This document shows, piece after piece, positions 1-32,236 of a stretch of DNA of 32,236 bases. The stretch is from Micropruina sp. Its GTDB lineage: Bacteria > Actinomycetota > Actinomycetes > Propionibacteriales > Propionibacteriaceae. Position 1 is the stretch's first letter, and each line of letters starts with the position of its first letter. Under the pieces are notes generated by a model. That model did no database searches. It was not told where the DNA came from and saw only the letters and a program-made list of their open reading frames with translations. The DNA is taken from assembly GCF_027492755.1 (NCBI RefSeq), contig NZ_JAPUED010000204.1:1-32236 (forward strand), read 5' to 3'. The translations under genes were made by a program, and so were the position numbers.

Positions 1-1
1 G

Positions 2-652
2 GTAGATCTCGTCGTCCTGACATTGATCGACGCGCGGCTCCATGTGCTGCTGACCAGCCGTGAGTCGGAGCTCTTCGCCGGCCTGCCGGCACTGCCGGGC
101 GGATGGGTGCACCCTGACGAGAACCTGGACGACGCGGCGATGCGCGAGCTGTCCGAGGAGACCGGGTTGGCGCGGTTGCGCACCCACCAGGAGCAACTCC
201 GCAGCTACGGAGAAGTGAGCCGTGACTCGCGTGGCCGGGTGTTCTCCGTCGCCTATCTGGTGCTCGCCCCCGGAGCGCCCGACCCGGCACCGGACAGCGC
301 AGCCGGACGAGGGTGGACGCCGGTCGACGAAGCGCTGGGCCTGCGACTGGCCCGCGACCACAACCGAATCCTGGCCGACGGGTTGGACCGGGCCCGGGCC
401 AAGCTCGAATACACCTCGCTGGCGACCGTGTTCTGTCCCGCCGAGTTCACCGTCGCGGAGTTGCGCGGCGTCTACGAGGCGGTCTGGGAACGGTCGCTCG
501 ATCCGCGCAACTTCCACCGCAAGATGACCGGGACACCCGGCCTGCTGGTCGAGTGCGGACGTCTTCGACAAGAGGGCCCCGGACGTCCGGCGGCGCTGTA
601 TCGGGCGGGACGGACGCGAGTGCTCAACCCGCCGTTCGTCCGCGAACCCTGA
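2..652 (+). CDS. NUDIX hydrolase with C-terminal NrtR-like winged helix (5' end outside window)
   Basis: The protein carries a perfect NUDIX box (G-x5-E-x7-REL-x-EE-x-GL) encoded at about 98-169, so it should bind Mg2+ and hydrolyse or sense a nucleoside-diphosphate-linked compound such as ADP-ribose. After the NUDIX domain, roughly the last 80 residues (from LEYTSLATVF) resemble the winged-helix tail of NrtR-type proteins. In that family the NUDIX domain senses an NAD-related ligand and the tail binds DNA. The frame stays open to base 2, and the upstream residues (VDLVVLTL) fit the first NUDIX strand, so the TTG at 23 is unlikely to be the real start and the gene is truncated by the window edge. 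The neighbouring Tad operon gives no functional clue. A plain ADP-ribose pyrophosphatase is the main alternative. Confidence 0.85.
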   Translation, partial: VDLVVLTLIDARLHVLLTSRESELFAGLPALPGGWVHPDENLDDAAMRELSEETGLARLRTHQEQLRSYGEVSRDSRGRVFSVAYLVLAPGAPDPAPDSAAGRGWTPVDEALGLRLARDHNRILADGLDRARAKLEYTSLATVFCPAEFTVAELRGVYEAVWERSLDPRNFHRKMTGTPGLLVECGRLRQEGPGRPAALYRAGRTRVLNPPFVREP

Positions 653-671
653 GACCGTGACTGTTTCCTAG

Positions 672-680
672 TTATCCACA
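672..680 (+). promoter_or_regulatory. Perfect DnaA-box 9-mer in the leader of the Tad operon
   Basis: TTATCCACA lies in the 110-bp gap between the NUDIX stop (652) and the SAF gene (763). It matches the DnaA-box consensus TTATNCACA exactly. Only this copy was noticed, so it is not an origin. DnaA binding here is unproven, and the match may be chance or part of the Tad promoter region. Confidence 0.3.
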
Positions 681-762
681 GATTCCGTGAGACCGCTGGG
701 CATCCTCGGCCTGCGCACTTACTCTCGTCGGCACCAGTACGACCATCATGAGGTACCCGACG

Positions 763-1380
763 ATGACCGAAACGAGCGTTTCTCCGGCCACCGCCACTAT
801 CAGGCCCCGACGCAATCTGCGCTGGATCCTGATCGGGGTCCTCGCCATCTGCCTGGGCGGATTGGGGTCGGCGGTCCTCTACACGAGCGTGGCCGACGCC
901 ACCTCGGTGCTGAAGGCCAATCGCACCATCCATCGCGGTGAGTTGATCGGGCCGACCGACCTGGGACCGGTGAGCCTCGGCAGCCACCTCGGCGTCGAGA
1001 CGGTGCCGGCGGAGCGGGCCGCTGAGTTGATCGGCAAGACCGCGCTGCTCGACTTGTCCGACGGGGCGCTGGTCACCCCCGCCTCCATCGGGGAACCCGA
1101 GGTGGTGCCGGGCTTCTCGCGGCTCGGTCTCAAGCTGGCCCCAGGTCAGGTGCCGGTTTCGGCACTACCGGCGGGAACCTCCGTGGTCTTGGTGCCGATC
1201 ACCACGGGCAACGACGGCAAGTCGGCCGGGTCGGCCTATCGAGCCACCATCGCGGTCGCGCCGGCAAGCCTGGCCGACGGCAGCACGTCGTTGGAGGTGA
1301 TGGTCGCCGACGCCGACAGCGACGAAGTCGCCCGGCTCGCGGCCGCCGGACGACTCGTCGTGGTGAAGCGGGCACTCTGA
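763..1380 (+). CDS. SAF domain protein, CpaB/RcpC-like, first gene of the Tad operon
   Basis: This is a protein of about 205 residues. A basic N-terminus is followed by one membrane segment at about residues 18-40 and an extracytoplasmic SAF-type domain (from about residue 45, ANRTIHRGELIGPTDL). SAF domains of this kind occur in CpaB/RcpC, the periplasmic assembly factor of Tad pili. In a monoderm the protein would be anchored in the membrane with the domain in the wall space. I chose ATG 763 because GAGG (750-753) lies about 9 nt upstream. An in-frame ATG at 748 has no visible ribosome site and would itself contain that motif. The stop overlaps the next start (TGATG at 1378-1382), which suggests coupled translation. 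The identification rests on the SAF pattern plus context. Confidence 0.8.
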   Translation: MTETSVSPATATIRPRRNLRWILIGVLAICLGGLGSAVLYTSVADATSVLKANRTIHRGELIGPTDLGPVSLGSHLGVETVPAERAAELIGKTALLDLSDGALVTPASIGEPEVVPGFSRLGLKLAPGQVPVSALPAGTSVVLVPITTGNDGKSAGSAYRATIAVAPASLADGSTSLEVMVADADSDEVARLAAAGRLVVVKRAL

Positions 1381-2147
1381 TGTCCATCGTGGTGCTGACC
1401 TCGGCGGGCAATGCGCCGGGCGTGACCACGACGGCTCTCGGGCTCGCCTTGACCTGGCCGCGTCCGGTGCTGCTGGTGGACGCCGACCGCACCCCCACCC
1501 AGGCCGTCCTTGCTGGCTATCTGCGCGGTGAACACCCTGGCCAGCGCGGTTTCGGCCGGTTGCTGCAGGCCGCTCGCGAACGGCGTCCGATGGCGGAGAT
1601 GCTCGACGGCGAAACCATCGAACTGCCGCCGCTGCTCGAGACCGACACCCCGGCCAGGTTCCTGCAGGGCTTCCCGCATCCGGGTGTGGTCGGGCTGTTC
1701 GGTTCGGCCTGGCCGGAACTGATGGCGGCTCTCGCCGAATGGCCGGGCGACGTCCTGATCGACGCCGGACGGGTGGGTGCCGAGGGCCTGCCAGTTCCGC
1801 TCACCCAACGGGCCGACCTGGTGCTGATGGTGACCGGGACGTCGCTGGTCGCGTTGGCGGGGCTGCGTCTCTACCTCGGGGGAGTGCGCGACGCCGCCGG
1901 CGAGACGGCGCTGCTGCTGGTCGGCAGCGGACGGCCCTACGGCCGGGCCGAGGTGCAGGGCCAGTTCGCGATCACGATCGCGGGCGAGGTGACCCACGCG
2001 CCGGCGCAGGCCGCGGTCCTCAGCGACGGCGCACCGCGTCCGCGGCGGTTCGCCGACTCGGCCTACGTGCGCAGCCTGCGCCAGGCCGCCGGCTCGATCG
2101 CCGGCCGGCTGGAGGCGTCCCGTGAGCTGATCGGAACCCGCCGATGA
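1380..2147 (+). CDS. CpaE/ParA-like ATPase with degenerate P-loop, Tad pilus locus
   Basis: The protein has 255 residues and a MinD/ParA-type fold: an N-terminal strand and loop (VLTSAGNAPGVTTTALGLAL), then LLVDADRTPTQ, the usual Walker A' region. CpaE-like proteins of this family help localise or regulate Tad machinery at the membrane. The loop keeps the glycines and threonines, but neither signature lysine of the deviant Walker A (KGGxGKT) is visible between residues 8 and 18. ATP hydrolysis may therefore be altered or lost. Such loops occur in actinobacterial Tad loci as far as I recall, so this is probably a lineage trait, not damage. Its stop overlaps the next start by ATGA (2144-2147). 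Confidence 0.8.
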   Translation: MSIVVLTSAGNAPGVTTTALGLALTWPRPVLLVDADRTPTQAVLAGYLRGEHPGQRGFGRLLQAARERRPMAEMLDGETIELPPLLETDTPARFLQGFPHPGVVGLFGSAWPELMAALAEWPGDVLIDAGRVGAEGLPVPLTQRADLVLMVTGTSLVALAGLRLYLGGVRDAAGETALLLVGSGRPYGRAEVQGQFAITIAGEVTHAPAQAAVLSDGAPRPRRFADSAYVRSLRQAAGSIAGRLEASRELIGTRR

Positions 2148-3607
2148 CGAAGCTGACCACGATTCCGCTGTGGCAGAACCTGCCCTTCGAAACCACGGTG
2201 CCCGCCGAGCGGCTGCCCGGACGGCGCCCGCGCAGTGCCGAGTCGCCCGATTGGGAGGACACCTGCCCCAGTTCGGCGCCGTCCGAAACGCCGGCCGGGC
2301 TCGACTGGAGCCTGGTGGTGGTGTTGCGCCGGAAGGCGTCCGAACTGATCACCCGCGAACTCGCCGAGTACGCCGACGAGCACGGCACCGCGATGCCCGA
2401 CGTGGACCGCCGGTTGCTCGGGCGGTCCCTGGTCCGCCAAGTGGTGCGCGATCACGCCGAGGATCTGTCGGCCAATGGGCAGGCACTGTGGCCGATCTCG
2501 CTGGAACACGCCTACGCCGAGGGTGTCGAGAACGCCATCTTCGGCTACGGACGGCTGCAGCCGCTGTTCGAGATTCCCGGCGCGGAGAACATCGAGATCC
2601 ACGGCCACGACTCGGTGATGGTGCAGTTCGGTGACGGACACCGTGAGCAGCGATCGCCGGTGGCCGATTCGGACCAGGAGTTGGTCGAGGCCATCCGTTT
2701 CCTGGGTGAGTCGGTGTCGCCGGCCCGGCCGTTCGACGATGCACACCCGACCATGACCCTGGCGTTGGGGGACCGTTTCCGGCTGCACGCGATCGGCTTC
2801 GGACTGTCCTATCGGCCGTCGATCACGATCCGGCAGCACATCCTCACCGACGTGTCGCTGAAGGACCTGGTGGCCACCGGCATGCTGCCCGACGAGGTGG
2901 GCCGACTGCTGCATTCGGCGGTGATGGCACGCAAATCGATCGTGGTTTCCGGCGATCAGGGCGCCGGCAAAACCACGTTGTTGCGGGCGTTGATCGAGGC
3001 GATCCCCGAGAACGAGCGGTTCGGAACACTCGAGACCGACTACGAGCTACTCACCCATCTGCGGCCGAACCGGCGCAACATGGTGGCCCTACAGGCCAAG
3101 GTGGGGCTGGGGGAACATCAAGACGGACGCCGGCTCGGCGAGTACACGGTGGCCGATCTGATTCCCGAGGCGCTGCGGCAGAACCTGTCCCGGCTGATCG
3201 TCGGCGAGGTGCGCGGCTCAGAGGCCGGCGCGATGTTTGAGGCGATGCAGTCCGGAGCGGGAACTTTGAGTACCACCCACTCGCATTCGGCGGCGTCCAC
3301 GATGGACCGGCTGGCCTCCCGGGTTGCCCAGGGCGGCGTGCTGAGCGTCGACGAGGCCTACCGTCAGATCGCGCACCACATCCATCTCCTTGTCTATGTG
3401 CGGCTGACCGACGACACCTGGCGTGGCGGCCGCCGCACCCGCCTGGTCGCCGAGATTCGGCAGCTCACCGGCGGCATCGAGGCCGGACGTCCGGTCACCC
3501 AGCTGGTCTATGCCGCGCCGACCGCCACGTCTCCTGCGGTGTTCCACCCAGAGCCGGTGTTCGCTGCGGAACTGGCCGAGTTCGACGAGGCCTGGGATCG
3601 GTCATGA
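2144..3607 (+). CDS. tadA: Tad pilus assembly/secretion ATPase (CpaF/TadA family)
   Basis: The 487-residue protein is the hexameric motor ATPase of the Tad system, a type II/IV secretion GspE relative that powers pilus extension and retraction at the inner face of the membrane. A family-specific N-terminal domain (about 60-255) includes the FGYGRLQPLFEIPGAENIEI segment. The Walker A loop GDQGAGKTT has its lysine at residue 276, and a Walker B-like segment follows (RLIVGEVRG). The His-box stretch GTLSTTHSHSA is also present. All key motifs are intact. The start overlaps the CpaE-like gene and the stop overlaps tadB (ATGA at 3604-3607). This is the most secure identification in the operon. Confidence 0.95.
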   Translation: MTKLTTIPLWQNLPFETTVPAERLPGRRPRSAESPDWEDTCPSSAPSETPAGLDWSLVVVLRRKASELITRELAEYADEHGTAMPDVDRRLLGRSLVRQVVRDHAEDLSANGQALWPISLEHAYAEGVENAIFGYGRLQPLFEIPGAENIEIHGHDSVMVQFGDGHREQRSPVADSDQELVEAIRFLGESVSPARPFDDAHPTMTLALGDRFRLHAIGFGLSYRPSITIRQHILTDVSLKDLVATGMLPDEVGRLLHSAVMARKSIVVSGDQGAGKTTLLRALIEAIPENERFGTLETDYELLTHLRPNRRNMVALQAKVGLGEHQDGRRLGEYTVADLIPEALRQNLSRLIVGEVRGSEAGAMFEAMQSGAGTLSTTHSHSAASTMDRLASRVAQGGVLSVDEAYRQIAHHIHLLVYVRLTDDTWRGGRRTRLVAEIRQLTGGIEAGRPVTQLVYAAPTATSPAVFHPEPVFAAELAEFDEAWDRS

Positions 3608-4458
3608 GCGCGGTGTTGGCCGGTCTGCTCGGTGCCCTCCTGATCGGCGGGGTGGTGGTGGTCGTCGTCGGAGTGCGGCGGCGTCCGGTGGAGCCGGTGC
3701 GCAGCGGCAGATTCGGCGGCTCGCTGAGCGATCGACTGCTTCCGCTGTTGCGCGCGTACGGGCTACGACTGGCCATCGGGGCGATCGCCGGCATCGGGTT
3801 CGCCGTAGTCACCGGCATGTCGGTGATGGTGCTCGTGGTCCCGATCGCGGTGGTCGGCCTGCCGATTCTGCTGAGCGCGCCCCCGAATCGCGACATCGAG
3901 ATGCTGGAGGCGCTCGATCGCTGGGTGCGTGGCCTGGCAGCGACCATTCCGACCGGGCGTTCGATCACGGACGCCATCCGGGTGTCCGTGCGCAACGCCC
4001 CGGCAGTGCTCTCCGCGCCGCTGGCGCTGCTGGTGGCCCGGCTCGACGAACGCTGGACGGCACCCGAGGCGCTGCGGGCGATGGCCGACGAGTTGGACTC
4101 GGTCGATGCCGACGCAGTGCTGGCTGCGCTCGCCCTGGCCGCCGAACGGGGTGGCACCGGTGCGACCGCCACCCTGCACGCGCTCGCCGATTCCATCCAG
4201 GACCGGCTCAAGGCACAACGCGAGATCGAGACCGAGCGCGCGAAACCGCGCATCGTCGTGCGGCAGGTGACGGTGGTGACAGTGCTCGCGCTCGCGGCGG
4301 CGCTACTGTTCGGCCGCGAGTTCTTCGCGCCCTACTCGACGCCGACCGGGCAGATCATCTTGGTGTCGCTGCTCGCGCTGTACGTGGCATCGCTGCTGAT
4401 GCTGCGCCGAATGACGATGCCACGCCGCCGCGACCGGATCCTACGGAGCCTTCGATGA
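3604..4458 (+). CDS. tadB: TadB-like inner-membrane platform protein (T2SF domain)
   Basis: The protein has 284 residues. A hydrophobic segment lies at the N-terminus (about 4-23), a hydrophobic pair at about 55-95, and a cytoplasmic helical T2SF/GspF-like domain at about 95-215 (RWVRGLAATIPTGRSITDAI). Two further membrane segments follow at about 220-265. TadB and TadC form the membrane platform that transmits force from TadA to the pilin pool. The gene sits directly between tadA and tadC, overlapping each by four bases (ATGA at 3604 and 4455). The assignment follows from order, topology and the T2SF-like core. Confidence 0.9.
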   Translation: MSAVLAGLLGALLIGGVVVVVVGVRRRPVEPVRSGRFGGSLSDRLLPLLRAYGLRLAIGAIAGIGFAVVTGMSVMVLVVPIAVVGLPILLSAPPNRDIEMLEALDRWVRGLAATIPTGRSITDAIRVSVRNAPAVLSAPLALLVARLDERWTAPEALRAMADELDSVDADAVLAALALAAERGGTGATATLHALADSIQDRLKAQREIETERAKPRIVVRQVTVVTVLALAAALLFGREFFAPYSTPTGQIILVSLLALYVASLLMLRRMTMPRRRDRILRSLR

Positions 4459-5333
4459 CCGGGCTGTGGGTGGCGATCGGTTCCGGGGTCTTGCTCGCCG
4501 CCGGACTCTGGGCTCTGGCGGGCTACTTCGTGCCGGCACATCCGCGGTTGGCCGACACCCTGCGCGTGCTCGACGGACGGGTGGAGCCCCAGCCGTCATC
4601 CCCTGTCGATGGCCCGGATCGGCTGGGTGCCTGGGTGCGCCGCCGCATTCCGGGACCACTCGACGGCCGGATCGGTCGCCAGCTTCAGCTTCGCGGCATC
4701 GGGCTCGACAGGTTCTACACCTACAAGGCGCTCTCGGCGCTGGCCGGGTTCGCCCTGCCCACCCTGGTCGGTGTTGTTCTGCTGCTGACCAGTGGTGACT
4801 CGCTGATCTTCCCGCTGATCGTCGCCGTGCTACTGGGGTTGATCGGGTTCTTCCTCCCCGACATCGTGATCGGACGCCGCGCGGTAGCCACCGCGTCCGA
4901 CGCGACCGAGGCGCTGCTCACCTTCTTCGACCTGGTCACCCTGGAGCGGCTGGCGAACTCGAGCGCTACCCAGTCCTTGCATGCCGCAGCCGCGGTGTCT
5001 GATCAGGCGGTCTTCATGGCCATCCGGGACTCGCTGCAGCGTTCCCGGCTTGAACAGCGAGCGCCGTTCAACGAGTTGAAGCGCCTGGGTGGCGAACTCG
5101 ACTTGCCGGCGCTGTGTGACGTCGCCGACGTGATGAAGCTCGACGACTCGGGTGCTTCGCTGTCCGACGCGCTGCGGGCACGGGTCAAGGAGTTGCGCGA
5201 CGCGCACCTGACCAAGGCGAAGGTTGAGGCCTCGGCCATCTCAGAGCGGATGACCTTCCTGATGGTCATCCCCAGCCTGATCTTCGGGCTGTTGTTCCTG
5301 GTTCCACCCCTGCTCAGGTTGCTGAGCACATGA
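4455..5333 (+). CDS. tadC: TadC-like inner-membrane platform protein (T2SF domain)
   Basis: The protein has 292 residues. A hydrophobic segment is at about 5-25 and two are at about 95-140 (FALPTLVGVVLLL, LIVAVLLGLIGFFLP). A soluble T2SF-type helical domain follows (DATEALLTFFDLVTLERLANS through about 255), and the C-terminal membrane segment is LIFGLLFLVPPLLRLL. It is the second platform subunit of the Tad apparatus. The frame stays open far upstream to 3423, but that part overlaps tadA and tadB in another frame. The ATG at 4455, forming an ATGA overlap with the tadB stop, is the real start. The gene for the major pilin follows after 24 bases. Confidence 0.9.
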   Translation: MTGLWVAIGSGVLLAAGLWALAGYFVPAHPRLADTLRVLDGRVEPQPSSPVDGPDRLGAWVRRRIPGPLDGRIGRQLQLRGIGLDRFYTYKALSALAGFALPTLVGVVLLLTSGDSLIFPLIVAVLLGLIGFFLPDIVIGRRAVATASDATEALLTFFDLVTLERLANSSATQSLHAAAAVSDQAVFMAIRDSLQRSRLEQRAPFNELKRLGGELDLPALCDVADVMKLDDSGASLSDALRARVKELRDAHLTKAKVEASAISERMTFLMVIPSLIFGLLFLVPPLLRLLST

Positions 5334-5357
5334 CTTCCACCATGAAGGAGTACCACC

Positions 5358-5534
5358 ATGTCCATCCTGCACACCCTGATCGGGTTCCTGCTCAGCCCGC
5401 CGCGACGCGACGAGAAGGGCCTGTCCCAATCCACCGAGAACGTGCTGCTGCTGGCCGGAGCGGTCGGCGTTGCGGCGGCGATCGTCCTGGTGGTGAAGGC
5501 GTTCGTGGAAAAGAACCTGGGTCCGCTGAAATGA
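5358..5534 (+). CDS. Flp-like major pilin precursor, 58 residues
   Basis: This is a short gene between tadC and the TadE-like genes, preceded by a strong ribosome site (AAGGAG at 5345-5350, 7-nt spacer). The protein has a short N-terminal leader with basic residues (PPRRDEK), then KG-LSQSTEN, then a single hydrophobic helix (VLLLAGAVGVAAAIVLVV) and a short polar end (KAFVEKNLGPLK). This is the layout of Flp pilins: a leader cleaved after glycine (here G21), a nearby glutamate (E27), and one assembly helix. The glutamate sits at +6 instead of the usual +5. It should be the pilus subunit, cut by a TadV/CpaA-type peptidase that is not encoded here. The stop overlaps the next ATG (5531-5534). Strong translation would suit a major subunit. 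Confidence 0.8.
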   Translation: MSILHTLIGFLLSPPRRDEKGLSQSTENVLLLAGAVGVAAAIVLVVKAFVEKNLGPLK

Positions 5535-5890
5535 GTGAGCGCGGGGTCGCGGAGTCCACCCAGTGGGCGCTGCTGATCCCCGTGCTGATGCTGGTGGTGC
5601 TCGGCACCATCCAGGCCGGAGTCTGGCTGCACGGACGCAATGTGGCGTCCCAGGCGGCGTCCGCGGTGGCCGAGCAGGTCGCCTGGGGACGCGGTTCCGA
5701 CGCCGAGGCGTCCGCGATGGGCCGCCGGATCGGCGCGGCCGGCGGGCTGACCGGAGTCGACGTCCGGGTGGAGCGACAGGCACGCAACGTCCGGGTGGTG
5801 GTGACCGCACACGCGCCGCTGATCTTCGATCTCGGTCTGGGCAACGTCACCGAGCATGCGGTGATGCCGTTGGAACGGGTCGGCCCATGA
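5531..5890 (+). CDS. TadE-like minor pilin / pseudopilin 1
   Basis: The protein has 119 residues: MSERG, then VAESTQWALLIPVLML and a single N-terminal membrane helix (about 9-30), followed by an extracytoplasmic domain. TadE-family proteins look like this and are processed as pseudopilins by the same peptidase as Flp. The leader is only about five residues long. The stretch after the glycine (VAESTQ) aligns with LSQSTE in the adjacent pilin, with glutamine where the pilin has its glutamate. The glutamate at +3 is an atypical position. The ATG overlaps the pilin stop (ATGA at 5531) and the stop overlaps the next ATG (5887), so all three small pilin-like genes are coupled. Confidence 0.8.
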   Translation: MSERGVAESTQWALLIPVLMLVVLGTIQAGVWLHGRNVASQAASAVAEQVAWGRGSDAEASAMGRRIGAAGGLTGVDVRVERQARNVRVVVTAHAPLIFDLGLGNVTEHAVMPLERVGP

Positions 5891-6327
5891 GTTCAGACCC
5901 ACGCACGGCGAGCGGCGAACGAGGTGCCGCAGCCCTGGAATTCGTCCTGATCGTGCCCGCGCTCGGCCTGCTGATCTCGATGATGATCGGCTCCGCCCGG
6001 ATCTGGCAGGCACACACGATCGTGGAGCAGATCGCCGGGACGGCCTCACGGGCCGCCTCGATGGCGCGGACGCCGTCCGAGGCGCGGGCGGCGGCTGACG
6101 ACATCGTGCGTTATCAGGCCGCTACCCGTGGGTTGAGCTGTTCGTCATTGCGGGTCGACACCGACCTGACCGGCTTCCAGATCCCGGTCGGGCAGCCGGC
6201 CAGGGTGAGCAGCCAGGTCGCCTGCACCGTGCCGCTGTCCGACCTGATCGTTCCCGGCTGGCCGGGTAGCTGGACGGTGACCGCCGAGGCCGACTCGGTG
6301 CTGGATCGCTATCGAAGGAGAGGCTGA
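5887..6327 (+). CDS. TadE-like minor pilin / pseudopilin 2
   Basis: The protein has 146 residues. The processing region ERG-AAALEFVLIVPAL is classical: cleavage after glycine, glutamate at +5 and a hydrophobic helix of about 20 residues. The remaining roughly 110 residues form a small extracytoplasmic domain with two cysteines (in LSCSS and VACTV) that could form a disulfide. TadE/TadF-type proteins are minor pilus components or assembly factors. The gene overlaps the preceding one by ATGA (5887-5890) and is followed after a single base by the LysM gene, whose ribosome site (GAAGGAG at 6314-6320) lies within this coding region. Confidence 0.85.
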   Translation: MSSDPRTASGERGAAALEFVLIVPALGLLISMMIGSARIWQAHTIVEQIAGTASRAASMARTPSEARAAADDIVRYQAATRGLSCSSLRVDTDLTGFQIPVGQPARVSSQVACTVPLSDLIVPGWPGSWTVTAEADSVLDRYRRRG

Positions 6328-6328
6328 G

Positions 6329-9163
6329 ATGACTCGCTTGCGTGCCGTGGCCGCTGCGTTGTTGCTGCTGACGATCGTCGGCGGTGTGCCGGTAGCCCTG
6401 TGGCTCTGGGGGGTATCGCCGCTCCGCCTCGCTGACCTGGCGCGTCCCGACGATGGTTCGGCGGTGCTGGCCGGCCTCACCGTCGCCGGTTGGTTGGCCT
6501 GGGCGGCCTTCGTGCTCTCCGTGCTGGCAGAGGCCGTCAACCTCATCGGACGCCGGTCGTCGCCGCTCCGCATCCCGCTGCTGGGAGGGTTCCAGTCACT
6601 GGTGGGCGCACTGGTGGTCGCGGTGTTGTCCGCCACCGCCGCGCCGGCCATGGCTGCCGTCCCTGCGGTCCAACCGACCGGTACGAAGACGGCGGTGGGT
6701 CTGCCCGCCGAAGAGGACGACTCGAGGGATGTCGTCGACGAGACGACGAGCTATCGGGTGCGTCCCGGCGATGATCTGTGGAGCGTGGCCGAGCAGCTGC
6801 TGGGCCAGGGCAGCCGGTGGCGGCTGCTGGCCGACGCGAATCCCGCTCTGCTGGCGAACCCGACCGTCGACCTGACCCCCGGGGTCCGGCTGGTGGTGCC
6901 TGAGCTGCCGGACGAGCCGGACGTCGCGGCACCGGAAACCGGAGCACGCCGGGCGCTCGCGAGACCCGAACAGCGGCGAGCGGCGTCCCCGCTGACGGTC
7001 GTGGTGAAGCGCGGCGACACGTTGAGCGGGCTTGCCGAGGAGCATCTGGGAGCGGCCGCCAAGTGGCCACGGATCTTCCGGGCCAACAAGGATCGGATCA
7101 AGGATCCGGACGCGATCGACGTCGGTTGGCAGCTGGTGATCCCGGCAAGAGCGGCTGCGGCACCCGAACCCGGCCGGCATCGTCCGGTACGGAAACAGAA
7201 CCGCCTCCCACAAGGCCAATCGATTCCACAGACGCAGCAGCCCGGCGAGCCCACAGCGCCCGCGCCGGAGGCGCAGCCAACTCCTGATGGCACCCCCCAG
7301 ACCTCGGCGGCCACCGCGTCCGGGTCCGGCTGGTCGCTCGTCGGCGGGTTGTCCGGTGCGGCGGCGGCGATGATTCTCGTCGGGCTGGGTCTGAACCGGC
7401 TCGATCAGCTGCGGGCGCGTCCGCTGGGTCGGCGGATCAACCATCCGCCGGTGGATCTGCGACGCTACGAGACCGCGCTGGGCCGACGCGAACGACCGGA
7501 CACGACAGCCCTGTTGGAGACGGCACTGCGCGCACTCGGAGCCTGGGCGCACGCGGCCGGCCGGCCGTTGCCGCGACTCGCGGTGGCCCGCATCGACGGC
7601 GGCGGGGTGAGTTTCGAGTGGGAGACCGAGCCGGCCTTCGATCCGCCGTCCGGCTTCCGCCGCGTGGCGGGCTGCTGGCGGCTGACCAACGCCGCCGCCG
7701 ACAAGCTGCCCGCTTCGGCGCACCCGGTGCCCTTCCCCGCGCTGATCACGGTCGGCCGGGAGTCCGATGGCAATTGGCTGATGATCGACCTGGAAGCGCG
7801 GTCGCCGCTGGCGCTGGACGGGCCACGGAACCTGCGGCACGCGGCGGCCGCCGCGATGGCAGTGGAGCTGTCCTGTTCGCCCTGGGCCTCGGAACTCAGC
7901 CTGACGGTGGTCGGAGGCGACGAGATGTTCGTCCGAGCAGCCTGCCCCGAACTGGTCCGGTTCTACGCCGAACCCGACGAGGCTCTCGACGGCCTAGCGG
8001 CCTTGGTCGCGGAGCGGGCCGCCGACGACTCGCCGACGGCGCTGCTGCGCGTCGATCCGGAACGGGCCGAGGCCGGTGCCGCGCAGATCGTCATCGTCGC
8101 CGATGAGCCGAGCGAAGCCGTCCGGGCCCGTCTCGACGAGATCGTCGGCGATGCCGATCTGGGGGTGGCCGGCGTGGTCGCCGGAACGGGTGAGTCGGCG
8201 CTGGTGCTGACCGGTAGCGACGATGAGCCCGGCGCCCGGCTCGACCCGGAGCGCTGCGAGCTTCGCCCGCACCTGATCCCGGCGCACACCCGGGCGGCGA
8301 TCGGCACGATCTTCGCGGCCACCGAGCAGCCAGCCGGGAAAGCGCCCTGGTGGTCGGAGGCGGACAACGTCCGAGCCCTGGTGCCGCGACGGGATTCCGT
8401 CCGGATCGGCGAGGCAGCGCCCGAACTGATCGAACATCCCTATCTGAAGCTGATCGGGCCGATCGAACTGCTGGGTGCGGCCGGAGAAGCACCCGCGCGT
8501 TCCCGCCGGCAGTGCGAGGAATACTGCGCGTGGCTGCTGGAGAACCCGCGGAGTACCGCGACCCGGATGACCACCGAACTCGTGGTGGCCGAGAGCACCC
8601 GGCGGTCGAATATGTCGCGGCTGCGTTCCTGGCTGGGTTCGGACGCCACAGGTGCGCCCTACCTGCCCGAGGCGTACTCCGGTCGGATCGAACTGCATCC
8701 CGGTGTCGAGTCGGACTGGCAGCGGGTGCAGGTGCTGACCGCGCCCGGCCTGAACCGGCTGGGCCCGGAGGTGCTGGTCAACGTGTTGGAGTACGTCCGT
8801 GGCGCGCCGCTGGCCGACGCCGCACCGGGGCAATGGCGTTGGGCGGAGGAGTTGCGCACCGATATGGCGTCACTGCTGCGGGACGCCGGTGTGCTGCTCA
8901 CCCGTTGGGCGCTGGAACACAGCGATCTGGACGTCGCCCGCTGGGCTGCCGGACGGGCGCTGTTAGTAGCACCCGAGGACGAGTTGCTGCTGGTCGAGCG
9001 GATCAACACCGAGGTGTTGGCCGGCAACACCGTCGAGGTGCAACGTCTGGTGCGCTGGGTCACCGGCCAGGCCCGCGCACTCGGCGTCGACCTGGCTCCC
9101 GAAACGGTGAATGCCTGCCAGCGGGCGATGGAGGGCCGGACGAGGCCCCGCGCCGCCCGCTGA
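6329..9163 (+). CDS. Membrane protein with two LysM domains and SARP/BTAD-like C-terminus, end of Tad operon
   Basis: The protein has 944 residues. Three hydrophobic segments lie near the N-terminus (about 6-28, 47-72 and 85-108). LysM domain 1 spans about 142-191 (YRVRPGDDLWSVAEQLL) and LysM domain 2 about 222-273 (VVVKRGDTLSGLAEEHL). A Pro/Gln-rich linker follows, then a further membrane segment at about 334-357. The long cytoplasmic part ends in a winged-helix-like region (about 708-770) and a helical region resembling the bacterial transcriptional activator domain of SARP regulators (about 795-935, LRTDMASLLRDAGVLL). LysM domains bind peptidoglycan, so the protein could link the wall to the cytoplasmic face of the pilus machine or to signalling. 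It starts one base after the TadE-like stop with a good ribosome site. DNA binding is not shown. Confidence 0.8.
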   Translation: MTRLRAVAAALLLLTIVGGVPVALWLWGVSPLRLADLARPDDGSAVLAGLTVAGWLAWAAFVLSVLAEAVNLIGRRSSPLRIPLLGGFQSLVGALVVAVLSATAAPAMAAVPAVQPTGTKTAVGLPAEEDDSRDVVDETTSYRVRPGDDLWSVAEQLLGQGSRWRLLADANPALLANPTVDLTPGVRLVVPELPDEPDVAAPETGARRALARPEQRRAASPLTVVVKRGDTLSGLAEEHLGAAAKWPRIFRANKDRIKDPDAIDVGWQLVIPARAAAAPEPGRHRPVRKQNRLPQGQSIPQTQQPGEPTAPAPEAQPTPDGTPQTSAATASGSGWSLVGGLSGAAAAMILVGLGLNRLDQLRARPLGRRINHPPVDLRRYETALGRRERPDTTALLETALRALGAWAHAAGRPLPRLAVARIDGGGVSFEWETEPAFDPPSGFRRVAGCWRLTNAAADKLPASAHPVPFPALITVGRESDGNWLMIDLEARSPLALDGPRNLRHAAAAAMAVELSCSPWASELSLTVVGGDEMFVRAACPELVRFYAEPDEALDGLAALVAERAADDSPTALLRVDPERAEAGAAQIVIVADEPSEAVRARLDEIVGDADLGVAGVVAGTGESALVLTGSDDEPGARLDPERCELRPHLIPAHTRAAIGTIFAATEQPAGKAPWWSEADNVRALVPRRDSVRIGEAAPELIEHPYLKLIGPIELLGAAGEAPARSRRQCEEYCAWLLENPRSTATRMTTELVVAESTRRSNMSRLRSWLGSDATGAPYLPEAYSGRIELHPGVESDWQRVQVLTAPGLNRLGPEVLVNVLEYVRGAPLADAAPGQWRWAEELRTDMASLLRDAGVLLTRWALEHSDLDVARWAAGRALLVAPEDELLLVERINTEVLAGNTVEVQRLVRWVTGQARALGVDLAPETVNACQRAMEGRTRPRAAR

Positions 9164-9169
9164 CTCGCT

Positions 9170-9223
9170 GGTTGAGCTCGTCGCTTGGGTTGAGCTTGTC
9201 GCTTGGGTTGAGCTTGTCGAAAC
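9170..9223. repeat. Three tandem 18-bp copies of an intergenic repeat unit
   Basis: The unit GGTTGAGCTYGTCGCTTG starts at 9170, 9188 and 9206, an exact 18-base period; the third copy diverges after GTCG. The array follows the stop of the LysM gene by six bases. It is the same sequence family as the repeats near 10331, 11608, 22698 and 25183. Confidence 0.9.
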
Positions 9224-9248
9224 CCCCCGGGTCGCGACAAGCTCAACC
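9206..9248. terminator. Perfect 14-bp inverted repeat between convergent genes
   Basis: GGTTGAGCTTGTCG (9206-9219) is followed, after a 15-nt loop, by its exact complement (9235-9248). The hairpin lies between the end of the Tad operon (9163) and the end of the endoglycosidase gene on the other strand (9259). It could stop transcription from both sides, but no T-run follows. A repeat-element function is equally possible. Confidence 0.6.
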
Positions 9249-9258
9249 AACGAAACGG

Positions 9259-10230
9259 CTAGCGCTGAGGCCGGTAGACCGTGCTCTTGCCCTTCAGCGC
9301 CCGGGTGATGCCGGACAGGTACGCCGAATGGTCCTGATCGGTCAGGTTGTAGGTGACGTAGACGCCGAACCGCTCCCGCACGGTGCGCTGCGCCATCTCC
9401 ACCGCCAGCGCGCTGTCGGTGGTGGTCAGGTCCACCGCGGCCGCGCCCAGCTGCCGCTGCTTCAGGCCCGGAATCTGCGGCGGCTGCCACGAGCCGTAGT
9501 ACGGGTTGTAGGCGTAGTCGAGTAGCCAGCCCGCCTTGAATCCGCGATAGACCGTCCGCTCACCCGAGGGGCCGATGTTGTAGAAGGTGATCAGCTTGTC
9601 CTTGCCGAGCCGGTGCCGCAGCGCCTTGATGAAATAGACGAACGAGTAGTCGTTGGGTTGCCCGGTGCCGTTGACGCCGTACTCCGACCATTCGTCGTCG
9701 AGGTCGATGCCGTCCAGGCGGTACTTCTTCACCGCAGCGGCGACCTCGGCGGCGAAGGCGTCTGCGGCCTGGTAGGTGGGGAAGTTCGCGAAGCCCGCAC
9801 CCTGGTGGTTGCCCAGAATCGACAGCAGCACCTTGGTGCCCTTGGCCTGCACCGGCCGGATCTGCGTCTTGGCGTTCTCCAACGTCTCGGTGACCCGCTC
9901 ATTGAGATGCAGGTACGCCTTCTTCTTGTCGACGTCGTAATTGATGTTGGCCGCGAAGATCATCGCCATGTCGAACGCCGGGCGCTTGCTGTTCTTCAGC
10001 GAATAGTCGGCGACGTTGCGGAAGTCGTAGTTGTTGACCTCGACGTACACCACCGTCTTCGGGTCGGCGTGGCGATGGCCGTGGTGGCCGCCGCGATGAT
10101 GACCGCCGCCGCCTCCCGCGGCGGCTGGTTGGGCGGCGAGGCCGGCGACCATCAACGCGCCGGCCGCGGTGACGGCGGCGGCCCTGGTGAGCGTGCGGGT
10201 GAGCCGTCCGATGCGGCTTGGATAGGACAT
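9259..10230 (-). CDS. Secreted EndoH-like endo-beta-N-acetylglucosaminidase (GH18)
   Basis: The protein has 323 residues. A Sec signal peptide (about 1-38, ending AQPAAA) is followed by a Gly/His-rich stretch (about 39-54, GGGGGHHRGGHHGHRH) and then a GH18 barrel. Many segments match Streptomyces EndoH as I know it: YVEVNN, MIFAANINYD, KVLLSILGNHQGAGFANFP. The catalytic GH18 motif DxxDxDxE is DGIDLDDE (173-180), with E180 as the expected acid and D178 assisting. Such enzymes cut the chitobiose core of N-linked high-mannose or hybrid glycans (EC 3.2.1.96). ATG 10230 follows GGAGAGGG on the minus strand; longer in-frame starts would bury the signal peptide. The His-rich insert is unusual and could bind metal. 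Outside the cell it would release glycans for uptake or modify surfaces. Confidence 0.93.
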   Translation of the reverse strand: MSYPSRIGRLTRTLTRAAAVTAAGALMVAGLAAQPAAAGGGGGHHRGGHHGHRHADPKTVVYVEVNNYDFRNVADYSLKNSKRPAFDMAMIFAANINYDVDKKKAYLHLNERVTETLENAKTQIRPVQAKGTKVLLSILGNHQGAGFANFPTYQAADAFAAEVAAAVKKYRLDGIDLDDEWSEYGVNGTGQPNDYSFVYFIKALRHRLGKDKLITFYNIGPSGERTVYRGFKAGWLLDYAYNPYYGSWQPPQIPGLKQRQLGAAAVDLTTTDSALAVEMAQRTVRERFGVYVTYNLTDQDHSAYLSGITRALKGKSTVYRPQR

Positions 10231-10293
10231 GAGTGACCCTCTCCGTTGGGGGATACGAGTTGGCCGACCGAAATGAGGGGTGCGGTCCCGAGC

Positions 10294-10299
10294 ACTATA
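10294..10299 (-). promoter_or_regulatory. Candidate -10 box for the endoglycosidase gene
   Basis: On the minus strand TATAGT is close to the TATAAT consensus, about 64 bases before the ATG at 10230. A matching -35 is weak (TTCCGC at about 17 bp). It would give an untranslated leader of roughly 57 nt. Confidence 0.3.
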
Positions 10300-10330
10300 A
10301 CGATTGAGTGAGCAGAGCGGAAGAGGTGCG

Positions 10331-10373
10331 GGGTCGCGGCAAGCTTGACCAACTTGGTCGGGATCCCGACCAA
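10331..10373. repeat. Copy of the intergenic repeat followed by a 20-bp perfect palindrome
   Basis: Bases 10331-10353 match 9231-9252 at all but a few positions (core GTCGCGRCAAGCTYRACCAA). Directly after it, 10354-10373 is a perfect 20-bp palindrome with arms TTGGTCGGGA and TCCCGACCAA. It lies 18 bases past the stop of the minus-strand methyltransferase-like gene, where a terminator would be expected. Confidence 0.75.
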
Positions 10374-10390
10374 CTCGGCCGGCGATGGGC

Positions 10391-10861
10391 CTAGAACCAG
10401 CGCGGCACCCGGGCCCGGTACGCCTCGTAGTCCGCACCGAACAGCCGGGTCAGGGCGTGCTCCTCGGCGGTGATCTGCGGTTGCAGGGTGAGCACCAGCC
10501 CGGGCAGCGCGACCAGGGTGCGCAGCCGTCCCTGCCAGATCGCGTGGGCGAGCAGGACGAGCAGGATGGCGCAGTACATCGGGTTGCGTGTGTAGGCGTA
10601 GAGGCCGTCGGTGACCAGCGTCGTGGCATCGTCGGGACGATGCGGCTTCATGGTGGTGCCCACCCGGCCGAAGCCGCGCAGCGCCGCGACGCTGAGAGTC
10701 AGCGCCGCCGCTCCGACCGTGGCGGCGATGAGGGTCTGACCGGGGAACCGGCGGCGTCCACCGGCCTGGGCGGCCAGCCCGGCTTGAGCGCCCAGCCACA
10801 GCAACTCCCACACCGGCGGAATGATCCGCGGGACGGCCGGCCCGTCGTCTGCGCTGTCCAT
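10391..10861 (-). CDS. Isoprenylcysteine/phospholipid methyltransferase-like membrane protein
   Basis: The protein has 156 residues and three or four hydrophobic segments (about 14-34, 45-63 and 98-128). The C-terminal half has the features of the ICMT/PEMT family: VTDGLYAYTRNPMYCAILL, then EEHALTRLFGADYEAYRARV and PRW near the end. Members use S-adenosylmethionine at the membrane to methylate isoprenylcysteines, phospholipids or small lipophilic substrates; bacterial relatives often have unknown targets. GGAGGAGG lies about five bases before ATG 10861. It may be co-transcribed with nothing else, since the endoglycosidase downstream on the same strand is separated by 160 bases, a palindrome and a candidate promoter. 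Confidence 0.8.
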   Translation of the reverse strand: MDSADDGPAVPRIIPPVWELLWLGAQAGLAAQAGGRRRFPGQTLIAATVGAAALTLSVAALRGFGRVGTTMKPHRPDDATTLVTDGLYAYTRNPMYCAILLVLLAHAIWQGRLRTLVALPGLVLTLQPQITAEEHALTRLFGADYEAYRARVPRWF

Positions 10862-10941
10862 CGCCGCCTCCTCCGAGTTGAGCTGCGAATGGCCCTAGCA
10901 TCCGCCTCGCGGTGAGCACCGGCAAGACCTCGCGGCGGTCG

Positions 10942-10947
10942 TAGGCT
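10942..10947 (+). promoter_or_regulatory. Leaderless-type -10 box of pdxH
   Basis: TAGGCT ends six bases before ATG 10954. No ribosome site is visible, and this spacing would place the transcription start at the start codon, as in leaderless actinobacterial genes. Confidence 0.5.
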
Positions 10948-10953
10948 CGGGGC

Positions 10954-11589
10954 ATGGATCCCTCCGCGATGCGGGTCAGCTATCAGCGCGACAGCCTGGA
11001 CGAGGCCCGCGCCGCCGACCGACCGCTGGCACAGTTCACCGCCTGGTTCGACGAGGCGGTCGCCGCCGGAGTCACCGAGCCCAATGCGATGACACTGGCC
11101 ACGGTCGGGCCGGACGGACGGCCGTCCACCCGGATCGTGCTGATGAAGGGCTTCGACGCCCACGGGGTGGTGTTCTACACCAACTACCGCTCACGCAAGG
11201 CGCGCGAGTTGGAGGCGCACCCGTTCGTGGCGCTGCAGTTCCACTGGGTCGAGTTGGAACGGGTGGTGCGCATCGAGGGTCGCGCCGAGCGGACCACCCC
11301 GGCCGAATCGGACGCCTACTTCGCCAGCCGTCCGGTCGGCTCCCGGATCGGCGCCTGGGCCTCACCGCAGAGCGAGGTGATCGCGAACCGGGAGGTCTTG
11401 GTGAGCAACGCCGACGCGGCGTCCGCCCGCTACGGGGAGAATCCGCCGCGGCCCGAGCACTGGGGCGGCTACCGGGTGCTGCCCGAGGTCTGGGAGTTCT
11501 GGCAGGGCCGGACGTCGCGGCTGCACGACCGGCTGCGCTACCGACTCGCCCCGAACGGCGACTGGGTCAGGGAGCGCTTGGCTCCCTGA
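10954..11589 (+). CDS. pdxH: Pyridoxamine/pyridoxine 5'-phosphate oxidase
   Basis: The protein has 211 residues, the usual length for PdxH. This FMN enzyme oxidises pyridoxamine or pyridoxine 5'-phosphate to pyridoxal 5'-phosphate (EC 1.4.3.5). Family segments are all present: [40 protein letters not shown] (FMN and phosphate contacts), [17 protein letters not shown], and the C-terminal [16 protein letters not shown] with the substrate-binding arginine and histidine. It stands alone between a divergent methyltransferase-like gene and a convergent stress protein. The 3' end of the gene lies inside a 14-bp hairpin. The vitamin B6 product is the cofactor of threonine synthase (30022) among many others, but no regulatory link is visible. 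Confidence 0.97.
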
Positions 11590-11594
11590 CCCAG
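11562..11594 (+). terminator. 14-bp hairpin overlapping the pdxH stop codon
   Basis: CTGGGTCAGGGAGC (11562-11575), a 5-nt loop and the exact complement (11581-11594) form a very stable hairpin that includes the last codons and the stop (11587-11589). No T-run follows. It probably ends pdxH transcription or protects the 3' end of the message. Confidence 0.65.
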
Positions 11595-11607
11595 GGCATC
11601 TGTTCAG

Positions 11608-11656
11608 GGTCTCGACAAGCTCGACCAGCGAAGGTCTCGACAGGCTCGACCGGCGG
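11608..11656. repeat. Two tandem 25-bp copies of the intergenic repeat
   Basis: Bases 11608-11632 and 11633-11656 are near-identical (GGTCTCGACARGCTCGACC core) and contain the complement of the GGTYGAGCTTGTCGA core seen elsewhere. They fill the gap between the convergent pdxH and stress-protein genes and end four bases before the latter's stop. Confidence 0.85.
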
Positions 11657-11659
11657 TTG

Positions 11660-12538
11660 TCAGGGAACGACGATCACCGGCACCGGGGAGTTCCGGACGA
11701 TCTTCGCGCCACCGGAGCCGAGGAACACGTTGGCCAGCTTGTGGGTCCGGGACGATCCGACCACCAGCACGTCGCCCTCGGTCCAGTCGACGCCGGCCAG
11801 GGCGTCGGCCCAGGTGGTGCCGCGGGCCAGGTCGACGCTCGCGTTGATCCCGTCGTGCTTGTACAGGTGCTCGAGTGCCTCGACCTGCGCGCCCTTGACC
11901 TGCTCGACCAGCTTGGCGAAGACCAGGTCCTCGTCGTTGCGGACGGCGGAGGTGACCATCGTCCGATGCTTCAGCGCAACGGTCAGCAACCGCAACTCGG
12001 CACCGACCCGCTTGCAGATGTCGGCGACATCGTCGAGCAGCTTCCAGGTGACATCGTCATCGCGGAAGGCCAGCGTGACCCGGTTGATCTTGGATCCGGC
12101 GGGGGGACGATAGCCGCGCGGAGCCAGGGCGACCGGCACCGTCGACGAGTGCAGCAGCCGGTCGGTCTTCGAGCTGACCGCGATCCGGCCGTCGGCGCCG
12201 TTGGTGCCGGAGCCGACCACGATCAGGGTCGCACCGAGCTCTTCGGCCTGCTCCATGATTGCTGCGGGCACCGACCGGCCCGTCACCCAGGTCGCTTCGG
12301 CGGTGATGCCCGGCTCATCGGCCAGTAGCCTCATCGCTTCCTTGGCGCTCGCCTCACCTTCCTCGGCGGCCCAGGTTTCGAACTCGCCGTCCGTGGCGCT
12401 GCCGGCTGAGGTCTCCCACCCGCGCGGCACCACGGTGAGCGCATGCACCGTGTCCGCCTCCGACCGGGCGAACTGACAGGCCAGGGCCAGTGCGCCCGAG
12501 TCGTCGGTCGGTGGTCGGTAGCTGACCAGGTATGTCAT
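11660..12538 (-). CDS. Universal stress protein, two tandem UspA domains
   Basis: The protein has 292 residues. Domain 1 (about 1-142) ends in TLIVVGSGTNG and a loop followed by STVPVALAP. Domain 2 (about 150-292) ends in DVLVVGSSRTHKLANVFLGS and SPVPVIVVP. The G-x2-G-x9-G(S/T)-type nucleotide-binding signature is recognisable in the second domain and weaker in the first. Tandem Usp proteins bind ATP or other nucleotides and adjust physiology under stress or starvation. The ATG at 12538 overlaps the stop of the amino-acid permease (ATGA on the minus strand, 12535-12538), so the two are made together and this protein may act on the transporter. Separate Usp subunits next to APC permeases resemble known permease-Usp fusions. 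Confidence 0.9.
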   Translation of the reverse strand: MTYLVSYRPPTDDSGALALACQFARSEADTVHALTVVPRGWETSAGSATDGEFETWAAEEGEASAKEAMRLLADEPGITAEATWVTGRSVPAAIMEQAEELGATLIVVGSGTNGADGRIAVSSKTDRLLHSSTVPVALAPRGYRPPAGSKINRVTLAFRDDDVTWKLLDDVADICKRVGAELRLLTVALKHRTMVTSAVRNDEDLVFAKLVEQVKGAQVEALEHLYKHDGINASVDLARGTTWADALAGVDWTEGDVLVVGSSRTHKLANVFLGSGGAKIVRNSPVPVIVVP

Positions 12539-14010
12539 TCGTCGTCCTTACCCTTTGGCTCGGCAATCTCTTCCAGGGACTTATAGGTGTTCAGCGTCGC
12601 GTGGCGGCGTCCGTAGAACCAGTAGTACGCCCACACGACGATCATCCAACCACCAAAGATCGCCCAGGTGACCGCGGCCAGTCCGGACAAGACGTACACG
12701 CAGGCGATGACGGTCAGGATCGGCACCACCGGGTAGAGCGGCACCTTGAACGGGCGCTCCAGATCGGGGTGGGTGCGGCGCAGCACCATGATCGAGATGG
12801 CGACCACCGTGAACGCCATCAGGGTGCCGATGGAGACGGTGTCCCACAGGTAGTCGGCGGGGACGAAGCCGGAGACGATCGCGACCAGGACGGAGACGAA
12901 GACCGTGTTGTAGGTCGGGGTCATCGTCTTCTGGTTGACCTGAAGGAACTTCTTCGGGATGAGACCGTCGCGGCCGACGGCGAACAGGATTCGGGTCTGG
13001 CCGTACAGGGTGACCAGGGTCACCGAGAAGATCGAGATGACCGCGCCGGCGGCCAGGATCGTCGACCAGATCTGGTTGCCGGTGACGTCGGCCAGGATCT
13101 TGGCCAGACCCGCTTCGCCGGCGGCCTCGGTGGAGAAGAACTCGACCGGCTTGGCGGCGATACCGGCCGCGGCGACCATGATGTAGATGACGGTGACGAT
13201 CAATAGCGCGCCGATGATGGCCCGTGGCAGCGCCTTCTGCGGGTTCTTCACCTCCTCACCGGCGGTCGCGACAGCGTCCAAGCCGATGAAACTGAAGAAG
13301 ATCGTGCCGGCCGCGGCACTGATCCCGGCGGCCTGGGCGAAGAAGTTCGAGAAATGGTCGGCGTTGAAGGCGCTGAAACCGATGATGGTGAACAGCACCA
13401 GCACACCGAGCTTGATCAGCACCATGATCGCGTTGACGGTCGCTGACTCGGACGCCCCGCGCAGCAGCAGCAACATGCACAGCAGGATCAGGATCATGGC
13501 GGGCAGGTTGACGATGCCGCCGGTCGCCGCGCCGTCCACACCGGGCACGAACGAGATGGACAGGGCTCGGGGCAGGGTGAATCCGAAAAGGCTGTGCAGC
13601 AACTCGTTGAAGTAGCCGCTCCAACCGACCGCGACGGCGGAGACCGCGACGCCGTACTCCAGCAGCACACAGCCGGCGATCAGCACCGCCGCACCCTCGC
13701 CGAGGGCGTGGTAGGTGTAGGAGTACGTCGACCCGCTGACCGGAATCGCGGACGCCATCTCGGCGTAACACAACGCCGAAAGGCCCGCGGCCGCGGCGGC
13801 GATGATGAACGAGATGATGACGGCGGCGCCCGCCTTCGGGATCGCTTCGCTCAACACGAAAAAGATGCCGGTGCCGACAGTGGCACCGACACCGAACATC
13901 ATCAACTGGAACGTGCCCATGTTGCGGGCGAGTTCCTCGCCCTTGTGGTGCATATGTTGAAAAACGATCGGCTTCCGGCGCCGCAGCTGCTCACCGATGG
14001 GCACACTCAT
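12535..14010 (-). CDS. APC-family amino-acid permease (YfnA/cationic amino-acid transporter-like)
   Basis: The protein has 491 residues and about 12 membrane segments. The N-terminal cytoplasmic part (RRRKPIVFQHMHHKGEELAR) leads into the conserved first helix with the unwound substrate-binding motif GVGATVGTGIF, followed by SALCYAEMASAIPVSGSTY in helix 3. These are hallmarks of the APC superfamily, close to the CAT/YfnA group, which imports amino acids by proton symport or exchange. Substrate cannot be read from sequence. ATG 14010 is preferred because GGGAG lies five bases upstream on the minus strand; an upstream TTG at 14055 lacks support. It heads a two-gene unit with the universal stress protein. 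Confidence 0.93.
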   Translation of the reverse strand: MSVPIGEQLRRRKPIVFQHMHHKGEELARNMGTFQLMMFGVGATVGTGIFFVLSEAIPKAGAAVIISFIIAAAAAGLSALCYAEMASAIPVSGSTYSYTYHALGEGAAVLIAGCVLLEYGVAVSAVAVGWSGYFNELLHSLFGFTLPRALSISFVPGVDGAATGGIVNLPAMILILLCMLLLLRGASESATVNAIMVLIKLGVLVLFTIIGFSAFNADHFSNFFAQAAGISAAAGTIFFSFIGLDAVATAGEEVKNPQKALPRAIIGALLIVTVIYIMVAAAGIAAKPVEFFSTEAAGEAGLAKILADVTGNQIWSTILAAGAVISIFSVTLVTLYGQTRILFAVGRDGLIPKKFLQVNQKTMTPTYNTVFVSVLVAIVSGFVPADYLWDTVSIGTLMAFTVVAISIMVLRRTHPDLERPFKVPLYPVVPILTVIACVYVLSGLAAVTWAIFGGWMIVVWAYYWFYGRRHATLNTYKSLEEIAEPKGKDDE

Positions 14011-14175
14011 CTTGTCTCCCGAGAAATTTTTGTCCGACAGGGACGTGGGGGACAAGCTAGCGGCTGTTACCCGCGCTGGGAACCACTTGGGCGGGTTTCT
14101 CTCATCACCACAGTGTTACGATTTCTCGCCTTCGTGTGGTTCTACGGCCAAAATGATGGTGAATTCGGCTGTTCG

Positions 14176-14195
14176 CAGGCTCAACCACCGGTGGA
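14176..14195. repeat. Degenerate copy of the intergenic repeat 3' of the GH13 gene
   Basis: GCAGGCTCAACCACCGG resembles the right half of the repeat at 11633-11656. It ends in a CCACCGGTGG palindrome (14185-14194), about 22 bases beyond the GH13 stop. The rest of the 206-base gap up to the permease start holds the permease ribosome site and no gene that I can see. Confidence 0.35.
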
Positions 14196-14216
14196 GCGTC
14201 CGAGAGGTGGCGACGG

Positions 14217-16028
14217 CTAGTCGCGGCTGTAGACCAGCAGGCTGTACGGCGCGATGGCCAGCGCGGCATGGGCCGGCATGCCGTCGTAGTCGCCGGCGAC
14301 CGCCTCCAGATCGAAGGAATCGAAGTCGCCGAAATCGTCGGAGTAGATCGTCGCGTCGCTGTTGAACCGCAGGCGCCACACTCCCGGCGACGGCATGCCG
14401 ATGGTGTAGTTCCCCCGTGGCTGCGAGCCGAGGTTGACCACCACGACGACATCGTCGCGAGCACCGTGGTCCCACCAGCGCTGGAACGCGATCATGTTGT
14501 TGTCGTCGTGGGCATGGAGGATCCGCAGCCCCGACCCCATCAGGCCCTTGGTGGTGCCGGCCAGATTGCGGCGCAGCGCGATCAGGTCGCGGTACAGCCG
14601 GACGATGCCGTGATACTCGGCGTCGAGGCTCCAGTCCAGGCCGACGTCGTCGCGGAACCAGCCACCCTGCAGGAACTCCTGGCCCTGGAAGATCATCGGA
14701 ATGCCCGGTGCGGTGAACACCAGCCCGGCGCCCAGCGTCGATCGCTTCTGCGCCCAGTAGCCCTCCGGGTCGGCGGGGTCGATCTCTTGAGGAACCCGGG
14801 CCCGGCCGTTGGCCACCTCGTCGTGCGACTCGGTGTAGATCACCCGCGCGTAGGTGTCGCCGTAGTTGTTGGCGATGGCGCCGGTCACCGCCGGAACCGA
14901 GCGGTAGGCGTCGTCGGCAACGATGATCGCGGCGCGCACCGGATGCACGAAATCGGCCTCCCACTGGGCGTGATAGGCCGCGCCGTCGGGCCCGGTGCTG
15001 GTCACCGCGGGGTCGCGGTGCAGGTCTTCGGCGATGGTGATCGCGTCGGGGAACTCCTGCCGGACGGCGCGGTTGACCCAGCTCTGCAGACTCCAGCCGT
15101 CGGGCAGGTCGAAGTCGGCATCGGCATCGACCGAACGCATGTAGGGGGTCATGTCGAAGCGCAGGCCGTCGACGTGGTAGTCGCGCAGCCACATGAACGC
15201 GTTGTCGCGGATGAACTGACGAACCTCGCCCCGGCCGTAGTCGGGACGGGTGTCGCCCCACGGCGTGTTGGAGCGCCAGTCGTTGTAGAAGTAGATGCCG
15301 CCCTTGCCGTTCTCGGACCAGCCGTCGAACTGCCACAGGTCGAGGTCGGACGGGCCGAAGTGGTTGTAGACGACGTCCATGATCACCGCGAGACCGGCCT
15401 TGTGCGCCTCGCGGATCAGAGTCTTCAGGGCGTCCGGGCCGCCGTAAGCGCTTTCCACGGCGAAGATGTGCGCCGGGTTGTAGCCCCAGGAGAAGTCGCC
15501 GGCGAACTCCGCCGACGGCATCAACTGCAGCGCGCTGACCCCCAGCCGCCGGAAGTGGTCGAGGTTGGCCCGGACCTCGTCGAACTTGCCGACCTGCCCG
15601 GGCTCGGCGGGGGCGAACGAGCCGACGTGCAACTCGTAGATCACCAGATCGTTGTGTGGCGGGCAGACGAACGCGTCGCCCTGCCAGTCGAATGCGGCAT
15701 GGTCGTAGACCACCCCGTTGCCGACCGAGTTGGTGACCTGGAATGCGTACGGGTCGATCCGGTCCAGCTCGTGGTCGGCATTGACGATCCGGTACTTGAA
15801 GTCGGCCCCGGGACGTACACCCGGCGCGAACGTGTACCAGTACCCGTTGCCCTCTGACGTCAATGGATCCGCGTCGCCCGACCAGTCGTTGAAATCGCCC
15901 CGGACGGCGACGGAATCGGCATGCGGCGCCCACACCCGGAAGCCGACCCCGTCCGCGGTGACGATCGCACCCATCCCGGCCAACGGCTCAGCCGGTGGAG
16001 TGCTGCTGGTGGGTGCGGAGGCGTCCAT
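14217..16028 (-). CDS. GH13 alpha-amylase-family protein, branching-enzyme-like, with N-terminal CBM48
   Basis: The protein has 603 residues. A CBM48/isoamylase-N domain (about 18-110, VGFRVWAPHADSVAVRGDFNDW) precedes a GH13 barrel. Conserved regions are DVVYNH (218-223), DGLRFDM with nucleophile D292, IAED with acid/base E334, and ESHDEV with D403. The all-beta C-terminal domain ends near PYSLLVYSRD. The layout fits glucan branching enzymes or related alpha-glucan hydrolases/transferases acting on glycogen or maltodextrins. The ESHDEVANGR stretch and the short length argue against TreZ and against a full GlgB. No other glycogen gene is nearby, so the substrate is open. ATG 16028 lies seven bases after a TACGTT -10 box, consistent with leaderless transcription, whereas in-frame codons farther upstream would overlap the divergent lipoprotein gene. 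Confidence 0.85.
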   Translation of the reverse strand: MDASAPTSSTPPAEPLAGMGAIVTADGVGFRVWAPHADSVAVRGDFNDWSGDADPLTSEGNGYWYTFAPGVRPGADFKYRIVNADHELDRIDPYAFQVTNSVGNGVVYDHAAFDWQGDAFVCPPHNDLVIYELHVGSFAPAEPGQVGKFDEVRANLDHFRRLGVSALQLMPSAEFAGDFSWGYNPAHIFAVESAYGGPDALKTLIREAHKAGLAVIMDVVYNHFGPSDLDLWQFDGWSENGKGGIYFYNDWRSNTPWGDTRPDYGRGEVRQFIRDNAFMWLRDYHVDGLRFDMTPYMRSVDADADFDLPDGWSLQSWVNRAVRQEFPDAITIAEDLHRDPAVTSTGPDGAAYHAQWEADFVHPVRAAIIVADDAYRSVPAVTGAIANNYGDTYARVIYTESHDEVANGRARVPQEIDPADPEGYWAQKRSTLGAGLVFTAPGIPMIFQGQEFLQGGWFRDDVGLDWSLDAEYHGIVRLYRDLIALRRNLAGTTKGLMGSGLRILHAHDDNNMIAFQRWWDHGARDDVVVVVNLGSQPRGNYTIGMPSPGVWRLRFNSDATIYSDDFGDFDSFDLEAVAGDYDGMPAHAALAIAPYSLLVYSRD

Positions 16029-16035
16029 GGCAGAC

Positions 16036-16041
16036 AACGTA
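16036..16041 (-). promoter_or_regulatory. Leaderless-type -10 box of the GH13 gene
   Basis: On the minus strand TACGTT is seven bases before ATG 16028, and no ribosome site is present. It shares an 82-base divergent region with the lipoprotein promoter. Confidence 0.45.
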
Positions 16042-16097
16042 CCGGTGAGGGCTGACAGTCTCGGCGAGGCCGCGAAGGCGCCTGGTGCGCCGCCACC

Positions 16098-16103
16098 TAT
16101 CTT
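16098..16103 (+). promoter_or_regulatory. Leaderless-type -10 box of the lipoprotein gene
   Basis: TATCTT is seven bases before ATG 16111. The only purine-rich stretch (GGAGG at 16105-16109) is one base from the ATG, too close for ribosome binding, which supports a leaderless start. Confidence 0.45.
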
Positions 16104-16110
16104 TGGAGGC

Positions 16111-16770
16111 ATGGCCTTTTTGTTGCGCGCGTTGAGTGTGGCCGGCGCCGCCCTGGTACTGACCGCCTGCGCCACCACTCCGCCGCCCGCGGTGACCGTC
16201 GCGCCGTCGGCCGGCCCGGTCAGCACCGACGCCGCGACACCCACCCCGTCCGGCTCGGTCTCGCCGGTGCCCAGCACAGACGCGTCGGTTCCCGCCGACT
16301 CGGTGGTGCTCGGGCCGAAGGGCGTCTCCGGCGCCGACTTCGGTGCCGCCGAGGCACAGGTGGTGGCGCTGCTCACCGACAAGGCCGGCAAGGCCGACGA
16401 GTCCTACACCGGGCCGGTGTGCGAGCTCGACGACGCCACCCCCTACGGTCGGCAGCTGCAGTACGGCCAGACCAGGTTCCTGTTCCAGAGCAAGGCCAAG
16501 GGCAGCAAAGCCTCGCCGCGCACCTTCACCGGTTGGGTGAGCGATCTGGACGCCCCACTGAACAAATCGCTGAAGCTCGCCGACGGCTATCCGGCGAACC
16601 CGAGCTTCGCCGCGCTCAAGACGGCCTTCCCGGCCGGGAAACAGAGCACCATCCACCTCGGTGACTCGTCGGTGCACGTGTTCCGCACGCCCGAGGGCAT
16701 CTGGTACCGCGGTTACACCAAGAAGGCCCCGGACGCCGTGGGCGCCGGCCCGATGGGCACCTGCGAATAG
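16111..16770 (+). CDS. Secreted lipoprotein of unknown function, partner of the adjacent kinase gene
   Basis: The protein has 219 residues. A lipoprotein signal peptide ends in the lipobox LTAC (cysteine at residue 20), followed by a Pro/Ser/Thr-rich linker (about 21-68) and a compact domain of about 150 residues. That domain contains two more cysteines (PVCELD and the final GTCE) that may pair. I do not recognise the domain. The mature protein would be lipid-anchored outside the membrane. The stop overlaps the GTG of the Ser/Thr kinase (TAGTG at 16768-16772), so both are translated together, and the lipoprotein could be a ligand-binding partner or a regulator of the kinase. A TTG at 16120 is an alternative start but fits a leaderless promoter less well. 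Confidence 0.75.
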   Translation: MAFLLRALSVAGAALVLTACATTPPPAVTVAPSAGPVSTDAATPTPSGSVSPVPSTDASVPADSVVLGPKGVSGADFGAAEAQVVALLTDKAGKADESYTGPVCELDDATPYGRQLQYGQTRFLFQSKAKGSKASPRTFTGWVSDLDAPLNKSLKLADGYPANPSFAALKTAFPAGKQSTIHLGDSSVHVFRTPEGIWYRGYTKKAPDAVGAGPMGTCE

Positions 16771-18215
16771 TGGCGGGACAGTTGCTGGCGGGGCGCTACC
16801 GCCTGGAGAACGAGATCGGTGCCGGAGGCATGGGACGGGTGTGGCGAGCCCGTGACGTCCGGCTGGACCGTGAGGTGGCGGTCAAAACCGTCGACCTGGC
16901 GCGGGTCAGCGACCCTTCCATCGCCGGCCGCTTCCAACGCGAGATCGTGCTCACCGCCAAGCTGACCAGTCCGCACACCGTCACCGTGTTCGACGGCGGC
17001 GTCGACGGCGGCACCGCCTACCTGGTGATGGAACTGCTGCACGGCGAGTCGCTGGCCGACACCATCGCTCGCAGCGGGCCGCTGAGCCTGGCCCAGACCC
17101 TGGACGTCGCCCGGCAGGTCACCCTCGGACTGTCCGCCGCGCACGCGATCGGCCTGGTGCATCGCGACATCAAGCCGGCCAACGTGATGCGCAGCGGCGG
17201 GCGGGTGAAACTGCTCGACTTCGGCATCGCGCAGCTGACCGGGCAGGCCGATCCGCACCTGACGGCACCGTCGATGACCATCGGCACCGCGGCCTACATG
17301 TCGCCCGAGCAGGCCTCAGGTCGCCCGGTCGATGCCTCCACCGACCTGTACGCGCTGGGCTGCCTGATCATGACCATGATGACCGGACGCCCGCCGTTCG
17401 ACGGCGACCAGGCCGTCATGGTGGCGTCCAGCCAGATCAATGAGGTGCCGCCGCGGCTGCTGAGTCGGCGTCCGGATGCTCCGCAGGCCCTGGACGCCCT
17501 GGTCGGCCGGCTGCTGGCCAAGAACCCGGCCGAGCGCCCCGACACCGAGGCGGTACTGCGGGCACTGGACCAGATCGCCGCCGACCCCAACGCCCGGACG
17601 GCTCCGCTGCCGATGCCACCGGCGGCGCCGCCGACGACCGCATCGGTGCCGCGACCGGTCGCGGCACCCTCGGGAGCGCCCCCGCAGGCAACCCGTCCCT
17701 ACACCCAGGTGAACGCGCCGTCGCCGGCCGCCGCCCGCGCCATCGAGGCACTCCAGCCCCCCGGCTCGTGGTGGATCGCCGGCGTCCTGGTCGGCCTGAT
17801 GGCGGCGATCCTGGCCGGCAGCATCGCGGCGAACCTGACCGGGCTGGCCACCGCGCAGTTGTTCAGCGGCCAGCCGAGCCGGTCGGCGACCACGTCGGCG
17901 AAGCCGTCGTCCAGCCCGTCGAAGCGCACCAGCCCGACGGCCAAGACGACGCCCACCGCGCCCGATCCTGGCAAGGTGGTCGGCCTGGCGGCGGCGCTGG
18001 AGGGCGTCCGCTTTGCGTTGAATGCACTGCCCGACAGCGACGCCAAGACCGAGCTGCTCGACGACTGGAAGCTGGCCAGCGCGCGGATCGCGGCCGGCCA
18101 GACTCCCAAAGTGACCCTGTCCGCCTTCAAAAAGTCAGTCCGGAACTCGGAGCTCGGGGTCCTCGAACGCCAAGCGGTGCTGGCCGCGACAGGGCTGGTC
18201 GGTCAGCTGCTCTAG
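16770..18215 (+). CDS. Membrane Ser/Thr protein kinase (PknB-type kinase domain, no PASTA repeats)
   Basis: The protein has 481 residues. The kinase domain (about 10-270) is complete: glycine loop IGAGGMGRVW, invariant K39 (VAVKTV), catalytic loop HRDIKPAN (H131-D133), DFG at 150-152 and the activation-segment end YMSPEQ. A Pro/Ala-rich juxtamembrane linker follows (about 271-330), then one membrane segment (about 334-358). The extracellular part of about 120 residues has a Ser/Thr/Pro-rich stalk and a small helical end. PASTA or other known sensor domains are not visible, so the signal is unknown. The kinase probably autophosphorylates and acts on cytoplasmic targets. It begins with GTG, overlapping the lipoprotein stop, and ends four bases from the convergent peptidase gene. 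Confidence 0.93.
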   Translation: MAGQLLAGRYRLENEIGAGGMGRVWRARDVRLDREVAVKTVDLARVSDPSIAGRFQREIVLTAKLTSPHTVTVFDGGVDGGTAYLVMELLHGESLADTIARSGPLSLAQTLDVARQVTLGLSAAHAIGLVHRDIKPANVMRSGGRVKLLDFGIAQLTGQADPHLTAPSMTIGTAAYMSPEQASGRPVDASTDLYALGCLIMTMMTGRPPFDGDQAVMVASSQINEVPPRLLSRRPDAPQALDALVGRLLAKNPAERPDTEAVLRALDQIAADPNARTAPLPMPPAAPPTTASVPRPVAAPSGAPPQATRPYTQVNAPSPAAARAIEALQPPGSWWIAGVLVGLMAAILAGSIAANLTGLATAQLFSGQPSRSATTSAKPSSSPSKRTSPTAKTTPTAPDPGKVVGLAAALEGVRFALNALPDSDAKTELLDDWKLASARIAAGQTPKVTLSAFKKSVRNSELGVLERQAVLAATGLVGQLL

Positions 18216-18219
18216 CCGG

Positions 18220-19554
18220 TCAGCCGGCCTCACCAGCCAGCCGGGCCAGCAGCAGCGCTTCGGCCTTGCAGGCCTTGGCGAAGTCGCCCAGATGCAGCGA
18301 CTCGTCGATGCCGTGCATCCGCGAATCGGGGTCGCACACCGCCGTGACCACGATCTCGGCGGCCGGGAAGGCCTGCTGGAAGTCGGCCACCATCGGAATC
18401 GAGCCGCCCTGCCCGGTGAACACCGGCTCAACGCCCCATGCCTCGACGAACGCCGCCCGGGCCGCGTCGGCGAACGGGCCCTGGAACGGCACGGTGGTGC
18501 CGGAACCCTTGGTTCCATCGCTGACCCGCACCCGGGCACCCCAGGGCGCGTGCTGCTGCAGATGTGTGGTCAGCGCGGCCAGTGCCTGACCGGGGTCGGC
18601 GTCCGGGGCGATCCGTACGCTCACCTTGGCCCGCGCCGACGGCGCCAGCGTGTTCGAGGCGTCGGCGACGCTGGTGGCGTCGATGCCGATCACGGTGGCG
18701 GTCGGCTTGGTCCACAGCCGTCCGGCGATCGGGCCCTCGCCGAGCAGCCGGACGCCGTCGAGCGCCCCGCTCTCGGCGCGCAGCCGGCTCTCCGGGTAGT
18801 CCAGCTCAGGGTCGGGCATCGCGCTCAGCCCCTCGATCGCGACGTTGCCGTCGGCGTCGTGCAGGGTGGCCAGCAGCCGGCACAGCGCGGTCAACGCGTC
18901 GGGGACGGCGCCGCCGTACTGCCCGGAATGCAGCGCATGATCGAGGGTGGACACCTCGACGACGCAGTCGACCAGGCCACGCAGCGTGGTGGTGAACGCG
19001 GGTTCGCCGACATTCCAGTTGCCGGAGTCGGCGATCACGTAGGCGTCGGCGGCGAGCAGGTCACGATGCCGCTCGAGGATCGTGGCCAGCGATGCTGACC
19101 CGATCTCTTCCTCACCCTCGACGAACAGTGTGACGCCCACCGGCGGTTTGCCGCCGAAAGCCCGCAACGCGGCCAGGTGCACCATCACACCTGCCTTGTC
19201 GTCGGCCACGCCGCGGCCGAAGAGCCGTCCGTCGGCCTCGCGTACCGCGAACGGATCGGACGTCCACAGCGCGACGTCGCCGGTGGGTTGCACGTCGTGA
19301 TGCGCGTACAGACAGACCGTCGGAGCGCCGACCGGACCGGGGAAGCGGGCGATCACCGCCGGCTGCCCGCCCTCGGTGACGATCCGGACGTCGTCGCAAC
19401 CGAGCGCCCGGATCTGCGCCACGACCCACTCGGCGCTCTGCTGCACGTAGCCGGCATGGGTCGGCAGGGCGCTCACCGACGGGATCGCCACCAGGGCGGC
19501 CAAGTCGTCGACAACGGAAGGGAGGACGGCGTCCACGGCGTCACTGACATTCAT
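18220..19554 (-). CDS. M20-family metallodipeptidase
   Basis: The protein has 444 residues. Zinc ligands and catalytic residues of the M20 dipeptidase/ArgE group are in place: YAHHDVQP (H86), GVADDKAG (bridging D118), VEGEEEIGS (catalytic E148, ligand E149), ADSGNW (D176), and a histidine in RMHGIDES near the C-terminus. A dimerisation lid domain separates the two halves (about 190-310). It should hydrolyse dipeptides or N-acylated amino acids in the cytoplasm, and no signal peptide is present. A TAGGGT -10 box ends six bases before ATG 19554, suggesting a leaderless transcript. Its 3' end converges on the kinase gene with only four bases between the stops. The exact substrate cannot be assigned. 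Confidence 0.93.
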   Translation of the reverse strand: MNVSDAVDAVLPSVVDDLAALVAIPSVSALPTHAGYVQQSAEWVVAQIRALGCDDVRIVTEGGQPAVIARFPGPVGAPTVCLYAHHDVQPTGDVALWTSDPFAVREADGRLFGRGVADDKAGVMVHLAALRAFGGKPPVGVTLFVEGEEEIGSASLATILERHRDLLAADAYVIADSGNWNVGEPAFTTTLRGLVDCVVEVSTLDHALHSGQYGGAVPDALTALCRLLATLHDADGNVAIEGLSAMPDPELDYPESRLRAESGALDGVRLLGEGPIAGRLWTKPTATVIGIDATSVADASNTLAPSARAKVSVRIAPDADPGQALAALTTHLQQHAPWGARVRVSDGTKGSGTTVPFQGPFADAARAAFVEAWGVEPVFTGQGGSIPMVADFQQAFPAAEIVVTAVCDPDSRMHGIDESLHLGDFAKACKAEALLLARLAGEAG

Positions 19555-19560
19555 GGCGGC

Positions 19561-19566
19561 ACCCTA
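19561..19566 (-). promoter_or_regulatory. Leaderless-type -10 box of the M20 peptidase gene
   Basis: TAGGGT on the minus strand lies six bases before ATG 19554. The spacing matches pdxH and thrC. Confidence 0.45.
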
Positions 19567-19681
19567 CTCGGCATCCCTGACAGTTCCCGGAGTCACCCGG
19601 TGGGAGGTTGAACGCCGCTCATGGGCGCGTCAGGCTGGACGCTCACACGTCACCACCAGTGCGCACTCAGGAGCAACAGCC

Positions 19682-20059
19682 ATGCCCAGCAACACCCGCA
19701 TCACCCCGAACAAGGTCGGCAAGGTCGCGACCAAGGTGGCCACCGAAGCCGCCTACGTCATCACCGGGCTGGCCGACATCGTCGCCGGCACCGTCCAGGA
19801 CGTCGTCAAGCAGAGCAGGCAGGGTTATACCGACCGTCGCGCCGCCGGGGATCGTCCGGTCGCCGACTACGCGCGGCAGGTGCCGCAGCAGATGAAGGGT
19901 TTCGTCGACGAGATCAAGGAGGCCTACGTCGGGCTCTCCGCCCGTGGCCGCACGGTCTTCGCCGACGGCTTCTCCTCGACCGCACACCGGCCGGCCCGTG
20001 CTGCGGACGAGGCTCCCGGCGAGACGACGCAGGACTACCAGCAGCCGCCGACCAACTGA
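19682..20059 (+). CDS. Small helical protein of unknown function
   Basis: The protein has 125 residues, preceded by AGGAG (19669-19673) with an 8-nt spacer. Longer in-frame starts upstream lack a ribosome site and would overlap the peptidase promoter. The N-terminal part (about 8-45, KVGKVATKVATEAAYVITGL followed by ADIVAGTVQDVV) looks like an amphipathic or weakly membrane-associated helix. A second helical stretch is at about 65-95 (QMKGFVDEIKEAYVGLSARG), and the C-terminus is polar and disordered (GETTQDYQQPPTN). There are no cysteines. I do not recognise the family; a phasin-like or envelope-associated role is imaginable but unsupported. The formamidase follows after 99 bases with its own ribosome site. 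Confidence 0.7.
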   Translation: MPSNTRITPNKVGKVATKVATEAAYVITGLADIVAGTVQDVVKQSRQGYTDRRAAGDRPVADYARQVPQQMKGFVDEIKEAYVGLSARGRTVFADGFSSTAHRPARAADEAPGETTQDYQQPPTN

Positions 20060-20158
20060 CCCCGGCCGCGGTAACCGGTCCGCAATCGTCCCGCAACGGC
20101 CGCGTCAGACGGGCTCATTACTTTCGTGATCGTCCACCGACGAGCGAAGGAGCCGGCC

Positions 20159-21520
20159 ATGACCACCACCGATCCACACCAGGCGATCGATCCAGTCCGA
20201 GCCGCAGCGGTCATCAAGTCCGGGGTCGGCCGCCGCGGTCTACTGCTGGCCGCCGCCGCGATGGGAGCGGGTTCGAGCCTCGCCGCCGCGTCCGTCACCC
20301 CGGCCGCCGCTCACTCACGTTCCCGCGGCGACTTCTACGAGGGTGTGTTGCAGCCGGGTAAAGGGCGCATCCGAGGCGACCACTACCTGCCCTCGCGCAC
20401 GCCCGATGTGCTGTGGGGATACGTACCGACGGTGCATGCGACGCCGGTGCTGTCGATGCGGTCCGGGCGGACGGTGACCATCGATTCGGTCTCGCACGAG
20501 GGAATTCTCGAGGACCAGGGCCGTGATCCGGTGTCCTGGCTCGGCGGCCACGGCGTGCGGAAGCGCGACGTGCTCACCGACGCCATCGACATTGCCGCCC
20601 ACTACCGGCGGACGGCTCGGAACTTCGATGTCGACGGTCCGCATGTCGTGACCGGACCGATCCGGGTCGAGGGCGCCAAGCCGGGCGACGTGCTCAAGGT
20701 GGAGACTCTCGACCTGCGGGCCCGGGTTCCCTACGGCGTGGTTTCCAGCCGGCACGGCAAGGGCGCACTGGCGATCACGGCGGCCGGGACCGCTCCGGCC
20801 GGCATCACCATCGACGAGGTGATGCCGCCGCACGACACCGACAACCGTGCCTCCGGCATCCCCACCGAGTATCACAACGTGTCCGTGTTCACCGCGGTGC
20901 AGGGCGGCCATGGGGTGATGAGGTCCGGACGGCGTGCGCTGCGGTTCCCACTCAATCCCTTCTTCGGCATGCTCGGCGTCGCGTTCTCGGAGGCGTCCGG
21001 GCTCACCGACGCGAGCGCGAACTCGATTCCGCCGACGCTCGGCGGCGGCAATATCGACATTCGGCATCTGGGTGCGGGCTCCACCTTCTACTTGCCGGTG
21101 TTCGCCGACGGCGCGCTGTTCTATGTCGGCGACCCGCACCACGCGATGGGCGACGGTGAGGTGGCGCTGACCGCGATGGAGGGGTCGCTGCGCGGCACCT
21201 TCCGGCTCACGGTGTGCAAGAAGGGTTCTGGAGACGCGCCCTCGGTGGCGTTCCGCTACCCGTTCGCCGAGACGTCCGATGCCTGGATCCCGATCGGACT
21301 GTCCGATCCGGACGGCAGCGTGGGCGGCCAGGGCAGTGACCTGAACATCGCCATGCGCCGCGCCGTGGTGAACGCCCTCGACTTCCTGGAGCACGACAAG
21401 GGACTCAGCCGCGCAGTGGCCTACGCCTACCTGTCGGCCGCCGCCAACTTCTCGGTCACCCAGGTAGTCGATCGGACGACGGGGGTGCACGGATTGATCC
21501 GCAAGTCGGACCTGCGCTGA
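20159..21520 (+). CDS. Acetamidase/formamidase-family protein with Tat signal
   Basis: The protein has 453 residues. The N-terminus contains twin arginines before a hydrophobic core (GVGRRGLLLAAAAMGAGSS) and an AAAH cleavage region near residue 46, so export through the Tat system is likely. The mature part resembles the FmdA/AmdA family (acetamidase/formamidase), with segments such as VTGPIRVEGAKPGDVLKVE, and VGDPHHAMGDGEVALTAMEG near the metal-site region. Family enzymes hydrolyse formamide, acetamide or short amides to ammonia and the acid, usually in the cytoplasm; an exported, cofactor-folded version is notable. GAAGGAG lies six bases before ATG 20159. A start at 20126 would place the ribosome site inside the gene. 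It converges on the tetR-family gene. Confidence 0.88.
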   Translation: MTTTDPHQAIDPVRAAAVIKSGVGRRGLLLAAAAMGAGSSLAAASVTPAAAHSRSRGDFYEGVLQPGKGRIRGDHYLPSRTPDVLWGYVPTVHATPVLSMRSGRTVTIDSVSHEGILEDQGRDPVSWLGGHGVRKRDVLTDAIDIAAHYRRTARNFDVDGPHVVTGPIRVEGAKPGDVLKVETLDLRARVPYGVVSSRHGKGALAITAAGTAPAGITIDEVMPPHDTDNRASGIPTEYHNVSVFTAVQGGHGVMRSGRRALRFPLNPFFGMLGVAFSEASGLTDASANSIPPTLGGGNIDIRHLGAGSTFYLPVFADGALFYVGDPHHAMGDGEVALTAMEGSLRGTFRLTVCKKGSGDAPSVAFRYPFAETSDAWIPIGLSDPDGSVGGQGSDLNIAMRRAVVNALDFLEHDKGLSRAVAYAYLSAAANFSVTQVVDRTTGVHGLIRKSDLR

Positions 21521-21527
21521 CCCGGCG

Positions 21528-22172
21528 TCAGCGCGGCAGTTCGCGCAGCCCGTCCACCAGGGCATCAGCCAGCCAGCGCTGGTAGTCGTCCGCACTCCAG
21601 CCGCAGCGCCGGACGAGGCGATCGGCGATCTCCGGCGAGGTGAGCGTCCAGATCAGATCGACGGCTCGTTCGAGGTCCATGCCGCCGAGACCGAAGCGCT
21701 GCTGAATGTGCCGCACCACGCCGGTGTTGCCGAATCGGCGCTCGCGGTCGATGGTGGCCAGGAAGGCCCTGAGTTCGGCGTCCGACCCGGCTCCCTCGGC
21801 GAGCACCACCCCGAGCAGCGGCCCGGTGCGCGCCACCAGCATCCGGGCGAACGCCGCGTAGGCGCGCAGCGTCTCCGGGGCGTTGTCGCGGGTGCGGACG
21901 TGGATCATCTCGGGCCGGTCGTTCATCGCGATCGGCTCGTCGTCGCCGGCCAGCAGCGTGTCGTAGACGGCCTTCAGCACCTCGGCCTTGCCGCCGAAGG
22001 TGTTGTAGATGGTCTGTGGGCTGACCCGGGCTGCGCGTGCCAGGGCCGCGATGGTGGTGCCGTGGTAGCCGACCTGCAGGAACCGGTCACGGGCCGCTGC
22101 CAACACCTTCGCCCGGGTCAGTCGCGCGGCCTCCGCGCGGCGCGAATTGTCGTAGCCACGTGTTGACATCAT
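21528..22172 (-). CDS. TetR-family transcriptional regulator
   Basis: The protein has 214 residues. The N-terminal helix-turn-helix domain (about 14-62) has the usual signature: AAARDRFLQVGYHGTTIAAL, ARAARVSPQTIYNTFGGKAE. The C-terminal domain is a ligand-binding helical bundle. It is divergent from the SnoaL-like gene, and a palindromic operator lies between them, so it probably represses both that gene and itself until a small ligand binds. Two ATGs in tandem (22172 and 22169) follow GGGAG almost directly; the second gives slightly better spacing. The ligand is unknown. Confidence 0.92.
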   Translation of the reverse strand: MMSTRGYDNSRRAEAARLTRAKVLAAARDRFLQVGYHGTTIAALARAARVSPQTIYNTFGGKAEVLKAVYDTLLAGDDEPIAMNDRPEMIHVRTRDNAPETLRAYAAFARMLVARTGPLLGVVLAEGAGSDAELRAFLATIDRERRFGNTGVVRHIQQRFGLGGMDLERAVDLIWTLTSPEIADRLVRRCGWSADDYQRWLADALVDGLRELPR

Positions 22173-22191
22173 CTCCCATTCGCTGGATTCT

Positions 22192-22216
22192 TATTCCACT
22201 GGAATATCGTTCCAGT
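22192..22216. promoter_or_regulatory. Palindromic operator between tetR-type and SnoaL-like genes
   Basis: Two overlapping perfect inverted repeats share one half-site. TATTCCA-C-TGGAATA spans 22192-22206, and ACTGGAA-TATCG-TTCCAGT spans 22198-22216. This gives three TTCCA/TGGAA half-sites. The AT-rich block lies 20 bases from one start codon and 24 from the other, so bound repressor would cover both promoters. Confidence 0.7.
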
Positions 22217-22240
22217 CACACTGTATCGAGGGGGAACAGG

Positions 22241-22690
22241 ATGACCAGCACCACCATCGGGGCGAGTCGGATCAACGCGGCGCTGCCCGCCGCGCGCGCC
22301 GTGTTCGAGGCGATCAACTCGGGGGACCTGAACTGCCTGGACGAGGCGGTCACCGCCGACTTCGTCGATCACGGCTCACCGTTCCCGCTGCCGCCCGGGC
22401 CCGAGGGGTATCGGGAGATCCTGACCTATGTGACCCGGGTGCTCGCCCTGCGCTACGAGCTGATGGACGAGTTCGTCACCGAGGACCGGATCGTCATCCG
22501 GGCGCTCGGTCACGGTGTGGCGGTGGCGCCGGTGCACGGCGAGCAGTTCGCCGGACGTCCGTACACGATGCCGACGATCCACATCTATCGCACCGAGGGC
22601 GACCGGCTGGCCGAGCATTGGGGCGTCCGGGACGAACTCGGTGTGCTGCAGCAGATCGGTGCGCTGCCGAAGCCGACGCCGCCGGTCTGA
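22241..22690 (+). CDS. SnoaL-like / ester-cyclase-type NTF2-fold protein
   Basis: The protein has 149 residues. Its pattern is typical of SnoaL-like proteins: an N-terminal helix (ARAVFEAINSGDLNCLDEAV), then ADFVDHGSPFPLPPGPEGYREIL, a strand-rich middle, IHIYRTEGDRLAEHWGVRDE, and a short end. The aspartate and histidine in these segments correspond to the usual active or ligand site of the NTF2-like fold. Members catalyse cyclisations, isomerisations or ester chemistry, or only bind ligands, so the reaction is open. GAGGGGG lies about 10 bases before ATG 22241. The divergent TetR-type regulator and the operator suggest that it is induced by a small molecule, perhaps its substrate. Confidence 0.85.
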   Translation: MTSTTIGASRINAALPAARAVFEAINSGDLNCLDEAVTADFVDHGSPFPLPPGPEGYREILTYVTRVLALRYELMDEFVTEDRIVIRALGHGVAVAPVHGEQFAGRPYTMPTIHIYRTEGDRLAEHWGVRDELGVLQQIGALPKPTPPV

Positions 22691-22697
22691 ACCCGCT

Positions 22698-22738
22698 GGT
22701 CGGGCTTGTCGGAACGGGGGGCATCGACAAGCCCGACC
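22698..22738. repeat. Stem-loop copy of the intergenic repeat (perfect 14-bp stem)
   Basis: GGTCGGGCTTGTCG (22698-22711) and its exact complement (22725-22738) flank a 13-nt loop. Compared with the hairpin at 9206-9248, both arms differ at matching positions, so pairing is kept. It lies eight bases after the SnoaL-like stop. Confidence 0.85.
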
Positions 22739-22767
22739 GGCGACACCGGCGTGCTTGGATGGGAGCT

Positions 22768-23091
22768 GTGGAGAACACCGAGATCACTGTCAACGAACTG
22801 CCCGACGACGCCGTCGTCCTCGACGTCCGTGAGCCGGGGGAGTGGGCTGCCGGACGGGCCCGCAACGCGGTGCACATTCCGCTCGGCGAGGTGGTGGCCC
22901 GGCTGTCGGAGCTGCCCGTCGTCGAGGGTCCGCTGCCGGTGATCTGCCGTTCCGGCGCCCGTTCGGCGCAGGTGGTCGCCTACCTGCTGGCCAACGGCAT
23001 CGACGCGGTGAACGTGGACGGCGGCACGCTGGCCTGGGCGCGGGCCGGCAAACCGATGACGGCCGATCGGGGCGAGCCGTACGTTGTCTGA
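22768..23091 (+). CDS. Single-domain rhodanese-like sulfurtransferase
   Basis: The protein has about 107 residues and is a single rhodanese domain. It contains VVLDVREPGEWAAGRARNAVHIP, the active-site loop VICRSGARSAQ with the catalytic cysteine, and the end GGTLAWARAGKPM. It would carry a persulfide and donate sulfur, or reduce thiosulfate or other sulfane donors, in the cytoplasm. The start is uncertain. GTG 22768 lies seven bases after TTGGAT, similar to the arrangement before the next gene. ATG 22759 in the same frame would add three residues. The M3 peptidase starts 22 bases after the stop, so the two may be co-transcribed, but no functional link is evident. Confidence 0.9.
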   Translation: MENTEITVNELPDDAVVLDVREPGEWAAGRARNAVHIPLGEVVARLSELPVVEGPLPVICRSGARSAQVVAYLLANGIDAVNVDGGTLAWARAGKPMTADRGEPYVV

Positions 23092-23113
23092 GCCGGCTGC
23101 AAGGATGGGCGGC

Positions 23114-25159
23114 ATGAGCCTCGATCCAGCCAACCCGTTCGCCCGGCCGTCCACGCTGCCCTATCAGCTGACGCCGTGGCGCGACGTCCGTGCCGAGCAC
23201 TACCTGCCGGCGGTCGAGGCCGGCATCGCCGAGCGGCTGGACGAGTTGCGGGCGATCGCCGAGGTCGCCGATCCGCCGACGGTGACGAACGTGATCGACG
23301 CCTGGGAACGGTCGGGGCAACTGCTGGGCCGGGCGCTGGGTGCGTTCTGGACCGTTCAGCCGGCCGACACCACCGACGAACTGGACGCCATCGACGCCAC
23401 CATCTCGCCGATGATGGCCCGGCTCGGCGACGCCATCTACCAGGACCGCGCGCTGTACGAACGGGTGGTGGCACTGAACGAACGGGTCGAGGCCGACGAG
23501 GTGGTCGCCGACGCCGCGGCCCGGTACTGGCTGGAAACTCACCTGCGCGACTTCGTCCGGGCCGGGGTCGGCCTGCCGGAGGCCGAGCAGGCCCGGCTGC
23601 GGGAACTGAACGAACGGCTGGCCGAGCTGACTTCGGCGTTCGGCCGGACGTCGCTGGCCGGCTCCAACGCCGCCGCCGTTCATGTCGTCGATGAGGTCGA
23701 GCTGACCGGGGTGTCCGCCGCGACCCTGGCTGGCGCCCGGGCAGCGGCGCAGGCCCGCGGGCTGGACGGCTGGTTGCTGGAACTCGACTCGTGCACACCG
23801 CAGGGCATCCTGCCCGAGATCGCCGACGCCGGCCTGCGGCGCCGGATCCACCAGGCATCGGTCGGACGCGGCTGGTCCGGCGAGCACGACACCCGCGCCC
23901 TGGTGGTCGAGATCGCCCGGCTGCGGGCCGAGCGGGCCGCGCTGCTCGGCTTCCCGCACCACGCCGAGTACGTGGCGGCGGACGCCTGCGCCACCACGTC
24001 CGAGGCGGTGCACGCGATGCTGCACCGGATGGTGCCGGCGGCCGTGGCCAACGCGCACGCCGAAGCCGCCGATCTGCAGGAACTGCAGCGCGAGGAAGTG
24101 CAGCCCTGGGACTGGGAGTACCTGGCCGAGAAGCTGAAGGCCCGCCGGTACAGCTTCGACTCGGCGCAACTGCGGCCCTATCTGGAACTGGAACGGGTGT
24201 TGCACGAGGGTGTCTTCGCGGCAGCCACCGCGCTGTACGGGATCACCTTCGTCGAGCGCGACGACCTGCCCGGCTACAACGACCAGGTGCGGGTCTTCGA
24301 GGTGTTCGATGCCGACGGCACCGGCCTCGGGCTGTTCGTCGCCGACCACTACACCCGCGCCGGCAAGCAGGGCGGCGCCTGGATGAACAACATCGTCGAC
24401 CAGAACCACCTGCTCGGCCAGCAGCCGGTGGTGGTGAACAACCTCAACATCGTCAAGCCGCCGGCCGGTGAGCCCACCCTGCTGACCTGGGACGAGGTGC
24501 GCACCCTGTTCCACGAGTTCGGGCACGCGCTGCACGGGCTGCTCTCCGACGTCCGCTACCCGTCGCAATCGGGCACCAACACCCCGCGCGACTTCGTCGA
24601 GTTCCCGTCCCAGGTGAACGAGATGTGGGCGCTCGACGCCGGACTGCTGGGCCGCTACGCCGTCCATCACCAGACCGGCGAGCCGATCCCGACGGCATGG
24701 ATCGAGGCGCTCACCCAGGCCGAGCTCTTCAACCAGGGCTGGGCCACCACCGAGATGCTCGGCGCCTCGCTGCTCGACCAGGCCTGGCATTCGACGCCGC
24801 TCGACGAGTTGCCGTCCGCGCCCGACGAGGTGGAGCAGTTCGAGGCGACAGCCCTGGCCGCGGCCGGGGTCGACTACCCGCTGGCGCCGACCCGCTACCG
24901 ATCCACCTACTTCAAGCACATCTTCGAGGGCGGCTACGCGGCGGCCTATTACAGCTACCTGTGGTCCGAGGTGCTGGACGCCGACACCGGCGCCTGGTTC
25001 CTCGCCAACGGCGGGCTGACCAGCGAGAACGGCCGGCGTTACCGCGAACGGCTGCTGGCCCGGGGCGGTTCGATCGACGCTATGGACGCCTACCGCGACT
25101 TCCGCGGAGCCGACCCCGACATCACGCATCTGCTGAAACGGCGCGGCCTGATCGAGTGA
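23114..25159 (+). CDS. M3-family metallo-oligopeptidase (Dcp/oligopeptidase A-like)
   Basis: The protein has 681 residues, the usual size for peptidyl-dipeptidase Dcp or oligopeptidase A. The zinc motif HEFGH (467-471) sits in LFHEFGHALHGLLSDVRYPS, and the third ligand E496 is in DFVEFPSQVNEMW. Substrate-loop residues such as the tyrosine stretch EGGYAAAYYSYLWSEV near the C-terminus are also conserved. It should degrade short cytoplasmic peptides; no signal peptide is seen. ATG 23114 is preferred, since AAGGA (23101-23105) lies eight bases upstream. ATG 23105 is in frame but too close. The final residues (LLKRRGLIE) are typical of the family. Confidence 0.95.
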   Translation: MSLDPANPFARPSTLPYQLTPWRDVRAEHYLPAVEAGIAERLDELRAIAEVADPPTVTNVIDAWERSGQLLGRALGAFWTVQPADTTDELDAIDATISPMMARLGDAIYQDRALYERVVALNERVEADEVVADAAARYWLETHLRDFVRAGVGLPEAEQARLRELNERLAELTSAFGRTSLAGSNAAAVHVVDEVELTGVSAATLAGARAAAQARGLDGWLLELDSCTPQGILPEIADAGLRRRIHQASVGRGWSGEHDTRALVVEIARLRAERAALLGFPHHAEYVAADACATTSEAVHAMLHRMVPAAVANAHAEAADLQELQREEVQPWDWEYLAEKLKARRYSFDSAQLRPYLELERVLHEGVFAAATALYGITFVERDDLPGYNDQVRVFEVFDADGTGLGLFVADHYTRAGKQGGAWMNNIVDQNHLLGQQPVVVNNLNIVKPPAGEPTLLTWDEVRTLFHEFGHALHGLLSDVRYPSQSGTNTPRDFVEFPSQVNEMWALDAGLLGRYAVHHQTGEPIPTAWIEALTQAELFNQGWATTEMLGASLLDQAWHSTPLDELPSAPDEVEQFEATALAAAGVDYPLAPTRYRSTYFKHIFEGGYAAAYYSYLWSEVLDADTGAWFLANGGLTSENGRRYRERLLARGGSIDAMDAYRDFRGADPDITHLLKRRGLIE

Positions 25160-25182
25160 ATGGGCGGTGATTGGGCATCGTT

Positions 25183-25197
25183 GGTCGAGCTCGTCGA
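25183..25197. repeat. Single-arm copy of the intergenic repeat
   Basis: GGTCGAGCTCGTCGA matches the left arm of the family, without a complementary right arm. It lies 24 bases after the peptidase stop. The remaining bases up to 25314 contain only the ribosome site GAAGGAG (25301-25307) of the next gene. Confidence 0.6.
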
Positions 25198-25314
25198 GGC
25201 CTCTCACTGAGCGAGACTCCGCGTTGATCAGCGCTTACGTACTTGTGCCACCTCCGAAACCGTGGTGGAACCGGCACTTCTCGGCGACAACCCGTCCCGA
25301 GAAGGAGCACTCCG

Positions 25315-28300
25315 ATGCTGTGCCGCAAGAGCGTCGCCGAACTCACCGCCGCCGAGAAGGCGGAACTGGTCCAGGCCTTCCTCGACCTGAAGGATCCAGC
25401 CAAATCACCCAGCCGAATACCCGCGGCCGCGACGGCGGTCAGTGCCGCCGGCGGGACGCCGAACCGCTACGACGACTACGTCTGGCTGCACAACACGGTC
25501 GGCTTCGGTGCCCATCGCGGTCCCGCGTTCGGTCCGTGGCATCGCGAGTTCCTGCACCAGCTCGAATACGACCTGCAGGTGGTCAGCGGCAATCACCACC
25601 TGACCATTCCGTACTGGGACTGGATCACCGCCCGCAGCTCGGCCGACGCCGGCTGGCCCTTCACCAATGACCTGCTCGGCGGATTCGGCAATGCCGGACC
25701 CGGTCCGACGACGGGTTACGTCACGTCGGGGCCGTTCGCCGATCCGACCACGTGGCGAATGAACATCCGCCGCGGCGGCGACTCCGACCTGACCCTGAAG
25801 CGGTCCAACGGCATTCCGGCCGCGGGCGACCTGCCTAGCCGGGCGGAAGCGTTGCGCGCCTTCGGCATCGCGGTGCCGAACGGACAGACCTGGCCGGACG
25901 TCTACGACGGCGCGCCCTGGAACGACACTTCCGCGCCGACGAACGCCCAGGTGCTGGCGTCCTTCCGCAAATTCCTGGAACGCGTGCTGCACGACGGCGT
26001 CCACGTCTGGATCGGTGGCGGCTGGGAACTCAACCCGCAGGGCCAGCCCGGTGATGGCGGTCACATGACCTACCCGTCGGTGTCAGTGAACGACCCCGCC
26101 TTCTGGTTGCACCACTGCAACGTCGACCGGCTGTGGTCGATCTGGCAGCGCAAGCTCGGTGCGGCTTCGGAGTTCCAGCCGCAGGCCGGCGGCGCCGCGA
26201 ATAGCGGTCACAACGGTGGCGACACGATGATCAACCTCGGCACGGCCGCCTGGTTCGCCGCGCCGGTGTTCTCGACACCGAACGCCAACGAGGACCATCA
26301 TGCGGTCGGCTACTGGTTCCACAGCGACCTGCCCGAGGTCAGCCTGGACACCCCGTCGGTGTCGTTCGGCTCGGTACCCGAACTGCTCACCACCTTCCAT
26401 CCGGTGCAGTTCACCGTGCGCACCTGCCGCCAGGTCCGCTTCGAACTGACCGGGGTGACCGGTGCCGGCTTCAGCGCCCCGGCCGGGCAGGGCATCGTCA
26501 CCGTCGAGCATGACGACCATGCCGAGACGGTCACTGCGAGCGTCTTCGCGCAGTTCCAGGCCAACGGTCCGATCGGCGTCCCACAAGCGGGGACGGCCAG
26601 CGTGCGGGCCTTCATCGTGGACGACGACGGCTACGACGCCGCCAACCCGGGCGACGAGTACACCCTGGGCAGCTGGGTGGTCGATCTATCCGCCACCCCG
26701 GTCGCCCGGCCGCGCGCCGCGGTCTCGCTGGTGCTGGACCGCTCCGGCTCGATGTGGGCGAACGCGGGCACAGCCGGCTCGCGCTACGACCTGCTCAAGG
26801 AGTCGCTGGCGGTGATCCGCGACGTGATGCGGCCGATCGACGGCGTCGGGGTGGTCACCTTCGACGACCTGACCGCCGTCCTGGACGGGATCACCGAGAT
26901 GGGGCCCGCGCCCACCACGCCCGGCTCCGGACGCGAAGTGCTCGACTCGGCGATCGCCTCACCCGAACTGGAACCGCGCGGCCTGACCGGCATCGGCCAG
27001 GGCATGATCGAAGGTGCCGCCGTACTGGACGCCGAACGCACCGACCCCGCGACGCCCTACGAGCAGTTCGCGCTGTGCGTACTCACCGACGGCAACCAGA
27101 ACCAGTCGCCGGGGGTCACCGACGCGCCGGTGCTGGCCGCCATCGCGCCCTACGCCGACCAGGTGTACGCGATCGGCCTGGGCAGTCCGGGTGGGGTCAG
27201 CGACGCCGTGCTCACCTCGATCTCGCGGTACATGCTGATCACCGGCGACATGACCGCCGCCGAGCGCCGCTTCCGGCTGACCAAGTACTTCATCCAGATC
27301 CTGGCCGGGGTGACCGACACGGCGATCGTCGTCGACCCGCAGGGCGAGCTGGCGATCGGCAGCGAGCACACCGTGCCGTTCCTGCTCGGCGAACTCGATC
27401 ACCAGGTCGACGTGATCGTGCTGTCGCCGCTGGCCCCGCTGCTCGAGGTGGTCCTGGTCGCTCCGGACGGCACCACCATCGACGGCTCGTCGGGCCTGGC
27501 CACCGTGGAGTACCAGGAGAACCTCGACGACGTGCTGTACCGGCTCACCCTGCCGGTGGATCCGCGGATCATGGCCGTCGGCGAGTGGAAGGCGATGATC
27601 GGGCTGCCTCGGGACGCGATCAAGAAGCTGCGCGGCCGCGAGGATCTGCAGGCCCGGCTGGCCCAGCTGCGGGCCAGCGGCACGGTGCCGTACAGCATGA
27701 TCGTGCAGAGCTACTCCGACGTGCACCTGGACGCCGAGATCGCGCCCTCCCTGGCCATCGCCGGCGACAAGTTCGAACTGCGGGCCACGCTGACCATGTT
27801 CGGGCAGCCGTTCACCGGCCGGGCGCGGGTGCTGGCCCGGGTCACCGATCCCGGTGGCGTCGAGACCCTGGTGGCGCTGCGCGGCGCCGGGGACGGCAGC
27901 TTCGGCGGCGCGTTCGCCACCGCCAAGCCGGGCGTCTACTCGGTGCGGTTCACCGCGACCGGCGGTGACCGGCGCACCGTCCAGTTCCAACGCGAGGAGC
28001 TACGGACGGCCGTCGCCTACCGGGCCGAGATCCCGAAGTCGGACGGCCAACCCGAAGACGACAAGCGTCCGGATCGAGGCGACCCGGACAAGCAGAAGGA
28101 GCGCGCGGAACAGCGCCGGAAGGAGGCCGAGGAGATGGGCAAGCACGAGGACCGCGGTGGACCGGTGGTGCGGCGCGGACCGGTGGTGCCGTCCGCCGAC
28201 GAGCCGGGGCTGCTGTCACGTCCGGAAGCCGAACCGATGGAGCCGCACGACCACGGGCAGGCGGAGGAACACGACGAGCACGGACATGAGCACCACGACC

Positions 28301-28479
28301 ATGACTCGATGTTCTTCCAGCCGTGGCGGCTCGGTGCCGACGGCGAGGTGCACGAGGTGCCGCTCGACGAGATGACCCGGGACACCAGCAGTTTCGTGGA
28401 CGGACGCGACCCCGGCATCGGAACCGGCGGCGTCCAGCCGGCCCCGCACGACCACGACGGCGGTGGCCACGAACACTGA
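25315..28479 (+). CDS. Tyrosinase-like copper domain fused to VWA domain and His-rich tail
   Basis: The protein has 1054 residues. A tyrosinase/type-3 copper domain (about 1-320) has CuA histidines H59, H67 and H76 (HNTVGFGAHRGPAFGPWH) and CuB histidines H226 and H230 (HDGVHVW) plus the HH pair 266-267 (WLHHCNVDRLW). A beta-rich segment (about 343-465) follows, then a von Willebrand A domain (about 468-660) with an intact MIDAS start DRSGS (475-479). Further beta or Ig-like segments span about 662-900. A charged, probably disordered linker (about 905-975) leads to a His-rich tail (978-996 and 1044-1054). No signal peptide is visible. Tyrosinases oxidise phenols to quinones. The VWA domain suggests protein-protein or surface binding via a divalent metal, and the tail could load copper in place of a MelC1-type chaperone. 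ATG 25315 follows GAAGGAG by seven bases. Confidence 0.88.
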   Translation: MLCRKSVAELTAAEKAELVQAFLDLKDPAKSPSRIPAAATAVSAAGGTPNRYDDYVWLHNTVGFGAHRGPAFGPWHREFLHQLEYDLQVVSGNHHLTIPYWDWITARSSADAGWPFTNDLLGGFGNAGPGPTTGYVTSGPFADPTTWRMNIRRGGDSDLTLKRSNGIPAAGDLPSRAEALRAFGIAVPNGQTWPDVYDGAPWNDTSAPTNAQVLASFRKFLERVLHDGVHVWIGGGWELNPQGQPGDGGHMTYPSVSVNDPAFWLHHCNVDRLWSIWQRKLGAASEFQPQAGGAANSGHNGGDTMINLGTAAWFAAPVFSTPNANEDHHAVGYWFHSDLPEVSLDTPSVSFGSVPELLTTFHPVQFTVRTCRQVRFELTGVTGAGFSAPAGQGIVTVEHDDHAETVTASVFAQFQANGPIGVPQAGTASVRAFIVDDDGYDAANPGDEYTLGSWVVDLSATPVARPRAAVSLVLDRSGSMWANAGTAGSRYDLLKESLAVIRDVMRPIDGVGVVTFDDLTAVLDGITEMGPAPTTPGSGREVLDSAIASPELEPRGLTGIGQGMIEGAAVLDAERTDPATPYEQFALCVLTDGNQNQSPGVTDAPVLAAIAPYADQVYAIGLGSPGGVSDAVLTSISRYMLITGDMTAAERRFRLTKYFIQILAGVTDTAIVVDPQGELAIGSEHTVPFLLGELDHQVDVIVLSPLAPLLEVVLVAPDGTTIDGSSGLATVEYQENLDDVLYRLTLPVDPRIMAVGEWKAMIGLPRDAIKKLRGREDLQARLAQLRASGTVPYSMIVQSYSDVHLDAEIAPSLAIAGDKFELRATLTMFGQPFTGRARVLARVTDPGGVETLVALRGAGDGSFGGAFATAKPGVYSVRFTATGGDRRTVQFQREELRTAVAYRAEIPKSDGQPEDDKRPDRGDPDKQKERAEQRRKEAEEMGKHEDRGGPVVRRGPVVPSADEPGLLSRPEAEPMEPHDHGQAEEHDEHGHEHHDHDSMFFQPWRLGADGEVHEVPLDEMTRDTSSFVDGRDPGIGTGGVQPAPHDHDGGGHEH

Positions 28480-28526
28480 GTCCCTCATGGCCGTCCCGTG
28501 ATCCGGGTCCTCCGCCGACTCGTCAT

Positions 28527-28542
28527 CCCGGCGTCCGCCGGG
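28527..28542 (+). terminator. Short GC hairpin between convergent genes
   Basis: CCCGGC-GTCC-GCCGGG lies 48 bases after the tyrosinase-VWA stop and 38 before the thrC stop on the other strand. No T-run follows, so termination is only suggested. Confidence 0.35.
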
Positions 28543-28579
28543 CTGACGGAGCGGGCCGGACGACGTGGTGGTCACTCCG

Positions 28580-30022
28580 TCACGTGTGGTCGTCGATGAT
28601 CCGTTTGAGCAGGTCGGCGTCCGCGGGGATGTCGGTGACTTGGCGGGGGAGGTCCTCGATGCCGACGAAGGCGTCCGGACGCGCGGGCTCGTGGCCCAGT
28701 GCCTCGACGATGGTGGCCGAGAACTTCACCGGGAGGGCGGTCTCGGTGGCGATGATCGGCCCGGCGACCGAAGCGCGTAGGTCGTGGGCCACCTTCACCG
28801 CGTCCGCGGTGTGCGGGTCGATCACCACACCGTCCGCGGCGTCCACCGCGCGGATGGTGGCCACCCGGTCGGCGTGGGTTGAGGTGCCCGAGATGAAGCC
28901 GTAGCGCTGCCGGATGCCGGCGAACTCCGGTGTCCCGGACAGGTCGAAGAAGCCCTGCTCGGGCAGCTGCCGGGTGAACAGCTCGGCGACCCGCGCGCCG
29001 TCGCGGCCCAGCAGGTCGTAGACGAAACGTTCGAAGTTGCTGGCCTTGGAGATGTCCATCGACGGGCTGGACGTCTCCTCGGCGCCGGCCCGCACTCGGT
29101 AGACGCCGGTGCGGAAGAACTCGTCCAGCACGTTGTTCTCGTTGGTCGCCAGGATCAGCGCGTCGACCGGCAGCCCCATCTCGCGGGCCACATGGGCGGC
29201 GCAGATGTTGCCGAAGTTGCCGGTCGGGACGGCGAACGACACCCGAGTCACGGTCTCGCCGGCGGCGTCCAGGGCGGTCATCACCCGCAGGTAGGAGACG
29301 ACGTAGTAGACCACCTGGGCCACCACCCGTCCCCAGTTGATCGAGTTGACCGCACCCAGGTTGTGCGCCGCCTTGAACGCGGCGTCACCCATCACGGTCT
29401 TGACCAGATCCTGGCAGTCGTCGAAGACGCCCTCGACGGCCAGGTTGACGATGTGCGGGTCGTCCAGGCTGAACATCTGCGCCTGCTGGAAGGGGCTCAT
29501 CCGGCCCTGTGGCGACAGCATGAACACGGTGATGCCGCGTCGTCCGCGCATCGCGTATTCGGCGGCCGAACCGGTATCGCCCGAAGTCGCGCCCAGAATG
29601 GTCAGCGTCTGGTTGCGGCGTCCCAGTTCGTACTCGAACAGCTGGCCGAGCAGCTGCATGGCCATGTCCTTGAATGCTGCGGTCGGGCCCTCGGAGAGCT
29701 TCGCCAGCCAGATGCCGTCCGACAGCGGTGCCACCGGGACGACCGGGTCGCCGAACACCTCGACGGCGTAGGCGCGTTCGCAGATCGCCCGCAGGTCGGC
29801 GTCCGGAATGTCGTCGACGAACAACCGCAGCACCTCGAACGCCACCGCGGCGTAGCCCTCGGACGCCAGCAGCGAGCGCCACTGCGCCAGCGTCTCGGCG
29901 GTCAGCGTCGGGTAGTGCTCGGGCAGGTAGAGGCCGCCGTCCGGTGCGAGACCGTCGAGCAGGATGTCGCAGAACGGCAGCCCGGTAACGTCCGAACTCG
30001 ATCGGGTGGAGACATAGCGCAC
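28580..30022 (-). CDS. thrC: Threonine synthase
   Basis: The protein has 480 residues, the long form of threonine synthase. This PLP enzyme converts O-phosphohomoserine to threonine (EC 4.2.3.1). The N-terminus MRYVSTRSSS is typical. The PLP lysine is in EGPTAAFKDMAMQLLG, and the phosphate-binding loop region follows as ILGATSGDTGSAAEYAM. AVPTGNFGNICAAHVA is also characteristic. The start is GTG 30022; the nearby ATG (30015) is out of frame. TAGGCT ends six bases before the GTG, the same hexamer and spacing as at pdxH, so the message is probably leaderless. No other threonine or homoserine genes are adjacent. Confidence 0.96.
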   Translation of the reverse strand: MRYVSTRSSSDVTGLPFCDILLDGLAPDGGLYLPEHYPTLTAETLAQWRSLLASEGYAAVAFEVLRLFVDDIPDADLRAICERAYAVEVFGDPVVPVAPLSDGIWLAKLSEGPTAAFKDMAMQLLGQLFEYELGRRNQTLTILGATSGDTGSAAEYAMRGRRGITVFMLSPQGRMSPFQQAQMFSLDDPHIVNLAVEGVFDDCQDLVKTVMGDAAFKAAHNLGAVNSINWGRVVAQVVYYVVSYLRVMTALDAAGETVTRVSFAVPTGNFGNICAAHVAREMGLPVDALILATNENNVLDEFFRTGVYRVRAGAEETSSPSMDISKASNFERFVYDLLGRDGARVAELFTRQLPEQGFFDLSGTPEFAGIRQRYGFISGTSTHADRVATIRAVDAADGVVIDPHTADAVKVAHDLRASVAGPIIATETALPVKFSATIVEALGHEPARPDAFVGIEDLPRQVTDIPADADLLKRIIDDHT

Positions 30023-30028
30023 CCGCCG

Positions 30029-30034
30029 AGCCTA
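30029..30034 (-). promoter_or_regulatory. Leaderless-type -10 box of thrC
   Basis: TAGGCT on the minus strand lies six bases before GTG 30022. It is identical to the pdxH box in sequence and spacing. Confidence 0.5.
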
Positions 30035-30063
30035 TCGGGCGCCCCAGCACCCACGGCTCGCCG

Positions 30064-30105
30064 AACTACTTAGCGCTCGCCGAGTTCAGCGAGCCCTGAA
30101 TAGTT
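30064..30105 (-). terminator. Hairpin between response-regulator gene and thrC
   Basis: Inner arms GCTCGC (30075-30080) and GCGAGC (30089-30094) are perfect. Outer arms AACTACTTAG and CTGAATAGTT (30064-30073 and 30096-30105) pair at 8 of 10 positions. It lies 17 bases past the regulator stop on the minus strand, so it probably ends that operon before the thrC promoter. Confidence 0.5.
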
Positions 30106-30121
30106 AGGGGAGCGCCGGGGG

Positions 30122-30781
30122 CTAGCGGCGGACCAGGCCGGACTCGTAGGCGAGCAGCACCAGACCGACCCGGTCGCGGCATTGCAGTTTGGAGAGCAGC
30201 CGGCCGATGTGGGTCTTCACGGTGCCCTCGGCCATGTACAGCCGACCGGCGATCTCGGCGTTGGTGGCGCCCGCGGCGATCTCGATCAGCACCTCGCGCT
30301 CCCGGTCGGTGAGCACGTCGAGCCGGCGGTCGGCGCCCGGTGAGGCGGGCAGCGTCGGCACCACCTGGTCCAGCAGCCGGCGGGTCGCGGACGGCGCCAT
30401 CACCGCTTCGCCGGCGGCCACGTTGCGGATCGCGTTCAGCAGGTCAGTCGGTCGGGCGTCCTTGAGCAGGAAGCCGGACGCCCCCGCCTTCAGTGCCGCG
30501 AACACGTACTCGTCGACGTCGAAGGTGGTCAGCACCAGCACCTTCGTGCCCAGCCCCGCCCGGATGATCTGCCGGGTGGCCTCGACGCCGTCCATCACCG
30601 GCATCCGGATGTCCATCAGCACCACGTCGGCCGGGTGCGCGGTCAACGCCTGGACGGCCGCGGCACCGTCGGCGGCCTCACCGACCACCGCGAGGTCGTC
30701 CTCAGCCTCGATCAGCATGCGGAAACCGCTGCGGACCAGGGCCTGGTCGTCGGCCAGGAAGACCCGGATCATGGGGCTCAT
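30122..30781 (-). CDS. NarL/LuxR-family response regulator
   Basis: The protein has 219 residues. The receiver domain (about 4-120) has the acidic pair D11-D12, the phospho-acceptor D57 (VVLMDIRMPVMDG), and T and K in VLTTFD and LLKDARP. The C-terminal LuxR-type helix-turn-helix (about 150-215) reads LTDREREVLIEIAAGATNAE and then GTVKTHIGRLLSKL. It is activated by phosphorylation from the adjacent kinase and binds DNA as a dimer. The ATG at 30781 overlaps the kinase stop (ATGA on the minus strand, 30778-30781), which ties expression of the pair. An inner ATG (30772) is a less likely start. Its target genes are not obvious here. Confidence 0.95.
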   Translation of the reverse strand: MSPMIRVFLADDQALVRSGFRMLIEAEDDLAVVGEAADGAAAVQALTAHPADVVLMDIRMPVMDGVEATRQIIRAGLGTKVLVLTTFDVDEYVFAALKAGASGFLLKDARPTDLLNAIRNVAAGEAVMAPSATRRLLDQVVPTLPASPGADRRLDVLTDREREVLIEIAAGATNAEIAGRLYMAEGTVKTHIGRLLSKLQCRDRVGLVLLAYESGLVRR

Positions 30782-32007
30782 CGATGTACTCCTTGTCGGG
30801 GTTGGACGGGCAGCACGGCACGGACGACGAACCCGCCCAGGGCCAGCGGATGTGCTTCGAGCCGGCCGTCCATCGAGGTGACCCGCTCGGCCATGCCGCG
30901 CAGGCCGTGGCCGGGGGTGGTGTTGACCAGCTCAGGGCCGGGACCGTTGTCCACGATCTCGACCATGATCTCGGTCGCCCCGTAGGCCAGCGTGACCACC
31001 GCGGTCGCGGTCGGGCCGGCGTGCTTGAGGAAGTTGGTCAGCGCTTCCTGGACGACCCGGTAGATGGTCAGCTCCAGGGCGGGGGAGACCCGCGGCGGCT
31101 CGCCGTGCACGACCAGGGTGGCCCGGTCGGAAGCCCGGTGCACCAGATCGGGAATATCGGCCAGGGAGGGGGCGGGCTCCCAGTCGGCGCCGCGCCGCTC
31201 GGGCTCGGACCGCAGCACCCCGACGATCCGGCGCATCTCGCTGAGCGCTTCGCGCCCGGTGTCGGCGATGGTGTCCAGGGCGGTGATCGCGGCGTCCGGA
31301 CGCTTGGCGGCGAGCGCCCGGCCGCCCTCGGCCTGGACGATCATCACCGACAGCGAGTGGGCCACGATGTCGTGCAACTCGCGGGCGATGGTGGCCCGGG
31401 CCCGCGACTCGGCCAGCCGGGCCTGCTGCTCGCGTTCGGCCAGCAGCAGTTGGTAGCGCTCCTCGGCGGCGGCGATCCGGTCGGCGTGGGCGACGGTCGA
31501 CTCGCGCACCCGGCGTCCGATCGCATACGGGGTGACGATCAGGCCCAGGCAGACGAACGCCGCCAGCACGAACAGCACGATGCCGCGGGCGCTGATGCTG
31601 AGCCCTTCGGTGGCCGTTGCCCAGCGCAGCGGTCCGATCACCGACGCGAAGCCGCCGACCACCACCACCGACCGGGCCACCGGGCCATGCACCCAGCGGG
31701 CCACCGAGTAGGCGACGATCGGCAGCACCACCAGCGTCGCGGTGAAGGTGTTGACCACGATCACCTGGGCGATGCCGGCCACCGTGCAGCCGGCCAGCAT
31801 CAACAGCGGTGAGTGGCGGCGCAGCACCAACGGCAGCACCATCATCGTGAGAGTGGCCAGCAGCAACGGACGCGGGATCGAGTTCCAGTAGGAGTAGGGC
31901 GCGTACGGCAGCACCGTGACCATCATCATGGCGAGCGTGAGCATGCCGTCGAGCACCCAGTCGTGCCTGGTGGCACCGGGTGGGAAGAGCAGCTCACGCG
32001 GATCCAT
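30778..32007 (-). CDS. NarL/DesK-type sensor histidine kinase
   Basis: The protein has 409 residues. About five to six hydrophobic segments lie between residues 15 and 165, with little extracellular loop, suggesting that it senses the membrane or small hydrophobic signals. A short coiled region (AHADRIAAAEERYQLLLAER) leads to the HisKA_3 dimerisation helix with phospho-histidine H212 (ARELHDIVAHSLSVM). The HATPase domain contains ALTNFLKHA, VDNGPGPE and GHGLRGMAERV. The closest known architecture is the kinase paired with NarL-type regulators that often control ABC transporters. Codons are open upstream to 32133, but that part contains repeats. ATG 32007 lies seven bases after a TACTCT box and is the better start. 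Confidence 0.93.
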   Translation of the reverse strand: MDPRELLFPPGATRHDWVLDGMLTLAMMMVTVLPYAPYSYWNSIPRPLLLATLTMMVLPLVLRRHSPLLMLAGCTVAGIAQVIVVNTFTATLVVLPIVAYSVARWVHGPVARSVVVVGGFASVIGPLRWATATEGLSISARGIVLFVLAAFVCLGLIVTPYAIGRRVRESTVAHADRIAAAEERYQLLLAEREQQARLAESRARATIARELHDIVAHSLSVMIVQAEGGRALAAKRPDAAITALDTIADTGREALSEMRRIVGVLRSEPERRGADWEPAPSLADIPDLVHRASDRATLVVHGEPPRVSPALELTIYRVVQEALTNFLKHAGPTATAVVTLAYGATEIMVEIVDNGPGPELVNTTPGHGLRGMAERVTSMDGRLEAHPLALGGFVVRAVLPVQPRQGVHR

Positions 32008-32014
32008 CGCCCCA

Positions 32015-32020
32015 AGAGTA
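32015..32020 (-). promoter_or_regulatory. Leaderless-type -10 box of the two-component operon
   Basis: TACTCT on the minus strand lies seven bases before ATG 32007, and there is no clear ribosome site. Confidence 0.45.
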
Positions 32021-32056
32021 GGCGTCCGGGCACGTCGGCCGGCTTCACCGGTGCCC

Positions 32057-32133
32057 GTGGTACGCGGGGACGGTTCTTTTCGTTCCACTTCGATCGTGGG
32101 AGCGGCACGAAGGGACGGTTCTTTTCGTGCCAC
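32057..32133. repeat. Pair of REP-like hairpins with a shared 22-bp core
   Basis: GGGACGGTTCTTTTCGT occurs at 32067-32083 and 32112-32128, followed by KCCAC in both. Each copy can fold. GTGGTACG pairs with CGTTCCAC (32057-32064 and 32081-32088, one mismatch). GGCACGAA pairs perfectly with TTCGTGCC (32104-32111 and 32124-32131). Sequences like this recall REP elements mobilised by TnpA_REP-type transposases, but none is encoded here. Confidence 0.75.
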
Positions 32134-32201
32134 CGCTGCCGTCGGCGCGTCCTGGAACCGACCTCCCGGACTGGTGGTGGGCAGCTGTTGGATCAGGAAT
32201 C

Positions 32202-32207
32202 TAGCCT
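32202..32207 (+). promoter_or_regulatory. Leaderless-type -10 box before a gene at the window edge
   Basis: TAGCCT lies seven bases before GTG 32215, the same arrangement as at six other genes here. It is the main reason to propose a gene at the edge. Confidence 0.35.
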
Positions 32208-32214
32208 TGTCCCC

Positions 32215-32236
32215 GTGCGTACCCGGAGCGATCGGC
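32215..32236 (+). CDS. Possible start of a plus-strand gene (cut by window edge)
   Basis: Only GTG and six further codons (MRTRSDR) are visible, so no function can be given. The call rests on the spacing to the TAGCCT box and on its position divergent from the two-component operon. Confidence 0.3.

Follow-up and report, generated by a model that had tools for sequence, protein, structure and literature searches.

The window, a stretch of 32,236 nucleotides from Micropruina sp., contains a gene on its + strand in which a tyrosinase head is followed by a section of four domains (Ig-like, VWA, beta-sandwich and filamin-type Ig), here called the chassis, and by a tail. The gene reached the highest total coding score among the window genes in our own gene caller, and AAGGAG is located at 25302-25307, 7 nt 5' of its ATG. 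It is flanked by genes for an M3 peptidase, threonine synthase and a two-component system, and the same flanks are kept in a Micropruina MAG, which has about 4.5 kb of additional upstream sequence. The following features were assigned:

25315..28479, + strand: whole gene, tyrosinase head, MIDAS chassis and tail (1054 aa plus stop; coding score 327.8)
25315..26214, + strand: type-3 copper (tyrosinase) head, residues 1-300
25489..25542, + strand: CuA ligands H59, H67 and H76 (kept in 111 of the 114 sequences aligned, with gaps in the other three)
25990..26115, + strand: CuB ligands H226, H230 and H267 (His in 114 of 114), with D227 as the first activity-controller position
26335..26703, + strand: Ig-like domain, residues 341-463 (beta strands in the model; within the shared chassis alignment A2)
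26716..27318, + strand: VWA domain, residues 468-668
26737..26751, + strand: MIDAS motif DRSGS, residues 475-479 (further ligands T558, 26986-26988, and D592, 27088-27090; all five kept in each of the 298 chassis)
27322..27717, + strand: beta-sandwich with helical insert, residues 670-801 (model; chassis alignment)
27721..28020, + strand: filamin-type Ig domain, residues 803-902 (A2 profile against filamin-C 7ouu, E 2.3e-11)
28246..28302, + strand: His/Asp/Glu-rich cluster, residues 978-996 (mostly pLDDT <50)
28309..28374, + strand: beta-hairpin in the tail, residues 999-1020, with predicted docking to the tyrosinase head (pLDDT about 90 at 1001-1020, flanks <50)
28444..28476, + strand: C-terminal His-rich end, residues 1044-1054 (pLDDT <50)

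The initial annotation had described a protein with six type-3 copper histidines, an intact MIDAS, a tail dense in histidine and a tyrosinase-VWA architecture with Ig-like segments. All four observations were borne out, the last by Pfam, relatives and models, and the query contains two Ig-like domains plus one beta-sandwich. An annotation or frame artefact was ruled out by the 298 complete chassis of many sources. A conserved operon partner was also ruled out as an explanation, as other tyrosinase-headed loci have different neighbours, and the phage records searched gave 0 matches and no trace of a phage origin.

The Pfam model Tyrosinase (PF00264) matches residues 49-280 with an E-value of 1.3e-39 (137 bits compared to a cut-off of 22.6), and the model shows the fold of the copper domain. 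The ligand alignment comprised 114 sequences including the query (7 of 121 proteins, of at most 850 aa, were left out); among the tyrosinase heads listed, the six copper histidines are complete in 161 of 169, the remaining eight showing alignment gaps only. At position 227, 85 of the 114 sequences have N and 29 have D, and E222 is kept in 102. E222 is a possible water keeper, and together with D227 after HisB1 it would be compatible with mono- or diphenolase activity; the roles of these positions are explained in PMC11608171. The Streptomyces MelC2 equivalog model (NF047834) was not reached (127 bits, cut-off 450). Judged by sequence, the head is a type-3 copper enzyme that likely oxidises phenols or tyrosines. 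The tyrosinases of Bacillus megaterium and Streptomyces (MelC2) are described as proteins of about 30 kDa without a chassis, the Streptomyces enzyme working with a separate caddie.

In the query, VWA_2 at residues 472-593 scores 19.1 bits and thus stays below the Pfam cut-off of 27, so the VWA call rests on relatives such as P0139 and P0166, which exceed the cut-off of the profile, on the predicted structure, which has the VWA fold, and on the MIDAS. The five MIDAS residues D475, S477, S479, T558 and D592 are invariant in all 298 chassis including the query (9 of 307 proteins with incomplete chassis were left out), even though chassis identity to the query falls to about 33%. The Ig-like domain at 341-463 resembles, by eye, what we take to be an ASH/choice-of-anchor domain. 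Among PDB entries, the chassis profile gives its best sequence match to the mussel proximal thread matrix protein 1 (PTMP1, 4cn8; E 2.7e-15), a collagen-binding protein with two VWA-like domains (PMC4754843). However, PTMP1 has no enzyme head, and likeness in the VWA alone is uninformative on a common function.

Full-length relatives occur in Actinomycetota, Vicinamibacterales, Desulfobacterales, Myxococcota, Bacteroidota, Proteobacteria and one haloarchaeon. The same Ig-VWA-sandwich-Ig chassis carries, instead of tyrosinase, a LodA/GoxA quinoprotein oxidase or a peptidase of the M64, S8 or M14 type. Among the 307 proteins listed, 169 have a tyrosinase head, 123 LodA/GoxA, five S8, four M64 and two M14, and four remained unassigned; as each protein list holds the best 120 matches, these counts are not natural frequencies. 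On the chassis tree (unassigned rows left out), the five head types need five changes, the minimum possible being four, and the tyrosinase label needs four, three of them forced by starred branches. S8 heads fall in two places set by starred branches, and two regions of the tree hold tyrosinase heads, from which we read that heads have been swapped. In the Georgenia protein P0071 the VWA part is lost, while the head, the first Ig domain and the tail motif are retained. A gene for a LodB-like flavoprotein directly follows the LodA-headed gene in all four such loci read (by Pfam for three). In overlapping samples of Actinobacterial genomes, each including the source genome, the chassis profile matched with E 1e-30 or better in 3 of 396 genomes at the level of the phylum, 4 of 394 of the class and 12 of 293 of the order; two further genomes listed as the same genus gave no match at this threshold. 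The weaker matches in the phylum sample span mainly the VWA part.

The relatives are mostly annotated as "tyrosinase family protein", "VWA domain-containing protein", "LodA/GoxA family CTQ-dependent oxidase" or "hypothetical protein", and our literature search found no characterised member of the chassis family. The nearest report notes LodA-like proteins with a vWA domain in Amycolatopsis vancoresmycina and Cryptosporangium arvum (PMC4417212); its passages on these proteins give no function and mention neither tyrosinase nor peptidase heads. They combine a LodA/GoxA head with a VWA, and the LodA-headed proteins found here share the chassis of the query; the two named proteins themselves are likened to it by description, not by alignment. 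They differ from the query in their CTQ quinoprotein head, usually with a LodB flavoprotein as partner. The earlier statement that no enzyme of such architecture is described agrees with the literature found, apart from these two LodA-like proteins. The presumed rarity, in turn, did not survive the search for architecture and phylogenetic spread, which gave many phyla plus a haloarchaeon, and a VWA made for the tyrosinase is contradicted by the chassis being common to LodA/GoxA, M64, S8 and M14 heads.

The chassis may be a structural or oligomerising scaffold only, with heads that act on small molecules such as phenols and free amino acids, and with the MIDAS as a structural metal site that has no partner. 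This would agree with tyrosinases oxidising free phenols (PMC9454253), with the amino-acid oxidase activity described for LodA/GoxA proteins (PMC4417212) and with the loci read, where no neighbour encodes an obvious partner. However, we consider it unlikely, as the complete conservation of the MIDAS down to about 33% identity goes beyond the need of a scaffold and three of the head classes are peptidases. A chassis that targets proteins fits the heads known so far, which act mostly on proteins or amino acids. A precedent for how an enzyme head and a partner-binding MIDAS might work together is CLCA, a self-cleaving metalloprotease that engages a protein partner through the MIDAS of its VWA (PMC11231702). 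The chassis profile matches the VWA of CLCA1 with E 1.6e-9, and three relatives match TIGR00868 weakly (E 2e-6 to 6e-5, far below the cut-off). CLCA differs in being an animal protein of the secretory pathway with an HEXXH head, where the query has a tyrosinase. We know of no CLCA protein with a tyrosinase head.

The tail differs strongly between head types. Eight of the 19 residues of the cluster 978-996 are His. In 20,000 shuffles of the protein this was not reached once; with 30-residue windows, 12 of 20,000 shuffles did so. Where a head could be assigned, tyrosinase is the only type that goes with His-rich tails (48 of 163, compared to 0 of 132 for other heads: 0 of 122 LodA, 0 of 10 peptidase; 8 of 307 proteins with incomplete chassis were left out). 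Three of the four proteins without assigned head also have His-rich tails, and these may be fragments of tyrosinase-headed proteins. The median tail length after the CX4C hairpin is 108 aa under tyrosinase and 12 aa under LodA; most LodA-headed proteins have no tail, with 26 of 122 reaching 100 aa or more. A model of the tail motif of the close clade matched 24 of 146 tails, seeds included, compared to 0 of 44 (tails below 25 aa were left out and unassigned proteins counted with the tyrosinase-headed ones); P0044, which has no assigned head, is among the 24. Neither a long tail nor the motif can be essential to all members, since 25 of 163 tyrosinase-headed proteins have tails shorter than 100 aa and the motif is confined to those 24 tails, and the His-rich tail, being a minority trait, is no general requirement. 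A tyrosinase that stands alone, with a copper-donating tail of its own and a VWA evolved to serve it, would agree with the shuffling result for 19-residue windows and with the lack of His-rich tails under the other assigned heads. We regard this as very improbable: the architecture is widespread, the chassis is common to four other enzyme classes, 115 of the 163 tyrosinase-headed members lack a His-rich tail, and rarity and VWA origin are contradicted already.

AlphaFold models of the query and of P0036 (the proteins are 47% identical) both show a confident hairpin in an otherwise disordered tail. In the query model, alignments reach residues 1008-1020 in 10 of 50 rows, all of them hemocyanins and PPOs; the octopus hemocyanin is aligned up to its residue 2872 in one model and 2875 in the other, and the alignment ends of hemocyanin 9kzl differ between the two (358 and 384). 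Based on pLDDT and these alignment ranges, the hairpin is predicted to sit on the tyrosinase head at the place of the hemocyanin C-terminal beta-domain. As judged from the hemocyanin and eukaryotic PPO rows, this predicted place would be similar to that of the C-terminal element in hemocyanin units and in the tyrosinases of Verrucomicrobium spinosum and Burkholderia thailandensis. Zymogen (type II) tyrosinases carry a C-terminal shield over the copper site, and both models would put the hairpin near there. Those shields are described as a folded, beta-rich domain of about 17 kDa directly after the head, whereas the query would use a hairpin of about 20 residues that folds back from a position some 700 residues beyond the head. 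Docking of the hairpin would tether the His cluster 978-996 beside the head. The idea of a built-in copper donor can thus be recast as a predicted docked hairpin with the His cluster adjacent, and it gains support from tyrosinase being the sole assigned head type with His-rich tails, which lie next to a hairpin that is predicted to dock.

A different role of the tail is suggested by the N-terminus. As the initial annotation had noted with puzzlement, a signal peptide is missing: of the 104 sequences aligned (the query among them), 102 have no more than five residues before the conserved R4 and hence no room for one. In a rough heuristic, which missed one of two positive controls, 0 of 115 LodA-headed starts were signal-like; among tyrosinase-headed starts 7 of 161 passed, and by eye each of these hits lies on the conserved first helix. 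The tail might thus be an export or anchoring signal of tyrosinase-headed members rather than a copper or lid element, and K/R-rich last 15 residues are indeed found in 83 of 163 tyrosinase-headed compared to 6 of 122 LodA-headed proteins. Yet a confident short hairpin within a disordered tail, seen in two models, suggests packing within the chain, and the LodA-headed proteins, mostly without tail, do not show signal-like starts in that rough test either. We therefore rate an export tail as quite improbable. Judged from the sequences, the missing signal peptide argues against a surface role via the usual routes. VWA domains with a MIDAS exist in cytoplasmic proteins too.

No caddie gene of the MelC1 type, which in caddie-dependent (type I) bacterial tyrosinases lies directly upstream, adjoins the window gene, as stated before, and no match above cut-off to MelC1 (PF06236) was obtained in its own genome, an 85%-complete MAG. 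The underlying premise that bacterial tyrosinases need a separate caddie is too strict, since the Bacillus megaterium enzyme is described to work without one and that of Verrucomicrobium spinosum to use its C-terminal domain instead. Two tail-less tyrosinases have small genes directly upstream, encoding 84 aa in Microvirga (one-base overlap) and 66 aa in Haloarcula (directly adjacent). By eye, both products resemble a reduced MelC1. They matched no Pfam family and passed no NCBIfam model. Against four MelC1-like sequences, the Haloarcula protein beat 1000 of 1000 shuffles, while 106 of 1000 shuffles reached the score of the Microvirga protein; hhalign with both together gave a best probability of 15%. 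A 69-aa ORF that ends 126 bases upstream on contig L004 was rejected as MelC1-like, as 431 of 500 shuffles reached its score. The rule of either a tail or a small coupled gene, exactly one of them, fits six of the seven loci read: four have a tail and no coupled small gene (the window, the Micropruina locus on contigs L003 and L004, L073 and L080), two have the small gene and no tail, and one, the tail-less L077, has neither. With only seven loci, mutual exclusion cannot be claimed.

We therefore favour, with a probability of roughly 0.55, that the gene encodes a tyrosinase head on a conserved MIDAS chassis, in which the VWA holds a protein target, the head oxidises it and the tail hairpin, as predicted, folds back on the head. 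The MIDAS would bind an acidic residue of the partner via a divalent metal, and the substrates would be protein tyrosines or phenols near the bound partner. The hairpin may serve as an internal lid or caddie, and copper may be fed to the head from the His cluster 978-996.

New here is a family with one chassis under several enzymes, which is apparently uncharacterised. More tentatively, and at somewhat less than even odds, it may represent a prokaryotic "tool holder" for targeted protein modification with exchangeable chemistry: one MIDAS chassis (298 copies, all five ligands kept) that has taken up and swapped five or more unrelated enzymes (tyrosinase, LodA/GoxA, M64, S8, M14), and whose oxidase heads bring their maturation device, LodB for LodA and, for tyrosinase, a small coupled protein or a His-rich tail with a hairpin capping the copper site. 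If true, scattered annotations would become one modular system that brings protein-acting chemistries to a target. Three questions would then be open to direct test: which ligand a bacterial MIDAS on an enzyme binds, whether a short tail is enough to give a tyrosinase both a lid and a source of copper, and by what means enzymes that are often extracellular work, or exit the cell, when they lack a signal peptide. For protein cross-linking, a tyrosinase or lysine-oxidase holder directed at a chosen target would be useful.

The tyrosinase-VWA protein encoded in the window is built from an N-terminal enzyme domain (the head), a following chassis of Ig-like, VWA, beta-sandwich and filamin-type Ig domains, and a C-terminal tail:

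25315-28479, plus strand: gene of the 1054-residue query protein
residues 1-300: tyrosinase head, with the copper ligands H59, H67, H76 (CuA) and H226, H230, H267 (CuB)
residues D475, S477, S479, T558, D592: MIDAS, the metal-binding motif of the VWA domain
residues 978-996 and 999-1020: His cluster and hairpin of the tail

This protein is not a singleton. The full-length query matched 231 proteins, and when the best 120 of these were aligned together with the query, 114 of the 121 sequences, all longer than 850 aa, aligned through head and chassis. Relatives occur in several bacterial phyla and in the archaeon Haloarcula. Among the matches listed were proteins from Micropruina, Pseudonocardiaceae, Vicinamibacterales, Desulfobacterales, Pricia (Bacteroidota), Micromonospora, Nitrosomonas, Myxococcota and Defluviicoccus; those of Microvirga and Haloarcula are plasmid-borne. 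The CuB histidines are conserved in all 114 aligned sequences and the CuA histidines in 111, with gaps in the other three. In one Micropruina relative (P0061), the reading frame leaves the family sequence before the VWA domain. In a Micropruina MAG, about 4.5 kb separate an M3 peptidase from the tyrosinase gene (L004:3809-8325), where the matching stretches of the window lie about 80 bases apart. The window's own genome also encodes a second tyrosinase (C107, L051:7764-9191; about 475 aa by our gene caller) without chassis. At 748-6327 and 6329-9163, the window contains a Tad-pilus/type II secretion-like cluster (SAF domain, T2SSE ATPase, T2SSF, TadE-like) followed by a LysM protein.

Searches with query residues 465-900 alone, and then with the chassis of one relative, showed that the same chassis carries other heads. 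These were LodA/GoxA (PF17990, PF18417), M64 peptidase (PF09471) and S8 subtilase (PF00082), all borne out by our own Pfam scan of four example proteins, and an M14 carboxypeptidase (PF00246, E 2.8e-52) on a chassis ORF of a Caballeronia plasmid. The 307 proteins among the matches listed comprised 169 tyrosinase, 123 LodA, five S8, four M64 and two M14 heads and four proteins without an assigned head, counts that are shaped by the queries and the matches listed and are not natural frequencies. Chassis identity to the query drops to about 33%; the MIDAS is complete in all five residues in 298 of 298 complete chassis. One genome (G995; L076, L077) encodes three chassis proteins, one each headed by S8, M14 and tyrosinase, the M14 one stopping inside the chassis. 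Another (L050:6689-9832, genome G352) encodes a chassis-like protein whose N-terminal part has no assigned family and in which several ASH-like repeats can be made out by eye.

In a tree of 68 chassis, built by a quick method, tyrosinase heads were split between a main clade and a second one that also contains S8 and M14 heads, and S8 heads occurred at two starred places. With the two rows without assigned head omitted, the five head types require five changes (minimum possible, four) and the tyrosinase label four, three of them forced by starred branches; P0295 forms a long branch, and its omission leaves the count the same.

Some heads are accompanied by genes of their own. At four loci of one family of the query's order (f116, Kribbella-like), a LodB-like FAD-binding gene (Pfam for three of the four) lies within a few bases downstream of the LodA-headed gene, an arrangement also seen in known lod operons (available part of PMC4417212). 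P0227 combines a LodA head and chassis with a downstream LodB-like segment in one predicted ORF; over 257 columns, this segment shares 41% identity with one LodB-like gene of these loci. Its N-terminal third is missing, so that an artefact of assembly or reading frame is possible besides a genuine fusion. Directly upstream of tail-less tyrosinase-headed genes, small genes occur in Microvirga (L047:8747-9001, 84 aa) and Haloarcula (L048:8800-9000, 66 aa), whose likeness to MelC1 is weak at best, and in the Haloarcula gene only. The tyrosinase-headed locus L077 of G995 has neither a tail nor a small upstream gene.

In 80 of 114 aligned tyrosinase-headed proteins, the last Ig domain is followed by a helical hairpin that contains two CX4C motifs and is absent from the query's clade; a looser twin-Cys pattern occurs in 109/122 LodA-headed and 118/163 tyrosinase-headed proteins. 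As the CX4C hairpin is also found under other heads, it is part of the chassis. Beyond it, the median length is 108 aa under tyrosinase compared to 12 aa under LodA heads. Tails with at least five His within 30 aa occurred in 48/163 tyrosinase-headed proteins, 0/122 with LodA heads, 0/10 with peptidase heads and 3/4 without assigned head. Length is not the sole explanation, since among tails of at least 100 aa under tyrosinase, LodA or peptidase heads, His-rich ones were still confined to tyrosinase (48/138, 0/26 and 0/4, respectively). A K/R-rich C-terminal stretch was present in 83/163 tyrosinase-headed and 6/122 LodA-headed proteins.

The query's His cluster (978-996) is followed by the short element MFFQPWRLGADGEVHEVPLDEM (999-1020). 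Seven elements of this kind served as seeds for a profile, which at 8 bits or more matched 24 of the 146 tails of proteins with a tyrosinase head or no assigned head (seeds included), none of 44 tails under other heads and no shuffled tail. The query model reaches a pLDDT of about 90 at residues 1001-1020, flanked by stretches below 50. A confident hairpin, at 1039-1050, is likewise present in the model of P0036 (pLDDT 86.7, pTM 0.76), a relative that is 47% identical and has a tail of different sequence. The copper site of hemocyanin is shielded by a C-terminal beta-domain. In structural alignments to hemocyanin units, the aligned range extended to the tail hairpin in both models, ending (query and P0036 model, respectively) at residues 2872 and 2875 in octopus, 2873 and 2874 in keyhole limpet and 2889 and 2889 in squid, positions that lie in that beta-domain. 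In abalone hemocyanin (9kzl), the end residue differs between the two models (358 and 384). The query alignment also reached the hairpin in eukaryotic PPOs with a C-terminal domain, none of which was among the 50 rows for P0036. We read the aligned ranges of these predicted models as docking of the hairpin on the head at the shield's place, a claim that stops short of plugging the copper site. By sequence and Pfam, P0071 from Georgenia no longer has the VWA part but retains head, first Ig domain and tail element, an indication that the tail serves the head.

Bacterial tyrosinases come in three known layouts, with a caddie, with a C-terminal domain or bare (available parts of PMC9454253 and PMC10526336), and the tyrosinase-chassis family does not match any of these. 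In 2015, a vWA domain was recorded in two LodA-like proteins, with no function given in the part available (PMC4417212). In the literature covered, mostly that outside subscription journals, we found no described bacterial tyrosinase-VWA enzyme, in agreement with the initial annotation, and no account of a common chassis. Each domain is already known, and the modular system is, as far as could be found, undescribed.

The lack of a signal peptide, already found puzzling in the initial annotation, extends to the family: in 102 of 104 aligned tyrosinase-headed sequences, the conserved start leaves no room for one. Such proteins may leave the cell by a different route or on lysis, or may act within it.

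CLCA engages a partner protein through the MIDAS of its VWA domain (available part of PMC11231702). By analogy, binding of a protein is the likely role of the chassis, which would set the enzyme upon it. The query head would then oxidize tyrosine or phenols on or near the bound partner, while the tail hairpin may hold the head latent or assist copper loading and the His cluster could act as a local copper store. The family would pair a constant part, the metal-ion adhesion site, with a variable part that provides the chemistry.
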